A DNA stretch of 64,000 bases from Mesorhizobium sp. (GTDB lineage: Bacteria; Pseudomonadota; Alphaproteobacteria; Rhizobiales; Rhizobiaceae). A model generated the notes under the pieces. That model had not been told where the DNA came from and did no database searches. It saw nothing but the letters and a program-made list of their open reading frames with translations. The stretch is from positions 62,001 to 126,000 of the forward strand of contig NZ_JAEULZ010000016.1 of the NCBI RefSeq assembly GCF_016793485.1, written 5' to 3'. Positions 1-64,000 of the stretch are shown here, piece after piece (the stretch's first letter is position 1; each line of letters begins with the position of its first letter). Made by a program: the position numbers and the translations under genes.

Positions 1-27
1 GATCATCAGCGGGATACTCTTCAGCAT
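1..27 (-). CDS. 5' end of an unidentified gene (partial)
   Basis: Nine codons of a minus-strand gene enter the window here and read MLKSIPLMI. The ATG at 27 is preceded on the minus strand by a good Shine-Dalgarno sequence (AGGAG, seven bases before the ATG), which is the main reason for calling it. The hydrophobic start fits a small membrane protein or a signal anchor, but the rest lies outside the window and no family can be assigned. It is divergent from glmM, so bases 28-252 are probably a shared promoter region; I see no RNA gene or further coding there. Confidence 0.4.
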
Positions 28-252
28 GGCATTCTCCTGATTCCCTCGCACTCTGTAGAAAACGCCATCTGCACCCCGTCAAGGCCGCCTGCGGGCTTCT
101 TGCCGCCGCACCAAATCCCGATCATACGGGTCGACAATGATTTCGAAGGTTTCGTAACATAAACTCACCAAATGTGATGCAAGGCAGGACCTGTTCTGTG
201 GCAAAAACCGCGCCTTGAGAGCGGAACGCAAGGCTGTTTGGGGACGACGACT

Positions 253-1605
253 ATGGCTGGCAAATATTTCGGGACCGACGGCATCCGTGGGAAAGCCAAT
301 ACATTTCCGATGACTCCGGAAGTGGCGATGAAGGTCGGCATGGCTGCCGGTCTCTCGTTCCAGCGCGGCAACCATCGGCACCGCGTCGTACTCGGCAAGG
401 ATACCCGGCTTTCCGGTTACATGATCGAGAACGCCATGGTGGCCGGCCTGACGGCCGCCGGCATGGATGTCTTTCTTCTCGGCCCGATCCCGACGCCCGC
501 GGTCGCCATGCTCGCACGCTCGCTGCGCGCGGACATCGGCGTGATGATCTCGGCATCACACAATCCCTATCATGACAACGGCATCAAGCTGTTTGGCCCG
601 GACGGCTACAAGCTCTCGGACGAGATCGAGACCAACATCGAGGCCATGCTGGAGAGCGGTCTGGACATGGCGCTGGCCGATTCCGAAAGCCTCGGCCGCG
701 CAAAGCGCATCGACGGCGTTCACGACCGCTACATCGAGTTTGCCAAACGGACGCTGCCGCGCTCCATGTCGCTGGCTGGATTGAGGGTCGTGGTCGATTG
801 CGCCAATGGCGCCGCCTACAAGGTCGCGCCGGAAGCGCTCTGGGAACTCGGCGCGGAGGTGTTTCCGATCAATGTCGAACCCAACGGCTTCAACATCAAC
901 CACGAATGCGGCTCGACGCACCCCGTTGGGCTGTCAAAGAAGGTGCATGAGGTGCGCGCCGACATCGGCATCGCGCTCGACGGAGATGCCGACCGCGTGG
1001 TTATCGTCGACGAGAACGGCAATGTGATCGACGGCGACCAGATCATGGGGCTTGTCGCGGAATCCTGGCAGCAATCCGGCAGGCTGGTCGGAGGTGGCGT
1101 TGTCGCCACCGTCATGTCCAACCTCGGGCTGGAGCGCTTCCTGTCGGGCATCGGCCTCGAACTCCACCGCACCAAGGTAGGCGACCGCTACGTCGTTGAG
1201 CATATGCGGGCGCACGGGTTAAATGTCGGCGGCGAACAGTCGGGCCACATCGTGCTTTCCGACTTCTCGACCACCGGCGACGGGCTCGTCTCCGCACTGC
1301 AGGTGCTTGCCTGCGTGAAACGGCAAGGCAAGCCGGTAAGCGAGGTGGCGAAGAAATTCGAGCCCGTGCCACAACTTCTGAAAAACGTTCGCTTCTCCGG
1401 TGGGAAGCCGCTCGAAGAGGCCCCAGTCAAGGCGGCGATCGAAGAGGCGCGCAGCCAGCTCGGCAAGTCGGGCCGGCTCGTCATTCGTCCGTCGGGAACC
1501 GAACCCTTGATCCGCGTCATGGCGGAGGGCGACGACCCAAGCCTTGTCCGCAAGGTGGTCGACGACATCGTTGGCGTGATCGCCGAGACGCGCAGCGCGG
1601 CCTGA
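253..1605 (+). CDS. glmM: Phosphoglucosamine mutase GlmM
   Basis: Converts glucosamine-6-phosphate to glucosamine-1-phosphate, the step feeding UDP-GlcNAc synthesis for peptidoglycan and LPS. The 450-residue product has the family length. It shows the phosphoserine loop ISASHNP (phosphorylated Ser about residue 102), the metal-binding DGDADR loop near 240 and the sugar-phosphate-binding RPSGTEP near the C-terminus. The ATG at 253 was chosen because the product then begins [13 protein letters not shown], the family start; an in-frame TTG at 238 would add five unlikely residues. In many Rhizobiales ftsH lies directly upstream, but no ftsH end is visible here. Cytoplasmic housekeeping gene; identification is secure. 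Confidence 0.97.
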
Positions 1606-1620
1606 CGCCTTCGCATTTCT

Positions 1621-1649
1621 TTGCGACGGCAGGCGCGCGGCACTATATC
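1621..1649 (+). promoter_or_regulatory. Candidate sigma-70 promoter of msrB
   Basis: A -35-like TTGCGA (1621-1626) and a -10-like TATATC (1644-1649) are separated by 17 bases, about 30 bases ahead of the msrB start. Both boxes match the consensus at four of six positions or better. A downstream GAGGAAATGCC gives the ribosome-binding site. Confidence 0.45.
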
Positions 1650-1679
1650 AGGGTAAACTTCTGCCCGCGAGGAAATGCC

Positions 1680-2081
1680 ATGGACGCGAAGACATATCCC
1701 GTCACCCGTACCGATGCCGAGTGGCGCGCCAAGCTGACGCCCGAACAGTACCAGATCATGCGCAATCACGGCACAGAGCGGCCGGGAAGCTGCGCCCTGC
1801 TGTACGAAAAGCGCGCAGGCACCTTCAGTTGCGTCGGCTGCGACCAACCGCTGTTCGAATCCACGCTGAAATTCGAGAGCGGCACCGGCTGGCCAAGCTT
1901 CAATGACCCAGTCGCGGGATCGGTCGAGACCACCGAAGACCGGAGCTATGGAATGGTCCGGGTCGAGGTGCATTGCGCGCGCTGTGGCAGCCACCTTGGC
2001 CATGTGTTTCCGGATGGTCCTCCGCCCACTGGGCTGCGTTATTGCATCAACGGCGTGGCGCTCGATTTCCACCCCACCTGA
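1680..2081 (+). CDS. msrB: Peptide-methionine (R)-S-oxide reductase MsrB
   Basis: Reduces the R epimer of methionine sulfoxide in oxidised proteins, using thioredoxin. The 133-residue protein is a complete single-domain MsrB. Zinc ligands are Cys51/Cys54 (CVGC) and Cys99/Cys102 (CARC), and the catalytic cysteine is Cys122 in RYCINGVALDF. The conserved GTGWPSF segment (68-74) forms the substrate pocket. There is no fused MsrA domain and no signal peptide, so it should act in the cytoplasm. A GAGGAA ribosome-binding site precedes the ATG. A small hairpin (GCCGGG/CCCGGC at 2102-2118) follows the gene but lacks a T-run. Confidence 0.95.
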   Translation: MDAKTYPVTRTDAEWRAKLTPEQYQIMRNHGTERPGSCALLYEKRAGTFSCVGCDQPLFESTLKFESGTGWPSFNDPVAGSVETTEDRSYGMVRVEVHCARCGSHLGHVFPDGPPPTGLRYCINGVALDFHPT

Positions 2082-2185
2082 CAAAACACCCCATCGGCAG
2101 CGCCGGGTCCTTCCCGGCACGCCAGCCTCCCGGATATCGCCTCTCCCCAAGTGCTGAAAGCATGCTATTGCACCAAAGCCGGGAG

Positions 2186-2347
2186 ATGCTAGGGGAGGTC
2201 CGCATAAACACCGATTTCAATATTCGTTATGCCGTCGATCCACAGGTCGCCGCCAGCGCGACAGACGAGCTGCGCAGCTATTTCCACATCGGCAACCTGT
2301 TCGTGCCGGGACACGCCAAACCCGTGATGCTGGAAACGTTGCGATGA
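2186..2347 (+). pseudogene. kduI: Truncated KduI N-terminus, coupled to uxuB
   Basis: A 53-codon reading frame contains NIRYAVDP, TDELRSYFHIGNLF and PG, which I recognise as the N-terminal part of 5-keto-4-deoxyuronate isomerase KduI (family proteins are about 280 residues). After about 40 residues the similarity stops and the frame ends in MLETLR, with its TGA overlapping the uxuB ATG (ATGA at 2344). A strong AGGGGAGG (2191-2198) sits at ideal distance from codon ATA at 2204, where the original start probably was, so the start may be mutated; the nearest ATG in frame is 2186. KduI acts in pectin/uronate breakdown, which suits the uxu neighbours. Recognition is by memory of the family, without alignment. 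Confidence 0.55.
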
Positions 2348-3825
2348 CCGACCGCCTTTCGGACAAGACACTCGGAACTTTGCCGGCCCCGATCGACGAC
2401 GTACCGCGCTATGACCGAACGGCGGTTACGCCAGGCATCGTGCATCTCGGCGTTGGCGCATTTCACCGCGCGCACCAGGCAGCTTATGTCGACGATTGCC
2501 TTGCCGCCGGCGAGCTCAGCTGGGGTATCATTGGTGCGTCGCTGCAGAGCGCTTCGACCTACGATGCGCTGGCCCCGCAAGACGGTCTTTATACGCTAGC
2601 CGGACGCGGCAGCGATGGCGAACGGTTGCGGATCATCGGCTCGATCCAGCAGATGCTGGTCGCGCCGCGCGATCCGGCGAAACTGCTTGACGCCCTGACC
2701 GATCCGCGTGTGCGTATCGTGACGCTGACGATCACCGAGAAGGCTTATTTGCGGAATGCCGCTGGAGGTCTAGACGCCGACCATCCCGGCATTCAGGCCG
2801 ATCTGGCAGACCCCTCGAAGCCCCAGACCGTACACGGATTTTTGGTCGAGGCGCTGGCGCGCCGGCGTGACGCCGGAACGAAACCTTTCACGATCCTTTC
2901 TTGTGACAATCTCCCGTCGAACGGCGCGACGTTGCACCGGCTGCTGGTCCAGTTTGCCGAACTCCGCGATTCCGATCTGGCAAAACACGTCGCAGGCGTG
3001 GCCTGTCCGTCGAGCATGGTGGACCGTATCGTACCAGCGACTACAGATGCAGACCGGCAGCGTGTCTCGACAATTCTGGGCGTGGAGGACGCCTGGCCGG
3101 TCATGACAGAGCCGTTCTCCCAATGGGTGATCGAGGACAATTTCCCGGCTGGCCGGCCACAGTGGGAAAAGTTCGGCGTCGAGATGGTGCGCGACGTGCG
3201 GCCTTTCGAGGAGATGAAGCTGCGCCTCTTGAACGGCGCGCACTCGTCGATCGCCTATCTTGGGCTTCTCGCCGGCCACGAGACGGTGGCGAAATCGTTC
3301 GGCGATCCCAGAATTCACAGTTTCGTGCAGGCGCTCTGGTCGGAAGCGAAGACGACCTTGCCTTCGGACGCCGGCCTCGACACGCAAAGCTACATCGCGG
3401 CGCTCACCGAGCGGTTCGACAACACGGCGCTGGCGCATCGCACGGCCCAGATCGCAAACGACGGAAGCCAGAAGCTACCGCAGCGCATAATCGGCTCGGC
3501 GATTGATCGACTTGAGACGGGGAATAGCGCCGAGCATCTGATGCTGACCGTGGCGGCTTGGATACGCGCAGCCGAATTGCGGGGCACGGAACTGCCGACA
3601 GGCCACTTCACCGACCCGCTTGACAGCAAGCTCGCAGACATCGCGCGCAGAGGTGGCAGTGCCGTCGAAACCGTTGCAGCTATATTCGACCTCGCCGGCT
3701 TCGCGAAGGGCAACGTCCACCGCCCGGATCTTGAAGCGATGGCGGCCGGTCATCTCGACCTGCTGCGCATCATAGGCGTCGAAGCGACCCTCGCCCAATT
3801 CGAAGCAGGAAGGACATCCCATTGA
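2344..3825 (+). CDS. uxuB: Fructuronate reductase / mannitol dehydrogenase family protein UxuB
   Basis: An NAD-dependent long-chain polyol dehydrogenase of 493 residues. The N-terminal Rossmann region has GVGAFHRAHQAAY (about 36-48), and the active site shows the K-x4-N-x2-H signature in MKLRLLNGAHSS (about 290-300). The family includes fructuronate reductase (D-fructuronate to D-mannonate) and mannitol 2-dehydrogenase. Fructuronate reductase is preferred because mannonate dehydratase follows with a 3-base overlap and a kduI remnant precedes. Translation is likely coupled to the upstream 53-codon frame because its stop overlaps this ATG. Confidence 0.88.
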   Translation: MTDRLSDKTLGTLPAPIDDVPRYDRTAVTPGIVHLGVGAFHRAHQAAYVDDCLAAGELSWGIIGASLQSASTYDALAPQDGLYTLAGRGSDGERLRIIGSIQQMLVAPRDPAKLLDALTDPRVRIVTLTITEKAYLRNAAGGLDADHPGIQADLADPSKPQTVHGFLVEALARRRDAGTKPFTILSCDNLPSNGATLHRLLVQFAELRDSDLAKHVAGVACPSSMVDRIVPATTDADRQRVSTILGVEDAWPVMTEPFSQWVIEDNFPAGRPQWEKFGVEMVRDVRPFEEMKLRLLNGAHSSIAYLGLLAGHETVAKSFGDPRIHSFVQALWSEAKTTLPSDAGLDTQSYIAALTERFDNTALAHRTAQIANDGSQKLPQRIIGSAIDRLETGNSAEHLMLTVAAWIRAAELRGTELPTGHFTDPLDSKLADIARRGGSAVETVAAIFDLAGFAKGNVHRPDLEAMAAGHLDLLRIIGVEATLAQFEAGRTSH

Positions 3826-5000
3826 AACAGACATGGCGCTGGTTCGGCCCGGACGATCCGGTGCTCCTGTCGCATGTGCGCCAGGCCGGAGCGACGGGCG
3901 TCGTAACAGCCCTGCACCACCTTAATGACGGTCGTATCTGGCCTGCGGACGAGATCGCCACACGCAAGGCGATCGTTGAGGAGGCCGGCCTGACCTGGTC
4001 CGTAGTCGAGAGCGTGATCGTCCACGAGGACGTGAAGACCCGAACCGGGCGATATCGCGAGCTGATCGACAACTACAAGGCTTCGATCCGCAATCTGTCC
4101 AAGGCCGGCATCAAGACGATCTGCTACAATTTCATGGCGATCACGGACTGGACACGAACCGACCTCGACTACCCGATGTGGCATGGCGGAACCGCGCTGC
4201 GGTTCGATATCGTCGACTTCTGCGCCTACGACGTCCTGGTGCTGAAACGAGCAGGCGCGGAGGCCGACCATCCGGTGGAGCGCATCGCAGCAGCCAGGAC
4301 GCGACTCGCTGCGATGAGCGAGAGCGCGATAGCGAAGCTCGAGGCAAACCTGATCGGCTGGGTGCCCGCACGCGAATTCGTCCACGACCGCGAAGGGTTC
4401 CGCCGCGTGCTCGATATCTATCGCGACGTGTCGCCGGAAGGTTTTCGCGACAACCTGTTCGCCTTGCTGCGCGAGATCATCCCGGTGGCCGAGGAGGCTG
4501 GCGTAAAGATGGCCATCCATCCGGACGATCCGCCCTTCCCGCTCTTCGGACTGCCGCGGATCGTGAAGGATGCTGATGATGCGGCGGCGCTTCTGGCAGC
4601 CTATCCGTCACCCTCGAACGGCCTGACGTTTTGCACCGGGTCCTACGGTGCGAATCCGCAAAACGACCTGCCTGAAATGGCGCGACGCTTCGGCCCTCGG
4701 ATCCATTTTGCCCACCTGCGCAATGTCACCAAAGAGCCTGACTGCTCGTTCCACGAGGCCGAGCATCTGGAAGGCGACACGGACATGGTTGCCGTCGTCG
4801 ATGCGTTGCTCGCCGAGGAGAAGCGCCGCCGGGCCGCTGGCATCGAAGACCGGGAAATCCCGATGCGTCCCGACCACGGCCATGCGATCGTCGACGACAT
4901 CGGCAAGAAGGTGAACCCCGGCTATTCCTGTATCGGCAGGCTGAAAGGGCTGGCGGAATTGCGCGGGATCATGCGGACCCTTGAAACATTGAGGGCCTGA
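3822..5000 (+). CDS. uxuA: Mannonate dehydratase UxuA
   Basis: Dehydrates D-mannonate to 2-keto-3-deoxygluconate, the step after UxuB in glucuronate breakdown. The 392-residue product has the normal family length and TIM-barrel features: KQTWRWFGPDDPV at the start, MAIHPDDPPFP (about 224-234) with metal-ligand His and Asp, HFAHLRNV (about 290) and MRPDHGHAI (about 347-355). The start is TTG at 3822, overlapping the uxuB stop; an AGGAAGGA sequence lies at suitable distance and no closer ATG keeps the conserved KQTWRWFGP start. The pair forms a tight operon. Confidence 0.94.
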   Translation: MKQTWRWFGPDDPVLLSHVRQAGATGVVTALHHLNDGRIWPADEIATRKAIVEEAGLTWSVVESVIVHEDVKTRTGRYRELIDNYKASIRNLSKAGIKTICYNFMAITDWTRTDLDYPMWHGGTALRFDIVDFCAYDVLVLKRAGAEADHPVERIAAARTRLAAMSESAIAKLEANLIGWVPAREFVHDREGFRRVLDIYRDVSPEGFRDNLFALLREIIPVAEEAGVKMAIHPDDPPFPLFGLPRIVKDADDAAALLAAYPSPSNGLTFCTGSYGANPQNDLPEMARRFGPRIHFAHLRNVTKEPDCSFHEAEHLEGDTDMVAVVDALLAEEKRRRAAGIEDREIPMRPDHGHAIVDDIGKKVNPGYSCIGRLKGLAELRGIMRTLETLRA

Positions 5001-5070
5001 ACGGTCGCGCTGATCACGCGCGCTGGTTTTCGAGAATCTTTTTTCGAAGTGAGCTTGTCGCCCTAACTGT

Positions 5071-5094
5071 CTTGTTATACCTTTGTTCAACAAG
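5071..5094. promoter_or_regulatory. Candidate operator between uxuA and the ABC operon
   Basis: The 269-base gap 5001-5269 holds an interrupted palindrome, CTTGTT - 12 bases - AACAAG, whose left arm runs into TTATAC. Hexuronate regulators of the GntR class often bind TTGTTATACAA-like sites, so it may control the importer that follows. Just after uxuA there is a weak 5-bp hairpin (CGCGC/GCGCG, about 5006-5022) followed by a short T-run, perhaps a poor terminator. No gene was found in the gap. Confidence 0.35.
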
Positions 5095-5269
5095 AACAGG
5101 GGAGCCGGCACGGGTGAGACAAACCAGGTGCCCAGATGTGATCGGGGCGTTTGATCCCGGCTGGATGATGCCGGGCAGCGGCTTGTGGATCGCCGCCACG
5201 CCCTGGCGAATTACGATCGCCGCCCCGCGACGCATCAGGCGCGATTTCGCCTGAGGAGAAGCGGGGACC

Positions 5270-6220
5270 ATGCTGACATACGCAGTCAAGCGCATAGGTC
5301 TCGGACTCCTCATCCTCGTCTTCGTCATGGTCACCATGTATGCGGCCGTGTTCCTGGTGCCGGGGGACCCGGCAACGGTGGCGCTCGGCCCGCGCGCAAC
5401 GCCCGAACTGAAGCGATTGCTGACCGAGCGGATGGGTCTCGACCAACCCGTTTGGTGGCAGATCATCGAGTTCTTTCGCAACGCGCTGACGGGCAATCTT
5501 GGCTACGACGTCTGGTCGAACCGCCCAGTCTCGACGCTGGTGCTGGAGGCCCTACCCAACACGTTGATCCTTGGCACGACGGCCTTGATGACCGCCCTTA
5601 TCCTCGGCGTTCCTCTGGGATGCCTCGCGGTCGTCAAGCGTGGCACGCTCGCGGATCATCTGATCGGCGTGCTCTCGGTCGCCGTCATCGCCGTCCCTTC
5701 CTTCGTGGTCGCCATCTATTCGCTGCTGCTGTTTGCGGTGACGCTCCGCTGGCTTCCGGCGATTGGCGCCGGCGAGGCCGGTGACATCGGCAGTCAGGTG
5801 CGGGCTCTCATCCTGCCCGCGCTTGCGATTGCGCTGGGCTGGATCGGCTACATCTCGCGCATGGTTCGGGCCTCCATGATGGAGGTCATGAACGAGCCGC
5901 ATATCCGCACGGCGCGGTCGTTTGGCCTGCCGGAATGGAAGATCGTCTCCAAATATGCGCTGCGGATTGCCATCATCCCGACTATTTCCCTTGTGGCGGT
6001 CGGTCTCGGCGGCATCCTGTCCAGCGCCGTGTTCGTGGAAGCCGTTTTCTCGCGGCCGGGCATCGGCAAGCTGATCACCGATGCGGTCAACACCCGCAAC
6101 TATCCGGTCGTCATGGGCACCGTCCTGATGATGACGGCAATCTACGTGTCGATAACGATCGCCGCCGATCTTCTGATCGCACGGCTCGATCCGAGGGTTC
6201 GTGATGTCTTCCGTGGCTGA
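5270..6220 (+). CDS. Peptide/nickel-type ABC transporter permease 1 (DppB/GsiC type)
   Basis: Inner-membrane permease of a peptide-type ABC importer, 316 residues with about six membrane spans. The N-terminal MLTYAVKRIGLGLL followed by LVPGDPA is typical of DppB-like subunits. The inner-membrane-complex motif region RTARSFGLPEWKIV (about 218-231) contacts the ATPases. A strong AGGAGAAGCGGGG precedes the ATG. It starts a five-gene operon (two permeases, two ATPases, binding protein) with overlapping ends throughout, so the subunits are probably made together. The substrate is unknown; this class carries peptides, but also opines, sugars and amino-acid derivatives. Confidence 0.92.
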   Translation: MLTYAVKRIGLGLLILVFVMVTMYAAVFLVPGDPATVALGPRATPELKRLLTERMGLDQPVWWQIIEFFRNALTGNLGYDVWSNRPVSTLVLEALPNTLILGTTALMTALILGVPLGCLAVVKRGTLADHLIGVLSVAVIAVPSFVVAIYSLLLFAVTLRWLPAIGAGEAGDIGSQVRALILPALAIALGWIGYISRMVRASMMEVMNEPHIRTARSFGLPEWKIVSKYALRIAIIPTISLVAVGLGGILSSAVFVEAVFSRPGIGKLITDAVNTRNYPVVMGTVLMMTAIYVSITIAADLLIARLDPRVRDVFRG

Positions 6221-7091
6221 ACTCGGCGCCTCGATTCCGGACCGACAACGTTTCCCGCGCTTGCGGGCAATGATGAGCGATCCCGTGATCGCGATCGCCG
6301 TTCTGCTGGTCGCGGGATTCTTCATCACGGCAGCCTTTGCGCCATGGATCGCGCCTTACTCGCCGACCAAGATCGATGTGCTGAACAAGCTCCAGCCCCC
6401 CTCCGCCGCACACTGGTTCGGCACGGATCACCTCGGTCGAGATCTTTTGTCCCGCGTGATCTACGGCGCTCGCACCGCGCTGATGATCGCGATCGTTTCC
6501 GTCGCAATCGCCGGCGTGATCGGCATGCTCCTCGGCCTGATCGCCGGGTACGGGCCGCGGTGGCTGGACGGCATTCTGGTGCTGACCTTCGACAGCCTGA
6601 ATTCGCTGCCGATGATCATGTTCGCGCTCGCCATCATCACGGTGATGGGCGCGGGCACCGGAACGCTGATCCTCGTGATCGCCATGACATCGTTCCCCAG
6701 CTATGCGCGGCTGATACGGGCGCAGACGCTTGCGCTCAAGAACAGCGACTACATCGTTGCCGAGCGGCTTCTCGACGCCAGCCCGCCGAGGATTCTGTTC
6801 GTTCACCTGCTGCCGAACGTGATCGGCCCGCTCATCATCCTGCTCTCCATGGACATTCCGGTGGTCATCATGGTCGAGGCCGGCCTGAGTTTCCTCGGCC
6901 TCGGCGTCAGGCCTCCGACACCGTCATGGGGATCGATCCTCTATGACGGCTACACGTCCATCCGCTCGGCGCCCTACATGGTGATCTTCGGCGGACTGCC
7001 GCTGGTGCTCGCAACGCTTGGCTTCACCTTCCTCGGCGAGGGGCTACGGGACTATCTCGATCCGCGCATGAAAGTGGGGCGACCAGCATGA
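6204..7091 (+). CDS. Peptide/nickel-type ABC transporter permease 2 (DppC type)
   Basis: Second permease, 295 residues. The N-terminal region contains the OppC-type APYSPTKID segment and HWFGTDHLGRDLLSRV (about 70-85), the signature of DppC-like permeases. The coupling loop AERLLDASPPRILFVHLLPN lies near residue 190. ATG 6204 follows a GTG at 6201 and either could be used. It overlaps the preceding gene by 17 bases and the next by four (ATGA), so it must work with permease 1 as a heterodimer. Confidence 0.92.
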   Translation: MSSVAELGASIPDRQRFPRLRAMMSDPVIAIAVLLVAGFFITAAFAPWIAPYSPTKIDVLNKLQPPSAAHWFGTDHLGRDLLSRVIYGARTALMIAIVSVAIAGVIGMLLGLIAGYGPRWLDGILVLTFDSLNSLPMIMFALAIITVMGAGTGTLILVIAMTSFPSYARLIRAQTLALKNSDYIVAERLLDASPPRILFVHLLPNVIGPLIILLSMDIPVVIMVEAGLSFLGLGVRPPTPSWGSILYDGYTSIRSAPYMVIFGGLPLVLATLGFTFLGEGLRDYLDPRMKVGRPA

Positions 7092-8053
7092 CTGCTTCGC
7101 TCACGGTCGAAAATCTCAGTGTCCGCTACCGGACGCCACACGGCTCCGTCCATGCGCTGCGGCACGTCAACATGGAAGCCAGGCCAGGCGAGGTCATCGG
7201 CATCGTTGGCGAGAGCGGCTGCGGCAAGTCCACGCTGGTGACCGCGCTGGCGAACCTGCTTCCTGCCAATGCATCCGTCGACGGCTCGATCCGCTACGGC
7301 GCGCTTGACCTGACAGGACTGGACGAGCGCCATCGGCGGGCCCTGCGCGGCGACGAGATCGCGCTCGTGGGCCAGGATCCGATGACGGCCTTCAATCCGG
7401 TCCTGACGATCGGCGACCAGCTCATCGACTTCCAGCATCATCGCAAGGACATCGGTCGCGCCGACAAGAAGAATCGGATCGCGGACATGCTGGCCAAGGT
7501 CGGCATCTCGGACGCTGACCGACGCATGGCAAACTACCCGCACGAGCTGTCGGGCGGAATGCGCCAGCGCGTGGCGATCGCGGCCGCCCTGCTGACCGAT
7601 CCCGGTCTTCTGATCGCCGACGAGCCAACGACCGCTCTGGACGTGACCATGGAAGCGCAGATCATCCATCTGCTCCGGGAACTAAGGCGTGAGTACAACG
7701 GCGTGATCATCGTCGTCTCGCATCACCTTGGCGTCATCGCGGAACTCTGCGACCGGGTCTATGTGATGTACGCAGGGGAGGTCGTAGAAAGCGGGGACGT
7801 CGATGCGATCTTCCACGACGCGCGCCACCCCTATACGCGCGCATTGCTGGCCTGCGACCCCGCACGTTTCCATGAACGGCTGGAACGGCTGCCGACCATT
7901 CCGGGATCGCTGCCCAGCCTGACTCAACTGCCGGTCGGTTGCGTCTACGCCCCTCGCTGCGCGGACTGTTTCGAACCCTGCCCGGTCCATCCGCCGCCGG
8001 TCGTGCGTCTCTCGGCCGATCATGCCGTGTCGTGCCACGGAGCTAGGGCATGA
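7088..8053 (+). CDS. Peptide-type ABC transporter ATP-binding protein 1 (DppD type)
   Basis: ATPase of 321 residues. Walker A is GESGCGKST (about 39-47), the ABC signature is LSGGMRQR (about 155-162) and Walker B is [12 protein letters not shown]. The C-terminal oligopeptide-transporter domain, with the cysteine-bearing [17 protein letters not shown], is present, as in DppD/OppD proteins that can hold a 4Fe-4S cluster. The ATG overlaps the previous stop. It pairs with the following ATPase. Confidence 0.93.
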
Positions 8054-9108
8054 CCCCAATCATCACAACAGAAGAACTGTCGGTCACGTTTGCCCGACGC
8101 AGGCTGTCCGATCGCCTGCTCGGCTTGTCGCCGCCACCCGAATTCAACATACTGGATAAGGTCAGTCTCGCTCTCATGCCGGGCGAGACGCTCGGTCTCG
8201 TCGGCGAATCCGGCTCCGGCAAGACCACGCTGGCGCGCACCATGCTCGGGCTGAACCGAGCGAGCGAGGGCGAGATTCGCTTCGAGGGCCGGCCGGTAAA
8301 GACACAGCCGGATTTCCGCATGGTGCGGCGCAAGTCCGCCATGATGTTCCAGGATCCCGTCGCCTCACTCAGCCCGCGGCAGAAAGTGGGGGCTCTGCTC
8401 ACTGAACCTTTTGTCATCCGGCGCATGGCGATGCACGACCGCAAGGCGACGGCAAAGTCGCTTCTTGCGCAAGTCGGATTGCCGGCCTCCTTTGTCGAGC
8501 GTTACCCGCATGAGCTATCTGGCGGGCAGGCGCGCCGCGTCGGCGTTGCCCGCGCCTTGGCGCTGAAGCCGAGCCTCCTCATCGCCGACGAGCCGACGGC
8601 CGGCCTCGACGTCTCCGTGCAGGGCGACATCCTCAATTTGATTGCGGAGCTCAAGGAGGAGCTGGCCTTCGCGTCGATGATCGTCACCCACAACCTGGCA
8701 ATGGTCAGGCATGTCAGCGATCGCTTGGCGATCATGTATCTGGGGCGGCTGGTCGAGACAGGCCCGACACAGGACGTGTTCGACGCACCGCTTCATCCCT
8801 ATACAGCTTCGTTGATCAAGTCGGAGCCTGTACCCGACCCGCGCCGACGCAGGGAAAGCCTTGCCATCAAGGGAGAAATCCCAAGCGTCTTCCGGCGACC
8901 GCAGGGCTGCGAATTCCATACGCGCTGCCCGGTCGCCCGCGAGCTTTGCCGCGCCGCCACGCCGTCATACCGCGCACTGTCCGGCAACAGGACGGTCCGC
9001 TGCCATTTCCCGCTGGAGAACCGCGGGCAAGAACCGGAGGTGCTTAACAGCGCCTTCGCAAACTCAAGGGGAAAGAAACATGATCAGGTGGAATACAGAT
9101 CGACGTAA
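8050..9108 (+). CDS. Peptide-type ABC transporter ATP-binding protein 2 (DppF type)
   Basis: Second ATPase of the importer, 352 residues. It has Walker A GESGSGKTT (about 55-63), signature LSGGQARR and Walker [13 protein letters not shown], followed by a C-terminal oligopeptide-transporter domain with CEFHTRCPVARELC. The ATG overlaps the end of the first ATPase. The last 29 bases overlap the start of the binding-protein gene, so the final ten or so residues are probably not conserved. The signature has Q-A-R-R where LSGGQ-Q/R-Q-R is usual, a small variation. Confidence 0.92.
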   Translation: MTPIITTEELSVTFARRRLSDRLLGLSPPPEFNILDKVSLALMPGETLGLVGESGSGKTTLARTMLGLNRASEGEIRFEGRPVKTQPDFRMVRRKSAMMFQDPVASLSPRQKVGALLTEPFVIRRMAMHDRKATAKSLLAQVGLPASFVERYPHELSGGQARRVGVARALALKPSLLIADEPTAGLDVSVQGDILNLIAELKEELAFASMIVTHNLAMVRHVSDRLAIMYLGRLVETGPTQDVFDAPLHPYTASLIKSEPVPDPRRRRESLAIKGEIPSVFRRPQGCEFHTRCPVARELCRAATPSYRALSGNRTVRCHFPLENRGQEPEVLNSAFANSRGKKHDQVEYRST

Positions 9109-10642
9109 ATTCCTCAAGGCGGCAGGCGCGTTCGGCGCCGCTGCCGCATTGAAGCCCGGCTTCGCATGGTCGGCGGATGGCGACACGCTGCGTATCCGCA
9201 TGGAAGGCGATCTTCAGGTGCTCGACCCGGCCTTCATGATCGGCGCCATCGAAGATGTCATCATGCGCGGCATCTATGTGTCACTCAATCGCCTGGGCGA
9301 TCTTCGGGAAGGATCGCCATGGTCGCCCTGGGGCGCCGAGAAGATCGAGCAGAAGGACCCGAAGACGATCGCCTTCACGCTGATCGAAGGGTTGAAGTGG
9401 ACGAACGGCTTCGGTGCAGTCACGGCAGAGGATGTGAAGTTCTCCTACGAGCGTGTCGCCAACCCCGATAACGCATCGCCCTGGGCCTATCAGTTCGAAC
9501 AGCTAGACCATGTCGAGGTGGTCGACGAGCGCAACGGTATCATTCACCTCAAGAACCCCTATCAGCCGATCTACGTCGTGGCGCTGCCCTATTACGGGGG
9601 GCACATCATTTCCAAGGCGGCAACGGAGAAAGCTGGTGGCAAATACACTACAGAGGTCCCCGCGACCTGCGGACCCTATCTTTTTACGAGTTGGGAGCAG
9701 AAGCAGAAGGTCACGCTGACTGCGAACCCGGACTGGCCGGGTCCGAAGCCGGATTTCGCCAAGGTGGAAATCTACGTCGTCGCGGACGACCAGGCAGCAC
9801 AGCTCGCCTACGAGGCCGATGCGTTTGACTACACCAAGATCGCGGTTGGCGAGGCAGCCGCCGTCAAGGCTTCCCCGCCGCCAGACACAACCCTCGTCGA
9901 GGCGCAGTCCACTCGCTACCAGTGGCTGAGCATCAACATGCTGAGCCCAAGACTGCAGGATGTGCGTGTCCGGCAGGCCGTGCAGCACGGCATCGACGTC
10001 AGCCAGATCCTGACCGGTGCCTACAATGACCTCGTGCCGCGCTCGACCGGCGTCGTCCAGCCGGGAACGCCGTTTGCTCGACCCGCCAATCTGATCCCCG
10101 GCGGCGACTATGAGAAGGCAGCGGCACTGCTCGCCGAGGCCGGCGCAAGCGATGTCACGCTGACGCTGACGGTCATGAACGACTCGTCACGCACCGCGAT
10201 CGCGCAGATCATGCAGGCCAGTCTCGAACAGGCCGGTATCACCGTCGAGATCCAACCCCTGGACGAAGCCGCGTATTGGGGCGTTGGCGACAAGACACAG
10301 GGCGACGGCTACAAGAACATCGATCTCGTCCTGATGGATTTCGCGGGCGGCGTCGATCCGTCCGAAAACCTTGTCTGGTTCCGCCCCGACCAGATCGGCG
10401 TCTACAACTGGTCCGGATTCGATAGCCCTGAATACGAGGCAAGCTACCAGCAGATCATCACGGAGACGGACGAGGCCAAGCGAGTCGAGCTTTCCAGGCG
10501 TATGGAAACGCTGATGGAAGAATCAGGCGGCTTCATTTTCATCTGCCACCAGCCTCTTACGCTGATTCATAGGAACAGCTTCGAGCCACTCATTTACCCT
10601 GACGGCCACCCCAATCCGGTGCTGTTCAAGAAGAAGGCGTGA
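9080..10642 (+). CDS. Peptide-type ABC transporter substrate-binding protein
   Basis: Periplasmic solute-binding protein of the DppA/SBP_bac_5 family, 520 residues. The N-terminus has a twin-arginine motif (DRRKFLK, residues 7-13) followed by a hydrophobic stretch and AWSA, so it is probably exported folded by Tat. The family core is visible: LDPAF near 43, the segment AEDVKFSYERV near 114-124 and the C-terminal CHQPLTLIHR. The ATG at 9080 was chosen for the signal peptide and the AGGGGAAAG just upstream; longer in-frame starts lie inside the ATPase gene. Ligand unknown; the neighbours hint at a methylated amine or amino-acid derivative. Confidence 0.92.
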   Translation: MIRWNTDRRKFLKAAGAFGAAAALKPGFAWSADGDTLRIRMEGDLQVLDPAFMIGAIEDVIMRGIYVSLNRLGDLREGSPWSPWGAEKIEQKDPKTIAFTLIEGLKWTNGFGAVTAEDVKFSYERVANPDNASPWAYQFEQLDHVEVVDERNGIIHLKNPYQPIYVVALPYYGGHIISKAATEKAGGKYTTEVPATCGPYLFTSWEQKQKVTLTANPDWPGPKPDFAKVEIYVVADDQAAQLAYEADAFDYTKIAVGEAAAVKASPPPDTTLVEAQSTRYQWLSINMLSPRLQDVRVRQAVQHGIDVSQILTGAYNDLVPRSTGVVQPGTPFARPANLIPGGDYEKAAALLAEAGASDVTLTLTVMNDSSRTAIAQIMQASLEQAGITVEIQPLDEAAYWGVGDKTQGDGYKNIDLVLMDFAGGVDPSENLVWFRPDQIGVYNWSGFDSPEYEASYQQIITETDEAKRVELSRRMETLMEESGGFIFICHQPLTLIHRNSFEPLIYPDGHPNPVLFKKKA

Positions 10643-10681
10643 GCCGTGGACACGAGGCATGTCATGCTGTAGCCGAAGCCG

Positions 10682-11350
10682 GTGACTGACACGCTTTCCA
10701 ATATCGACAAGAAGCGCGGTGGCAAGAAAGCCCCGCGTTTCAGCCGCGAACCGCCCCAGCAGCGGCGCGCCATGATGATCGAGGCTGCGACGCGCTGCCT
10801 GTCTCGTGGAGGCATCAGCGGCTTCACCGTCGATGCCATCTGCCGGGAGGCAGGCATATCACGCGGCCTCATCAACCACTATTTTGACAGTCTCGATGGG
10901 CTGCTCGTCGAGGTCTATCGCGCCTCGATGTACAAGAATGTGGCCTCGCACATCCAAGAGGCAAAACGCCGGCGCGCCGAAAACATCGGCTGGCCCCCTG
11001 AACTGGCGCTGGCGGAGTTGATCGGGTCCAACTTCGCGCCACGTTATTTCAACGGCGACAACCTGCTGCTCTGGCTTTCCCTGTGGGCCGAGATCGCCAC
11101 CAACCCGCTGTTGAAGGCCGCGCATCGAGAACTCTACCAAGCCTATCGCGGAGAGCTCGCGGAAGATATAGCGGCAGTCGCGGCTGCTCGCGGCAGGATT
11201 GTGGACGCGCCGACGCTGGCACGCAACTTCATCGCGCTCGTCGACGGCCTCTGGCTGGAATGGTGTCTGGACGAAACAGTGCTGACGCCCGAAGCCGCCG
11301 AGGCGGCGGGCTTTGAGATGATCGAGGCGCAGGTCGGCCCGTTGCGCTGA
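10682..11350 (+). CDS. TetR-family regulator, BetI-like
   Basis: A 222-residue TetR-type repressor. The N-terminal helix-turn-helix reads GFTVDAICREAGISRGLINHYF (about 43-64), very close in style to BetI, the choline-responsive repressor. The C-terminal half is the ligand-binding domain. The start is a GTG at 10682; an extended N-terminus of about 20 basic residues precedes the DNA-binding domain. It follows the binding-protein gene by 39 bases on the same strand and faces the minus-strand catabolic operon, so it is the obvious candidate to control both. Ligand not known. Confidence 0.88.
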   Translation: MTDTLSNIDKKRGGKKAPRFSREPPQQRRAMMIEAATRCLSRGGISGFTVDAICREAGISRGLINHYFDSLDGLLVEVYRASMYKNVASHIQEAKRRRAENIGWPPELALAELIGSNFAPRYFNGDNLLLWLSLWAEIATNPLLKAAHRELYQAYRGELAEDIAAVAAARGRIVDAPTLARNFIALVDGLWLEWCLDETVLTPEAAEAAGFEMIEAQVGPLR

Positions 11351-11413
11351 CGATCGCGCTGTCGCGGCTGGCCGACGATCGGGCAACCTCGCAGAGTTCG
11401 GCACACTCCCCGA

Positions 11414-12232
11414 TCAGAGATAGCGTCGCAGTATGGCTTCCAGATAGGCATTGATCTGATCGTGTGCATGGCCATACCACGAGCCGTGCCCCATGCCCTT
11501 CAGGAGATGGAATTCGGCATTCGGGATCATGCCGGCGAGTTCCTCGCCATCCTGCGGCGGCGCCTGCACATCTTCGTCGAAGGCGACCACATGCACGGGA
11601 CACCGGACGGACGGAAGCCTGTCCCGCTGGTCGTAACGCAGCGAGGCATCCCATTGCGGAACGAGCGACGCTTCGTTTTCGCCGCTGTTCATCCATTCGA
11701 GCAGGAGTTCACGGAGCTTCGGCCATAGCTCGCGGTCGCCCAGCGCGCGGGCCGGATAAAGCATGCTCGCATAATGCGTCACGCCCATCATTCCATCGAG
11801 CACGCCGCCGCGCTTGCGGAATTCGATTTCCGCTTCCTGATAGTCCCAGCCCCAGCCGGTGCTCCATGCACCCGTTCCCATGACGATGGCGCAACGGACA
11901 AGGTCGGGTCTGCTGATGGCGAGTTCCTGCACGATCGCCGAGCCGAGTGACGAACCGATCAAGGCAACAGGACCTCCGCATACGCCCTCTATCAGTTCCG
12001 CAAGGTCCGATGCGAAATCCGCCATCGTCCACGGCTGTGGGGTGTTGCAAGTCGTGCTGCCAATTCCGCGATTGTCGAAAACGGTGCTTTTGAAGTTCGG
12101 GTCGAAATGCGGCGTCTGGAACTTTTGCCAGTCATGTCCGGTCGAGCCGCCGCCTGCGACCCAGACGACATCGGGTCCGCTGCCGGTCTGCTCATAGTGA
12201 AGCGCAGCGGATGATCCCTCGAATACAGCCAT
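11414..12232 (-). CDS. Alpha/beta hydrolase
   Basis: A 272-residue alpha/beta-hydrolase-fold protein. The oxyanion region VWVAGGGSTGHDW (about 24-36), the nucleophile elbow GSSLG with Ser95, the acid near FDEDV (about 215) and the catalytic His in GMGHGSW close to the C-terminus are all visible. There is no signal peptide, so it is cytoplasmic. Relatives include esterases, enol-lactone hydrolases and haloperoxidase-like enzymes, and the substrate cannot be told. It is the last gene of the operon with the MttB-like and TMADH-like genes and converges on the TetR gene. Confidence 0.9.
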   Translation of the reverse strand: MAVFEGSSAALHYEQTGSGPDVVWVAGGGSTGHDWQKFQTPHFDPNFKSTVFDNRGIGSTTCNTPQPWTMADFASDLAELIEGVCGGPVALIGSSLGSAIVQELAISRPDLVRCAIVMGTGAWSTGWGWDYQEAEIEFRKRGGVLDGMMGVTHYASMLYPARALGDRELWPKLRELLLEWMNSGENEASLVPQWDASLRYDQRDRLPSVRCPVHVVAFDEDVQAPPQDGEELAGMIPNAEFHLLKGMGHGSWYGHAHDQINAYLEAILRRYL

Positions 12233-12270
12233 TCAACGTTTCCCGATTTTTGACCGACAGCGAGGAGCGT

Positions 12271-13809
12271 TCAGTTCAGCGGCGAGCCGCCCTCGCACTT
12301 GCGGCGTTCCACATAGTCCTTCAACGCATCGTCGATCGCGGGATCGATCGGCGGCTGCTCGTAGTCGGACAGCATCCGCTTCCAGATCGTGTTGGCGCGT
12401 TCACGCGCCGTGATCTGCCCGCGCTCCATCCAGGTGTCGTAGTTGTCCCAGTTGGACACGATGGGAGAATAGAATGCGCGCTCGTAGCGCTGCATGGTAT
12501 GCGCTGTCCCGAAGAAGTGCCCGGCGGGGCCGACTTCGCGAACGGCATCGAGCGCAAGCGTGTCGGTATCGACCACCGGCGGTTCGAAATACGCCGTCAT
12601 CATCTGCAGCATTTCGCAGTCGATGACCAGCTTTTCGAAGGAGGCGGTCAGCCCGCCGCCGAGCCAGCCGGCAGCGTGCAGAACGAGATTGGCCCCGCCC
12701 ATGAGGCTACCCCAAAGAGACATGGCACTCTCATAAGCGGCCTGTGCATCGACGGCATTGGCGGCGGTCACGTTTGACGAGCGGAACGGTACGCCGATGA
12801 GCCGGCTAAGCTGACCGGTGATCTGGGCGGCCTGAGTGTATTCCGGCGTGCCGAAGGCCGGCGCACCGGTACGCATGTCGACGTTGGAGGTGAAGCCACC
12901 ATACATGACCGGAACGCCGGACCGCACGATCTGCGTCAGCACGATGCCCGCCATCGCCTCTGCATGCTGTTGCGCCAGGGCGCCCACCAACGTCACCGGG
13001 CTCATGGCGCCGGCAAGCGTGAACGGCGTGATGACATTCACCTGGCCATGTTCAGCCATGGCGATAAGGCCCTCGGCCATCGGTTCGTCAAGCTGCAGCG
13101 GCGAGTTGGTGTTGATGATGCCGGTAAAGACGGGCATTTCGCGGGCAAGGTTTTCGCGCGTGGTGCCGAGTGAGATCGCCACCATCTCCAGCGCGTCGAT
13201 CGCCCGGCCGGTGCCGAGCGTCTGCGGCTGCCAGTTCTTGTCGAGCAGCGTGATCTCCGCATAATAGAGATCGAGGTGGCGCGTGTTCTGGTGCAGGTCG
13301 AGCGGCTCGAACGGCCCCCCGCCCTCCTGATGCAGGACGTTGAACGACTGGATCAGCCGGAGATAATCGCACATCTCGGCATAGGTGCCCGGGCGCCGAC
13401 CGCGATCGTTGTCCATGACGTAGGCCGGTCCACCGACCGAGGACAGGATGCAATTCGGGCCGCCCACCTTGACGTTCTTCTGCGGATTTCGCGCGCGCAA
13501 CTCGAACGATGCCGGCGCAGTCGAGATGCGCTTCATGACCATCGCCCGGTCGAAACGCACGCGCATCTCGCTTTCGTCGACATCAGCGCCCGCCGACTTG
13601 TAGAGCTGCCGCGCCTTTGGCTGCAGCACGCGCATGCCGATTTCTTCGAGGATCGTCAGCGCGGTCTCGTGGATCGCCTGCACCCGATCGGCGGAAAGCG
13701 GTTCGATCGGCGGATAGGGGCGAACCAGTTGCTTCCACGGCCGCTGCTGGATGCCGCCAATCTCGCGCGGGGCGCGGCCGGGCCTGCGACGTGCCGTGCT
13801 GCGCTCCAT
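12271..13809 (-). CDS. Trimethylamine methyltransferase (MttB) family protein, non-pyrrolysine
   Basis: A 512-residue member of the MttB superfamily, whose studied members transfer a methyl group from trimethylamine, glycine betaine, proline betaine or carnitine to a corrinoid protein. The C-terminal two thirds carry the family barrel (for example GGFTSNVDMRTGAPAFGTPE, about 316-335). Archaeal MttB has an in-frame amber codon read as pyrrolysine; this frame is uninterrupted, which groups it with the betaine-type homologues. A perfect AGGAGGGGGG precedes the ATG and overlaps the end of the upstream flavoprotein gene. No corrinoid protein or second methyltransferase lies in the window, so partners must be elsewhere or the chemistry differs. 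Confidence 0.88.
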   Translation of the reverse strand: MERSTARRRPGRAPREIGGIQQRPWKQLVRPYPPIEPLSADRVQAIHETALTILEEIGMRVLQPKARQLYKSAGADVDESEMRVRFDRAMVMKRISTAPASFELRARNPQKNVKVGGPNCILSSVGGPAYVMDNDRGRRPGTYAEMCDYLRLIQSFNVLHQEGGGPFEPLDLHQNTRHLDLYYAEITLLDKNWQPQTLGTGRAIDALEMVAISLGTTRENLAREMPVFTGIINTNSPLQLDEPMAEGLIAMAEHGQVNVITPFTLAGAMSPVTLVGALAQQHAEAMAGIVLTQIVRSGVPVMYGGFTSNVDMRTGAPAFGTPEYTQAAQITGQLSRLIGVPFRSSNVTAANAVDAQAAYESAMSLWGSLMGGANLVLHAAGWLGGGLTASFEKLVIDCEMLQMMTAYFEPPVVDTDTLALDAVREVGPAGHFFGTAHTMQRYERAFYSPIVSNWDNYDTWMERGQITARERANTIWKRMLSDYEQPPIDPAIDDALKDYVERRKCEGGSPLN

Positions 13810-13817
13810 CCCCCCTC

Positions 13818-15917
13818 CTATTCCGCCGCCGCGCGCATGTCGAAATCCTCCGCGTCGACGATAGGTGTATCACGGCGGTAGGGTCGCGACGGGAGGACAA
13901 GTCCCAGTTCGCGCGCGAGTTTGTGGCCGCTGTGCACCGCATGAGCGATTGCTCCAGGGGCCAACGCGTCGCCGATGCGCTCGACGCCCAAGATCCCGGA
14001 TGCCTTAAGTTCGTCGGCTCTCGCCAAGAGCGCGTCATAAAGTTCGTTTCTCGGCTTGCGCAGGCCGACGATCACGACGGAACGGCAGGCGACGTGCATT
14101 TCCTCGCCGGTGAAAACATGGGTCAGGGTTGCGGTCTCACCGTCGAACGACTTCAGCAGGTGCAGCGTCGTCACCGGCACCCGCCTTTCAGCCAGAGCGC
14201 GATGTACCAACGGCAATTCGTTCGTCATGATCGTCCAGGCCGAGGCCTGGCCGGCCGGCGTCACGTAGCTGACGGAAATGCCGAGGCGGGCGAGATGCTC
14301 GGTCAGCACACCACCCATGTAGTAGTTGTCGAAATCGAAGACGAGCGTCGGGCCATCCGGCAACCGGCCGGACGCGATATCGTCCGGCGTAAAAACTTGG
14401 CGGTGGTCGAGCGTGCCGACAGGGATTTCCATCGACGTATAGAGCATGTTCGTCCAGCGCGCGCCGGTTGCCACCACCACGCGCTGAGGGGCTAACTCCA
14501 TGATCTCATCGACGCCGAGCGCGCTCTCCAGATAGAGGGAGACGTTCGGCATTTCGTCCAGCCGCCCAAGGCGATAGTCGACGACACGATTCCATGCCGC
14601 CAGGCCGGGCAACGTCTTCTCGAAGGTCAGCCGGCCACCGAACGAAGAGCCACCGTCGGCCAGCGTCACCCCATGGCCACCGCGGCCGAGCGTCAGGGCG
14701 CATTCCAGACCGGCCGGGCCACCTCCAACGATCAAGACGCGCTCGGGACGCGACGTACGCTGCACCCGTTCAGGATGCCAGTCGCGACGCCATTCCTCCC
14801 CGGCAGTCGGGTTCTGCGTGCAGCGAACGGGCACACCGTCGTGCCAGCTCGAGATGCAGATGTTGCAGCCGATGCATTCGCGGATTTCCGCCTCGCGTCC
14901 CTCGCGAATCTTTGCCGGCAAAAAGGGATCGGCGATCGAAGGGCGAGCGCCCCCGATGAGGTCGAGAACACCGCGTCTGATCTGCGAGACCATGGTGTCC
15001 GGCGAAGTGAAGCGACCGACGCCGACGACGGGCTTCTTCGTCAGCGTCTTGACGAAATCGATGACCGGTTCGTGGCTGCCCTCGCCGGTGAAACGAGACG
15101 CCGAACAATCGGTCGGACTGGAATCCATCTTCACATCGAAGAGGTCCGGCAGATCGGCCAGAAGCTCGATCAGCTCATGCGCCTCGGAGGGCTGGTTGCG
15201 TCCCGGCCGGCCGCGCAATTCCTCGAGGCTGACACGCAACGCTACGCCGCAATCCTTGCCGACTGCGTCCTTGGTGACCTCGATCAGTTCGCGCACGAAG
15301 CGAACGCGGTTTTCGATCGATCCGCCATATTCGTCGATGCGATGATTGTATTCCGGCAGCAGGAACTCGTAGCCGAGATAACCCATGCCGGCATAGACGT
15401 AGACGATGTCGAAGCCTGCCGTACGTGCCTTGCGCGCACCTTCGGCCTGCCAGTCAAGCGCAGCGCGGATGTCGGCCTTGTCCATCGTCTTCGGCCGCAG
15501 ATTGCCCATGAAGCCGACATGGGTCGCCATCCACGGAATGCCCGACGGCGAAAGCGGCGGCAGGCGGCTTGTCCTGTTCATCACGGACGCGCCGCCATGC
15601 CACAATTCCACCCCTGCAAGCGAACCATGACGATGAACGGCCTCTGTCATCAGCGCATGAGCGCGGATGTCGTTGCCATCCCACATGGTGGCGAAGGGCA
15701 GCGGCGTATCGTCGGAACTGGGATCGACCGAACATGCTCCTGTGCAGATGACCCCCCAACCGCCTTCGGCCTTGGCCTCCCGGAATGCGGCGCGGACCCG
15801 GGGCAGCGCGTTCGTCATGCCGCTCGCGTGCGGCACTTGATAGAAGCGGTTCGGCGCGGTGACAGGACCTATCCTAACCGGCTCGAACAGCACCTCATAT
15901 CTTGGATCGCAGCCCAT
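13818..15917 (-). CDS. Trimethylamine dehydrogenase-like FMN/4Fe-4S/FAD-fold oxidoreductase
   Basis: A 699-residue protein with the full architecture of trimethylamine dehydrogenase (TMADH): an FMN TIM barrel (about 1-340), a 4Fe-4S cluster site CIGCNICISSW with a further Cys in RCTQN (about 350-375), and C-terminal NAD/FAD-type dinucleotide folds with VLIVGGGPAGLEC. Close relatives include dimethylamine and N-methylproline demethylases. TMADH residues needed for covalent flavin and amine binding are changed: Ala31 stands at the Cys30 position, Ala61 at Tyr60 and Met178 at His172. The substrate is therefore probably not trimethylamine. ATG 15917 gives the family start (DPRYEVLFEPV); an ATG at 15953 is also possible. 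First gene of the operon. Confidence 0.9.
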   Translation of the reverse strand: MGCDPRYEVLFEPVRIGPVTAPNRFYQVPHASGMTNALPRVRAAFREAKAEGGWGVICTGACSVDPSSDDTPLPFATMWDGNDIRAHALMTEAVHRHGSLAGVELWHGGASVMNRTSRLPPLSPSGIPWMATHVGFMGNLRPKTMDKADIRAALDWQAEGARKARTAGFDIVYVYAGMGYLGYEFLLPEYNHRIDEYGGSIENRVRFVRELIEVTKDAVGKDCGVALRVSLEELRGRPGRNQPSEAHELIELLADLPDLFDVKMDSSPTDCSASRFTGEGSHEPVIDFVKTLTKKPVVGVGRFTSPDTMVSQIRRGVLDLIGGARPSIADPFLPAKIREGREAEIRECIGCNICISSWHDGVPVRCTQNPTAGEEWRRDWHPERVQRTSRPERVLIVGGGPAGLECALTLGRGGHGVTLADGGSSFGGRLTFEKTLPGLAAWNRVVDYRLGRLDEMPNVSLYLESALGVDEIMELAPQRVVVATGARWTNMLYTSMEIPVGTLDHRQVFTPDDIASGRLPDGPTLVFDFDNYYMGGVLTEHLARLGISVSYVTPAGQASAWTIMTNELPLVHRALAERRVPVTTLHLLKSFDGETATLTHVFTGEEMHVACRSVVIVGLRKPRNELYDALLARADELKASGILGVERIGDALAPGAIAHAVHSGHKLARELGLVLPSRPYRRDTPIVDAEDFDMRAAAE

Positions 15918-16014
15918 TCCCGCAATCGAATCCTGCTTGTTGAACAGTCGCATAATAAGCACATGTGAAATAGCTCCGCAACGCATTTCGGCCCGACGTT
16001 TCGGCGGGGATGCG

Positions 16015-16060
16015 ACACCAGTTTGGTGTTTGAGGTGAAATGGCGGAGATATTCTCCGCC
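16015..16060. promoter_or_regulatory. Two palindromes upstream of the TMADH-like operon
   Basis: ACACCA-GTT-TGGTGT (16015-16029) and the perfect 8-bp inverted repeat GGCGGAGA-TAT-TCTCCGCC (16042-16060) lie about 100-140 bases upstream of the TMADH-like start, between it and the B2-like gene. Either could bind the BetI-like regulator. The second could instead be an RNA hairpin ending the B2-like transcript, but it has no T-run on the minus strand. Confidence 0.4.
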
Positions 16061-16168
16061 TCGACTCACGCCGGAGAAAAGTTCGGCGGGTGCAGTCCGA
16101 GATGCCGCTGCAGAACATGCACGGCGCTTTCAAGTGCTCGTTCGATCCGGCCGCCGCCCCGCGCTCAA

Positions 16169-16717
16169 TCAGCCGAAGTCAGGCATCCCCGGCAGTTTTG
16201 TCGGGACCGATCCTTCGTAGCTGAAGAGCTCGAGCATCGGCTCGGTCGCGGGATTAAGCACCACTTCCTCGTCGAGGCTGATCCAGCAATGGGCGCGCGG
16301 TCGGTTCGTCGCCATCGTCGATGGTATCACGCCGAAGTGCAGGACCGGGCGATATCCCGCCATAGCGAGAAAGCGGTATCCGAGCAGCCCCTCGCGCAGA
16401 CACCGGCGGCCGCGCATTCGCCAGGGGCGGCGCGTTACGGCCTTAACGTCACGGAGAATCTCCTGGTGAGACATACCGGAATAGTCCGCCTTCTGGCTGT
16501 CATCCGGCGTGGCGAGTTCAAGCAGCGTTCCCAGCGAACCGCGCTTCGCGACCAGCGGCAGCAGTCGCGCCGAGAACCAGAGGTTCCATTGAAATGGGAG
16601 ACGGTCCAAAACCGATTGCATCGCCGAACCGCGCCGATCAGCCATACGCAGGCCAATCGCGTGCGACCCCGTCTGATTTGGTATGCTCAACGCGAATCTC
16701 CAAAATCTGGATGCCAA
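16169..16717 (-). CDS. Lasso peptide B2-like transglutaminase-fold cysteine peptidase homologue (orphan)
   Basis: The C-terminal half matches the McjB/B2 (Transglut_core3) leader-peptidase fold: catalytic Cys106 in RRCLREGLLGYRFL, then GYRPVLHFGV, His143 in RAHCWISLDEE and an acidic residue (Asp149) four to six positions later. B2 enzymes remove the leader of lasso-peptide precursors together with an RRE protein (B1) and a cyclase. None of these, nor a precursor or exporter, is visible nearby. The open frame starts at TTG 16717; an ATG at 16645 would give 158 residues, nearer the usual B2 length. The region upstream on the same strand carries a start-less frame of about 60 codons ending near 16630, possibly decayed. 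Function unknown. Confidence 0.7.
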   Translation of the reverse strand: MASRFWRFALSIPNQTGSHAIGLRMADRRGSAMQSVLDRLPFQWNLWFSARLLPLVAKRGSLGTLLELATPDDSQKADYSGMSHQEILRDVKAVTRRPWRMRGRRCLREGLLGYRFLAMAGYRPVLHFGVIPSTMATNRPRAHCWISLDEEVVLNPATEPMLELFSYEGSVPTKLPGMPDFG

Positions 16718-16912
16718 CGCGGTATGGATTGTTCAGCAAGACAATCAGTCCCCTGATGAATTCGAGCGAGTAAGCCTCGATGCCGAGATAGGGACTCGCG
16801 GCGCGCGCGTCTAGCCGATTGGTGCGGATTTCAAGTTGTTGGTCTTGCGACCGCGTTCATTCGGGACATCTATCGACCGGCTCGCCTTCCCCCAAATATG
16901 CGCCATATACAT

Positions 16913-16928
16913 AAAGTACTAAAGTACT
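16913..16928. repeat. Tandem octamer AAAGTACT x2 ahead of the sigma gene
   Basis: Two adjacent copies of AAAGTACT, each holding the palindrome AGTACT, lie about 60 bases before the sigma-factor start. The interval 16718-16986 has no other clear feature apart from AT-rich sequence at 16895-16930, which probably contains the promoter. The repeat may be a binding site or simple sequence. Confidence 0.4.
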
Positions 16929-16986
16929 GAAGCCGCGAACGCACGCACGCATGAGTCACGCTCTCATCGAGTGGAGTGACGAGACG

Positions 16987-17550
16987 ATGGCGTTGCGTAG
17001 AGTCCACCGTGCGATGACGCAAGACATTACAAAGCTAATCGTCCGGGTTTCGATGAAGGATCGGGCGGCTTTCGACGCGCTTTACCGCGCGACAAGCGCG
17101 AAACTGTTTGGCGTCTGTTTGCGTATAGTGAACAACAGGGGGGAGTCCGAAGAGGCGCTTCAGGAGATCTTTATCAAGATTTGGACGAAGGCCGATCGTT
17201 TTGCGGTGTCGGATCTCAGCCCTATGTCTTGGCTCATAGCCATAGCGCGCAATCACGCAATCGATGTCATCCGCGCGAGGAAGCCGGCTGCCACGGATAT
17301 AGTCGCAGCCCTCGATGTGGCCGACCCGGCACCCGGACCGGAGGCGCTAACCGTTGCAGGCGGTGAACGGGAGCGGATTTATGGATGTCTGGGCGAGTTG
17401 GAAACCGATCGAGCCGCCGCTGTTCGCGGCGCTTACATTGAAGGCGATAGCTATACCGAACTTGCGGAGCGCTTCGACGTGCCTCTCAACACGATGAGAA
17501 CCTGGCTTCGCCGCAGCTTGATGAAGTTGAAGGAATGCCTTGAACGATGA
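16987..17550 (+). CDS. ECF sigma factor (RpoE/SigK type)
   Basis: A 187-residue extracytoplasmic-function sigma factor. Region 2 is FDALYRATSAKLFGVCLRIV through EEALQEIFIKIW (about residues 26-60) and region 4 is YTELAERFDVPLNTMRTWLR near the C-terminus. The ATG at 16987 has GGAGTGACGAG upstream; 16951 and 17014 are alternatives. Its TGA overlaps the ATG of an RskA-type anti-sigma, so the two are translationally coupled. Such factors usually respond to envelope or oxidative stress and control their own operon; the secreted fasciclin protein downstream is a likely target. Confidence 0.93.
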   Translation: MALRRVHRAMTQDITKLIVRVSMKDRAAFDALYRATSAKLFGVCLRIVNNRGESEEALQEIFIKIWTKADRFAVSDLSPMSWLIAIARNHAIDVIRARKPAATDIVAALDVADPAPGPEALTVAGGERERIYGCLGELETDRAAAVRGAYIEGDSYTELAERFDVPLNTMRTWLRRSLMKLKECLER

Positions 17551-18275
17551 GCCTCTTGGAAGACATGGATCCGGCAGGCGGGAGCGACGACATCGTGGCT
17601 GCCGAGTATGTCCTAGGCGTCCAATCTGGTGAAGAACGCCAGATGGTAGCTGCTCGTATCGAGAATGAACAAGCGTTTGCGCGGCTGGTGGATGGCTGGG
17701 ACTCGTACTTTGCGCCACTTGGCGCAGCCTACGTGGAGGTGACCGCCCCAATTTCTGTCAAGTCGGCGGTCGACCGGCGATTGTTTGCGGCGGAGACTGC
17801 GTCTGTCGCTCCTCGGGAGTCATCCTCCGGCCCTCTTTCCAGCCTAGTGTTCTGGCGTGGCCTGGCCGCGGCAGTTCTTGCGGCACTCATGGTATATATC
17901 GCGCTGCCCTACCTCCGTTCCTCTGCGCCCTCGACTGGTGAGCGGCTCGTCGCATCGCTTGTCGCGGATGGCAGCGGCGTCAGCTATCTCGCATTTTACG
18001 ACGACCGTACCAATGAAGTCGGCCTGTCGCGCCTGACCGGTGAACCCTCGTCAGGACGCGACTTCGAGCTGTGGGTCATACAAGGGCAGCAGCCGCCCCT
18101 CTCTCTCGGCGTGATACCTGCTGGACGGACCGCAACGCTGCCTGTAGCAGACCCGATACGTCAGAAGGTCGTTTCAGGCGCACTCTTCGCCATCAGCGAC
18201 GAGCCCGCTGGAGGCTCGACGACCGGCCTGCCGACCGGACCGGTCGTCGCCGCTGGCGACCTCAAGCCGATCTAA
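17547..18275 (+). CDS. RskA-type membrane anti-sigma factor
   Basis: A 242-residue single-span membrane protein. The cytoplasmic N-terminus has the anti-sigma-K pattern (VAAEYVLGVQSGEER, about 17-31). The membrane segment is about residues 103-122. The periplasmic C-terminus is an RskA domain with DFELWVIQG and SLGVIPAG. It should hold the upstream sigma factor inactive until a signal leads to its cleavage. The ATG overlaps the sigma stop codon, giving near-equal synthesis. Confidence 0.92.
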   Translation: MSLLEDMDPAGGSDDIVAAEYVLGVQSGEERQMVAARIENEQAFARLVDGWDSYFAPLGAAYVEVTAPISVKSAVDRRLFAAETASVAPRESSSGPLSSLVFWRGLAAAVLAALMVYIALPYLRSSAPSTGERLVASLVADGSGVSYLAFYDDRTNEVGLSRLTGEPSSGRDFELWVIQGQQPPLSLGVIPAGRTATLPVADPIRQKVVSGALFAISDEPAGGSTTGLPTGPVVAAGDLKPI

Positions 18276-18414
18276 GGACGGCTTACGTTTCGACCTTAGG
18301 AAAGTTTCCGCTCCTGGCAAAAATAAATACTTTCTGCGGGCAAAACCGCCGTGCCTCGAGCTCCGTATCTTGGGCGTACTTTCAACCGAAAGACCAATCC
18401 CAAGGGAGCACACC

Positions 18415-18972
18415 ATGCGTAATCTCACCTCTACCTTGCTTGCTGGCGCGGTCGCCTTCGCGGCGCTCGCGGGAGCCGCCTATGCCGAAAATCCGATGGT
18501 CGGCGGCGCAGCAATGTACGCGGACAAGAACATCGTCGAGAATGCGGTGAACTCGAAGGACCACACAACGCTGGTCGCCGCAGTGAAGGCGGCTGGCCTG
18601 GTCGAGACACTATCCGGGCCGGGGCCCTTCACGGTCTTTGCGCCGACGAATGAGGCGTTCGCAGCGTTGCCGGCCGGTACCGTTGAAACCCTGCTCAAGC
18701 CAGAGAACAAGGACACGCTCGTGAAGGTTCTCACATGCCATGTCATCGGTGCGAAGGCGATGGCCGCGGACGTGATGAAGATGGTCAAGGATGATGGCGG
18801 ATCTCACAAGGTCAAGACCGTCGGGGGCTGCGAACTCACGCTGAAGGATGAGAGCGGCAAGGTGACGGTTACCGATGAGAACGGCAACGTCGCGAACGTC
18901 ACCATCGCCGACGTCGAGCAGTCGAACGGGGTGATCCACGTGGTGGACAAGGTGCTACTGCCGAAGATGTAA
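18415..18972 (+). CDS. Secreted fasciclin (FAS1)-domain protein
   Basis: A 185-residue protein with a signal peptide (residues 1-24, cleavage after AAYA) and one FAS1 domain. The two FAS1 motifs are visible: GPFTVFAPTNEAFAAL (about 68-83) and the closing GVIHVVDKVLLP. FAS1 proteins act in adhesion or surface stability and this one should be periplasmic or secreted. A good AAGGGAG precedes the ATG. FAS1 genes often accompany ECF sigma/RskA pairs, so regulation by that pair is likely; the 139-base gap holds a short inverted repeat CTTTC/GAAAG but no ECF promoter I can identify with confidence. Confidence 0.93.
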   Translation: MRNLTSTLLAGAVAFAALAGAAYAENPMVGGAAMYADKNIVENAVNSKDHTTLVAAVKAAGLVETLSGPGPFTVFAPTNEAFAALPAGTVETLLKPENKDTLVKVLTCHVIGAKAMAADVMKMVKDDGGSHKVKTVGGCELTLKDESGKVTVTDENGNVANVTIADVEQSNGVIHVVDKVLLPKM

Positions 18973-18996
18973 ACCGAACCGCTCAAGCAACATCAC

Positions 18997-19030
18997 GCGC
19001 CGGCCTTCCTGCAGGCCGGCGCGGTTTTTT
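18997..19030 (+). terminator. Rho-independent terminator of the fasciclin gene
   Basis: A perfect 10-bp inverted repeat, GCGCCGGCCT and AGGCCGGCGC with a 6-base loop, is followed by GG and six T residues. It ends the sigma/anti-sigma/fasciclin unit. Confidence 0.9.
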
Positions 19031-19191
19031 GGCTCCGAAACAAATTAGGCCGCCAAGACAGTCTGCGAGAGTAGTTCGGAGGTGGGCAGGCCGCGCCAAG
19101 GACGGGGACTAGAATAGTCACGGCAACACGAGTCGTTAGGTGCTTGGGGCCTCATTGTGTTATGGGCCCTGCCTCACAGAAAGCACGACCC

Positions 19192-21039
19192 ATGACGCTG
19201 ACACAAAATGTTCCGGATGTTTCGATGCCGGCCACCATTCACAGGTCTTTGGCATCTGCGCTTGCAGGGAAAGGCTATAGCCACCTGACGCCCGTACAAT
19301 TGGAGATGGCGAACGGCGGCCATGGCGAGGCCGATCTTCTTGTCTCGGCACAGACGGGCTCGGGCAAGACGGTCGCCTTCGGCATCGCGATCGCTTCGAC
19401 GCTGCTTGGAGAGGCAGATCAATTCGACGCCCCCGGTCGCCCGCTAGGGCTCGTTATTGCTCCAACCCGTGAACTCGCGATCCAGGTCGAGCGCGAACTC
19501 GGCTGGCTTTACGCGCCGACGGGTATGCAGACGGCGACCTGTGTCGGCGGCATGGATATGCGCAAGGAACGCCGCGCGCTGGAACGCGGCGCGCATCTTG
19601 TTGTCGGCACGCCGGGACGTCTGCGAGACCATATCTCGAAGGGGGCGCTTGACCTCGGTGAACTTCGCGCCGTGGTCCTGGATGAGGCCGACGAGATGCT
19701 CGATCTCGGCTTCCGCGAGGACCTCGAATTCATCCTCGGCGCGGCGCCAGTGGAGCGACGGACGCTTCTTTTCTCCGCGACGGTGCCGCGTGGTATCGCT
19801 GAACTGGCAAAGACCTTCCAGAAAAACGCAGTGCGGATCGCAGCGACTACCTCTGCGGAACAGCATGCCGACATCGAATATCAGATGATGCTGGTACGGC
19901 GCGACGAACGCGAGCACGCCGTAATCAACACGCTGCTCGATTCCGACAGCTCCAGCGCGCTGGTGTTCTGTCACACGCGCGAGGCAGTGCGCCACCTCAC
20001 TGCGCGGCTTGCCAACCGAGGCTTCTCGGTCGTGTCGCTTTCGGGAGAGATGGCGCAGTCGGAACGTTCGAACGCATTGCAGTCGATGCGCGACGGCCGC
20101 TCGCATGTATGCGTCGCCACCGACGTGGCGGCGAGGGGCATCGACCTGCCCAACCTTGACCTGGTGATCCACGCCGATGTTCCGAGCAATCCCGCGACCT
20201 TGCTGCACCGCTCCGGGCGGACGGGCCGCGCCGGGCGCAAGGGCACCTGCGTACTCGTAGTCCCCGAAAACAGACGCGGCGCGGCGCAGCGCGTGTTGGC
20301 GCTGGCAAAGTTGACGGCGACGGTTAGGGCGGCTCCCGGCATCGCCGAGATCGAAGCGCGCTACCGCAGGCAAATACTCGACACCGCTCTTTCAGCCGCC
20401 GAACCCGACGAGGGAGAGGCGGTATTCGTAAGAGAGTTGTTAGGCAAGGTATCAGCCGAGCGAATAGTCGCCGCTTTTCTGCGCCAGCAATTGGCGGCGC
20501 GCCCCGTCCCCGAGGATCTCTCGCCGCTGCCCTTAAGCGACATGCAGGTCAGAAAGGGGAAACACGACAAGCAGTTCGAGGAGCCACGCATCCCGGCGGA
20601 GCGCGGTCCTGAAATGCAGGACGGTGTCTGGTTCACGCTGTCGCTGGGCCGCAAGCAGCGCGCCGACCCGAAATGGCTGCTACCGATGATCTGCAAGGCC
20701 GGCGGTGTATCAAAGCGCGACGTCGGATCAATCAGGATCAGCGATACCGAGACGCATTTCGAGATTTCTGCAGAAAAGTCGTCGAATTTCGCGGAGCGGA
20801 TCAGGAAGCCTGGCGGCACCGAGAGAGGCATTGTCATCACGCCATCCGCAAAGGCAGGTGAGACGCACACCGATCAAAAGGCGAAGACTTCTCCCAAGCC
20901 GTTCAAGAAGCCGCACCGCAAGGGTGGATCAGGACCGAACCCCTCTGGCGCGACGTTCACCTCTCGAAAACATCCGGACGGCAAGCCATGGGGCAAGCCC
21001 GGCGGTAAAAAGGCGAAGCACCGGCCTGCACGGGACTAG
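19192..21039 (+). CDS. DEAD-box ATP-dependent RNA helicase
   Basis: A 615-residue RNA helicase with all DEAD-box motifs: AQTGSGKT (motif I, about 51-58), PTRELA (Ia), TPGR (Ib), DEAD (II), SAT (III) and HRSGRTGRAG (VI). A DbpA-type RNA-binding domain follows at about 470-545, as in CsdA/DbpA proteins that help ribosome assembly and cold growth. The last 70 residues are basic and rich in Lys, Pro and Gly, typical of an unstructured RNA-binding tail. The start at ATG 19192 was preferred because the product then begins just before the Q-motif region; an upstream in-frame start at 19144 adds a stretch with no similarity. No partner genes. Confidence 0.93.
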   Translation: MTLTQNVPDVSMPATIHRSLASALAGKGYSHLTPVQLEMANGGHGEADLLVSAQTGSGKTVAFGIAIASTLLGEADQFDAPGRPLGLVIAPTRELAIQVERELGWLYAPTGMQTATCVGGMDMRKERRALERGAHLVVGTPGRLRDHISKGALDLGELRAVVLDEADEMLDLGFREDLEFILGAAPVERRTLLFSATVPRGIAELAKTFQKNAVRIAATTSAEQHADIEYQMMLVRRDEREHAVINTLLDSDSSSALVFCHTREAVRHLTARLANRGFSVVSLSGEMAQSERSNALQSMRDGRSHVCVATDVAARGIDLPNLDLVIHADVPSNPATLLHRSGRTGRAGRKGTCVLVVPENRRGAAQRVLALAKLTATVRAAPGIAEIEARYRRQILDTALSAAEPDEGEAVFVRELLGKVSAERIVAAFLRQQLAARPVPEDLSPLPLSDMQVRKGKHDKQFEEPRIPAERGPEMQDGVWFTLSLGRKQRADPKWLLPMICKAGGVSKRDVGSIRISDTETHFEISAEKSSNFAERIRKPGGTERGIVITPSAKAGETHTDQKAKTSPKPFKKPHRKGGSGPNPSGATFTSRKHPDGKPWGKPGGKKAKHRPARD

Positions 21040-21190
21040 GTCTAGGCTGTTCATATGGGTGCCAAAGAGCGGCAAACGCCGTGAGATGGGGGCGCCGCCA
21101 AAGCCTTTTGGTGATGCGCGGGGAGCGCAGGTCTGCAAAAGCGCGGGGCACGCAGTCACACACACCGACGACCTTTAAGACGACACCTAG

Positions 21191-21236
21191 ATTTGATCAA
21201 ATGCGCGTTGACAAGGGCGGTGATTTGATCAAATCA
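21191..21236 (+). promoter_or_regulatory. Twin operator and promoter of the hyu/ABC/BKACE operon
   Basis: Two copies of ATTTGATCAAAT occur at 21191-21202 and 21223-21234, centres 32 bases apart (about three helical turns). The second extends to a perfect 16-bp palindrome TGATTTGATCAAATCA (21221-21236). A consensus -35 box TTGACA lies between them (21208-21213), and with a 17-base spacer the -10 (AAATCA, weak) falls in the second copy. This is the layout of a repressor operator. The GntR/FCD protein of the same gene group is the likely ligand. Confidence 0.8.
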
Positions 21237-21264
21237 TGGTTTTGACACTCTGAGGATGCGCCGG

Positions 21265-23067
21265 ATGCATGATGAGGAAGAGACGCTTGCGGGATTCGAC
21301 CCGCTGCTGCTCGCAGTTCTTTCTAATCGGATGCAGTCGATCGTTCGCGAGATGTCGAACATCGTAAAGAAGTCCAGCCGGTCTACGGCGATCACGAATG
21401 CCAGGGATTTTTCCTGTGGTCTTTTGACCTTCGATCATCGGCTCGTCTGTGTTGAGGAAGCCATGCCGGTGCATGTCACTGCGATGGATCTCGCCACGCG
21501 GCCTGTAACCGACCTGTTTGGCGATGTTGCCGAGGGCGACGCCTTCTTTTCCAACAGTCCATATCATGGCGGCACGCACCATGCCGACATGACGTTATGC
21601 GTTCCTGTGTATCTGGACGGGGTGCCCATGTTCTGGACGGTCGCCCGCTCGCATCATGCCGATACCGGAGCGCATGTCCCGACCACGATGGACGCATATA
21701 TGCGCACCGTCTACGAAGAAGGCATGCACATCCCGGTTGTGCGCTTCCAGTCGCAGTACCGAGATCGGGACGACGTCATACGCTGGTGCCGCCAAAACAT
21801 CCGGGAAAGTCACATCTGGTATGGAGACTATCAGGCGCAGGTTGGAGCCGCCAGAACCGCGGAAACGAGGCTGAAGGAACTCGGCGCGCGCTACGGTCGC
21901 GATTCGATACGCGCGTTTGTCGAAGCATGGATGGAGTATGGCAAGCGCCGGGCGCGGGCGGCGATCGCCGCCCTACCTGCTGGAACCTTTACGTGGACGT
22001 GCAGGCACGACCCGGTGCCCGGTGTGGCTGATGAGGGTATCCCGATTACGGCCAAGGTCACCATTCAGCCAGACGCCGGGAAGATTGTCGTCGATTTGCG
22101 GGACAATCCCGACTGTGTCGATGGCGGGATCAATCTCTCCGAGGCATGCGCCACGGGCGCAGGCCGGATCGGTGTCTTCTACAATCTCGATCCGTCCCTG
22201 CCTCACAATGACGGCTCGGCAAGTTGTATCGAGGTGCTGCTGCGCGACGGATGCATTGTCGGTCGCCCGTCCTATCCGGTGGGCACGTCCAACGCGACGA
22301 TGGGCATAAATGACAGGCTGATCAACGCTGTCCAATGCGCGTTTGCGCAACTGGGCAGCCCGTACGGACTGGCCGAGGGCGGTACCGAATTCGGCGCCAA
22401 CATGGGCGTGATCTCGGGTATCGACGACCGGACCGGCGCCTCGTCATCATACATCAATATGCTGTTCCTCGGTCTGTCTACGGGACCAGCGGTCCACGGA
22501 CATGATGGCTGGCTTACCTACGAAGCGCCGAACGGCGGCGGGGTGCTGGCCCTCGATCAGGTGGAAATCGACGAAATGACCTATCCGATCCTTGTCGAGG
22601 AGCGAAAGATATCGACGAATGCCATGGGCATGGGCCAATGGAACGGCGCACCCGCCATGCAAGGAGTATATCGCCCGCTCACCCAACCCATGACGGTTGC
22701 CTATTGCAGCGACGGCGACGTCAATCCGCCGGCCGGTGTCATAGGAGGAGGTCAGGGCACTCCCGCAATCAATGCCAAGCGGCTCGCTGACGGCAGCGAA
22801 ATCCAGTTGCCGGCTTTCCATATGGAGACCTTGAACGCGGGCGAGCGAATCGTTTTCCGGACTGTCTCGGGAGGCGGCTACGGCGACCCGCGCGATCGGG
22901 ATGCGGCGCGCGTCGCCCGCGATGTGGACCGTGGCTGGATCGACGCAAATGTCGCATACGAGGTCTATGGCGTGGCGGTCATACAGCCCGAAGGCGGCGT
23001 TGACTGTGTCGTCGATGGCGATGCAACCGCCCGCCTCCGCGCTGCTTCGACCTTAGGAGTGCGCTGA
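21265..23067 (+). CDS. hyuB: Hydantoinase B / oxoprolinase family protein HyuB
   Basis: A 600-residue HyuB subunit. With HyuA it forms ATP-dependent enzymes that open hydantoins, 5-oxoproline or lactams (caprolactamase), or carboxylate ketones. Family segments include FFSNSPYHGGTHHADMTL, RSHHADTGAHVP and the C-terminal SGGGYGDP. The start at 21265 was chosen because GAGG at 21252-21255 is correctly spaced from it; an ATG at 21256 would be too close. It directly follows the twin operator, so it is the first gene of the operon. The absence of a third small subunit argues against acetone carboxylase. Substrate unknown. Confidence 0.92.
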   Translation: MHDEEETLAGFDPLLLAVLSNRMQSIVREMSNIVKKSSRSTAITNARDFSCGLLTFDHRLVCVEEAMPVHVTAMDLATRPVTDLFGDVAEGDAFFSNSPYHGGTHHADMTLCVPVYLDGVPMFWTVARSHHADTGAHVPTTMDAYMRTVYEEGMHIPVVRFQSQYRDRDDVIRWCRQNIRESHIWYGDYQAQVGAARTAETRLKELGARYGRDSIRAFVEAWMEYGKRRARAAIAALPAGTFTWTCRHDPVPGVADEGIPITAKVTIQPDAGKIVVDLRDNPDCVDGGINLSEACATGAGRIGVFYNLDPSLPHNDGSASCIEVLLRDGCIVGRPSYPVGTSNATMGINDRLINAVQCAFAQLGSPYGLAEGGTEFGANMGVISGIDDRTGASSSYINMLFLGLSTGPAVHGHDGWLTYEAPNGGGVLALDQVEIDEMTYPILVEERKISTNAMGMGQWNGAPAMQGVYRPLTQPMTVAYCSDGDVNPPAGVIGGGQGTPAINAKRLADGSEIQLPAFHMETLNAGERIVFRTVSGGGYGDPRDRDAARVARDVDRGWIDANVAYEVYGVAVIQPEGGVDCVVDGDATARLRAASTLGVR

Positions 23068-25130
23068 TGTTTCGTGTCGGCGTTGATATCGGGGGAACGT
23101 TCACCGACTGCGTTATCCAGACGCCCGAGGGCAAGACTATCATCGTCAAGAGTCCTTCGACGCCGGGAAATTTCGCCGAAGGGTTCATGAACGTTCTGAA
23201 GGTCGCTGCGGATCGCTTCGGACTGGGGTTTGCGGACTTCCTCGGAAAAGTCAGCGTCATCGTCCATGGGACCACCGTTTCGACCAATGCGCTGGTCACG
23301 CGACGCACCGCGAGAACCGGTCTGATGGCGACGCGCGGTCATCCCGACGTGTTGACGCTCCGCGAGGCGCCGCGCAAGAAAGCGTGGGACTGGCGGCTGG
23401 ATTATCCCGATCCTTTTGTGCCGCGCAATCTGACGATGGAGGTCGGCGGCCGCATCGATTCGCTTGGCAACGAGATCGAGCCCCTGTCGGAACAGGATGT
23501 GCGTGCCGCAGCGAGACGGTTCCGCCAAGCCGGTGTAGAGGCCATAGCGGTCAGCCTTCTCTGGGCTTTCGTCAATCCGTCGCACGAAGTGCGGGTCGCG
23601 GCGATCATCGAGGAGGAGTGGCCGGGCGTGCCGGTCAGCCTCGGTCATCAAGTCAATCCGATACCACGCGAATATCGGCGCACGATCGCGACCGCCATCG
23701 ACGCCTCGCTCAGGCCGGTGGTCAACGCCTATGTCGATGCGCTTACCGGCGCGCTGGCTTCGGCCGGATTTGGTGGCAAGCTGCTCATCGCAAATTGCAC
23801 GGGGGGAATGATGCCTCCCGACGAGATTATCGCCAGCCCGATACAGTCGGTCATGTCAGGCCCGACAATGGCCCCGGTCGCTGCACGCTATGCTGCTCCG
23901 GATCGGGATGTCGTCGTTGCCGACATGGGTGGTACTACATTCGACGTGGCCGCCATCCGATCCGGGCAGATATTGGTGACGCCGGAGGCGATGATCTACG
24001 ACCATGACATGCTTGGCCTGCCGAAGGTCGATGTCAGGTCGGTGGGAGCAGGCGGCGGTTCGATCGCATGGGTCGATGACGGCGGTCTGCTGCATGTCGG
24101 CCCGCAAAGCGCGGGTGCCCGGCCGGGTCCGGCCTGCTACGGGCTGGGTGGCGACATGGCTACGGTCACTGACGCCAACGTCGTGCTCGGCATCATCGAT
24201 CCGGACTTCTTCCTGGGCGGCGCGATCCGGCTTGATCGAGCGCTCGCGGAACAAGCAGTGGATCGCATAGCGGGGCAGTTGCGCATCAGCAGGCTGGAAG
24301 CGGCTTATGCTATCCATGCCACCTCGAACCACAACATGATCGGCGCGATCGAAGACATAACGGTCAACGAAGGGCTGAATCCAAGGGACAGCCTGATCGT
24401 TACGGGTGGTGGTGCAACTGGGTGCCATATCGCGGGAATGGCGCAGGCGCTGGGTTTGCCGATGTTCATGGTGCCACGCCTTTCCTCGGGGTTGAGCGCC
24501 TTTGGCGGACTCGTTTCGGACATACGCTGGCAAGCAACTGCGAGCGCATATTCGGACAGCAGCAACTTCGCCTTCGACAGGGTGAACCAGGCGCTGTTGG
24601 ACCTGACAAAGCGCTGCACCGCCTTCCTGGATCGTTCGGAAATTTCGCAGGAAACCCGCACGATGGAAGTCGCCTTCATGGGCCGCTACCAGTTCCAGTC
24701 CTGGGAGATCGAGGTGCCGTTCAGGCTGCCCGAGAGCGGCGCGATTTCGACAGCCAATCTCTCTTCCCTCACGAAGGCGTTTCACGACGTCCACCGGCGC
24801 GTCTACGGGATCGCCAACGAGAATGACAGGGTCGAGTTCGTCTCTTGGAAGATGACCGCTGTGGGCCGAACCGATCGCCAGCCGGCCGCCGCACCTCCAC
24901 TCGCCGGAAGCGCGATGGTCGAGCCTGCAGCCAAAGGCTCTCGATCAGTCTGTTTCGAGGCAGGGGCTAAGGCTCGCAGCATCCCAGTCTACAACGGCGG
25001 GTCGTTGCCGGTGGGCGCCGGAATACACGGCCCCGCCGTCATCGAAGAAGAAACGACGACGCTGCTTCTTCTGCCCGGCATGACGGCGCGCGTCGATATC
25101 GAAGGCAATTACTGGGTTGAATGCGCATAA
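23067..25130 (+). CDS. hyuA: Hydantoinase A / oxoprolinase family protein HyuA
   Basis: A 687-residue ATP-binding partner of HyuB. The N-terminal actin-like ATPase fold begins FRVGVDIGGTFTD (2-14), and the second phosphate motif ADMGGTTFDVA lies near 287-297. The middle and C-terminal hydantoinase A regions are complete, with GAGGGSIAWVD (about 330) and ARPGPACYG. The ATG shares its A with the HyuB stop (TGATG), indicating coupled synthesis of an equimolar complex. In this family ATP phosphorylates the amide oxygen before ring opening. Reaction type is inferred from the family. Confidence 0.93.
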   Translation: MFRVGVDIGGTFTDCVIQTPEGKTIIVKSPSTPGNFAEGFMNVLKVAADRFGLGFADFLGKVSVIVHGTTVSTNALVTRRTARTGLMATRGHPDVLTLREAPRKKAWDWRLDYPDPFVPRNLTMEVGGRIDSLGNEIEPLSEQDVRAAARRFRQAGVEAIAVSLLWAFVNPSHEVRVAAIIEEEWPGVPVSLGHQVNPIPREYRRTIATAIDASLRPVVNAYVDALTGALASAGFGGKLLIANCTGGMMPPDEIIASPIQSVMSGPTMAPVAARYAAPDRDVVVADMGGTTFDVAAIRSGQILVTPEAMIYDHDMLGLPKVDVRSVGAGGGSIAWVDDGGLLHVGPQSAGARPGPACYGLGGDMATVTDANVVLGIIDPDFFLGGAIRLDRALAEQAVDRIAGQLRISRLEAAYAIHATSNHNMIGAIEDITVNEGLNPRDSLIVTGGGATGCHIAGMAQALGLPMFMVPRLSSGLSAFGGLVSDIRWQATASAYSDSSNFAFDRVNQALLDLTKRCTAFLDRSEISQETRTMEVAFMGRYQFQSWEIEVPFRLPESGAISTANLSSLTKAFHDVHRRVYGIANENDRVEFVSWKMTAVGRTDRQPAAAPPLAGSAMVEPAAKGSRSVCFEAGAKARSIPVYNGGSLPVGAGIHGPAVIEEETTTLLLLPGMTARVDIEGNYWVECA

Positions 25131-25170
25131 CACACGCGAACTGAAGCAACGAAAAAAGGGAACGAAAGCG

Positions 25171-26151
25171 ATGATAATAAATTTCAAGCATGCCTACCTG
25201 GCGCTGGCATTGGCGCCGGTATTCCCAGCAAGTGCCGGCGCCGCCGATCTTTCGGGCAAGCACGTGATGCTCGTCACATGTGGGCCGTCGAATCCCTGGT
25301 GCAAGACATTCAACGAACGCATTACGGGCTTGCTGAAGGAGACAGGGGTCAAGATCACCGTTCTGGAGAACGATCTCGATCCTATCCAGGTCAACCAGCA
25401 GATGGCGCAGGCTGTCTCGCAAAAGCCTGACCTGATCATGGTCGAGCCTGCCGACGACAAGTCCCTCATCGCCGCGGTAAAGAAGGCCAAGGCCGCCGCC
25501 GTCCCGGTTCTCTATATGGACAGTCCCGCCGACGAGGCGATCATGGACGATATTGCGCTGCAGGTTGTCGCCGACAACTACGCACTCGGAAAGTTTGCCG
25601 GCGAAAACATCGTCGAGGGGCTGAAAGCACAGGGCAGAACGGAAGCGAACGTCATTGCCATAACGGGGTCGGCCGGTACGGCGATGGTCTCCGAGCGGCA
25701 ACGCGGTTTCATGGACGCCATGGCGCAGGAGCCGGCCTACAAGGTCGTGGAAGTGCAGGCGAACAATTGGGATCCGGTCGAAAGCGGCCGCATGGCGCAG
25801 CAGCTCTTCGCCAAGTATGCATCGCTGGGCGGCATACAGGGAGTGCGCGCTGACGCGGATTACATGGCGATTCCGATCCTTGAAGCCGCCCGTCAGGCCG
25901 GCCTGAAGCTCGGGGGCAAGGATGGGCTGATCGTTTCAGGCAGCACCTGTTCGCCCGAGGGCATCGCCGCGATCAAGGCGGGCGATATGATTGGTACAGC
26001 AACAGCCGACCCCTGGACACAGGGCGAGGCCAGCGCCCAGGCGGCAATCCGGTTCCTCAGCGGTGAAGCCGTTGAAAAGACGGTTAAGGTGCCGGAGTTC
26101 CGCGTCACCGCCGCCAATGTCGATCAGTATGGCGAAGTTTGCGCGAAATGA
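25171..26151 (+). CDS. Sugar-type ABC transporter substrate-binding protein (RbsB/Peripla_BP_4)
   Basis: A 326-residue periplasmic binding protein with a signal peptide ending at SAGA-AD (about residue 25). The two-lobed RbsB-like fold is recognisable from NDLDPIQVNQQMAQAV, VEPADDKSL, VPVLYMDSP and the hinge strands ADPWTQG. Proteins of this cluster bind sugars, autoinducer-2, erythritol or other polar small molecules. The ATG at 25171 gives the full signal peptide and is preceded by an AAGGGAACG. The next gene overlaps its stop. Being between hyuA and the ATPase, it probably brings in the Hyu substrate. Confidence 0.9.
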   Translation: MIINFKHAYLALALAPVFPASAGAADLSGKHVMLVTCGPSNPWCKTFNERITGLLKETGVKITVLENDLDPIQVNQQMAQAVSQKPDLIMVEPADDKSLIAAVKKAKAAAVPVLYMDSPADEAIMDDIALQVVADNYALGKFAGENIVEGLKAQGRTEANVIAITGSAGTAMVSERQRGFMDAMAQEPAYKVVEVQANNWDPVESGRMAQQLFAKYASLGGIQGVRADADYMAIPILEAARQAGLKLGGKDGLIVSGSTCSPEGIAAIKAGDMIGTATADPWTQGEASAQAAIRFLSGEAVEKTVKVPEFRVTAANVDQYGEVCAK

Positions 26152-27659
26152 AGCCTCCCTCGCCTCTCCTGTCTGTCGAGCGCGTGTCGCTGAGCTACGG
26201 TCGGTTCAAGGCCGTACGCGAGGCGAGCTTCTCGCTCGGCGCAGGCGAGGTGCTGGGTCTTTGCGGACATAACGGTGCAGGCAAGAGCAGTATTGTTCGC
26301 ATGCTTTCGGGCCTTTTAAGGCCGGACTCCGGCCAGATCGTGCTTGACGGCGCGCCCTGCGCGTTTCGCAGCGTAAGCGACGCACAACGGCAGGGCGTAG
26401 CACTGGTCGATCAGGAGTTGAGCGTCATACCGGCCCTGACGGTGGCCGAGAACCTTGCGCTCGGCGAACCCGGACTGGGCTTGCGAGGAACGCTGCCGCG
26501 CGAAGAAGCGCGGCGGCGTCTGGACGCGGTTGGTCTCGATCATCTCGACCCCTCGAGACCACTCGAAGACCTTTCTATCGGCGAGCGCCAGTTGGTCGAA
26601 ATCGCCCGCGCCATCGGCCGCGACGCGCGGCTGTTCATTCTGGACGAACCTACGGCGACGTTGAACACGGCCGACATCGAGCATGTCTTCAAGGCGGTCC
26701 GCAGAATCGCGGCTGCAGGCTGCGGTGTGATCTACGTTTCGCATCGATTGGACGAAGTGCTTGCCCTCTGTCAGCAGATCGTGGTCATGCGCGACGGCGC
26801 CGTCATCGCCGAGCAGAGGGCGGAGGACCTAAACGCGGCGAAGCTGGTCGAGCTCATGATCGGACACGCGCCCAAGCCTGTCACGAAAACCGCACGCACG
26901 GCCGACGACGGCAGCCGCATTCTGGAAGTAAGCGGCCTTTCCACCGAGCCCACGGTAGACGATTTCAATCTCGCGGTGCGGCCGGGAACCGTCACTGCTA
27001 TCGCCGGCCAGGTCGGCTCAGGCGGCAGCGATGTGTTGCGCGCTCTGGCGGGGCTGGCTCCAACGGCCCAAGGGGATGTCATGGTGCAGGGGCGGCGTGT
27101 TCCGCTCGGTGCACCGCGACGGTCAATTTCCGCGGGCATCGGCTTCCTGTCCGCCGACCGAAAGGGCGAAGGCCTTTTCCTGTCCCGCTCGATCTCGGAA
27201 AACCTTCTGGCAACGCGGCTTCGCGCCCTATCTCCGCATGCGGTTCTGCAGGGTTCCCGCATGCGGGCGACTGCCCGAAAAATCGCGTCGCGGATCGGGA
27301 TCGACCAGAACCGGCTCGGCGAGCCGGTGCGGCGGCTCAGCGGCGGAAATCAGCAGAAGACATTTCTCGGCCGTTGCATGGAGCGTGACGACATCAGCGT
27401 CCTTATGCTGGATGAGCCTACGCGAGGCGTCGACGTTGGCGGGAGGGCGGACATCCACATGCTCCTGAGGGAGCTGGCCTCGCAGGGCGTCGCGGTAATC
27501 TTCGCCTCTTCCGACCTGGAGGAGGTTCTATCGCTCGCCGACGATGTGGTGGTGATGCGTGCGGGCCGCATCGTGTCGAACGTGCCGGTCGCTGAGACCG
27601 ATAATGTGCGATTATTGTCGGACATGACGCACGCGCGGCTTTCAGAGCAGGTTGCCTGA
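26148..27659 (+). CDS. Sugar-type ABC transporter ATP-binding protein (two nucleotide-binding domains)
   Basis: A 503-residue RbsA/MglA-like protein with two fused ATPase domains. The first half has Walker A GHNGAGKSS (about 42-50), a signature replaced by the family form LSIGERQ and Walker B LFILDEPTATLN. The second has a degenerate Walker A (GQVGSGGSD), signature LSGGNQQK and Walker B MLDEPTRGVD. Such asymmetry is normal in this family. The ATG overlaps the binding-protein stop (ATGA). It energises the two permeases that follow. Confidence 0.94.
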   Translation: MKPPSPLLSVERVSLSYGRFKAVREASFSLGAGEVLGLCGHNGAGKSSIVRMLSGLLRPDSGQIVLDGAPCAFRSVSDAQRQGVALVDQELSVIPALTVAENLALGEPGLGLRGTLPREEARRRLDAVGLDHLDPSRPLEDLSIGERQLVEIARAIGRDARLFILDEPTATLNTADIEHVFKAVRRIAAAGCGVIYVSHRLDEVLALCQQIVVMRDGAVIAEQRAEDLNAAKLVELMIGHAPKPVTKTARTADDGSRILEVSGLSTEPTVDDFNLAVRPGTVTAIAGQVGSGGSDVLRALAGLAPTAQGDVMVQGRRVPLGAPRRSISAGIGFLSADRKGEGLFLSRSISENLLATRLRALSPHAVLQGSRMRATARKIASRIGIDQNRLGEPVRRLSGGNQQKTFLGRCMERDDISVLMLDEPTRGVDVGGRADIHMLLRELASQGVAVIFASSDLEEVLSLADDVVVMRAGRIVSNVPVAETDNVRLLSDMTHARLSEQVA

Positions 27660-28597
27660 TGTTCGCGCTGCAGCTCAAACGCGTGCTGCTTCCCGGGTTC
27701 ACCACCGTGACAGCACTCCTGATCCTCTGGTTCGCCGTGACCACGCAGGGCTTTTTCACGCTCGACAATGCAAGGGCTATCCTTGCCTCCATGGTCTTCG
27801 TCGGCATGGTCTCCATAGGGATGACCCTGATCATGGTCTCGGGCGCTTTCGTGTCCATGGCATTGGCCACGACGGCCACGATCTCCGCGATGATCTTCAT
27901 GGCCAGCCTGTCGTTCGGCTTGCCGGTCGCCATCGCCCTCACTGTTCTCGTGGGAGCACTTACTGGCGCGTTGCAAGGCGTGGCAATCGGCGGCTGGAAC
28001 GCCAATCCGATCATCGTCACCATCGCCGCGGCAGCGGTGCTCGAGGGCGTAGCCGTCGCATTCTCGCACGGCGCCACGATCAACCCCACCGGAACGTCTT
28101 ACACCGTGCTCAACGCGCATCTTTTCGGTCTTCCCGTGGGCCTCTATGCATTGGCAGTGCTGGCGCTTACTGCGGAATCGATCCTTCGCTTCACCCGGCT
28201 CGGCCCCATGATCTATCTCATGGGTGATAACCGCGCGGCCGCACGGGCCGCCGGACTGCCGATAGGCCGTATCGGCACCGCAGTTTTCGCGATAGCCGGG
28301 GCGACGGCCTCGCTTGCCGGCATCTTCATGGCCAGCTTCAACCACTCCGCTTCGCTGCTGCTCAATCGCGGCACGCTCGGCTACGACGCGATTGCCGCGG
28401 TGCTCATCGGCGGGGCGGCGATCGGCGGCGGCCGCGGAAGCGTTCTCAACACCATGATCGGTGTGGCGATCATCGCCATCGTCTCAGACCTCGTGCTGCT
28501 GCGCGGGTTCACCACCGGCGAGCAAATCCTGCTCAAGGGCCTCGTCATGGTTGCCTTTGCCGTCGGCGTCCATCTCAGGCAGGAGCAAAGGGCATGA
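27659..28597 (+). CDS. Sugar-type ABC transporter permease 1 (RbsC type)
   Basis: A 312-residue membrane protein with eight to ten hydrophobic segments. RbsC-family signatures include MVSIGMTLIMVSGAF (about 47-61), the coupling segment MGDNRAAARAAGLP (about 187-200) and GYDAIAAVLIGGAAIGGGRG (about 240-259). It starts in the stop codon of the ATPase gene (TGATG) and overlaps the second permease by four bases. Two different permeases suggest a heterodimeric channel. Confidence 0.92.
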   Translation: MFALQLKRVLLPGFTTVTALLILWFAVTTQGFFTLDNARAILASMVFVGMVSIGMTLIMVSGAFVSMALATTATISAMIFMASLSFGLPVAIALTVLVGALTGALQGVAIGGWNANPIIVTIAAAAVLEGVAVAFSHGATINPTGTSYTVLNAHLFGLPVGLYALAVLALTAESILRFTRLGPMIYLMGDNRAAARAAGLPIGRIGTAVFAIAGATASLAGIFMASFNHSASLLLNRGTLGYDAIAAVLIGGAAIGGGRGSVLNTMIGVAIIAIVSDLVLLRGFTTGEQILLKGLVMVAFAVGVHLRQEQRA

Positions 28598-29646
28598 GGG
28601 ACTTTACTGCTTTGACAGTAGCCGGACGCCATAGACGCCTGCGCAAAGCACTGCCGCTCGGGATACTCGCAGCAATAGCAATGCTGGCGTTGAGTCTGCC
28701 TGTCTGGTCGGATGTCGGCTTCTCGGTCTTCTCATTTTTCAACACGTTCCAGAATGCCGCCACCCTCGGGCTTTTGGCGCTTGCTGTCGGCCTGACCGTG
28801 ATGATCGGCGAGTTCGACCTATCGTCCATCGCCATCTTCACACTCGGCGGCTTGCTTGCAGTGAAATTCGGCGAGGCCTCGCCGATGTCCGGCATCGCCA
28901 TTGCGGTGGCGGCAGGTGCGCTGCTCGGCGCCGTGCAGGGCGGTTTGCTGGTTTTGACGGGCATCAGTTCGGTTCCGCTGACGCTGGGCGGATATATCGT
29001 CATACTCGGCCTTTGCCACATCGTTGCAGGGGAAGGCATTCTGGCCTACGGGAACTATGACATCGGTATCTGGCTGGACGATCCGGTCGCCTTGCTGTTC
29101 TCGAAGCGTAGCCTGCTCATCCTCGCTGTTTTCCTTCTCCTTTGGCTTGCGATGCGTTTCACCAGGCTAGGGTCCACGATCCGCTCGGTCGGTGCGGACC
29201 GACGCGCGGCTCTCGCTTCCGGGGTTTCCGTCAGTCGCACCGTTGCGGGGGTGTTCATCCTTTCGGGGATGCTTTGCGCTCTCGGAGGTGCGTTATTTTC
29301 CTATTCCGCGTCTGTTGCGAAGTACGATCTGGGTCTCGATCCTTTCATTTTCGCTGTGACCGCCGTGCTGCTCGGCGGAATCAACGTTTCAGGCGGGCGT
29401 GGCAACGTTCTCGGCATACTCGCCGGCGTGGTGGCTATGAGCCTGTTGGACACAATCTTCATCCAGCTCGCCATGCCGACATATCTGATCGACCTTGCGC
29501 GCGGCGCACTGTTGCTGATCGTCGTGCTGATAGAGGCGCCGGATCTCGCCCGCAGCTTGACGGCCTGGAAGGCTGGCCGCATCGGCGCCGCACAGGCCAA
29601 GGGCCGCGATCATTCCAAGCCCCTCGCCAACTCGGGCACCGGCTAG
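28594..29646 (+). CDS. Sugar-type ABC transporter permease 2 (RbsC type)
   Basis: A 350-residue permease of the same family. It shows GLLALAVGLTVMIGEFDLS (about 57-75), the coupling loop SVGADRRAALASGVSV (about 197-212) and AVTAVLLGGINVSGGRGN (about 252-269). The C-terminus carries a hydrophilic tail of about 35 residues. The ATG overlaps the first permease stop. The following 192 bases (29647-29838) contain only a weak open frame of 60 codons from ATG 29653 to 29835, without a ribosome-binding site, which I do not call as a gene. Confidence 0.92.
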   Translation: MRDFTALTVAGRHRRLRKALPLGILAAIAMLALSLPVWSDVGFSVFSFFNTFQNAATLGLLALAVGLTVMIGEFDLSSIAIFTLGGLLAVKFGEASPMSGIAIAVAAGALLGAVQGGLLVLTGISSVPLTLGGYIVILGLCHIVAGEGILAYGNYDIGIWLDDPVALLFSKRSLLILAVFLLLWLAMRFTRLGSTIRSVGADRRAALASGVSVSRTVAGVFILSGMLCALGGALFSYSASVAKYDLGLDPFIFAVTAVLLGGINVSGGRGNVLGILAGVVAMSLLDTIFIQLAMPTYLIDLARGALLLIVVLIEAPDLARSLTAWKAGRIGAAQAKGRDHSKPLANSGTG

Positions 29647-29838
29647 ACCTTGATGCGGAACCCCATGACCAACGCAATATCCGTTCGCCGGAACGCGGCT
29701 CTGGATGATGGATTGTCGGACGCCCATCCACCGTTCGAGGCGACTGATCGCAAGGATCTCGCCCGTCACCTGGCGGCGGATGCAGACGACGACTTCCTGC
29801 AGGTCGACGAGCGCCTGCTTCCTCGGGACGAGTGACCG

Positions 29839-30591
29839 ATGCCCCCCCGGAAAGCCCATGTCTCCGATACGAATGATCCTGCGCCACGCGGCGAAGTGGT
29901 GACTGCCCATGCGGCAATCTATGCCGAACTGAAGTCGTCCCTCATGAACGGCGATTTCAAGCCTGGTGAACGGCTCATCGTTCGCGAACTGTCCGAGCGG
30001 TTCGCGACCAGCACGATGCCTGTCCGCGAGGCGCTGCGAAAGCTCGTCAATGACGAGGCGCTTTTCGATCATCCCAATCGTGGCGTCACTGTTCCAGCCG
30101 CAGATGTCGGAGCAATTGCAGACCTTTTTCGTGTCCGCTGTGCAATTGAAGGTCAAGCGGCGGAATGGGCCGCCGCGACGATCAGCAAGGCGGAACTGGA
30201 TGCCGTCTACAGCATCAACGAGGCGATGCAGACATGCGTGCAGACATCCGAGGTTTCCCATTATCTCGCGCTCAACAAGCAGTTCCATTTCACGATCTAC
30301 CGCGCGTCGAAATCGAACGTGCTGCTTCCGATCATCGAGCGCCTTTGGCTGCGAGCTGGTCCGCTGCTCAATATCATGCGCCAGGAGGCGACGATCCAGC
30401 AGGGTCTCGATCACCATACCGACATTCTGGAAGCCATTAGCAAAGGGCAGGGAACGCAGTCCCGCAGGGCGATGGTGGCCGACATCGCCGATGCAAGCGA
30501 CATCCTCCAGCGCGCCGTGCCTTACTGGGAACCGCAGAGTGAGACGAAGCAGCAGGCGGCCGAAGACACCGACCTCAGCGCCGATAAGTAG
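29839..30591 (+). CDS. GntR-family regulator with FCD domain
   Basis: A 250-residue regulator. The winged helix lies at about 22-85, with FKPGERLIVRELSERF and TSTMPVREALRKL typical of the FadR subfamily. The C-terminal all-helical FCD ligand-binding domain (about 95-225) has FRVRCAIEGQAAEWAA and LNKQFHFTIYRAS with the metal-binding pattern. It sits in the transporter/BKACE group on the same strand, and is the natural candidate to bind the twin ATTTGATCAAAT operator upstream of hyuB. The inducer is probably the imported compound or an intermediate. Confidence 0.92.
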   Translation: MPPRKAHVSDTNDPAPRGEVVTAHAAIYAELKSSLMNGDFKPGERLIVRELSERFATSTMPVREALRKLVNDEALFDHPNRGVTVPAADVGAIADLFRVRCAIEGQAAEWAAATISKAELDAVYSINEAMQTCVQTSEVSHYLALNKQFHFTIYRASKSNVLLPIIERLWLRAGPLLNIMRQEATIQQGLDHHTDILEAISKGQGTQSRRAMVADIADASDILQRAVPYWEPQSETKQQAAEDTDLSADK

Positions 30592-30617
30592 ATCATTCGG
30601 AACACGGATTAGAAAAC

Positions 30618-31502
30618 ATGGCCAGACCCATCATTATTACCTGCGCTCTAACCGGTGACAGCAACACGCCTGCCAAGAGCCCCCATGTGCCCGTGACGCC
30701 TGCTGCGATCGCGGCGGATGCGCTCGCGGCCGCCCAAGCTGGCGCGGCCATCGTTCATATCCATGTGCGCGAACCGGATACCGCCAGAGGCAGTCGCAAC
30801 ACCGACTATTACAGGGAAGTCGTCGAGCTTATCGGCACAAGCGGCTCCGACGTGATCGTCAACCTGACGGCAGGAATGGGCGGCAAGCTCATTCTTGATC
30901 CCGTCCACGCACTACCGTTCGACACCACGACGGACCTGGTCGGCGCTGCCGAACGGCTGGTCCATATCGAGGCGTTGAAGCCTGATATCTGCAGTCTGGA
31001 TTGCGGAAGCTTCAACAATGGCCTCGAGAACGAGGTTTACGTCAGCACGTCCGGAATGGTGCGCGAAATGGCTGAACGTATAGCGGCGGCGGGCGTGAAG
31101 CCAGAACTCGAGATTTTCGATTTCGGCCATTTGCGTCTCGCATGCGCATTAGCCGAACAAGGGCTTATCAAAGCGCCTTGCCTCTTCCAGTTTGCGCTCG
31201 GACTGCGCTGGGGCGCACCTTCCGATACCGCGACCATGCTGCACATGCGCAACATGCTCCCCAAGGATGCCGTGTGGGTGGCGTTCGGCGCCGGCTCCGA
31301 GCAGATGCCGGTAGCAGCGCAATCCATCCTGCTTGGTGGTCATGTGCGGGTCGGGCTGGAAGACAATATCTATCGAAGCCGGGGGGTACTCGCGACAAAT
31401 GCGCAACTGGTCGAAGACGCGGTTCGTCTCGTCAGGACGCTGGGAGGCGAACCGGCAAATCCCGCGCAGGCACGGCATATTCTCGGATTGCACCGAGCTT
31501 GA
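30618..31502 (+). CDS. BKACE family beta-keto acid cleavage enzyme (DUF849)
   Basis: A 294-residue TIM-barrel zinc enzyme of the BKACE family. These condense a beta-keto acid with acetyl-CoA to give acetoacetate and a CoA ester; the founder, Kce, acts on 3-keto-5-aminohexanoate in lysine fermentation. Zinc ligands are His47 and His49 (HIHVRE) and Glu248 in RVGLEDN, where Arg244 and Asp249 are also catalytic. The substrate-selecting residue equivalent to Kce Glu14 seems changed (GDSNT instead of GAETT), so the amine-binding specificity may differ. It follows the GntR gene by 26 bases and ends the gene group. Confidence 0.92.
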   Translation: MARPIIITCALTGDSNTPAKSPHVPVTPAAIAADALAAAQAGAAIVHIHVREPDTARGSRNTDYYREVVELIGTSGSDVIVNLTAGMGGKLILDPVHALPFDTTTDLVGAAERLVHIEALKPDICSLDCGSFNNGLENEVYVSTSGMVREMAERIAAAGVKPELEIFDFGHLRLACALAEQGLIKAPCLFQFALGLRWGAPSDTATMLHMRNMLPKDAVWVAFGAGSEQMPVAAQSILLGGHVRVGLEDNIYRSRGVLATNAQLVEDAVRLVRTLGGEPANPAQARHILGLHRA

Positions 31503-31633
31503 AGGAGACATCGCCCGGAACGCGGGCAATTGGCGGCGAAGCCAATACGCTGCACCAAGTAGGGACGGACGTGGGGGTGGAAACCCTTCCGCTCCAGTTC
31601 ACATACCCAATTCAAATCCTGGAACTCGCCGAA

Positions 31634-31709
<76 letters not shown>

Positions 31710-31725
31710 GTTCGGCGGAAGGCGC

Positions 31726-31754
31726 ATTTATCGATTGGCGTCCCCGACTGTCAA
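31726..31754 (-). promoter_or_regulatory. Promoter of tRNA-Ala
   Basis: On the minus strand a consensus TTGACA (31754-31749) is followed after 17 bases by ATAAAT (31731-31726). Transcription would start about 8-10 bases before the mature tRNA 5' end at 31709, a usual arrangement for tRNA genes. Confidence 0.75.
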
Positions 31755-31852
31755 GCTGTCCGCTTGCGGTGCGGTCGCCCCGACAAACCTTGGAAGGCCT
31801 TGTCGCCTCGCCGGCCAATGGCTAAATGTCGGCAGGCTCACAGGAGAATGGC

Positions 31853-32143
31853 ATGCTGGCGCTCATCAGGACGATCGACCTTGCTCTCTATCTGTACTGG
31901 TGGATCATCATCGGCTCGGCGATCTTCTCCTGGCTTTACGCCTTCAATGTCGTCAACCCGCGCAATCAATTCGTCGGCGCGGTCGGAAACATGCTTTTCC
32001 GGCTGACAGAACCAGCCTTGCGGCCGATCCGACGTTTCATGCCTGATCTCGGCGGCATTGACATTTCCCCTATCGTGCTCCTGCTGATCATCTATTTCAT
32101 CCGCGAACTGCTCTGGTCCACGATCGCTCCGCTGGTGATCTAG
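31853..32143 (+). CDS. YggT family membrane protein
   Basis: A 96-residue inner-membrane protein with two hydrophobic segments (about 14-35 and 72-92) separated by the YggT signature [14 protein letters not shown]-like stretch (here [16 protein letters not shown]) and [10 protein letters not shown]. YggT proteins are linked to osmotic-shock tolerance and cell-division or membrane organisation, but the role is unclear. The ATG at 31853 follows AGGAGAATGGC. DUF167 follows 19 bases downstream, the usual pairing in proteobacteria. Confidence 0.92.
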
Positions 32144-32162
32144 GCCGAAGCCGGATTCGCAG

Positions 32163-32498
32163 ATGGTGGTATCCGACTGCTACCGGATACGGCCGGACGG
32201 CATCGACCTGACGGTCCGGCTAACACCGAAATCCTCTGCCGATGCCATAGACGGTCTCGGTGTCCAGGCGGACGGCGCCGTCCATCTTGCCGCCCGCGTC
32301 CGCGCTGTCCCGGACAAGGGCGCAGCGAATGCGGCATTGGAACGGCTCCTGGCCGGCGGACTTGGGCTACCCAGGAGCAGCGTCGCCATCATCGGAGGAT
32401 CGACGTCCCGGCTGAAGACCGTCCGCCTGACCGGCAACCCTGATGATCTGGCCGCCGCACTCGGCGAGGTGGTGGCGCAGGCGGGTAGGCGCGCATAG
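32163..32498 (+). CDS. DUF167 (YggU) family protein
   Basis: A 111-residue small soluble protein of the DUF167/YggU family, recognised by RLTPKSSADAIDGL (about 20-33), VRAVPDKGAANAALERLLA (about 48-66) and the SSVAIIGGSTSRLKTVRL segment (about 74-91). The molecular function is not known. It is co-oriented and nearly contiguous with yggT. Nothing unusual is seen in it. Confidence 0.92.
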   Translation: MVVSDCYRIRPDGIDLTVRLTPKSSADAIDGLGVQADGAVHLAARVRAVPDKGAANAALERLLAGGLGLPRSSVAIIGGSTSRLKTVRLTGNPDDLAAALGEVVAQAGRRA

Positions 32499-32529
32499 AC
32501 TGCGTGAGACTCTTCGAAGGAACACCCAG

Positions 32530-33117
32530 ATGAAAAGTGTCCTGCTCGCTGCGCTCGCAAGTCTGTTGATCGGCCAATCCGCATTCGCCGGCGAGCTATC
32601 GAGCGCCTATACCGACATCGATACAGACAAGAATTGCTCGATCTTTTCCGCCAACGAGGAAGGCGGCGAGTTCGCCAATTTCGTCTGCGAGGGCTGGCGC
32701 GGATATCCGGTACTGATCTTTTCCGGGGACCTGCGCGAATCCCTTTTCTATGGCTTCCCGCCCAAGGATGTTCGGGCGTGGGAAAGCTTCTCGGCCTTCA
32801 ACAGCACGGGTCAAAAGATCGAATGGCGCATCGATACGGAGGGGTCGAAATCGATTCCCTTTGCGACGATCCATCGTTGGTTTGTCAGCGATGATCCTGA
32901 CAAGCCGGAAAACAAGACGGAAGTCCTGGTCGTCTCCAAGGTCGGCCAGGTCGGGCAGCAGGACGGATGCGTCGTCGGGCTCGTGCGCGCCAGCGGCAAT
33001 GCCGGCGCCAACGAGGCGGCACGCAAGCTCGCAGATGAAAAGGCGCGGGCCTTCGCCTGCGGCACCGACAAGTGGACGGTGATCGGCGAAGTGCCCGATT
33101 TCAGCCGTAGCGACTGA
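32530..33117 (+). CDS. Secreted hypothetical protein
   Basis: A 195-residue protein with a clear signal peptide (residues 1-20, cleavage at AFA-GE), probably periplasmic. It contains four cysteines spaced for possible disulfides (about positions 37, 54, 156 and 177). I do not recognise the family; similar proteins occur next to ppa in Rhizobiales. Its TGA is immediately followed by the ppa stop on the other strand, so the two genes converge with no gap. A ribosome-binding site (GAAGGAACACCC) supports the ATG at 32530. Confidence 0.8.
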   Translation: MKSVLLAALASLLIGQSAFAGELSSAYTDIDTDKNCSIFSANEEGGEFANFVCEGWRGYPVLIFSGDLRESLFYGFPPKDVRAWESFSAFNSTGQKIEWRIDTEGSKSIPFATIHRWFVSDDPDKPENKTEVLVVSKVGQVGQQDGCVVGLVRASGNAGANEAARKLADEKARAFACGTDKWTVIGEVPDFSRSD

Positions 33118-33648
33118 TCAGCCCTTCTTTCCGCGCGCGATCGCCTCGACGATCATCTCCTTCGCGCGGTCGGCACCGTACCAGCCGCCGATCTTCACCC
33201 ATTTGCCGGGCTCCAGATCCTTGTAGTGCTCGAAGAAGTGCTGCACCTGCTGGAGCGTAATATCCGGGAGCTGGGTATATTCCGTCACGTTCTCGTAGCG
33301 CAGCGTGAGCTTGGGCGAAGGCACGGCGATCACCTTCTCGTCCTGCCCGGCATTGTCTTCCATCACCAGCACGCCGATCGGCCTGACATTGATCACGCAG
33401 CCCGGCACCAGCGCGCGGGTGTTGCAGACGAGCACATCCACCGGATCGCCATCGCCCGACAGCGTGTGCGGCACGAAGCCGTAGTTTCCGGGGTAACGCA
33501 TGGACGTATGCAGGAAGCGGTCGACGAAAAGCGTGCCGGCGTCCTTGTCCATCTCGTATTTGATCGGCTCGCCGCCGATCGGCACTTCTATGATGACGTT
33601 GACGTCTTCCGGCGGATTCTTGCCGATTGGTACCGCTTCAATGCGCAT
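33118..33648 (-). CDS. ppa: Inorganic pyrophosphatase (family I)
   Basis: Hydrolyses pyrophosphate released by biosynthesis, driving those reactions forward. The 176-residue product has family-I features: YEMDKDAG (31-38), the metal-site signature DGDPVD (66-71) and the [14 protein letters not shown] segment (about 138-151). ATG 33648 gives the normal start [13 protein letters not shown]; a longer frame back to 33705 is not conserved. Cytoplasmic, hexameric in relatives. Confidence 0.96.
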
Positions 33649-33750
33649 GCGCGTCCCTCTTTTGATTACCGCATCGATATCGGCGCGACAATCCAAGCGC
33701 AACACGCCGGTTGTCGCGGATGGCCTAACCTAGCGGAAAGCTGGAAACGC

Positions 33751-34257
33751 TCAATCCCAGATGAACGCGATCTTCTTGAGCGCCTTCTGGTCGAAGACTT
33801 CGACTCCTTCGGCGACATCGCGACCACCGGCCCCCTGGTAGAAGGACAGCGCGCCGGAATTGTCCTCCAACGCCCAGACAACCAGGCCGTGAAGCCCGGA
33901 GGCGGCAAGCCGCTTGCGGGCTTCGGCAAACAGCCGGCTGCCGAGCCCGATGCCCTGATATTCAGGCCGAAGATAGAGCTCGTAGATCTCGCCCTGCTGC
34001 GACAGTTCGCGCGCGCGATTCTTGCCGATGGTTGCGTAGCCGGCCAGCTTCCCGCCGATCTCGATGACAAGCACGCTGGCCGCGCGCCTTATCGCATTCG
34101 ACCACCACTCGGCGCCGCGCCGGCCAATCATCCTGGTCAGCGCCCGGTGCGGGATGATGCCGCTATATGCGCCTGTCCATGCATCGTAGTGGACTTCGGC
34201 GATGGCCGCCGCATCGCGCGGTTCGGCCTTCCTGATGTCTATGGTCAGCGTGTTCAT
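33751..34257 (-). CDS. GNAT family N-acetyltransferase
   Basis: A 168-residue acetyltransferase of the GNAT fold. Motif A, with the acetyl-CoA pyrophosphate loop, is LRPEYQGIGLGSRLF (about 97-111), and the C-terminal ALEDNSGALSFYQGAGG (about 129-145) is the usual motif B. The acceptor is unknown. It lies just upstream of ppa on the same strand (102-base gap). An AT-rich sequence before its start (34258-34285) may hold the promoter. Confidence 0.9.
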   Translation of the reverse strand: MNTLTIDIRKAEPRDAAAIAEVHYDAWTGAYSGIIPHRALTRMIGRRGAEWWSNAIRRAASVLVIEIGGKLAGYATIGKNRARELSQQGEIYELYLRPEYQGIGLGSRLFAEARKRLAASGLHGLVVWALEDNSGALSFYQGAGGRDVAEGVEVFDQKALKKIAFIWD

Positions 34258-34340
34258 GATTTATTAACCATAAACACTGCGTGGACTCTCTGGCAAGCGG
34301 CTATTCTCGACCGCCGACAATCGCCAAGCTTGGCGACGTA

Positions 34341-34979
34341 TCAGAGTTCGACGAGGTGGTCGTCGAGTTCGTTGATATCGTCGACGCGTACGGGAAAATG
34401 CTCCGAAAGCAGAGCGCCCACGGCGGCGATTGAAGTCACGAACCCATCGGTCAGCCTGTCGTTGCCGGCGTCTTCGATCAGCCCCGCGACAATCGAATCC
34501 CACATCTCCTGCGGCACCTGCGTCGCGATTCCCGCGTCCGCGATGATCTCGGCGTAGCGCTCGGCCAGCGACACGAAGATCAGCACGCCAGTGCATTCGG
34601 CCGTCATATGGACGTTGCGTCCGAGGAATTGCTTCAGCGCATTGTCATGCGCACGGATGTATTGCCAGCGACGCGGCGCCAGTCGCACGCGAAGGTCTGG
34701 CAGCGCGTAGATCAGCAACAGCGCCAGCGCGATCGCAAGCAATTGCGCCCCGACGAAGACGGGCAGCCGCATGGTCAGCCACCACGCCTCGATCAGGAAC
34801 GCGACACCTAAGCTGATGATCAGGATCGACAGGATGACGACCAGCGCGGAGGAAAAGAAATAGCCGTCGCTGCGCTGCGCCACCACGCAATAGATTTCCC
34901 CCGAGGTCGAAGCTTCCGCCTCCCGGATCGCCTGAGCGACGCGCTGGTGCTCCTGTTCGGTGATAGCGGACCTCTTCAT
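34341..34979 (-). CDS. TPM-domain membrane protein (TPM/YgcG-type, C-terminal partner)
   Basis: A 212-residue protein with a TPM_phosphatase domain. It has two adjacent membrane segments (about 42-62 and 68-90) and a cytoplasmic C-terminal TPM-like region with CTGVLIFVSLAERYAEIIAD (about 130-149). The ATG at 34979 overlaps the TAA of the upstream gene. This is the third gene of the lemA-TPM-TPM operon widespread in Rhizobiales; its role is unproven, with TPM proteins elsewhere linked to photosystem repair or membrane protein quality control. Confidence 0.88.
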   Translation of the reverse strand: MKRSAITEQEHQRVAQAIREAEASTSGEIYCVVAQRSDGYFFSSALVVILSILIISLGVAFLIEAWWLTMRLPVFVGAQLLAIALALLLIYALPDLRVRLAPRRWQYIRAHDNALKQFLGRNVHMTAECTGVLIFVSLAERYAEIIADAGIATQVPQEMWDSIVAGLIEDAGNDRLTDGFVTSIAAVGALLSEHFPVRVDDINELDDHLVEL

Positions 34980-35839
34980 TACCAGCTCCCCGAAGACCCG
35001 CCACCGCCAGACGAGCCACCGCCGCCGGAAAACCCACCGCCCCCAGATGATCCCCCTGACCATCCGCCGCCAGACGAGCCACCGCTCCAGCCGCCGGACG
35101 ACGAGCGGCCGCTCGAATTGTAGTTGAAGGTCATGCCGAGCCATTCGTAGCGGCCCGGTCCAAGCTTGCGTCCGTACATACGAGGCAGGATCGCCATGGC
35201 GAAGCCGCCGAAGAACAGCGTCGCCCAGACGATGAGGAACAGCGTAATGATGAGCGTGTCTGGATCCCAGCTTGTGTCCTGGTTGCGCTTCGCTCTTGCC
35301 TCCAGCTCGGCGGCGTTGCCCTCGAGCACCATGACGATGTCGTCCACCGCCCGCGAAATTCCGCCCGAGAAATCCCCGGCGCGGAAAGCGGGCACCATGG
35401 TGTTTTCGATGATCAGTTTCGAGTGAAGGTCCGTCAGCGTCCCTTCCAGGCCGTAGCCGACCTCCATGCGCATCTTGCGGTCGTCGCGCGCCACAAGAAG
35501 CAGGATACCGTTGTCCTCGCCAGCCTGGCCTAACCCCCAGGCGCGAAACAGCCGATTGGCGTAGGGCTCGATCGCTTCGCCGTTAAGGCTCGGGATGGTT
35601 GCAACGACGATCTGGTCGGAGGACTTTTTCTCGAAATCCTCGAGCTTACGGACAAGTTCAGCTTCAGGCCCGGGATCGATCAGGCCGGCGTTGTCGACCA
35701 CCCGGCCGGTAAGCTCCGGCAGGTCCTGTGCTGCCGCGATCTGTGCTGAGAGAGCAAAGAACAGGGCGAGGCAGGCGAGAAAGAACCACCGGTCCGGACG
35801 AGGACCGGCGAGACGATGGAGTGCAAACGGCGTCATCAC
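34979..35839 (-). CDS. TPM-domain protein with Gly/Ser-rich tail (YgcG family)
   Basis: A 286-residue envelope protein. A signal peptide (about 1-37) is followed by a TPM domain (about 40-165; RVVDNAGLIDP, VGYGLEGTLTD), a membrane segment near 195-218, and a tail of almost only Gly, Ser and Trp in repeats of the type GGWSGGSSGG. Such tails are common in YgcG-like proteins. The TPM domain would lie in the periplasm. It sits between lemA and the second TPM gene in one operon. Confidence 0.92.
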   Translation of the reverse strand: MMTPFALHRLAGPRPDRWFFLACLALFFALSAQIAAAQDLPELTGRVVDNAGLIDPGPEAELVRKLEDFEKKSSDQIVVATIPSLNGEAIEPYANRLFRAWGLGQAGEDNGILLLVARDDRKMRMEVGYGLEGTLTDLHSKLIIENTMVPAFRAGDFSGGISRAVDDIVMVLEGNAAELEARAKRNQDTSWDPDTLIITLFLIVWATLFFGGFAMAILPRMYGRKLGPGRYEWLGMTFNYNSSGRSSSGGWSGGSSGGGWSGGSSGGGGFSGGGGSSGGGGSSGSW

Positions 35840-35857
35840 CCGCCTGGAATGAAAGGA

Positions 35858-36490
35858 TTAACCGCCCTGCTGTTGCGTGCCGAAATCGACCTTCGGCGGC
35901 TGCATGGCGTCATCCGCGACCGTGAAGTTCTGGAACGGCTTGTTGCCGAACCACAGCGTGTTCCACAGCATGGACGGGAAAGTCCTGAGCGACGTGTTAT
36001 AGACGCGCACGGCTTCTATGTAGTCGCGCCGCGCCACGGCAATGCGGTTCTCCGTCCCCTCCAACTGCGCCTGGAGCGCCAGGAAGTTCTGGTTCGCCTT
36101 GAGGTCCGGGTAGTTCTCGACAACCGCGAGGAGGCGCGACAGCGCGCTGGTCAGGCCGGCCTGGTTGTCCTGAAAGGCCTTGAACGCCTCGGGGTCGCTC
36201 AGCGTTTCGGGCGTGACGGTTACCTGGGTTGCTTTCGCCCGCGCCTCGACGACGCTTTCAAGCACTTCCCTTTCATGGGCGGCGTAGCCCTTCACAGTCT
36301 CGACCAGATTGGGGATAAGGTCCGCGCGGCGCTGATATTGGTTCAGGACCTCGCTCCACGCCGCCTTGGCCTGCTCTTCCTGTGTCGGGATCGTGTTATA
36401 GCCGCAAGCCGAGAGCAGCGGCAGCAACACCAGAGCCAGAAACGTCGGCATGCGAACGGCGGAAAGGTTGCGGGAAAGCTTGGCAAGCAT
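35858..36490 (-). CDS. lemA: LemA family lipoprotein
   Basis: A 210-residue LemA protein. The N-terminal hydrophobic segment ends in a lipobox LSAC (Cys about 29), so it is probably a lipoprotein. The helical LemA domain has YQRRADLIPNLVETVKGYAAHE and NFLALQAQLEGTENRIAVARR. The ATG at 36490 was chosen over 36505 for a better signal-peptide start. LemA and TPM proteins occur together widely; the operon continues 18 bases downstream. Confidence 0.93.
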   Translation of the reverse strand: MLAKLSRNLSAVRMPTFLALVLLPLLSACGYNTIPTQEEQAKAAWSEVLNQYQRRADLIPNLVETVKGYAAHEREVLESVVEARAKATQVTVTPETLSDPEAFKAFQDNQAGLTSALSRLLAVVENYPDLKANQNFLALQAQLEGTENRIAVARRDYIEAVRVYNTSLRTFPSMLWNTLWFGNKPFQNFTVADDAMQPPKVDFGTQQQGG

Positions 36491-36534
36491 GGGATCATCC
36501 CTCAAGGTCAGACTGAACCACCGCGAGAATTAGC

Positions 36535-36795
36535 ATGGCTGGACCAGAAAGACACGACGAAGAACGCGCCGAATCCCGCCGCATATTGGAACGTGTGTCC
36601 CAGGAGGCCGAAGCTGGCGGCCGTGGCGCCATCGACCGCGCCGCCGACAGGGCGCGTAACCATCTGACAGCCTCCGATGTAGACCAGAGCGACTGGGCGG
36701 AGTATTGGGGGACGCGCATCGGAAGAACGATAGGAGCCTTGTTCCTCGTCTTCCTCATCTTCTGGCTCGTCATGTATCTTGCCCAAGGCCATTGA
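36535..36795 (+). CDS. Small single-span membrane protein, hypothetical
   Basis: An 86-residue protein with an acidic/basic soluble N-terminus (about 1-62) and one membrane segment near the C-terminus (about 66-83, IGALFLVFLIFWLVMYLA). I do not recognise a family. It is two bases ahead of pdxY on the same strand, so it is probably co-transcribed. It is divergent from lemA with a 44-base gap. Confidence 0.7.
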   Translation: MAGPERHDEERAESRRILERVSQEAEAGGRGAIDRAADRARNHLTASDVDQSDWAEYWGTRIGRTIGALFLVFLIFWLVMYLAQGH

Positions 36796-36797
36796 AA

Positions 36798-37679
36798 ATG
36801 ACACCTGAAACCATTGCAGCACCCCGAGCGGTTATCGTGATCTCCAGCCATGTGGCGCGGGGATCGGTGGGCAATCGAGCAGCCGTTTTCGCGCTCGAGA
36901 CGCTCGGCTATCCAGTCTGGGCGGTTCCTACCGTGATCTTGCCTTGGCACACCGGACACGGACCATCCACGCGGATCGTGCCCAGCCCGGAACAGTTTTC
37001 CGCCTTCACGAGAGACCTCGAGCAGGCTGCGTGGCTGGGCGAGGTCGGCGCAGTGCTGTCGGGCTATCTCGGGAACGCCGAACAGGCCGCCGACGTGGCT
37101 TCGCTCGTCCGCAGCGTCAAGGCGCAGAATCCGAAGGCGCTCTATGTCTGCGACCCGGTCATGGGGGACAAGGAAGGTCTCTATGTCCCGGAGACCACCG
37201 CCGCTGCGATGCGTGATCTCCTCATACCTCTCGCCGACGTGTCCACGCCGAACCGATACGAACTGGAATGGATCGCCGGCCACAAGCTGCGCGGTCTGGC
37301 CGACATCATCAGCGCGGCGCGAAAGCTTGGCCCGGCCCGTATGTTGGTAACCTCATCGCCGGGGCGCTCGCTGGGCGAAATCGGCAACCTGCTTGTAACA
37401 AAGAACGACGCGTTGCTGGCCGAACATCGACAGATTTCAGGTCCGCCCAGCGGCATGGGCGACCTCACCTCGTCGGTGTTCCTGGCGCGCCTGCTGGCCG
37501 GCAACACGGACGAACAGGCGCTGCGGACGACGACGGCTACGGTCTACGAGGTGCTCGCCCGTGCTGCTGAACGCGGCGGCGACGAACTTCAGCTCGAAAC
37601 GGACGCCGTCAGTCTCTCCCGTCCGGCCGCCGCAGTCGAAATGCGCCGCCTTACGAACGAAGGTGAGCGCCTGGCTTGA
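36798..37679 (+). CDS. pdxY: Pyridoxal kinase PdxY
   Basis: Phosphorylates pyridoxal to pyridoxal 5'-phosphate in vitamin B6 salvage. The 293-residue product is of the ribokinase-like PdxY type: SSHVARGSVGNRAAVFALE near the start, VCDPVMGD (about 117-124) and the catalytic Asp in PPSGMGDLTSSVF (about 216-228). The ATG at 36798 gives the usual short N-terminus. Probably co-transcribed with the preceding small membrane protein. Confidence 0.93.
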   Translation: MTPETIAAPRAVIVISSHVARGSVGNRAAVFALETLGYPVWAVPTVILPWHTGHGPSTRIVPSPEQFSAFTRDLEQAAWLGEVGAVLSGYLGNAEQAADVASLVRSVKAQNPKALYVCDPVMGDKEGLYVPETTAAAMRDLLIPLADVSTPNRYELEWIAGHKLRGLADIISAARKLGPARMLVTSSPGRSLGEIGNLLVTKNDALLAEHRQISGPPSGMGDLTSSVFLARLLAGNTDEQALRTTTATVYEVLARAAERGGDELQLETDAVSLSRPAAAVEMRRLTNEGERLA

Positions 37680-37739
37680 TCGTTGCTTTCGCTGACTAAC
37701 CCACGTTGCAGTGCAAAAAATTGCCGTTAATGTCCGCCC

Positions 37740-38387
37740 ATGGTCCATCTTCCTGAACATCTGATCACCGGCTACCGCAATTTCATGAGCGGCCGCTACG
37801 CGTCCGAAAGCGACCGCTATCGTACGCTTGCGCGGGACGGACAGTCTCCCGAGACGATGGTGATCGCCTGCTGCGATTCCCGCGCCGCGCCGGAATCGAT
37901 CTTCGACGCCGGGCCGGGCGAACTCTTTGTCGTCCGCAACGTCGCCAATCTCGTGCCCCCTTACGAACCGGACGGGCGGCATCATTCGACGTCGGCAGCA
38001 CTGGAATTCGCGGTGCAGAGCCTGAAGGTGAAGCACGTCGTGGTCCTCGGCCATGGTCGCTGCGGCGGTATCGGCGCAGCCTTGAACACCTCCGCCACAC
38101 CACTCTCGCCAGGTGATTTCATTGGCAAATGGATGAGCCTCATCGCTCCCGCCGCCGAGACTGTGGCGGGATCGACGCTGATGACGGCTTCCGAACGCCA
38201 GACAGCCCTGGAACGCATCTCCATCCGCTATTCGATTGCCAATCTGCGCACGTTTCCCTGCGTGAAAATTCTCGAGGGCAAGGATCGGCTGACGATTTCC
38301 GGGGCCTGGTTCGACATCTCGACCGGCGAGCTTTGGGTGATGAACCGCGATACCGGCGATTTCGAGCGTCCTGACCCGGCGTTCTGA
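37740..38387 (+). CDS. Beta-class carbonic anhydrase
   Basis: Interconverts CO2 and bicarbonate in the cytoplasm. The 215-residue enzyme has zinc ligands Cys44, His105 and Cys108 (CCDSR and GHGRCGG) and the Asp46/Arg48 dyad of the beta class. There is no signal peptide. No clear Shine-Dalgarno sequence precedes the ATG, so initiation may be weak or the mRNA leader very short. Bicarbonate supply matters for carboxylases and arginine/pyrimidine synthesis. Stands alone between pdxY and the M3 peptidase gene. Confidence 0.94.
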   Translation: MVHLPEHLITGYRNFMSGRYASESDRYRTLARDGQSPETMVIACCDSRAAPESIFDAGPGELFVVRNVANLVPPYEPDGRHHSTSAALEFAVQSLKVKHVVVLGHGRCGGIGAALNTSATPLSPGDFIGKWMSLIAPAAETVAGSTLMTASERQTALERISIRYSIANLRTFPCVKILEGKDRLTISGAWFDISTGELWVMNRDTGDFERPDPAF

Positions 38388-38465
38388 TAGACCGCGCCGC
38401 GCATCGCGTTGCGTCGCGGCCAAACCGCACCTACATCGCCCAAGACCCACCTGTAGGAAATTTTC

Positions 38466-40514
38466 ATGACAAAGCCCGTCGATCTCGATCGCCATCCCCT
38501 CACGCATTGGGATGGACCGTTTGGCCTGCCGGACTTTTCGCGTATCGACGACGGTGATTTCGGACCGGTTTTCGACGCCGCACTGGCTGCGCACCAGGCC
38601 GACATCGACGCAATTGCCGACAATCCGGAGCTCGCTACAATCGAAAACACGTTCGCAGCGATGGAACTTTCCGGCGACCCGCTGGACCGTGTCTCGGCGA
38701 TCTTCTGGTGCAAGGCCGGCGCCAACACCAACGACGCCATTCAGGCGATGGAACGAGAGATCGCGCCGAAAATGTCGCGCCACTACTCCACGATCTCGAT
38801 GAACGAGAAGCTATTCGCGCGCATCGACGATCTGTACAAGCGGCGCGCGTCGCTTGGGCTCGATCCCAAGACGTTACGGCTGGTGGAAAAGAGCTGGAAA
38901 GGCTTTGTGAAGTCGGGCGCGAAGCTCGACGCCGATGGCAAGAAGCGGCTTGCGGCGGTCAACGAGGAGCTGTCCTCGCTCGGCACAGCCTTCAGCCAGA
39001 ATGTGCTGGCCGACGAGAAGGAATGGGTGATGTTCCTTGGTGCGGGCGACCTCGCCGGCCTGCCCGAATTCCTGAAAAGCGCGATGGCTGGTGCAGCCGA
39101 GTCCCGTGGCCGAAAGGGCGAGTATGCGGTCACGCTGTCGCGCTCGATCTACGAGCCCTTCACCACCTTCTCCGAACGGCGCGACCTGCGCGAAAAGGCC
39201 TTCAAGGCTTTCATCGGGCGCGGCGAAACCGGCGGCGAGACCGACAACGCCCCCGTGGTGAGGAAGATGCTGGCCCTGCGTGCCGAAAAGGCAAAGCTGC
39301 TCGGCTACGAAAGCTTCGCGGCGCTCAAGCTCGACGACACGATGGCCAAGACGCCGAAAGCGGTGTTCGAACTTCTCGAACCCGTCTGGGAAAAGGCGCG
39401 CGAGAAGGCTGCCCGCGACGAAGCCGAATTGCAGCGTCTTGCCGCGGCTTCGGGCAGCAACGAGAAGCTCGCGGCCTGGGACTGGCGCTTCTACCAGGAG
39501 AAGCTGCGCGCCGAAAAATACGCCTTCGACGAGGCCGAGCTAAAACCCTATCTGCAGCTCGAACAGATCATCGCCGCGTGCTTCGACGTCGCGACGCGCC
39601 TCTTCGGCGTCACCTTCTCCGAAAAGCAGGGCGTACCCGCCTGGCACCCGGATGCGCGTCTGTTCGAGGTCCTGAACGCCGACGGATCGCAGCGCGGCCT
39701 GTTCCTCGCCGACTATTTCGCGCGGCCTTCCAAACGGTCCGGCGCCTGGATGAGTTCGCTGCAGTCAGGCTATCGCCTCGGCCAGGGATCGAGCCCGATC
39801 ATCTACAACATCATGAATTTCGCCAAGCCACCGGCCGGCGAGCCGGCGCTGCTCTCGCTCGACGAGGCAAAGACGCTGTTCCACGAATTCGGTCATGCGC
39901 TGCATGGCCTGCTAACGGAGGCGTATTGGCCGTCGCAGTCCGGTACGTCCGTTTCGCGCGACTTCGTGGAACTGCCATCGCAGCTTTACGAACATTGGCT
40001 CACCGTTCCGGCCGTGCTCGAAAAATACGCGCGCCACTGCAAAACCGGCGAGCCGATGCCGCAGGCTCTGCTCGACAAGATGCTGGCGGCCAGCACCTTC
40101 GACGCCGGCTTCCGGACGGTGGAATTCACATCGTCCGCGCTTGTCGATATGGCCTATCATTCACAAAAGGATGCCCCTTCCGATCCGCAGACCTTCGAGA
40201 CGGAGACGCTGAAGAAACTCGGCATGCCGGACGCCATCGTCATGCGCCACCGCACCCCGCATTTCAGCCACGTCTTTTCCGGTGACGGCTATTCGGCCGG
40301 CTACTACTCCTACATGTGGTCGGAAGTGCTGGATGCCGACGCCTTTTCCGCCTTCGAGGAAACCGGCGATGCCTTCAATCCCGAGATGGCGGCCAAGCTG
40401 AAGAAACACATCTATTCTGCCGGCGGCTCCGCCGATCCGGAAGCACTCTATACGGAATTCAGGGGCAAGATGCCGACGCCAGACGCGATGATGGCCAAGC
40501 GCGGCTTGGCCTGA
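38466..40514 (+). CDS. M3 family oligopeptidase (OpdA/Dcp type)
   Basis: A 682-residue zinc metallopeptidase that degrades short peptides in the cytoplasm. The M3 signature is LFHEFGHALHGLL, with zinc ligands His473 and His477 and catalytic Glu474, and a downstream Glu ligand in the AYWPSQSG region. The C-terminal GYSAGYYSYMWSEVLDADAF motif (about 604-623) is strongly conserved. Dcp (peptidyl-dipeptidase) and OpdA (oligopeptidase A) are too similar to separate by eye. A GTAGGAAA ribosome-binding site supports the start. Antisense and +1 frames over it are long only because of GC bias. Confidence 0.94.
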   Translation: MTKPVDLDRHPLTHWDGPFGLPDFSRIDDGDFGPVFDAALAAHQADIDAIADNPELATIENTFAAMELSGDPLDRVSAIFWCKAGANTNDAIQAMEREIAPKMSRHYSTISMNEKLFARIDDLYKRRASLGLDPKTLRLVEKSWKGFVKSGAKLDADGKKRLAAVNEELSSLGTAFSQNVLADEKEWVMFLGAGDLAGLPEFLKSAMAGAAESRGRKGEYAVTLSRSIYEPFTTFSERRDLREKAFKAFIGRGETGGETDNAPVVRKMLALRAEKAKLLGYESFAALKLDDTMAKTPKAVFELLEPVWEKAREKAARDEAELQRLAAASGSNEKLAAWDWRFYQEKLRAEKYAFDEAELKPYLQLEQIIAACFDVATRLFGVTFSEKQGVPAWHPDARLFEVLNADGSQRGLFLADYFARPSKRSGAWMSSLQSGYRLGQGSSPIIYNIMNFAKPPAGEPALLSLDEAKTLFHEFGHALHGLLTEAYWPSQSGTSVSRDFVELPSQLYEHWLTVPAVLEKYARHCKTGEPMPQALLDKMLAASTFDAGFRTVEFTSSALVDMAYHSQKDAPSDPQTFETETLKKLGMPDAIVMRHRTPHFSHVFSGDGYSAGYYSYMWSEVLDADAFSAFEETGDAFNPEMAAKLKKHIYSAGGSADPEALYTEFRGKMPTPDAMMAKRGLA

Positions 40515-40546
40515 CCGCCAGGGAGTTTACGTTCAGGGAGTTTGCG

Positions 40547-40828
40547 TCAGCGCTTGGGATAGCAGGCCAAGGGTACATCTGGCCAAATGGCCTGATCGCA
40601 TCCTGCATCAGCCTGTTGCTTCTTGAATTCGGCCGAAGTCGGGCCGGTCACCGTGTGGTCAACGCCAAATGCTGCATCGGGGAAGGCTTCCTCGGCGGCG
40701 GTCTGCAGCAGAGCTGGTCCCTCGATCTGGCGCGTCCCGGTAGAGTTGGCGACGCCTGCGGCAAGCAGGAGGGCGACCGACGCGGTAGCGACGGTGCTTC
40801 GGAAAAGGCGCGCGGATGCCGTGTTCAT
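40547..40828 (-). CDS. Small secreted hypothetical protein
   Basis: A 93-residue product with a signal peptide (residues 1-28, cleavage near GVANS) and a short mature part with two cysteines (about 77 and 89) in DAGCDQAIWPDVPLACYP. Those features and the lack of any competing gene on the other strand make it a plausible periplasmic protein. I do not recognise a family. It converges with the M3 peptidase gene and diverges from typA. Confidence 0.55.
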   Translation of the reverse strand: MNTASARLFRSTVATASVALLLAAGVANSTGTRQIEGPALLQTAAEEAFPDAAFGVDHTVTGPTSAEFKKQQADAGCDQAIWPDVPLACYPKR

Positions 40829-41010
40829 GGACGTTAACTTTTCCGGCGGGGAATCGATCCGCCTCGTTAGACTTTTAATTATCTGCTCAGTTCCCTAATT
40901 TTCGGTAACCATTGGCCCCCCTTTCGCAACTGCGAAAAAACCTGTATGAGCCGCGCAACTGAAGTTGCGGCGCCGGTATCCGCGTGCCGCCCACTCCCGA
41001 GATTAAGAAC

Positions 41011-42840
41011 ATGAAACTTCGCAACATCGCGATCATCGCGCATGTCGACCATGGCAAGACTACCCTCGTCGACCAGCTCCTGAAACAGTCCGGCTCCTTC
41101 CGCGAGAACCAGCGCGTCGCCGAGCGCGTGATGGATTCGAACGACCTCGAAAAGGAACGTGGCATCACGATCCTCGCCAAGGCGACGTCGATCGTGTGGA
41201 AGGACACCCGTATCAACATCGTCGACACCCCCGGCCACGCCGACTTCGGCGGCGAGGTCGAGCGCATTCTCTCCATGGTGGACGGAGCGATCGTGCTCGT
41301 CGATGCCTCTGAAGGCCCGATGCCTCAGACCAAGTTCGTGGTCGGCAAGGCGCTCAAGGTTGGCCTGAAGCCGATCGTTGCGATCAACAAGATCGACCGT
41401 CCCGACGGCCGCCATGTCGAGGTCATAAACGAAGTGTTCGACCTCTTCGCCAATCTCGACGCCACCGACGACCAGCTCGACTTCCCGATCCTTTACGGTT
41501 CGGGCCGTGATGGCTGGATGAACGTCAATCCGGAAGGCCCGAAGGATGAGGGTCTCGCGCCTCTGCTCGACCTCGTGCTGAAGCACGTTCCCGAGCCGAC
41601 AGTCGAGGAAGGTCCGTTCCGCATGATCGGAACGATCCTCGAGGCCAATCCTTTCCTCGGCCGCATTATCACCGGGCGCATCGCCTCGGGTTCGGTGAAG
41701 CCGAACCAGGCCGTCAAGGTGCTCGGGCAGGACAGCAAGACCATCGAGACCGGCCGCATTTCCAAGATCCTCGCCTTCCGCGGCATTGAGCGCCAGCCTA
41801 TCGAGGATGCGCAGGCGGGCGACATCGTCGCCATCGCCGGCCTCTCCAAGGGTACCGTCGCCGACACGTTCTGCGACCCGGCCGTCACGGAAGCGATGAA
41901 GGCGCAGCCGATCGACCCGCCGACTGTCACCATGTCCTTCATCGTCAACGACAGCCCGCTCGCCGGCACCGAGGGCGACAAGGTCACCAGCCGCGTCATC
42001 CGCGACCGCCTGCTCAAGGAAGCTGAAGGCAACGTCGCGCTGAAGATCGAGGAGGCCGAGGGCAAGGATTCCTTCTACGTGTCCGGCCGTGGCGAATTGC
42101 AGCTTGCCGTCCTGATCGAGACCATGCGCCGCGAGGGCTTTGAACTCGCCGTCTCGCGTCCGCGTGTCGTTATGCATAAGGACGAAGCTACCGGCCAGAT
42201 GATGGAGCCGATCGAGGAAGTCGTCATCGACGTCGATGAGGAGCACTCCGGCATCGTGGTGCAGAAGATGTCCGAGCGTAAGGCCGAGATGGTCGAGCTG
42301 CGTCCGTCCGGCGGCAATCGCCAGCGTCTCCGCTTCTACGCGCCGACACGCGGCCTGATCGGCTATCAATCGGAGCTGCTGACCGACACGCGCGGCACCG
42401 CCGTCATGAACCGTCTGTTCCACGACTACCAGCCGTTCAGGGGCGTGATTGCCGGCCGTACCAACGGCGTTCTGCTCTCCAATGCATCGGGCGAAGCCGT
42501 CGCTTACGCCATGTTCAACCTGGAAGATCGCGGCCCGATGATCATCGAGCCGGGCGAGAAGGTCTATCAGGGCATGATCATCGGCATTCATAGCCGCGAC
42601 AACGACCTTGAGGTCAATGTGCTGAAGGGCAAGCAGCTGACCAACATCCGCGCCGCCGGCAAGGACGAGGCCGTGAAGCTGACCCCGCCGATCCGCATGA
42701 CGCTCGACCGCGCCCTGTCGTGGATCCAGGACGACGAGCTGATGGAAGTGACGCCGAAGACGATCCGCCTGCGCAAGCTCTATCTGGATCCGAACGACCG
42801 CAAGCGCTTCGAAAAGCAGAAGCTCGCCGGCGCGGCCTAA
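41011..42840 (+). CDS. typA: Translational GTPase TypA/BipA
   Basis: A 609-residue ribosome-associated GTPase, related to EF-G, that helps growth and ribosome assembly under stress and at low temperature. GTP-binding motifs are AHVDHGKTT (10-18), DTPGHADF (about 72-79) and NKID. The TypA-specific C-terminal domain is complete (ending KRFEKQKLAGAA). The ATG at 41011 matches the conserved start MKLRNIAIIAHV; an in-frame GTG at 40984 is less likely. Its leader carries an inverted repeat CGCAACT-GA-AGTTGCG (40954-40969). A terminator follows at 42879. Confidence 0.97.
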   Translation: MKLRNIAIIAHVDHGKTTLVDQLLKQSGSFRENQRVAERVMDSNDLEKERGITILAKATSIVWKDTRINIVDTPGHADFGGEVERILSMVDGAIVLVDASEGPMPQTKFVVGKALKVGLKPIVAINKIDRPDGRHVEVINEVFDLFANLDATDDQLDFPILYGSGRDGWMNVNPEGPKDEGLAPLLDLVLKHVPEPTVEEGPFRMIGTILEANPFLGRIITGRIASGSVKPNQAVKVLGQDSKTIETGRISKILAFRGIERQPIEDAQAGDIVAIAGLSKGTVADTFCDPAVTEAMKAQPIDPPTVTMSFIVNDSPLAGTEGDKVTSRVIRDRLLKEAEGNVALKIEEAEGKDSFYVSGRGELQLAVLIETMRREGFELAVSRPRVVMHKDEATGQMMEPIEEVVIDVDEEHSGIVVQKMSERKAEMVELRPSGGNRQRLRFYAPTRGLIGYQSELLTDTRGTAVMNRLFHDYQPFRGVIAGRTNGVLLSNASGEAVAYAMFNLEDRGPMIIEPGEKVYQGMIIGIHSRDNDLEVNVLKGKQLTNIRAAGKDEAVKLTPPIRMTLDRALSWIQDDELMEVTPKTIRLRKLYLDPNDRKRFEKQKLAGAA

Positions 42841-42878
42841 GCTTTTCCTCCGGGCTTCCGCAGGAACGCCTTTTGACT

Positions 42879-42913
42879 AAACTCCGTTTGGCTTGTGCCG
42901 AGCGGAGTTTTTT
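42879..42913 (+). terminator. Terminator after typA, containing the next gene's ribosome-binding site
   Basis: AAACTCCG (42879-42886) pairs with CGGAGTTT (42903-42910), with an inner GGC/GCC stem, and is followed by T residues to 42913. The right arm contains GGAG, which lies seven bases before the ATG at 42915, so the hairpin would both end typA transcripts and hide that ribosome-binding site. Confidence 0.75.
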
Positions 42914-42914
42914 C

Positions 42915-43274
42915 ATGCCGAGCAACACCTACCAGCTCTTCGAGCGGGCGATGGCGAAGCGCTGGCCGATCGCGTGCCGTTACCAGGGGCATCCACGCGC
43001 GATCTGCCCCGTCATCCTCGGCCACTCGGGCAGCGTCGAAAAGGCGCTCGTCTGGCAGTTCGCCGGTTCCAGCAGCAGCGGTGCGGTAAGCGGCCAGTGG
43101 AAATGCCTGACGCTTTCAGAGGTCGAGAAGGCAGAAATCGTCGAAGGGCCATGGCGTACCGGCGAGCGTCACGGGAATGCCCAAAGTTGCGTGAAGGATG
43201 TTGATCTGGACGTCAACCCGGACAGCCCATACGCTCCAAGGCGCCGGCTACCGGTGCTTCGCATAATCAAGTAG
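42915..43274 (+). CDS. Hypothetical protein, distantly WYL-like
   Basis: A 119-residue soluble protein. The pattern of a short N-terminal helix, then PIACRYQGHPRAICPVILGH and later WKCLTLSEVE resembles the WYL ligand-sensing domain, but without a DNA-binding part; this is a weak impression. Its start lies immediately after the typA terminator and the only Shine-Dalgarno sequence (GGAG) is inside that hairpin. No promoter is obvious in the 74-base gap, so expression may depend on read-through or on a start inside the terminator. Confidence 0.6.
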   Translation: MPSNTYQLFERAMAKRWPIACRYQGHPRAICPVILGHSGSVEKALVWQFAGSSSSGAVSGQWKCLTLSEVEKAEIVEGPWRTGERHGNAQSCVKDVDLDVNPDSPYAPRRRLPVLRIIK

Positions 43275-43373
43275 CCACTGGCGCCTGCGCTGGACCGGAA
43301 AATAGGCCAGCCTGTATCTGTGTGTGTTCACCTCGGTTCGATCTAACCGCAAAGTCCCGCCGGATCGAGCTCC

Positions 43374-44285
43374 TTGTCGAACATCAGAAACAGCACATCG
43401 CCTTTGTTTCCCATCCTTGTCTGCCTGGCCGGTGTCTTCCTGCTCGCGGCAATGGATGCCGCCGTCAAAGGTCTGGTCCTGACGATCGGCGCCTATAACG
43501 CGCTTCTGTGGCGTAGTGTCTTCGGCAGTGTCGCAGCGGGAACCGCGTGGAAGGCCACCAAACGAACGCGCCCCGATGCAAATGCCCTGCGGCTCCATAT
43601 TCAACGCGGCATCGTCGTTTGTTTCGTCGGGTTGCTGTTCTTCTGGGGGGTCGGTCGCCTTCCGCTCGCCGAGGCGGTTGCATTGTCGTTCGTCGCACCG
43701 CTGGTGGCGCTTTTCATGGTCGCCATCATGTTGGGCGAGCGAATTGGACGGTCCGTCATCCTGGCGTCGATCATGGGCATGGTCGGGGTGGTCATTATCC
43801 TGTTAGGCAGGTTCGGCGCGGGAAACTACGCGCCCGACGCCTTGCTTGGGGTGTTGGCTATCCTCGCTTCCGCTTTCTTCTACGCCTACAATCTTGTGCT
43901 GACCCGCCGTCAGTCGCTGATTGCGAAGCCGCTGGAAGTCGTGTTTTTCACGAATCTGGTTGCGTTGGTCGTGCTAGGTGCGGCGGCGCCCTGGTTTGGT
44001 CTGTGGCCAGCCCCGGACCAGTGGGCGCCAATCATCGGCGTGACCGTGCTGGCTCTCGGTGGGCATGCCATGCTCAGTTGGGCATACGGGCGTACGGAGG
44101 CCCAGTACCTGATTCCGACGGAATATTCGGCATTCGTCTGGGCGATCCTGCTCGGATGGTTCTTTTTCGATGAAGCCGTCGGCGTGTCGACAATTGCCGG
44201 CGCGGTTTTGATCACCCTCGGCTGCCTGCTTGCATCCCGCTCGAAGCCGAAGCTCGCCGAACCCATCGAGGTGGCCGCCATCTGA
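43374..44285 (+). CDS. EamA/DMT-superfamily transporter
   Basis: A 303-residue membrane protein with about ten predicted spans arranged as two EamA repeats (about 12-140 and 150-290). Typical segments include LPLAEAVALSFVAPLVALFM at the end of the first repeat and AQYLIPTEYSAFVWAILLGW in the second. DMT proteins export metabolites, amino acids or drugs; no substrate can be assigned. The TTG start at 43374 follows GAGC; the next in-frame starts lie inside the first membrane span. Confidence 0.88.
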   Translation: MSNIRNSTSPLFPILVCLAGVFLLAAMDAAVKGLVLTIGAYNALLWRSVFGSVAAGTAWKATKRTRPDANALRLHIQRGIVVCFVGLLFFWGVGRLPLAEAVALSFVAPLVALFMVAIMLGERIGRSVILASIMGMVGVVIILLGRFGAGNYAPDALLGVLAILASAFFYAYNLVLTRRQSLIAKPLEVVFFTNLVALVVLGAAAPWFGLWPAPDQWAPIIGVTVLALGGHAMLSWAYGRTEAQYLIPTEYSAFVWAILLGWFFFDEAVGVSTIAGAVLITLGCLLASRSKPKLAEPIEVAAI

Positions 44286-44352
44286 TCGTAGAGCTTGGTC
44301 AGCCATTTGGCTAGATCGAGCAAAGTGGTTATGATCTTCAGGGAGGAATCCG

Positions 44353-44967
44353 ATGGACCTGACGTCGCTTCTGATCTTTGCCGGCGCGCTGCTCGTAGCC
44401 GCCGGATCGCCCGGCCCGTCGATTGCGGCCCTTGTGTCGCGTGTCATCGCGAAGGGCTTCCGCGATGTATTTCCATTTCTGGCGGCCATGTGGATCGGCG
44501 AGGCGATATGGCTGTCGATGGCCGTGTTCGGGCTGGCATTTGTCGCGCAGACCTTCCACCTTGCTTTCTTGGTCGTGAAATGGGTCGGCGTCACCTATTT
44601 GGCATGGCTTGCCTGGAAGATGTGGACCGCTCCGGTGGCGGTGCGCGACGGCGCAATGCCGCGCGAAGATTCGCCGGCAAAGCTTTTCCTCGCCGGCATG
44701 GCCGTCACGCTCGGCAATCCGAAGATCATGATGTTTTATCTTGCGCTCCTGCCCACCATCATCGACCTCGGCTCCGTCACAATTCTCGGCTGGGTAGAAC
44801 TGACGCTGACGATGGCGCTGGTGCTTATCGCGATCGACCTGACCTGGGTTCTCGCCGCTGCGCAGGCGCGGCGGCTGCTGAAGAGCGAACGCGCCATGCG
44901 TATTGCCAACCGTATCAGCGCGGGCACCATGGCCGGTGCGGCCGCAGCCATTGCGACGCGGCCCTGA
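44353..44967 (+). CDS. LysE family translocator (first copy)
   Basis: A 204-residue membrane protein with five or six spans and the LysE/RhtB signature GSPGPSIAALVSR (about 18-30) and GNPKIMMFYLALLP (about 120-133). The family exports amino acids such as lysine, threonine or homoserine lactones. A strong AGGAGGAATCCG-type site precedes the ATG. It lies between the EamA gene and the glutamate dehydrogenase gene on the same strand, without a clear operon link. Confidence 0.92.
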   Translation: MDLTSLLIFAGALLVAAGSPGPSIAALVSRVIAKGFRDVFPFLAAMWIGEAIWLSMAVFGLAFVAQTFHLAFLVVKWVGVTYLAWLAWKMWTAPVAVRDGAMPREDSPAKLFLAGMAVTLGNPKIMMFYLALLPTIIDLGSVTILGWVELTLTMALVLIAIDLTWVLAAAQARRLLKSERAMRIANRISAGTMAGAAAAIATRP

Positions 44968-45083
44968 GCGTCACATCTCCTTCACGTCATGTCGGCATGT
45001 GAAACGGCGGCAGGTGGTCGCCAAACTGTCGCCTTCTGCTACGATAGTCGCAAAAGCATGCTTCGAGGGAGGGATTCGACGTC

Positions 45084-48000
45084 ATGGCCGACACGCGCGC
45101 CACATTCGCAAAGGTAGCCCGCTCGGGCAAGTCCTCCAGACCCGCCCGGTCGACCCTCCATTTGATGGAGAGGGCGCCGGCTGAGGACGTCGCCGCTTAT
45201 GAGAAGAGCGTGCTGGATAGAGCCGCGGCACTCGCAGAAAGGGCCGTTCTTTCGCACCGCAAGGGCGAAAGCGTCATATCCATAGTGAACGATCCGGCAA
45301 TCGTCTGCGAAGGACGCGGGCAGACCGTGATTACCGTGGTCAACGACAACATGCCTTTCCTGTTCGATTCGGTGATCGGTGAGGTTTCCGACACCGCCGG
45401 CGAGCCCACGCTGGTTGTGCACCCGGTGATCGGCGTCCGGCACGACAGGAAGGGCGTCAGCGAAATCGTCGGCGACGGCGTGAAGGACGTGGACCGTCTT
45501 TCGGTAATCCACATCCATGTCGGCGCACTTTCCGAGGAGGACGCGACCGGTCTCAAGCAACGGCTTCAGAAGGTCTTGGCCCAGGTCCGCGCAGCGGTTG
45601 CCGACTGGAAGCCCATGCTTTCGCGGCTGGAGCGGGTCATCTCGGACTACCGCGACCAGCCACCGCCGCTGGACAAGCGCACGGTGGCCGAAGCGCTCGC
45701 CTTCCTGGAATGGCTGCGGGACGACAACTTCACCTTCCTCGGCATGCGTGAGTTCCATTACACGGGCGGCGAGAAGACCGGCACCCTCACACGGGCGAAA
45801 GCACCGGGGCTGGGCATACTCGCAGACCCTGACGTGCGCGTCCTGCGCCGGGTCGGCGGCGAGGCGACAACGCCAGAGATCCGAGCTTTCCTCCACGGAC
45901 CGGAGCCGCTGATCGTCACCAAGGCCAACGCCAAGTCCCACGTGCACCGCCGCGCCTATCTCGACTATATCGGCATCAAGACATTCAATGGCAGAGGTAA
46001 GCTGACGGGCGAACTGCGTGTCGTCGGCCTCTTCACCTCGACCGCCTACACGCGCTCGGTCATGAAGATCCCCTACCTGCGCTCAAAGGCCGAGGCGGTG
46101 ATCCGCAAGTCCGGCTTCAACCCGGATGATCATTCCGGCAAGGCGTTGATCAACGTGCTCGAAAGCTATCCGCGCGACGAGCTGTTCCAGGTTCCCGTGC
46201 CTGTCCTGCGCAAGCATGCCGATGTGATCCTCGGGCTGACAGAACGCCCTCGGGTCAGGGTGCTCTACCGTGTCGACCAGTTCGACCGTTTCGTCTCTGT
46301 CATCGTCTTCGTGCCACGCGATCGATACGACTCGATCGTACGGGAACGGATCGGACAATATCTGAAGACCGTGTTCGGCGGGCGTGTATCGGCCTATTAC
46401 CCGGCATTCCCTGAAGGCGGGCTGGCGCGCGTTCATTTCATCATCGGGCGTTCCGGCGGCAAAACGCCAAAGGTCGACCCGCAGGAAATCGAGCGGGAAA
46501 TCCGCGATATCGCCCGCACATGGGAAGATTCGCTGCGCGAGGCGGCAGCCGATTCGGGCGCCGATACCGCGCTGCTTTCGGTCGCCGCAAGGCTCCCGGT
46601 GAGCTATCGCGGTTCGTTCAGCGCGGCGGAGGCGCTGCGCGACGCCCGCCGCATTGCGGTCGTCGGGCCCGATCGCCCCATCATCATCGACTACTATCAT
46701 CAGCAGGGTCAGTCGCCCTCGCAGGCCTCACTCAAGATCTATCATCACGGCCGTCCCGTATCACTGTCGCGCCGGGTCCCGGTGCTCGAGAACATGGGGT
46801 TTCGGGTGATCAGCGAGCGCACGTTCGAAGTGCAGGGTTCGCCGGACGGACCCGTCTTTATCCACGACATGGAACTCGAGAACGCGTTCGGCCAACCGAT
46901 CGACCTTGCCGATGGCGGCAAGCTTTTCGAGGCTGTGTTCCTGTCGGTGTGGCGGCAGGAGGCGGACAGCGACTATTTCAATGCGCTCGCGCAGACGGCT
47001 GGCCTCGACGTCTCCGCGATCGGCGTGCTGCGCGCCTATGGCCGATACCTGCAGCAGGCCGGCATCCCGCAGAGCCAGGGTTTCGTCGCGGGCGTTCTGT
47101 CGCGCTATCCGGACATCACACGCGCGCTTCACGACATGTTCGTCCTGCGCCTTCGGCCGACGAGCAGCAAGGAAGACATGGTCTCCGCCAAGCATCTCAA
47201 GGCGAAGATCAAGGACGCCCTCAACGACGTTCCGAACATCGACGACGACACGATCATCCGCAGGTACCTGAACCTGATCGAAGCGACGTTGAGGACGAAC
47301 CATTTCGTGCCGGACCTGTCGGAGCGCGGACAATCGCTGGCCCTTAAGCTCGATTCCCGCATCGTCGATGGCCTGCCCGAACCACGTCCATGGCGCGAGA
47401 TTTTCGTCTACGGCCCGGAAGTGGAGGGCGTGCACCTGCGCTTCGGTCCCGTGGCGCGCGGCGGCCTGCGCTGGTCGGATCGCGCGACCGACTACCGGAC
47501 CGAGGTGCTGGGCCTCGTCAAGGCGCAGCAGGTCAAGAATGCGGTCATCGTTCCGGTCGGGGCGAAGGGCGGCTTCTATCCGAAGCGGCCGACGACAGGC
47601 CTCACCCGCGACCAGATTTTCGAGGCCGGCAGGGCAGCCTATGTCAACTTCGTGTCCAGCCTGCTTTCCATCACGGACAACATCGAAGGAGACCATGTCG
47701 CGCCGCCCGCCGATGTGACGCGCCGGGATAAGGACGACCCTTACTTCGTCGTCGCGGCCGACAAGGGCACCGCGACCTTCTCCGACACCGCCAACGCCAT
47801 CAGCCAGAAACACGGCTTCTGGCTTGACGACGCCTTCGCGTCCGGAGGCTCGGCAGGCTACGACCACAAGGGCATGGGCATTACCGCCAAGGGCGCGTGG
47901 GAAGCGGTCAAGCGCCACTTCCGCGAGATGAACCGCGATATCCAGACAACGCCGTTCAGCGTCGTCGGCGTCGGCGACATGTCGGGAGACGTATTCGGCA

Positions 48001-49844
48001 ACGGCATGCTGCTCTCCGACCAGACGCGATTGATCGCGGCGTTCGACCATCGCGACATCTTCATCGATCCCGACCCTGATCCGGCGGCGTCGATCGCCGA
48101 ACGCAGGCGGCTCTTCGCGCTGCCCCGGTCGAGCTGGCAGGACTACGACAAAAGCAAGATGTCGAAAGGCGGCGTGATCGTCTCCCGTAGCCAGAAATCG
48201 ATTTCGCTGACGCCTGAAGCCGCCGCTGCGATTGGACTGGACAAGACGGTTGCAACGCCCGTCGAGATCATGAAGGCGATCCTAAGGGCCTCGGTCGATC
48301 TGTTGTGGTTCGGCGGTATCGGCACATACATCCGTGCGACAGGCGAAACCAATCAGGAAGTTGGCGACCGTGCCAATGATGCGATCCGGGTCACCGCCGC
48401 CGAGCTGCGCGCGAAAGTGATCGGTGAGGGAGCCAATCTCGGCGTCACGCAGCGCGCTCGCATTGAATTCGGGCTTCTCGGCGGCGCCTGCAATTCGGAC
48501 GCCATCGACAATTCCGGCGGCGTCAACTGCTCCGACGTAGAGGTCAACATCAAGATCGCGCTCGCATCTGCGATGCGTAAGGGAACGCTTACGCGACCCT
48601 CGCGCAACAAGCTGCTCGCGGACATGACGGGCGAGGTGTCTCAACTGGTACTTGCCAACAATTACGGGCAGACCCTAGCGCTTTCGGTCGCACAGAAAGC
48701 GGGGCTGACGGATTTCGCGCACCACGTCCGCTTCATGGCCGCCCTCGAGGCAAGGGACCTACTCGACCGCGAGGTGGAGAATCTTCCGTCGCCGGCAGAT
48801 CTGATCGAGCGCGAAGCGCGCCGCGAACCCCTGACCCGAGCCGAGCTAGGCGTTCTTCTTGCCTACGCCAAAATTGTCTTCTTCTCGGACATCATCGCAA
48901 GCGACGTCCCTGACGAGCAGCATTTCGAGCAGGATCTCAGCGCATATTTCCCGGACCGGATGGAGCGGAAGTTCGCCGGCGAAATCGCCTCGCATCGGCT
49001 CCGTCGCGAGATCATCACGCGCGTCGTCATCAACGACATGATCAATCGCGGTGGACCGTCCTTCGTCACGCGACTGCGCGAAGCGACAGGCTGCGAGACG
49101 CGCGAGGTGGTGCGTGCCTTCGCCATCGTGCGGGACGGGTTCGCGCTACCGGCGCTCTACGCAGAGATCGATGCGCTCGACAATCGCATCGACGGCCAGT
49201 TCCAACTGGACCTCTACGCGAGCGCGGGCCGCGTGCTGTTCGAGGCCGTGGCCTGGGATCTGAAGAACGGCACCGGCGACAAGCCTCTGGCCGAGCAGAT
49301 CGCAGCGCTTCGCGAAGCGCGCCGCGTCCTGGAGCCAAAGCTCCAATCGCTTTTGCCGGAATTTCCGAAGGAGAGGCTGGCTGCCCGCAAGCTTGGCCTT
49401 GTCGAATCCGGCGTACCTGAAAAGCTGGCGGCGCGCCTCGCTTTGCTCGATGCTTCGGCATTGATCCCTGACATCGCGCTTGTCGCATCCGATGCAGGGG
49501 CGGAGCTTATCGACGCGGCGAAGGCATTTTTCGCAGTGACGCACGCGTTTCGTATCGGACGTATCGAGGATGCGGCCGGTTCCATCACGCCATCTGACTA
49601 TTACGAAGACATGGCGCTATCGCGGGCCGGCGATACGATCGACGCGGCGAGGCGGGGCATTGCGGTCGCGGCACTTTCGGGCCATGCCAAGCAAGCCGAT
49701 CCGGTCGCGTCGTGGCTGGAGGCCGGTGGCGAACGCGTCGCCAGAACACGCGAACGGTTGCAGGCGCTGACGGAGGGGGGCGAGATCACGGTCTCTCGCC
49801 TTTCGGTGGCGGCCGGTTTGATGAGCGATTTGGCCAATGCCTGA
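45084..49844 (+). CDS. NAD-specific glutamate dehydrogenase (large, about 180 kDa class)
   Basis: Oxidatively deaminates glutamate to 2-oxoglutarate and ammonia, a catabolic entry of amino acids to the TCA cycle. The 1586-residue product is full length for the L-GDH180 class of proteobacteria and actinobacteria. The N-terminal half holds ACT-like regulatory regions; the catalytic core begins with ARGGLRWSDR (about 790) and PVGAKGGFYPKRP (about 823-835, with the catalytic Lys), and GEGANLGVTQRARIEF follows near 1115. A GGAGGGATTCGACGTC leader precedes the ATG. It is a single gene, not an operon with the next MFS gene, although only 22 bases separate them. Confidence 0.96.
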   Translation: MADTRATFAKVARSGKSSRPARSTLHLMERAPAEDVAAYEKSVLDRAAALAERAVLSHRKGESVISIVNDPAIVCEGRGQTVITVVNDNMPFLFDSVIGEVSDTAGEPTLVVHPVIGVRHDRKGVSEIVGDGVKDVDRLSVIHIHVGALSEEDATGLKQRLQKVLAQVRAAVADWKPMLSRLERVISDYRDQPPPLDKRTVAEALAFLEWLRDDNFTFLGMREFHYTGGEKTGTLTRAKAPGLGILADPDVRVLRRVGGEATTPEIRAFLHGPEPLIVTKANAKSHVHRRAYLDYIGIKTFNGRGKLTGELRVVGLFTSTAYTRSVMKIPYLRSKAEAVIRKSGFNPDDHSGKALINVLESYPRDELFQVPVPVLRKHADVILGLTERPRVRVLYRVDQFDRFVSVIVFVPRDRYDSIVRERIGQYLKTVFGGRVSAYYPAFPEGGLARVHFIIGRSGGKTPKVDPQEIEREIRDIARTWEDSLREAAADSGADTALLSVAARLPVSYRGSFSAAEALRDARRIAVVGPDRPIIIDYYHQQGQSPSQASLKIYHHGRPVSLSRRVPVLENMGFRVISERTFEVQGSPDGPVFIHDMELENAFGQPIDLADGGKLFEAVFLSVWRQEADSDYFNALAQTAGLDVSAIGVLRAYGRYLQQAGIPQSQGFVAGVLSRYPDITRALHDMFVLRLRPTSSKEDMVSAKHLKAKIKDALNDVPNIDDDTIIRRYLNLIEATLRTNHFVPDLSERGQSLALKLDSRIVDGLPEPRPWREIFVYGPEVEGVHLRFGPVARGGLRWSDRATDYRTEVLGLVKAQQVKNAVIVPVGAKGGFYPKRPTTGLTRDQIFEAGRAAYVNFVSSLLSITDNIEGDHVAPPADVTRRDKDDPYFVVAADKGTATFSDTANAISQKHGFWLDDAFASGGSAGYDHKGMGITAKGAWEAVKRHFREMNRDIQTTPFSVVGVGDMSGDVFGNGMLLSDQTRLIAAFDHRDIFIDPDPDPAASIAERRRLFALPRSSWQDYDKSKMSKGGVIVSRSQKSISLTPEAAAAIGLDKTVATPVEIMKAILRASVDLLWFGGIGTYIRATGETNQEVGDRANDAIRVTAAELRAKVIGEGANLGVTQRARIEFGLLGGACNSDAIDNSGGVNCSDVEVNIKIALASAMRKGTLTRPSRNKLLADMTGEVSQLVLANNYGQTLALSVAQKAGLTDFAHHVRFMAALEARDLLDREVENLPSPADLIEREARREPLTRAELGVLLAYAKIVFFSDIIASDVPDEQHFEQDLSAYFPDRMERKFAGEIASHRLRREIITRVVINDMINRGGPSFVTRLREATGCETREVVRAFAIVRDGFALPALYAEIDALDNRIDGQFQLDLYASAGRVLFEAVAWDLKNGTGDKPLAEQIAALREARRVLEPKLQSLLPEFPKERLAARKLGLVESGVPEKLAARLALLDASALIPDIALVASDAGAELIDAAKAFFAVTHAFRIGRIEDAAGSITPSDYYEDMALSRAGDTIDAARRGIAVAALSGHAKQADPVASWLEAGGERVARTRERLQALTEGGEITVSRLSVAAGLMSDLANA

Positions 49845-49866
49845 GGCGGCCTGAAAGGACAATCGC

Positions 49867-51240
49867 GTGAGCGAGACTGAGCCAAAAGCATCCCGGCGCG
49901 GCATCTGGGGATGGATGCTGTTTGATTGGGCAGCACAGCCCTTCTTCACTGTGGTGACCACCTTCATTTTCGGCCCCTATTTCGTGTCGCGCATGGCGGC
50001 CGATCCAGTCGCCGGCCAGGCGGCCTGGGGCTACGGCATTGCGGCGGCGGGCCTTGTCATTGCAGTTCTGTCGCCGATCCTCGGTTCGATCGCCGACCAG
50101 ACCGGCCCACGAAAGCCGTGGATCGCGATCTTCGCGCTGATCAAGATCGTCAGCCTCTGCGCGCTCTGGTTCGCTGCGCCGGGATCGAGTCTCTTCTGGG
50201 TCGTGCTCGCGTTCTCGTTGGCGTCGATCGCCGCCGAGTTCTCGGTCGTCTTCAACGATTCCATGATGCCACGCCTGATTCCCAAGGCTGACATCGGCCG
50301 TGTCTCCAACGTCGCCTGGGGGCTTGGCTATCTGGGCGGCATGATCGTCCTGATCTTCGTCGTCGCCTTCATGGCGAGCTCACCGCAAACCGGCAAGACG
50401 ATGCTCGGCATGAATCCGGTCTTCGGCCTCGATGCGGCCCAAGGCCAGGATGCGCGCGCTACCGGCCCGCTTTCCGCGCTCTGGTATCTCGTCTTCATCC
50501 TGCCGATGTTCCTGTTCACGCCCGACGGCAAGAAGGGCCTGCCGATCGCAACCGCCGTGCAAAAAGGTCTCGCGGAACTGGCCTCGACCGTGCGAGAGGT
50601 CCGCAAGCGCAGCGGCATCCTGCGCTTCCTCATCGCCCGCATGATCTACCAGGACGGCGTCGCCGCGTTGCTCGCGTTGGGCGGCGTGTTCGCCGCAGCC
50701 ATGTTCGGCTGGTCGATCATGGAGATCGGCGTCTTCGGCATCATCCTCAATATCGTCGCCATCTTCGGCTGCCTCGTCGCAGGCAGGCTCGACACGAAAT
50801 TGGGATCCAAGGTCGTCGTCATGGTGTCGCTGGCGATGTTGATCGTCGCCACGCTGGGCATCATATCGACCGGCCCGGGCTATACGTTCTTCGGTATGCT
50901 GCAATTGCCCGGCGTCGATAGCGGAGGCATGTTCGGGACGCCGGCCGAGAAAGCCTACATCGTGTTCGGCCTGCTGATCGGACTGGCTTTCGGGCCTGTG
51001 CAGGCCTCGTCGCGATCCTACCTTGCACGAAGCGTGACCGCCGCCGAAGCAGGCCGCTATTTCGGCATCTATGCGCTGGCTGGCCGCGCTACCAGCTTCC
51101 TCGCGCCGTTCACGGTAGCGACCGTAACCGCGCTCGCGGACTCTCAGCGACTGGGCATGGCGACGATCCTGCTGTTTCTCGTCGGCGGCCTGATCGTGCT
51201 CTGGCCGACTCCTTATCCGGCCGACAAGGTCGAAGACTGA
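49867..51240 (+). CDS. MFS transporter, UMF1 family
   Basis: A 457-residue membrane protein with about 12 spans and the UMF1 (Atg22-like) N-terminus WGWMLFDWAAQPFFTVVTTF. GSIADQTGPRKPW (about 76-88) is the MFS loop 2-3 motif. Members of this family are proposed exporters of amino acids or small metabolites, without firm substrates. The GTG start at 49867 follows AAAGGAC. The gene ends in the intergenic repeat described next. Confidence 0.9.
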   Translation: MSETEPKASRRGIWGWMLFDWAAQPFFTVVTTFIFGPYFVSRMAADPVAGQAAWGYGIAAAGLVIAVLSPILGSIADQTGPRKPWIAIFALIKIVSLCALWFAAPGSSLFWVVLAFSLASIAAEFSVVFNDSMMPRLIPKADIGRVSNVAWGLGYLGGMIVLIFVVAFMASSPQTGKTMLGMNPVFGLDAAQGQDARATGPLSALWYLVFILPMFLFTPDGKKGLPIATAVQKGLAELASTVREVRKRSGILRFLIARMIYQDGVAALLALGGVFAAAMFGWSIMEIGVFGIILNIVAIFGCLVAGRLDTKLGSKVVVMVSLAMLIVATLGIISTGPGYTFFGMLQLPGVDSGGMFGTPAEKAYIVFGLLIGLAFGPVQASSRSYLARSVTAAEAGRYFGIYALAGRATSFLAPFTVATVTALADSQRLGMATILLFLVGGLIVLWPTPYPADKVED

Positions 51241-51307
51241 GCATGATCCCGAACCGCAGGACCGCGTTAGCGAAAAGTGGGAACCGGTTTTCGGGAAAGA
51301 TCATGCT
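51240..51307. repeat. Rhizobiales intergenic repeat (REP-like), AGCATGATC ... GATCATGCT
   Basis: A 68-base element is bounded by AGCATGATC and its exact inverse GATCATGCT, with GCGAAAAGTGGGAACCGG and TTTTCGGGAAA inside. I recognise it as a dispersed intergenic repeat common in Mesorhizobium and related genomes. Only one copy was noticed in this window. It sits between convergent genes (MFS and rpsP) and could fold on either strand. Confidence 0.8.
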
Positions 51308-51330
51308 CAAACAAACATGATTGAAGCAAA

Positions 51331-51361
51331 GAAAAACGGCGGGCGATTGCTCGCCCGCCGT
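51331..51361 (-). terminator. Terminator of the ffh-aroQ-rpsP unit
   Basis: On the minus strand a perfect 11-bp stem (ACGGCGGGCGA with TCGCCCGCCGT, loop of four) is followed by TTTTTC. It lies 30 bases after the rpsP stop and ends the unit, with no rimM or trmD following. Confidence 0.9.
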
Positions 51362-51391
51362 CTGCGTTTGGACCACCCGCAGAGAGGTTGA

Positions 51392-51781
51392 TCAGGAAGC
51401 GGCTTCTTCCGCCGGCGCGGTGGCCGCGGCGATCGCTGCTGCTGCATCTTCCTGTGCCTTCTTCAGCGCGGCGAGGCGTTCCTGCGCCTTCTTGCCGGGC
51501 TGCGCCTTGGTCGGGTTGCTGCGGGCTTCGCGCTTGGTGATGCCGGCCTCGTCGAGGAAGCGGGCGACGCGATCGGTCGGCAGCGCGCCGTTGGAAAGCC
51601 AGTGCTTCACGCGCTCCTCGTCGATCTTCACGCGCTCGCCGTCCTTCGGCAGCAGCGGGTTCCACGAGCCGACCTGCTCGATGAACCGGCCGTCGCGTGG
51701 GCTGCGCACGTCGGCGATGACGACGTGGTAGTAGGGACGCTTCTTGGAGCCCGCACGGGCCAGTCTGATCTTCAACGACAT
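51392..51781 (-). CDS. rpsP: 30S ribosomal protein S16
   Basis: A 129-residue S16 protein with the conserved core [18 protein letters not shown] and [13 protein letters not shown], and a C-terminal extension rich in Ala, Glu and Lys (about 100-129), usual for alphaproteobacteria. It assembles into the small ribosomal subunit. It is the last gene of ffh-chorismate mutase-rpsP. In many relatives rimM and trmD follow; here a terminator does. Confidence 0.96.
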
Positions 51782-51820
51782 TCTTTAGCTCCTTGGAATT
51801 CTGTCGATTGAGTTCTGTTT

Positions 51821-52150
51821 TCAGGTGTTCTGCTTCAGCTCGCCGTTTCCGGCGGCGATCTGTTCGTGGTGACGGATCACTTCCTTGACGACGAAGTTCA
51901 GGAACTTTTCCGCGAAATCGGGATCGAGTTGCGCCTCGTCTGCAAGACGGCGCAGCCGCGCTATCTGCTGGGCCTCGCGAGCCGGATCGGCCGGCGGCAG
52001 TCCATGCTCGGCCTTGAGAACGCCGACAGCCTGCGTGCAACGAAAACGCTCCGCAAGCATATGGATCAGCGCCGCATCGATGTTGTCGATCGAGGCGCGG
52101 TAGCCCGCGAGCTTTTCGCGCGCCGTGTCCATTCCTGCCGGTTCGCTCAT
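51821..52150 (-). CDS. Chorismate mutase (AroQ type)
   Basis: A 109-residue all-helical AroQ-class chorismate mutase, converting chorismate to prephenate for phenylalanine and tyrosine. The N-terminal helix has REKLAGYRASIDNIDAALIHML, with the essential Arg near 18; the second region, AVGVLKAEHGLPPADPAREAQQIARL, holds the Lys and later Arg. It is monofunctional, not fused to prephenate dehydratase. It lies between ffh and rpsP, a common Rhizobiales order. Confidence 0.93.
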   Translation of the reverse strand: MSEPAGMDTAREKLAGYRASIDNIDAALIHMLAERFRCTQAVGVLKAEHGLPPADPAREAQQIARLRRLADEAQLDPDFAEKFLNFVVKEVIRHHEQIAAGNGELKQNT

Positions 52151-52157
52151 CTCCGCC

Positions 52158-53726
52158 TCACTTCTTCTTACCCATGCCAGGGAAGTTTCCAGGCAGACCG
52201 CCCTGACCGCCGAGGCCCGGTAGCTTCATGCCGCCAAGGCCGGGCAAACCTCCACCCATGCCCTTGCCAAGACCGGCAGCCTCGGCCTGCTTCTGCAGGG
52301 CTTCGAGCTGCTTGGGGTCCATCTTGGAAAGGTCGGGCATGCCGCCCATGCCAGGCATCATGCCTCCAAGGCCCATCTTGTTGGCGAGACCGCCCATCAT
52401 GCCGCGCATCATCCCGCCGCCCTTCCCCTTGCCGCCCATGGCCTTCATCATGTCGGCCATCTGGCGGTGCATCTTGAGCAGCTTGTTGATCTCGGAAGCG
52501 TCGGTGCCCGAGCCTGACGCGATGCGCTTCTTGCGGCTGTGCTTGAGCAGGTCGGGATTGGCGCGCTCGGCCTTGGTCATGGACGAGATGATGGCGATCT
52601 GGCGCTTGAACATGCGGTCATCGAGACCGGCTGCAGCGAGCTGATCCTTCATCTTCCCCATGCCAGGCATCATCGACATGATGCCGCCCATGCCGCCAAG
52701 CTTCGACATCTGCTCGAGCTGACCGGCGAGGTCGTTGAGGTCGAACTTGCCCTTGGCCATCTTCTCGGCCATGGCGCGCGCCTTCTCGGCGTCGATGGTC
52801 TCCGCAGCCTTTTCGACGAGGCTGACGATATCGCCCATGCCGAGGATGCGGTCGGCGATGCGCTTGGGATGGAACTCCTCCAGCGCGTCCATCTTTTCGC
52901 CGGTGCCGATCAGCTTGATCGGCTTGCCCGTGACCGCGCGCATGGAAAGGGCGGCGCCACCGCGTCCGTCGCCGTCCATGCGGGTCAGCACGAGACCTGT
53001 GATGCCGACGCGCTCATCGAAGTTGCGTGCGAGATTGACCGCGTCCTGGCCCGTCAGGGAGTCGGCGACCAGCAGAATCTCGTGCGGGTTCGACGCGCTC
53101 TTGATGTCGGCCATTTCGAGCATCAGCGGCTCGTCGATATGGGTGCGGCCGGCCGTGTCGAGGATGACGATATCGTGGCCACCCAGCCTGCCAGCCTGGA
53201 CCGCGCGCTTGGCGATGTCGACCGGCGACTGGCCTGCGATGACGGGCAACGTAGCGACACCGGTCTGCTCGCCGAGCTGTCGCAATTGCTCCTGCGCGGC
53301 GGGACGGCGCGTGTCGAGCGACGCCATCAGAACCTTGCGGTTCTGGCGATCCGTCAGGCGCCTGGCGATCTTGGCAGATGTGGTCGTCTTGCCCGAACCC
53401 TGCAGGCCGACCATCATCAGCACGACCGGGGCCGGTGCGTTGAGGTCGATCGCAACGCCATCCGAACCCAGTGTCTCGACCAGCTCGTCATGGACGATCT
53501 TGACGACCATCTGGCCGGGCTTGATCGACTTCAGCACCTCGGCGCCGACCGCCTTGGCGCGCACCCTGTCGGTGAAGGAGCGCACGACGTCCAGTGCGAC
53601 GTCGGCTTCGAGCAATGCCCTGCGAACCTCCCGCAGCGCAGCCGAGACGTCCGCCTCCGACAGCGCGCCACGGCCGGTAAGGCCGTTCAAGATCGAGCCA
53701 AGTCGTTCCTGTAAGTTCTCGAACAT
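52158..53726 (-). CDS. ffh: Signal recognition particle protein Ffh
   Basis: A 522-residue SRP GTPase that binds signal peptides of nascent membrane proteins together with 4.5S RNA and delivers them to FtsY. The N domain (about 1-90) is followed by the GTPase domain (GLQGSGKTTT, DTAGRTH, TRMDGDGRGGAAL) and a methionine-rich M domain with a long Gly/Met/Leu-rich tail. The ATG at 53726 matches the conserved MFENLQERL start. The chorismate mutase gene follows after 7 bases. A hairpin lies in its leader (53739-53760). Confidence 0.97.
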   Translation of the reverse strand: MFENLQERLGSILNGLTGRGALSEADVSAALREVRRALLEADVALDVVRSFTDRVRAKAVGAEVLKSIKPGQMVVKIVHDELVETLGSDGVAIDLNAPAPVVLMMVGLQGSGKTTTSAKIARRLTDRQNRKVLMASLDTRRPAAQEQLRQLGEQTGVATLPVIAGQSPVDIAKRAVQAGRLGGHDIVILDTAGRTHIDEPLMLEMADIKSASNPHEILLVADSLTGQDAVNLARNFDERVGITGLVLTRMDGDGRGGAALSMRAVTGKPIKLIGTGEKMDALEEFHPKRIADRILGMGDIVSLVEKAAETIDAEKARAMAEKMAKGKFDLNDLAGQLEQMSKLGGMGGIMSMMPGMGKMKDQLAAAGLDDRMFKRQIAIISSMTKAERANPDLLKHSRKKRIASGSGTDASEINKLLKMHRQMADMMKAMGGKGKGGGMMRGMMGGLANKMGLGGMMPGMGGMPDLSKMDPKQLEALQKQAEAAGLGKGMGGGLPGLGGMKLPGLGGQGGLPGNFPGMGKKK

Positions 53727-53738
53727 CTCGCTTCCTTG

Positions 53739-53760
53739 CTCCCGGCGACAAAACCGGGAG
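53739..53760 (-). promoter_or_regulatory. Hairpin in the ffh mRNA leader
   Basis: On the minus strand CTCCCGG and CCGGGAG form a 7-bp stem with an 8-base loop, ending 12 bases before the ffh start. The AGCAAGGAAGCG ribosome-binding site starts within two to three bases of the stem, so folding could hinder initiation. The regulatory role is unproven. Confidence 0.4.
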
Positions 53761-53800
53761 GTAGTGCTTCCGGACCAGTCATCCAAGCAATAAGCAAAGC

Positions 53801-53836
53801 CAAAAAGCACCCGGGGGCGCATCGCGCTGCCGGGTG
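53801..53836 (-). terminator. Terminator of the CPBP protease gene
   Basis: On the minus strand CACCCGG (53836-53830) pairs with CCGGGTG (53814-53808) across a 15-base loop and is followed by CTTTTTG. It separates the protease transcript from ffh. The 231-base gap 53727-53957 shows no gene. Confidence 0.7.
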
Positions 53837-53957
53837 TTGGCCTCCGGGATCGTCCAGCCTTAAGGCGTCCCGGTCAGCTTGCTCGGAGTATTACTCGTCG
53901 CGGAATTTGCGCGGCTTAGACAGGAAAAGCGGCAAGGAGTCAAGTTTGAGGGCGGTT

Positions 53958-54902
53958 TCAGCCCAAATCCGGTCTTACCCTCAACGGCGACCGCGGATGC
54001 AACAGCAGCAGCCATGTCAAGGCAATGGAGAAAACGCTGATGCCTGCGACCAAGGCGGTTTCGCCAGCAGTCCATGCCAAGCTGTCGAGCGGCGGCGCCT
54101 GGAACAGCGCGAGCCCGCCAAGCGTCTGGTCATGCGAAATGAGCGCAAAGCCGGTCAGGTTGTTGCCGAGATGGGCGCCCATGGCGGCGCCGAGATTGCC
54201 CGTCGCGTAGACGAGGAGTGCCAAGAGGGCGGAAAACGCGCCGATGGCGATCACGACGCCTATGTTCATACCAAGTGGCGAGGACGGGTTCCAGTGCAAG
54301 GAGGTAAAAATGAGTGTCGGCAGCACGCCCCAAACAAGCGGACTCCGGTAGAGATAGGCCAAGCCACGCTGCAGGTAGCCTCGAAAAAGAAGTTCCTCCG
54401 CCGAAGTCTGGATAAAGGCGAAGAAGGCCAGCGGCAGAAAGATCAGCGCCCAGGTTCCGATGGCGATCGGACCCCTGGCAATACCGGGCATAACCGACAA
54501 ATAGGCAATTTCGGTGAGCAGCGACGTGATGGCCACCGCCGCAAACCCCTTGGCGAAACCAGACCTTGAGATGCGCGCGCTGACGCCGAACAGGCGCGGC
54601 AGTTTTTCCTTGTGCAGCAGCCGCATCGCGATCCAGACACCGATCCAGATGCCTGCGAAGGTCACGAGCGTTGCAAATATCCCGCTTGAGCTGCCCAGGA
54701 ACCGCTGGATCGGGTCGCTCCCGCCAGAACTGTCGTCCTGGCCCTGGAGCAACAGCCCGTAGGAACCTGCGAAGATTACCGCCATGGTGGTGCCGAACCA
54801 CAGGACGACGATGATTATGACGCCAAGGATAAGGCGGAAGAGCGTCGTCTTGTCGTTAGGCGAACGCCTGTAGCGTTCGAAAGCCGAGGAATCGATTGTC
54901 AT
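53958..54902 (-). CDS. CPBP family intramembrane metalloprotease
   Basis: A 314-residue membrane protein with about eight spans, of the CPBP/Abi family. Motif 1 is EELLFRGYLQRGL (about 169-181; the two Glu and Arg are characteristic), motif 2 is FTSLHW (about 203) and motif 3 is GAHLGNNL (about 250). Relatives process prenylated proteins, confer bacteriocin immunity or act as transporters; the role here is unknown. ATG 54902 was chosen as the start of the conserved region; the frame is open back to 54971 without support. Confidence 0.88.
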   Translation of the reverse strand: MTIDSSAFERYRRSPNDKTTLFRLILGVIIIVVLWFGTTMAVIFAGSYGLLLQGQDDSSGGSDPIQRFLGSSSGIFATLVTFAGIWIGVWIAMRLLHKEKLPRLFGVSARISRSGFAKGFAAVAITSLLTEIAYLSVMPGIARGPIAIGTWALIFLPLAFFAFIQTSAEELLFRGYLQRGLAYLYRSPLVWGVLPTLIFTSLHWNPSSPLGMNIGVVIAIGAFSALLALLVYATGNLGAAMGAHLGNNLTGFALISHDQTLGGLALFQAPPLDSLAWTAGETALVAGISVFSIALTWLLLLHPRSPLRVRPDLG

Positions 54903-55228
54903 GGCGAATCCGGTAGAGGACGAGTTTACGCGATAGGGTCCATCAACGATTGCCGCGTCAATGGGCAGCACAGTGCTTTATACGTGGAAGGTAAAGGCGC
55001 GGTTCGTATTCAACGGCAAGAGCAGAAGGGCGTGTCCTGCCGATCACAACATCGACAACATCGCCGTTCGAATGCGATTTGTAGCAACAAATGCTTGATC
55101 GTCGGCAGCTTTTTGGGCATTCGCACAGGGTCATGGCTGCTGTGCCTGTATGCTGGGTCGTGATGAGCTTTGTTTCGCTGACGGTTCCCACGACGGGGAA
55201 ATCGGTTCAGGCAACTTGGGAGAACGGC
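54903..55228. other. Divergent intergenic region with an exact tandem 9-mer
   Basis: A 326-base region between a minus-strand and a plus-strand gene, presumably with both promoters. It contains two adjacent copies of ACAACATCG (55046-55063) and an inverted repeat ATTTGT-AGCA-ACAAAT (55077-55092). A frame continuous with the transglycosylase runs back to an ATG at 55091, which would add 46 residues if used, but it has no Shine-Dalgarno sequence. No gene or RNA was recognised. Confidence 0.5.
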
Positions 55229-56029
55229 ATGGCATTTCTTGCCACGGGAAGAATGGTCGTCATGGCAGGCGCAGCCGCGCTAGGTCTGCTTTTGACGGGA
55301 GCGGCTCAAGCGCAGTCGTGCGGCGACTCCGCGGCCGGATTTGAAGCCTGGAAGGCGAACTTCGCAGAGCAGGCCAAGGCCAGTGGAGTGAAGAAAAAGG
55401 GGCTGGCGGCGCTGGCCAATGCGGACTACGCGACGGCGACGATCAAGGCTGACCGCGCGGTCAAGAAGGCCTTCAGTGGTTCGGTCGAAGATTTCATGAA
55501 GCGTCGCGGCGCTTCCACCATCATCTCGAAGGGCCGCTCGCTGAAGAAGCAGAATGCGGCGCTCTTCAACAAGATCGAAAGCACCTATGGCGTGTCGCCT
55601 GGCGTCATTCTCGCCATCTGGGGCATGGAAACCGGCTTCGGCTCCTTCATGGGCAAGCAGAACACGGTTTCCGCCATTGTGACGCTGGCGTATGACTGTC
55701 GCCGTCCCGAGTTCTTCACTCCTCACGCCATCGGCGCGCTCAAGCTGGTCGACAGCGGCGCGCTGAGCAGCAGTTCCGTTGGCGCCATGCACGGTGAGAT
55801 TGGCCATACACAGTTCCTTCCCGGAAATGTCTTGACCTACGGCGTCGGCAACAAGAACCTGCGCGACAAGAACATCGCGCTCATGTCGACAGCCAACTTC
55901 CTGAGAGGTAAGGGCTGGCAGCCGGGCGTAAGCGCCGACGGCAACATGGGTGCGATCGCCGGATGGAATTCCGCGCGTGTCTATCAGCAGGCCATCGCGC
56001 GCATCGCCATGGCGATCGACGGCGACTAG
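55229..56029 (+). CDS. Lytic murein transglycosylase (MltB/SLT_2 type)
   Basis: A 266-residue periplasmic enzyme that cleaves peptidoglycan, forming 1,6-anhydro ends. A signal peptide (about 1-28, ending AAQAQS) is followed by a region and the catalytic core with Glu in GMETGFGSFMGKQN (about 136-149). The family motifs IGHTQFLPGNVLTYGVG and GWNSARVYQQAI are present. GGGAGAACGGC precedes ATG 55229. The protein is short for MltB-type enzymes, with no peptidoglycan-binding domain at the C-terminus. It converges with argG, sharing a terminator. Confidence 0.9.
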   Translation: MAFLATGRMVVMAGAAALGLLLTGAAQAQSCGDSAAGFEAWKANFAEQAKASGVKKKGLAALANADYATATIKADRAVKKAFSGSVEDFMKRRGASTIISKGRSLKKQNAALFNKIESTYGVSPGVILAIWGMETGFGSFMGKQNTVSAIVTLAYDCRRPEFFTPHAIGALKLVDSGALSSSSVGAMHGEIGHTQFLPGNVLTYGVGNKNLRDKNIALMSTANFLRGKGWQPGVSADGNMGAIAGWNSARVYQQAIARIAMAIDGD

Positions 56030-56053
56030 GCTGGTTCTGCAAATTCAAATAGA

Positions 56054-56078
56054 AACCCGGCCCGGCGCCGGGTTTTTT
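56054..56078. terminator. Bidirectional terminator between the transglycosylase and argG
   Basis: AACCCGGC and GCCGGGTT form an 8-bp stem with a five-base loop, followed by TTTTTT on the plus strand and by TTTCTATTTG on the minus strand. It can stop transcripts of both convergent genes. Confidence 0.85.
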
Positions 56079-56098
56079 ATTTTCGGGGCGATCGCGCC

Positions 56099-57322
56099 TC
56101 AGCCCTTGCGCTTCCTTGCCGCAAGCGTTCGCAAGCGCAGGCCGTTCAGCCGGATAAAGCCCTCGGCGTCCTTCTGGTCGTAGGCGCCGCGATCATCCTC
56201 GAAGGTCACCAGCGCATCGGAATAGAGCGACTTCTGCGAACGGCGACCCGTTACGATGACGTTGCCCTTGTAGAGCTTAAGCCGGACATCGCCTTCGACA
56301 TCTTCCTGGCTCTTGTCGATCAGGGCCTGCAGCATCTCGCGCTCGGGCGAGAACCAGAAGCCGTTGTAGATCAACTCTGCATAGCGCGGCATCAACTCGT
56401 CCTTTAGATGCGCCGCACCCCGGTCGAGCGTGATCGATTCGATAGCGCGGTGCGCCTGAAGCAGGATCGTACCGCCGGGAGTCTCATAGACGCCGCGAGA
56501 CTTCATCCCAACGAAACGGTTCTCGACGAGATCAAGCCGGCCGATGCCATTATCGCGGCCGAGATCATTCAACGCGGCAAGCAACGTTGCAGGCGACAGC
56601 TTCTTGCCGTCGATGGCGACCGGGTCGCCCTTCTTGAAGGAGATGGTAATTTCGGTGGCTTTGTCCGGCGCGTCCATCGGCGAAACAGAGCGCTGATGCA
56701 CATATTCCGGTGGCTCGATCCACGGATCCTCGAGCACCTTGCCCTCGGAAGACGAGTGCAACAGGTTGGCGTCGACCGAGAACGGAGCCTCGCCCAGCTT
56801 ATCCTTCGCTACCTGGATCTGATGATCCCGGGCGAAGTTCAGCAGGTCGGTGCGCGACTTGAACGACCAGTCGCGCCAAGGAGCGATGACCTTGATGTCG
56901 GGATTGAGGGCATAGGCCGACAGCTCGAAGCGAACCTGATCGTTGCCCTTGCCGGTGGCGCCGTGGGCGATGGCGTCAGCGCCAGTCTCTTTTGCGATAT
57001 CGACCAGATGCTTGGAGATCAGGGGCCTAGCGATCGAGGTGCCCAGCAGATAGAGCCCCTCATACTGGGCGTTGGCGCGGAACATCGGGAACACGAAATC
57101 CGAGACGAACTCTTCGCGGACATCGACGATGCGGATGTCCTTGATCCCCATCAGTTCCGCCTTCTGGCGGGCTGGCTCCAGTTCGCCGCCTTGGCCGAGA
57201 TCGGCGGTAAATGTCACCACTTCCGCGCCGAGTTCGGTCTGGAGCCATTTCAGGATGATCGAGGTGTCGAGCCCGCCGGAATAGGCAAGCACCACCTTCT
57301 TGACGTTTTTCCACTTCGACAT
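56099..57322 (-). CDS. argG: Argininosuccinate synthase
   Basis: Joins citrulline and aspartate with ATP to form argininosuccinate in arginine synthesis. The 407-residue product is the standard length. It has the ATP pyrophosphatase loop AYSGGLDTS (13-21), [15 protein letters not shown] (about 117-131) and [20 protein letters not shown] for substrate binding. ATG 57322 gives the conserved start [17 protein letters not shown]; the frame is open to 57361. Cytoplasmic tetramer in relatives. Confidence 0.97.
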
Positions 57323-57485
57323 GCCGATCCTCGGGATTTCAGGAATTTCGGGCGCTTTCATAGCAGGAAAGCCGGGCGGGACAAGCCACAGCGGGCTTCG
57401 TGGACCAAGGAGAAGCGCGGGCTGAGCGGCTGGTGGCGTGGGCGGAGGTCGACTATAGCTTGGTCATCTCCAAGGGCCGTCTGCC

Positions 57486-58127
57486 ATGTCCTTCATTCCC
57501 GACACCGCCATTCTTGTGCAATTCGCGATCGCCTCGGTGATCCTGGCGATCACGCCCGGCCCCGACATGACGCTGTTCGTCAGCCGCACGCTGAGCCAGG
57601 GACAGGCCGCCGGCTTCGCCTCGATGGCGGGGGCGCTGACGGGGACATTCGTGCATACCACGCTGGTGGTGGTCGGGGTCTCGGCGCTTATCGTGGCGTC
57701 GCCGACGGCATTCCTCGTGCTGAAGATCTTCGGCGCGGGCTATCTCGTGTTCCTCGCTTACCAAGCCATTCGCTACGGGTCGGCCTTCTCGCCAGAGACG
57801 AAGAAGGGTCCGCGCATCTCCGTGGCGCGCAGCTTCTCGATCGGGCTTGGCGTCAACCTCATGAACCCGAAGATCATCCTGTTCTTCATGACCTTCCTGC
57901 CGCAATTCGTGTCGGCAAGCGACCCGAACGCGGCCGGCAAGCTGTTCTTCCTCGGCGCGATGTTCGTCGCGATCTCGATCCCGGTGACGGCGCCGATGGT
58001 GTTCGCCGCCGACCGTTTTGCCGCTGCGATGAAGAAGAGCCCGCGCGTGACCCGCGCGGTGGACTATCTGTTCGCCGGTGTGTTCTCGGCGTTTGCTCTC
58101 AAGATCATCACGGCGCAGACGAAGTGA
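57486..58127 (+). CDS. LysE family translocator (second copy)
   Basis: A 213-residue member of the LysE/RhtB exporter family with about six spans; signatures are ITPGPDMTLFVSRTLSQGQ (about 22-40) and NLMNPKIILFFMTFLPQFV (about 127-145). It is a distant paralogue of the gene at 44353. The substrate is unknown. Its last 20 bases overlap the end of the convergent hypothetical membrane protein gene. A promoter may lie in 57362-57485. Confidence 0.92.
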   Translation: MSFIPDTAILVQFAIASVILAITPGPDMTLFVSRTLSQGQAAGFASMAGALTGTFVHTTLVVVGVSALIVASPTAFLVLKIFGAGYLVFLAYQAIRYGSAFSPETKKGPRISVARSFSIGLGVNLMNPKIILFFMTFLPQFVSASDPNAAGKLFFLGAMFVAISIPVTAPMVFAADRFAAAMKKSPRVTRAVDYLFAGVFSAFALKIITAQTK

Positions 58128-58581
58128 TGTCGCGCGGCTGTCGCCAGCCGCCGGCCGAACGTCCTGCAATCAGCCAGTAGCCCAGTCCTCCGCACATTCC
58201 AGCGCCGACAAGGGCGAACATGAAACCGGGCTCGCCGATCAGCGATTGGTCCGCGTCCGTCGCGCTCCGAAAATAACCCATGACGATCGCGCCGATCGCG
58301 CCACCGGCGATCGCATAATACAGCCAGTCTCGCAGGCCGATGATTTCTCCGGCAAGGATGGCGAACAAAGATGGAATGAAGGCAAAGTAGGCGACGAACA
58401 GCGCAATGAACGGGATCGAGAAGGCAACCGATCCCATCATCACTGCCGGCGCTTCCTCGGCGGTCAATCCCAGCATCGGCAACGAAACCAGATGAAGGAA
58501 AGCGCTGGAGCACAGCGCGGCGACTGCGTAGCCGAGAAGGACCACGACGCAGCGGAAGAGGAAGGTGAGGATGCCATTCAT
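58108..58581 (-). CDS. Hypothetical membrane protein (tandem pair, second)
   Basis: A 157-residue protein with four predicted spans. It ends with GMCGGLGYWLIAGRSAGGWR, similar in pattern to the C-terminus of the upstream gene (GGFVGGVAYWIVAGRF), so the two are probably ancient duplicates. The ATG overlaps the stop of that gene by four bases. No family was recognised. The last 20 bases overlap the convergent lysE gene. Confidence 0.75.
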   Translation of the reverse strand: MNGILTFLFRCVVVLLGYAVAALCSSAFLHLVSLPMLGLTAEEAPAVMMGSVAFSIPFIALFVAYFAFIPSLFAILAGEIIGLRDWLYYAIAGGAIGAIVMGYFRSATDADQSLIGEPGFMFALVGAGMCGGLGYWLIAGRSAGGWRQPRDITSSAP

Positions 58582-59024
58582 TCGGTTGTCGCCCTTCTGC
58601 CAAGCGCTACGAAACGGCCCGCGACTATCCAGTAAGCCACTCCGCCGACAAACCCGCCGGGCAGTGCTGAAACGATCAGAAGCGGCATGCTGAACGGAGA
58701 GCCTGCAAAGCCCCAGAAGAAAGCCAGCGAGGGTATGACGTTAAGAAGACCGGCGGTCGCATAGTCACGCCACCTCGACCAGCCGCGCCTTTCCCCGATG
58801 ATGATGGCGACGACGAAACCCGGCAACGCGCACAGGAACGTCCAGAAGAAGCCAATGACGAACATGCCCGGCAGGTCCGGCAGCAAACCGAGAAGAGAGC
58901 CGTTCGCCCCGCCATCCGGAATCGCGGCGGGTGCAAGCATGATCGCTTCGGTGACGGCGACGGCCACGCAAACCGCAACGACGTAGCCGAAAGCGATGAA
59001 AGCGATCCTGCCCGCTGTTCTCAC
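58578..59024 (-). CDS. Hypothetical membrane protein (tandem pair, first)
   Basis: A 148-residue protein with four predicted spans, starting at GTG 59024, ten bases after the rlmN stop. Together with the next gene and rlmN it probably forms one operon. The C-terminal GGxxGGxxYWIVAGR pattern is shared with the next gene. Family not recognised. The short, Gly-rich spans suggest a small integral membrane protein. Confidence 0.75.
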   Translation of the reverse strand: MRTAGRIAFIAFGYVVAVCVAVAVTEAIMLAPAAIPDGGANGSLLGLLPDLPGMFVIGFFWTFLCALPGFVVAIIIGERRGWSRWRDYATAGLLNVIPSLAFFWGFAGSPFSMPLLIVSALPGGFVGGVAYWIVAGRFVALGRRATTE

Positions 59025-59034
59025 GATGTCTGGC

Positions 59035-60267
59035 CTATTCGCCGTGTCCCGCGATCATCATTGCCTCCAACGCAAGCCGCTCGGTCTTCTTCAGGCGCTC
59101 CGATTCCGACTTGAGCTGGCCGCAGGCGGCGAGGATGTCGCGGCCACGCGGCGTCCTGATCGGCGAAGCGTAGCCGGCATTGTTGATATAGTCGGCGAAT
59201 TTCTCGATCGTTTCCCAGTCCGAGCACTGATAGTTGGTGCCCGGCCATGGGTTGAACGGGATCAGGTTGATCTTGGCCGGCACGCCTTTCAGGAGCTTGA
59301 CCAGCGCCTTGGCGTCTTCGAGGCTGTCGTTGACATCTTTCAGCATCACATATTCGAAGGTAATGCGCTTTGCGTTCGAAAGCCCCGGATAGGCGCGGCA
59401 TGCGGCTATCAGTTCCTTGAGCGGGAACTTCTTGTTGATCGGCACCAGCAGGTCGCGCAAATCGTCGTTGGTCGCATGCAGGGAGATGGCCAGCATGACG
59501 CCAATCTCCTCTCCGGTGCGCACGATCTCCGGCACGACGCCCGATGTGGACAACGTAATACGCCGCTTGGACAGCGACAGGCCGTCGCCGTCGGACGCAA
59601 TGAGGAGCGCCTTTTTCACCGCTTCGAAATTGTAGAGCGGCTCACCCATGCCCATCATCACGATGTTGGAGATCTTGCGCCCTTCCGACGGCACGATAGC
59701 CCCGGCCGGCGTGTCCCGATCGGGGAAATCACCAAGCCGGTCCCGCGCCGTCATCAACTGGGAGAGGATTTCCTCGGCCGTCAGGTTGCGCACCAGCTTC
59801 TGCGTGCCGGTGTGGCAGAAGGAGCACGTCAGCGTGCAGCCGACCTGGCTGGAGATGCACAGCGTGCCGCGCCCTTCCTCGGGAATGTACACGGTTTCAA
59901 TTTCAACGGGCCGGCCGGCGCCGCGCGGCGGAAAGCGAAACAGCCACTTGCGCGTGCCGTCGGCGGAAATCTGCTCTTCGACGACCTCAGGGCGTGCGAT
60001 GGAAAAGTGTCGGTCAAGCTCCAGGCGCAGGTCTTTCGAGATGTTGAACATCTCGGAGAAATCCGAAACGCCGCGCACATAAAGCCAATGCCAGAGCTGT
60101 TGCGCACGCATCTTCGCCTGGCGCTCTGACACCACTCCGGCGGCAACAAGCGCCTCCGCCAGTTCGGCACGGGTGAGGCCGATCAGCGGTGATTTTTCCG
60201 CGGTGGCGCTCCTTGGCGCTGGCGCGCGGCGCGCCGTTCCGTTGGTGAGATCGATCGAGAGGGTCAT
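59035..60267 (-). CDS. rlmN: 23S rRNA/tRNA adenine C2-methyltransferase RlmN
   Basis: A 410-residue radical SAM enzyme that methylates A2503 of 23S rRNA and A37 of some tRNAs. The iron-sulfur triad is CxxxCxxC at Cys144, Cys148 and Cys151 (GCTLTCSFC). [16 protein letters not shown] and the C-terminal methyl-carrying Cys in LAACGQLK (about 387) are present. The start at ATG 60267 gives MTLSIDLTN; the frame extends to 60321 without support. Next to an IalB gene, a typical Rhizobiales arrangement. Confidence 0.96.
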
Positions 60268-60363
60268 AGCCAGGTCATATAGGTGGAGGCGGTCCATTCT
60301 GCCCGCCCACTTTCGGCGCATGTATCACGCGAACCGTCCGACGTCACGCAGCCGGCCGGACCA

Positions 60364-60395
60364 CGAAAAACGAAGGAGCCGGTAAGTGCCGGCTC
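60364..60395 (-). terminator. Terminator of the IalB-family gene
   Basis: GAGCCGG and CCGGCTC pair with a 6-base loop; on the minus strand the stem is followed by CTTCGTTTTTCG. It lies between the ialB-family gene and rlmN, so rlmN is probably transcribed from its own promoter in 60268-60363. Confidence 0.6.
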
Positions 60396-60426
60396 TTTCT
60401 TTCACACTTTTCGCCGATTTCCGCTG

Positions 60427-60945
60427 CTATTTGCAGCCGGCGATGGAATCCAGCGCGGCGGAAATGCCCTTCAGCGAGAAGGAATAGCTCGTCTTCGTGC
60501 CGCGACCAGACATCGCCTGAACCTGCATATCCGACCCGCCCTTCATGGCTGCGATCAATTGCGGTTCCTCGGCGGCGTTCTCAACCCAGGCGGAGTTGCC
60601 TTTGGTGAACATCGAGAAAGTCTTGTTGCCTATGGCTACCGAGACCTTTGAGCCTTCGCGCAGACCATACCCGGCGATGAATTGGGGCTCGAAGGATACA
60701 GCTTGCCCGGGCCGCTGGCTTACAAAAAAGAACATCTGTCCATGATTGACGCTGGCCGGCTGCATGGATTTCGGCTTCGGCACGGTGAGCACGTAGCAGA
60801 CGCGCCCGTTCTGAGCCTGATAGCTATAGGTGGCCCAATCGCCATATTCGGAGATCTTGCGTGCCGACTGGGCATAGGCATGGCCCGCGAATGCTACCAT
60901 CGCCAGCATCGCCAGCCCGGCGAAAATCGAAATCAAACCCCGCAT
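60427..60945 (-). CDS. Invasion-associated locus B (IalB) family protein
   Basis: A 172-residue periplasmic protein with a signal peptide (about 1-25, ending AYAQS). The IalB domain shows GDWATYSY (about 35-42), CYVLTVPK (about 50-57), and a C-terminal SFSLKGISAALDSIAGCK. Bartonella IalB helps entry into red cells, but homologues are widespread in free-living Rhizobiales with unknown roles. The upstream 274-base region (60946-61219) has repeats TTTGGGTT but no gene. Confidence 0.9.
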   Translation of the reverse strand: MRGLISIFAGLAMLAMVAFAGHAYAQSARKISEYGDWATYSYQAQNGRVCYVLTVPKPKSMQPASVNHGQMFFFVSQRPGQAVSFEPQFIAGYGLREGSKVSVAIGNKTFSMFTKGNSAWVENAAEEPQLIAAMKGGSDMQVQAMSGRGTKTSYSFSLKGISAALDSIAGCK

Positions 60946-61006
60946 CGTCTTTCCGTTTTCCTTCCTTCGCCAGCCTTGTCATGCAACCCAGACAGGGCCG
61001 GGAGCG

Positions 61007-61046
61007 ACCCAAGCCATTTTGGGTTCATTTTGATTTAATTTGGGTT
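61007..61046. promoter_or_regulatory. TTTGGGTT repeats upstream of the IalB-family gene
   Basis: TTTGGGTT occurs at 61018-61025 and 61039-61046 (21 bases apart), and the first copy forms an inverted repeat ACCCAA-N6-TTGGGT (61007-61024). The site lies 62-101 bases upstream of the minus-strand start, a suitable place for a regulator. The regulator is unknown. Confidence 0.35.
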
Positions 61047-61219
61047 ACCAAAAGATGAATCACCCAAGCAAAAGGAAATTCGCCGTCGGTCGTCCTGCGC
61101 GGGCACTACCGGCCGCGCCCTGGTCCCAGGTTAGGGTTCAAAGGCACGAAAACGGCAAGAGTTTGACCTTTGCCAGCGCAATTGCTGAGGCTTCAGTCGG
61201 CGGTTCAGCGAAAACCGGT

Positions 61220-61564
61220 TTAATCGGAAACAAGCGCGTTCCTGGCAGCGAGCCGGTGTGCCGTTGTCATATGCGCCCGAACGGCGGTAATCGCGGCGGT
61301 GAGAACCGCCATATCGTCGGTAAAGCCAAGCCCGAAGATGAAGTCCGGGATCGTATCGGTCTGCAGGACGAAATAACCGAGCGCCGCCAGCAGGATCGCC
61401 TTGGCGCGCAGCGGCGTGTTCTTGTCGAGCGCGCAAAAGTAGCCTGCGACGACCTCGTCCATGAAGGGAACATGGCGCGCCGCCTTCTTGGCGGTCCGCC
61501 AGAATTTTGCGCGTACCTCGCTCTCGTCGACATTGACGGAAGCTCCAGCGAAGTCTTTCACCAT
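61220..61564 (-). CDS. YkvA family (DUF1232) protein
   Basis: A 114-residue protein with the DUF1232 core: a segment KNTPLRAKAILLAALGYFVLQTD-like (about 48-70) and PDTIPDFI-type motif (here TDTIPDFIFGLGFTDD, about 69-84), then an alpha-helix. YkvA proteins are small, often membrane-associated, with no settled function. It lies between the IalB gene and phhB, all on the minus strand but with gaps of 67-274 bases. Confidence 0.9.
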   Translation of the reverse strand: MVKDFAGASVNVDESEVRAKFWRTAKKAARHVPFMDEVVAGYFCALDKNTPLRAKAILLAALGYFVLQTDTIPDFIFGLGFTDDMAVLTAAITAVRAHMTTAHRLAARNALVSD

Positions 61565-61631
61565 TGGCGCACGATCTCCTCTCTCCGACGTGATGTGGGA
61601 AATATCTACCGCCTTCGCAAGATGCGCCGGC

Positions 61632-61928
61632 TCAATCGCCGGCGTAACGGTTCATGCGCTTCGCCAGTTCGAAATCGAGCGCCGTGAGACCGCCGGCATC
61701 ATGCGTGTGAAGCTTCACATCAACCATCTTGTAGACGTTGGACCAGTCCGGATGATGATCGAGCTTTTCGGCCGCCAGCGCCGACCGCGTCATGAATGCG
61801 AAAGCCTCGCTGAAATTCTTGAAGACGAAGCCACGGCTTATCGAAAGGCCGTCCTGTGCGAGGACCCAGCCCTTGAGGCCGGTCATTGCCTCGTCGACCG
61901 CTTTTCTTTCGAGCTTTTCCCGGGCCAT
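61632..61928 (-). CDS. phhB: Pterin-4a-carbinolamine dehydratase
   Basis: Dehydrates 4a-hydroxytetrahydrobiopterin, recycling the cofactor of phenylalanine hydroxylase. The 98-residue product is complete, with the family pattern EKLDHHPDW (54-62; catalytic His58 and His59) and a third His in KLHTHDAGGLTALD (about 72-85). No phenylalanine hydroxylase gene lies in the window; some of these proteins have other roles such as molybdenum-cofactor related functions. Confidence 0.94.
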   Translation of the reverse strand: MAREKLERKAVDEAMTGLKGWVLAQDGLSISRGFVFKNFSEAFAFMTRSALAAEKLDHHPDWSNVYKMVDVKLHTHDAGGLTALDFELAKRMNRYAGD

Positions 61929-61982
61929 GCAAAACTCCCTGTGCTGCGAGAAAGATAGCGCAGTACGCGGAGCGGTCCAGGC

Positions 61983-62579
61983 TCAGAGCGTCCTCGGGGC
62001 ATCCCAACGGACATCGTCCGCGACCGTTGCCGTGCGGGTATCGCCGCCAGCAAGCGACCAGGCTTCCTCGATGATATACGGTCCACCGCCGACGGATTCG
62101 CGCGATGACATCAGCACGAACCGCCCTACCCGGAACGGTGCGGTCAGGAAGTTTCCACGCGCCGAAAGGTATTTCGCGACCTCCGACGGGCTTGAATTGC
62201 GCAGCCGCGCCAGGGTGACATGCGGGGTGAATTTGCGCGGATCCGAAGCGATGCCGAGGCGTTGGCAGATACGATCGATCTCTCCCTGCAGCGCGTTGAG
62301 GTCCGGAGAGGCCTTCGCTCCCGCATAGACCGAATGCGGCTTCTTCGATCCGAAGGCGTCGACGCCGGAAAGCGTGAGCGAGAAGGACGGGCGCCGCACC
62401 CTGTCGAGGGCATTGGCGATCTCGTCGGCGACATGGCCTTCGACGTCGCCGATGAAGCGCAGCGTCATGTGATAATTTTCAACGTCGATCCAGCGCGCTC
62501 CGGGCAGTCCACCCCTGAGCAAGGACAGCGAAAGGGCAGCATCACGCGGAATTTCGAGGGCGGTGAAAAGTCGCGGCAT
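61983..62579 (-). CDS. thpR: RNA 2',3'-cyclic phosphodiesterase ThpR
   Basis: A 198-residue 2H-phosphoesterase (also called 2'-5' RNA ligase) that opens 2',3'-cyclic phosphates. The two HxTx motifs are HMTL (His37) and HVTL (His120). Length and domain are typical. The physiological substrate is not settled. It stands alone on the minus strand, 54 bases upstream of phhB. Confidence 0.93.
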   Translation of the reverse strand: MPRLFTALEIPRDAALSLSLLRGGLPGARWIDVENYHMTLRFIGDVEGHVADEIANALDRVRRPSFSLTLSGVDAFGSKKPHSVYAGAKASPDLNALQGEIDRICQRLGIASDPRKFTPHVTLARLRNSSPSEVAKYLSARGNFLTAPFRVGRFVLMSSRESVGGGPYIIEEAWSLAGGDTRTATVADDVRWDAPRTL

Positions 62580-62700
62580 GGCCAGGCTCCCTTCCTCGAA
62601 TCGTACTCTGACCTCAGCGAATCACCGATCCCGGCCGGGGGCAAGCGGTTTTTCGCACCTGCACATCGGACGGGTCATTCCGCTGCGTCATCCCGTACGA

Positions 62701-63363
62701 TCATTGATTCGCGTCCGTTTCAGCCTTGCCGGGAAGACCCGCTAGCGCTTGTTCGACTGAGGGGAGCGCGTTCTCGACCATGCGATCGACACCTGCCGCG
62801 TTGGGGTGCATTCCATCCTCCAGCAGTAAAGCCGGATCAGCCGCGACACCCTCGAGGAAAAAGGGATACAACGGGACGCCATACTTTTCGGCGAGGCGCG
62901 GATAGATGGCGTCGAAGGCGAGCTGATAGTCCTGTCCGAGGCTCGGTGCGGCCCGCATGCCGGCCAGCAGCACAGCGATGTTGCGCTCCTTGAGCCGTGC
63001 AAGAATCGCGTCGAGGTTCTTTTCCGTTATCTCAGGTGCGATACCGCGCAGCATATCGTTCGCGCCGAGTTCCAGGATAACGAGTTGCGTGCCATCCGGA
63101 ATTGACCAGTCGAGCCGCGACAAACCGCCCGACGTTGTGTCGCCAGACACGCCGGCTCCGGCAATCACGACATCGTGACCCTTGTCCCGGAGTGCTTTTT
63201 CGAGCTTTTCGGGGAAGCTTTGCCCGGCATCGAGGCCGTACCCTGCCATCAGGCTGTCGCCGAAACCGACGATCTTGTACGGCTCGGCCAACGCTGCCGG
63301 CGCCATGGACAGAACGAGCAATCCGGCAAGGAAGAAGAGGCGTGAAGAAAAATTGAAAGCCAT
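62701..63363 (-). CDS. SGNH-type arylesterase / lysophospholipase (TesA-like)
   Basis: A 220-residue periplasmic hydrolase. A signal peptide (about 1-26) precedes the GDSL block GFGDSLMAGYG with nucleophile Ser37; block III (GANDMLRG) and block V (DGMHPNAAG) are also clear. Relatives are multifunctional thioesterase/arylesterases. It is divergent from a YbbA-type ABC ATPase 62 bases away, an arrangement conserved from E. coli tesA-ybbA, where the pair is thought to help clear lipid or toxic hydrophobic products. Confidence 0.92.
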   Translation of the reverse strand: MAFNFSSRLFFLAGLLVLSMAPAALAEPYKIVGFGDSLMAGYGLDAGQSFPEKLEKALRDKGHDVVIAGAGVSGDTTSGGLSRLDWSIPDGTQLVILELGANDMLRGIAPEITEKNLDAILARLKERNIAVLLAGMRAAPSLGQDYQLAFDAIYPRLAEKYGVPLYPFFLEGVAADPALLLEDGMHPNAAGVDRMVENALPSVEQALAGLPGKAETDANQ

Positions 63364-63425
63364 TCCGCAAAGCCCATATGACAAAGACGTTTCCCGCCCT
63401 CTCCACCATATAGGATAGTTTCTTC

Positions 63426-64000
63426 GTGACAGAACCCGTCATCCAGTTGAAGGATGTTTCCCTGACGCTCGGTCAGGGCGCATCGTCCGTCCATGTGCTT
63501 AAGGGCATAAGCCTCGATGTCGCCGCCGGCGAGGCGACCGGCATCGTCGGCCCCTCGGGTTCGGGCAAATCGACCTTGCTGATGGTTCTGGCAGGGCTAG
63601 AGCGTGTGGATTCAGGCACCGTGCGGATAGCCGGCGAACTGATCAACGACAGGAGCGAGGATCAGGTCGCCGCGTTCCGGGGCAGGAATGTCGGCATCGT
63701 CTTCCAGTCGTTCCACCTGATTCCGAACATGACCGCGCTGGAGAACGTCGCTGTACCACTTGAGCTGGCGGGGCATCCCGACCCGTTCGACGTCGCCGCG
63801 CGCGAGCTTGCGTCGGTTGGCCTTTCGGAGCGCACGACACACTACCCTGGAGAATTATCGGGCGGCGAGCAGCAGCGCGTCGCGATTGCCCGGGCACTCG
63901 CGCCCGAGCCCCGCATCCTCATCGCCGACGAGCCGACCGGCAACCTCGACCAGGCGACCGGCAGGCAGATCGCCGATCTCCTCTTCGCCAAGGCGCAGGA
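63426..64000 (+). CDS. YbbA/LolD-like ABC transporter ATP-binding protein (partial)
   Basis: The first 191 codons of an ABC ATPase, running off the window end. Walker A is GPSGSGKST (about 40-48), the signature LSGGEQQR (about 143-150) and Walker [12 protein letters not shown]. The GTG start at 63426 gives [15 protein letters not shown]. The context, divergent from a TesA-like esterase, makes it YbbA, whose permease partner YbbP would follow outside the window. LolD-type lipoprotein release is less likely. Confidence 0.92.

Follow-up and report, generated by a model that had tools for sequence, protein, structure and literature searches.

An eight-gene operon of Mesorhizobium sp., located in a 64,000-nucleotide stretch of DNA (the window), may belong to a two-locus regulon for beta-amino-acid breakdown, in which it would supply uptake and amide cleavage, a model towards which we lean with modest confidence. 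The gene set, an operator shared with a second locus on contig C44, the conservation of this operator, and the linkage of one BKACE subclade to beta-transaminases are all observed, while the pathway reactions are probable ones, assigned from enzyme families. A cyclic, lactam-like amide would be taken up by a CUT2-fold importer and opened with ATP by HyuBA to a beta-amino acid, a step suggested by family membership. The C44 beta-transaminase would convert this product to a beta-keto acid, which BKACE would combine with acetyl-CoA to yield acetoacetate and a CoA ester, and the thioesterase of the C44 locus may hydrolyse this ester. Control would lie with two paralogous GntR/FCD regulators that recognise the palindrome ATTTGATCAAAT at the two loci and keep both repressed in the absence of a pathway compound. 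That a lactamase HyuBA, a beta-transaminase, a dedicated BKACE subclade, and GntR/FCD regulators reading ATTTGATCAAAT make up an undescribed route is a proposition we regard as evenly balanced. As candidate substrates, 3-aminated lactams, beta-lysine lactam, and dihydropyrimidines were considered; the data favour none of these and none is claimed.

All eight genes named in a sequence-only reading of the window (HyuB, HyuA, binding protein, ATPase, two permeases, GntR/FCD regulator, and BKACE) are present and intact on the forward strand based on open reading frames and Pfam matches (Table 1), and its picture of a single unit for uptake, attack, and control with a BKACE downstream (324.1 bits against a PF05853 gathering score of 24.8) is borne out. 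Its description of the genes as mostly overlapping holds for four of the seven junctions, the other three being gaps of 40, 192, and 26 bases; the possible small gene within the second gap (56 aa) has no Pfam match. The start assigned by that reading, 21191, is the first base of palindrome 1. Six sigma-70-like matches occur in the promoter region (3.1 expected), and in the predicted promoter the first hexamer lies between the two palindromes while the second overlaps palindrome 2.

Table 1 Features of the operon and its flanks (positions within the window).
Feature	Position	Strand	Evidence or remark
Operator palindrome 1, ATTTGATCAAAT	21191..21202		exact 12-mer
Predicted sigma-70 promoter, TTGACA-18-AATCAT	21208..21237	+	consensus match only, 10/12
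Operator palindrome 2, ATTTGATCAAAT, 32 bp from palindrome 1	21223..21234		exact 12-mer
HyuB-type metal-binding subunit, 603 aa	21256..23067	+	PF02538, E 2.7e-124
HyuA-type ATP-binding subunit, 687 aa	23067..25130	+	PF05378, PF01968, PF19278
Periplasmic binding protein, CUT2 / ribose-binding fold family	25171..26151	+	PF13407
AraG/RbsA-like two-domain ABC ATPase	26139..27659	+	PF00005
ABC permease 1	27659..28597	+	PF02653
ABC permease 2	28594..29646	+	PF02653
Possible ninth gene, 56 codons + stop	29665..29835	+	inside the 192-base gap
GntR/FCD regulator	29839..30591	+	PF00392, PF07729
BKACE, beta-transaminase-linked subclade	30618..31502	+	PF05853, E 9.2e-97
tRNA-Ala(CGC), outside the operon	31634..31709	-	tRNA adjoining the operon

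The 5.21-Mb genome contains exactly three copies of the 12-bp palindrome ATTTGATCAAAT, against ~0.03 expected from base composition: two are found at the window promoter and the third on C44, adjoining the beta-transaminase gene, with none elsewhere. Its reversed control has 0 copies in the genome, and a 12-bp palindrome common to both promoter regions was obtained for 0 of 20,000 shuffle pairs. We base the operator on the exact 12-mer across the genome because, within the window alone, a 10-mer search with one mismatch yielded an unremarkable two matches (1.06 expected; 30 of 100 shuffles reach two). When one mismatch was allowed genome-wide, seven sites were recovered: four at the window and C44 loci, the fourth of which (ATTCGATCAAAT) overlaps the start of the beta-transaminase gene, and three at C3 (two) and C41. 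A search with AKTTGATCAAMT added one site, inside a predicted gene at C13, and no link to the pathway was found for the sites at C3, C41, and C13.

The window and C44 loci, sharing one operator, constitute a predicted regulon, in which the palindrome is probably bound by GntR, as judged from the regulator family; the window regulator is 56% identical to that of the C44 cluster. Exact ATTTGATCAAAT copies are also found at orthologous beta-transaminase promoters of three other genomes (L290, L291, L292), and two copies of a variant, AGTTGATCAACT, precede the beta-transaminase in L031 (Rhodobacter Har01). The L031 sites, for which a ATTTGATCAAAT search allowing one mismatch gave no match, differ from ATTTGATCAAAT symmetrically at two positions, a pattern noticed by eye and then counted. 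Each of these four loci carries a GntR 45–65% identical to that of the window. For two further beta-transaminase orthologues (L293, L310; 64–67%), no operator site was found in front, and a window-type GntR was not seen in the stretch read. Operator conservation was thus seen at the transaminase locus, and a second hyuBA promoter with the site was not seen. Two TTGATCAA cores lie in the GntR-HyuA gap of L146, and the core was not found in L210 or L182; a search of the openly licensed literature for TTGATCAA with GntR returned only an item on Lactobacillus and cytokines.

The C44 cluster encodes the beta-transaminase, the second GntR, a second BKACE, a PotABCD-like importer, and the thioesterase, and no transaminase gene is found in the window operon. 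Three solved beta-transaminases match the C44 transaminase at 436.9–438.2 bits, and the next match falls to 264.2 bits. Its closest solved relatives are PDB 6iz9, 2yku, and 4ao9 (beta-phenylalanine aminotransferase), 2yku being from Mesorhizobium sp. LUK and 4ao9 from Variovorax. Such enzymes connect beta-amino acids with beta-keto acids (PMC3281772), and the literature consulted describes them as biocatalysts. The C44 enzyme is a predicted beta-transaminase, assigned by sequence. Of 23 beta-transaminase matches, 21 were read with wide flanks, leaving out G601 and G797.

In a 23-row tree, the BKACEs of the window, L031, and L292 form a 100/100 clade, the latter two (68–70% to the window BKACE) both being encoded directly adjoining a beta-transaminase. 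The window, L031, and L210 BKACEs were also grouped at 98/95, with the L210 join reaching only 87/94 in the 23-row tree, and the L210 BKACE likewise adjoins a beta-transaminase; both trees (57 and 23 chosen rows) represent a selection of relatives. Such adjacency is rare overall (2 of 117 BKACE-centred stretches). Taken together, operator sharing and the BKACE clade make a beta-amino acid, requiring transamination, the most likely intermediate. The sequence-only reading had invoked oxidation to a beta-keto acid by enzymes elsewhere: the location stands, while transamination replaces oxidation as the most likely reaction. Beta-keto acids readily decarboxylate, according to the part of PMC3281772 consulted, so that a direct feed from transaminase to BKACE would use them neatly.

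We consider unlikely a return to oxidation, in which HyuBA would open a lactam or hydantoin, the product (e.g., a beta-hydroxy acid) would be oxidised by a dehydrogenase elsewhere, and BKACE would cleave the resulting beta-keto acid. In this genome, the C44 cluster adjoins two SDRs as well as an iron-type alcohol dehydrogenase that exceeds the NCBIfam 4-hydroxybutyrate dehydrogenase cut-off, and these neighbours reduce our confidence in the two-locus model. Two other loci unite HyuAB and BKACE with SDRs in place of a transaminase: the Mesorhizobium japonicum pMLa cluster (L146; HyuA-HyuB-BKACE-SDR with a divergent GntR) and L182, from the same genus (BKACE-HyuA-HyuB-importer-SDR-SDR-GntR). L146 resembles the window in joining HyuAB, BKACE, and GntR in one locus, but its HyuA is only 33% identical, its importer is of the branched-chain type, and no transaminase occurs in the stretch read. 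An SDR step is also part of a published BKACE pathway, for deoxyribonate (PMC6365646, consulted in part). However, neither the window operon nor the interval separating the C44 transaminase from its BKACE encodes a dehydrogenase, the clade of the window BKACE is transaminase-linked, and the matching clusters, L290 and L291, showed no such iron-type enzyme.

A neighbourhood test set beforehand gave a mixed outcome for the association of these genes. HyuA and BKACE rarely occur together (1 of 35 hyuA-centred and 3 of 117 BKACE-centred stretches), and hyuBA adjoined a beta-transaminase in 0 of the 35 hyuA-centred stretches at 250 bits, while a partial hyuA-like gene lies ~14 kb away from the transaminase-BKACE pair of L210. 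Nevertheless, the Paracoccus aminophilus plasmid pAMI5 carries BKACE together with HyuB, HyuA, binding protein, ATPase, and permease 1, as a decayed run in the order BKACE-HyuB-HyuA-SBP-ATPase-permease. The 35 stretches represent all non-own matches (31 from an order sample at E 1e-150 and 4 from a class sample at E 1e-195), four being shortened by contig ends; the 117 comprise 80 kept of 572 confirmed relatives and 37 of 40 further non-own matches, and are partly non-independent (the L058 and L216 BKACEs are identical). Co-occurrence bit thresholds were chosen by us, and neighbour genes were called by a codon-score script, so that gene calls and starts are heuristic.

This rarity would fit a scenario, quite improbable in our view, in which chance or a recent transfer brought HyuBA and the importer together with BKACE and GntR, the regulator alone being shared and the products feeding different pathways. 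Consistent with it, the operon adjoins a tRNA in a region absent from the three same-genus genomes compared, similarity to two such genomes ends at the 3' end of the tRNA or 12 bases past it, and no orthologue of the binding protein was found at E 1e-28 in the 384 other genomes of the class sample. A check for an integrated island found no second copy of the 21-base tRNA-end piece in the window with ≤3 mismatches allowed. Against chance joining, the decayed pAMI5 run indicates that the set was kept together in another lineage.

The role of HyuBA as an ATP-dependent ring opener is supported by sequence scores, which place it nearest to caprolactamase, without a carboxylase small subunit. HyuA keeps the three ATP motifs DxGGTxTD, DMGGT, and GxxPGP, and HyuB keeps the metal ligands D51, H108, D111, and H133 (CapB positions from PMC8453981, transferred by alignment). 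The CapBA caprolactamase of Pseudomonas jessenii (PDB 6yra), the best match in both PDB and NCBIfam, matches the window pair in its B-A order, its two subunits, and the kept ATP motifs and metal ligands (four), but in the alignment the window HyuB has neither the vicinal Cys pair nor Tyr136 found in CapB. Both subunits (HyuA 573.7 bits, HyuB 251 bits) fall far below the NCBIfam caprolactamase cut-off of 1000, and thus outside this equivalog. In the sections of PMC5214803 consulted, the Hyd class (ATP-dependent hydantoinase/oxoprolinase) is characterised by two subunit genes, usually ordered A-B, no gamma gene, and core subunits shorter than those of Acx/Apc; apart from its B-A order, the window pair belongs here, with two subunits only (687 + 603 aa) and motifs and ligands kept. 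We therefore set aside, as very unlikely, a HyuBA that acts as a ketone carboxylase (cf. acetone/acetophenone carboxylase) and yields the beta-keto acid directly, with BKACE replacing a CoA ligase and thiolase. This would make other enzymes unnecessary, and the carboxylases are HyuBA relatives. Yet no gamma or third-subunit gene is found in the operon, subunit lengths fit the hydrolases of PMC5214803, scores are higher for caprolactamase and N-methylhydantoinase than for Apc and Acx (HyuA: 573.7 bits for caprolactamase vs 309.3 for ApcC, NCBIfam), and the same BKACE clade occurs in L031 without HyuBA inside 10-kb flanks.

The importer has the components of a CUT2 system: a ribose-type binding protein, a two-domain ATPase, and PF02653 permeases. 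Taking the ribose contacts of E. coli RBP to be N13, F15, F16, D89, R90, R141, N190, D215, and Q235, alignment to 1dbp shows that the binding protein keeps N13, D89, and R141, has W for F15, and carries F16C, R90S, N190A, D215T, and Q235A, unlike a ribose importer. Since most ribose contacts are missing, "sugar-type" describes the fold and not the ligand. The view that such an importer is unusual beside HyuAB did not hold: an RbsA-like two-domain ATPase occurs in the same stretch (≤20 kb) at 13 of the 35 hyuA loci, and CUT2-type genes lie directly upstream of hyuAB in L142, L143, L144, L147, and L160.

A dehydrocarnitine-cleaving BKACE, with the operon serving quaternary-amine breakdown, is the least probable reading and was set aside on tree position and neighbour genes: a carnitine dehydrogenase homologue (100 bits; may include general 3-hydroxyacyl-CoA dehydrogenases) occurs in 97 of 117 BKACE-centred stretches, and many next-nearest relatives are carnitine-linked (two checked pass the NCBIfam L-carnitine dehydrogenase cut-off), but the BKACEs of the window, L031, and L210 sit on a starred branch of their own, no carnitine dehydrogenase (CdhA) homologue was found among the predicted genes of the window, L031, L210, or L292, let alone adjoining BKACE, and a third BKACE of this genome, on C32, already adjoins one. 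Because the carnitine-linked rows fall into more than one clade, the window branch may still descend from a carnitine enzyme. At 247 bits, the window BKACE also lies below the NCBIfam Kce (3-keto-5-aminohexanoate cleavage) cut-off of 382, outside that equivalog.

Carnitine breakdown, which yields acetoacetate via dehydrocarnitine cleavage (by the enzyme CdhC), resembles the proposed two-locus system in having BKACE and thioesterase genes together (L082), and differs in its carnitine dehydrogenase, in BKACEs on other branches, and in a GbdR-like regulator. In the openly licensed literature, searches found no paper that connects BKACE to HyuAB or to beta-amino acids, nor one on both 3-keto-5-aminohexanoate cleavage and hydantoinase, which is a weak sign of novelty. 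The Pseudomonas simiae deoxyribonate pathway likewise places BKACE late in a catabolic route, but there an SDR makes the beta-keto acid, and hydantoinase is not mentioned in PMC6365646.

Overall, the conserved operator and the gene-linked subclade tie BKACE to beta-transaminase and, in this genome, to HyuBA. To our knowledge, many BKACE enzymes and beta-transaminases lack a known natural substrate, and this linkage offers a short list of testable reactions along with a transcriptional reporter for substrate finding. If the proposed model is true, this type of beta-transaminase would gain a natural pathway and a regulon.

The eight-gene operon claimed by the sequence-only reading was borne out: eight intact genes encoding HyuBA, a CUT2-type importer, a GntR/FCD regulator, and a beta-keto acid cleavage enzyme (BKACE) are present, and this gene set is well supported by computation (see table). 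A short additional reading frame, which ends three bases 5' of the GntR start and whose 56-aa product matched no family in a Pfam scan, may represent a ninth operon gene. The arrangement of the predicted promoter and palindromes fits repression.

Features of the window operon, its surroundings, and the matching operator site on contig C44 of the same genome
Feature	Position	Strand	Remark
Sigma-70-type factor, RskA-type anti-sigma factor, fasciclin-domain protein	17014-18972		In a row, left of helicase
Two perfect 12-bp palindromes ATTTGATCAAAT	21191-21202 and 21223-21234		32 bp apart, operon promoter region
Predicted promoter TTGACA-18-AATCAT	21208-21237		First hexamer between palindromes, second overlapping palindrome 2
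Eight intact operon genes	21256-31502	+	
HyuB, HyuA		+	First operon genes, both full-length
CUT2-type importer: binding protein, two-domain ATPase, two permeases		+	
GntR/FCD, then BKACE		+	3' of importer genes
Possible ninth gene, 56 codons	29665-29835	+	Between permease 2 and GntR
Third ATTTGATCAAAT site	C44:83981-83992		Between divergent transaminase and importer binding-protein gene

The link between this type of BKACE and transaminases is well supported by our computations. Transaminase, BKACE, and GntR genes lie in a row in Rhodobacter sp. Har01 (L031) and at a further locus (L292), with BKACEs 70% and 68% identical to that of the window, and in a 23-row BKACE tree these three form one clade (support 100/100). 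In a 57-row tree, the window and L031 (100/100) were joined at 98/95 by L210 (57%), which also adjoins a transaminase, and this branch stands apart from carnitine-linked rows, which do not form one clade. Support for the L210 join was just 87/94 in the 23-row tree. The third BKACE of the window's own genome, on contig C32, has as neighbours a homologue of carnitine dehydrogenase (48%) and a regulator resembling GbdR (31%). Overall, a BKACE of some type was found near 6 of 21 transaminase loci (L208, L290, L291, L292, L296, and L305), and such a transaminase near 2 of 117 BKACE-centred loci (L031 and L210).

One of these transaminase loci, L208, is on contig C44 of the same genome. Among solved structures, three beta-transaminases score highest against the class III transaminase of this locus, at 438.2, 437.3, and 436.9 bits, whereas the next reaches 264.2 bits. 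The GntR of L208 is 56% identical to that of the window. The cluster also encodes a BKACE above the NCBIfam cut-off for 3,5-dioxohexanoate:acetyl-CoA acetone transferase (515 vs 430), a PotABCD-like importer (ATPase, binding protein, two permeases; under NCBIfam cut-offs or unmatched where scanned), a thioesterase-family protein, an M20 amidohydrolase, and a DAO-family FAD-dependent oxidoreductase. Across the whole genome, ATTTGATCAAAT occurs three times, with about 0.03 occurrences expected from base composition, while its reversed control occurs 0 times. When the two promoter regions were shuffled as pairs 20,000 times, they never had a 12-bp palindrome in common and twice had a 10-bp one. 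The shared two-locus operator is well supported computationally.

We followed this operator in other genomes. When 387 genomes of the order were searched for the beta-transaminase (E 1e-130), 21 of them gave 23 matches in total, of which 21 matches were examined with wide flanks (L208, L290-L309). The exact 12-mer was found at the transaminase promoter of four loci, namely L208, L290 (79% identity, same genus), L291 (69%, another family), and L292 (64%, another family), each with a GntR 45-65% identical to that of the window. It lies 100 bp (L290) and 90 bp (L291) 5' of the predicted transaminase start, and overlaps this start in L292. L293 (64%) had neither the 12-mer nor such a GntR, and the 16 loci at 48-55% (L294-L309) all lacked a site close to the start of the transaminase gene. 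A more distant GntR (27-39% identity to the window or C44 regulator) is encoded at L300, L301, and L305 among these 16. A Sinorhizobium plasmid orthologue (67%) had no site within the 767 bases examined upstream and no such GntR downstream. In L031, two perfect variants, AGTTGATCAACT, lie 5' of transaminase-BKACE-GntR. On M. japonicum pMLa, which carries a HyuAB-BKACE-SDR cluster, the 167-bp gap between GntR and HyuA (L146 8074-8240) contains two TTGATCAA cores (two in 0 and at least one in 52 of 5,000 shuffles), which suggests that related clusters are controlled by related regulators.

The reactions of the pathway enzymes are assigned here from family membership, and HyuBA would yield a beta-amino acid. 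HyuA and HyuB matched the subunits of caprolactamase best, at 573.7 and 251 bits against a cut-off of 1000, followed by acetophenone carboxylase, and HyuA scored 422.1 bits against caprolactamase in the PDB, 366.5 against N-methylhydantoinase, 299.5 against Apc, and 217.8 against Acx. The ATP motifs and four metal ligands described for caprolactamase in PMC8453981 are kept, with residues transferred via alignment. Because it is without a gamma subunit, HyuBA was placed in the hydrolase class under criteria in PMC5214803, in which a substrate-site consensus sequence could not tell the classes apart. Unlike caprolactamase, window HyuB aligns without the pocket's vicinal Cys pair and Tyr136, and the ring opened may therefore differ.

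For the importer, we compared the binding protein with E. coli ribose-binding protein (1dbp) at nine positions that we take to be its ribose contacts. Three are kept (N13, D89, and R141), a Trp replaces F15, and F16, R90, N190, D215, and Q235 differ, making a ribose-like ligand unlikely. A sugar-type importer near HyuAB, initially considered unusual, proved common: an RbsA-like two-domain ATPase was found in 13 of 35 hyuA-centred stretches, at a threshold that may let in nucleoside-type importers, and CUT2-like importer genes lie directly upstream of HyuAB in L142, L143, L144, L147, and L160 (HyuA 53-55% identical). For the binding protein itself, a search of the class sample (384 other genomes) gave no match at E 1e-28, and the best-matching of 60 relatives was 31% identical. 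A Rhizobium sp. CC1099 plasmid encodes a closely related importer, with identities of 45% for the ATPase, 40% for the permease, and 33% for the binding protein; HyuBA was not found within the stretch examined.

Of the 35 hyuA-centred stretches, one (L182) contained both HyuA and BKACE, as did three of the 117 centred on BKACE (L210, L241, and L242), and the plasmid search returned pMLa, with a second record, H55, listed with the same pairing. The closest to the whole set is Paracoccus aminophilus pAMI5 (L141 9715-14529), with BKACE-HyuB-HyuA-binding protein-ATPase-permease 1 in order and the genes decayed, i.e., in pieces or shortened. An N,N-dimethylformamidase-type gene lies a few kb from this run. 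No intact second copy was found in the class-sample search with the binding protein or among its 60 relatives. The right flank of the window operon (tRNA-Ala, YggT, DUF167, pyrophosphatase) is common to three same-genus genomes, except for the tRNA, not found in L265. Similarity stops at the tRNA-Ala(CGC) 3' end (L266) or 12 bases past it (L264), i.e., at window 31622-31634. In the three relatives, the sequence examined there, which includes roughly 10 kb left of the tRNA in L264 and L266, showed neither the operon nor the left-hand helicase, fasciclin, or sigma/anti-sigma genes. One test found no edge-marking repeat at the operon. The operon is a lineage-specific addition, and was probably acquired.

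A less likely but live alternative is that a dehydrogenase, rather than a transaminase, makes the beta-keto acid. Dehydrogenases accompany HyuAB and BKACE in L146 and in L182, a same-genus locus (BKACE-HyuA-HyuB-branched-chain-type importer-SDR-SDR-GntR) whose BKACE clusters with the C44 type (100/100, 23-row tree), not the window type. In the window's own genome, the C44 cluster is flanked (L208 3933-7248) by two SDRs as well as by an iron-type alcohol dehydrogenase that scores over the 4-hydroxybutyrate dehydrogenase cut-off (584.2 vs 500), and for this reason we slightly lowered our confidence in the two-locus model. That model, in which HyuBA, the C44 transaminase, and BKACE act under a shared operator, remains somewhat favored. 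The window operon carries a transaminase operon's BKACE and GntR without the transaminase, and its own genome provides one under the same operator.
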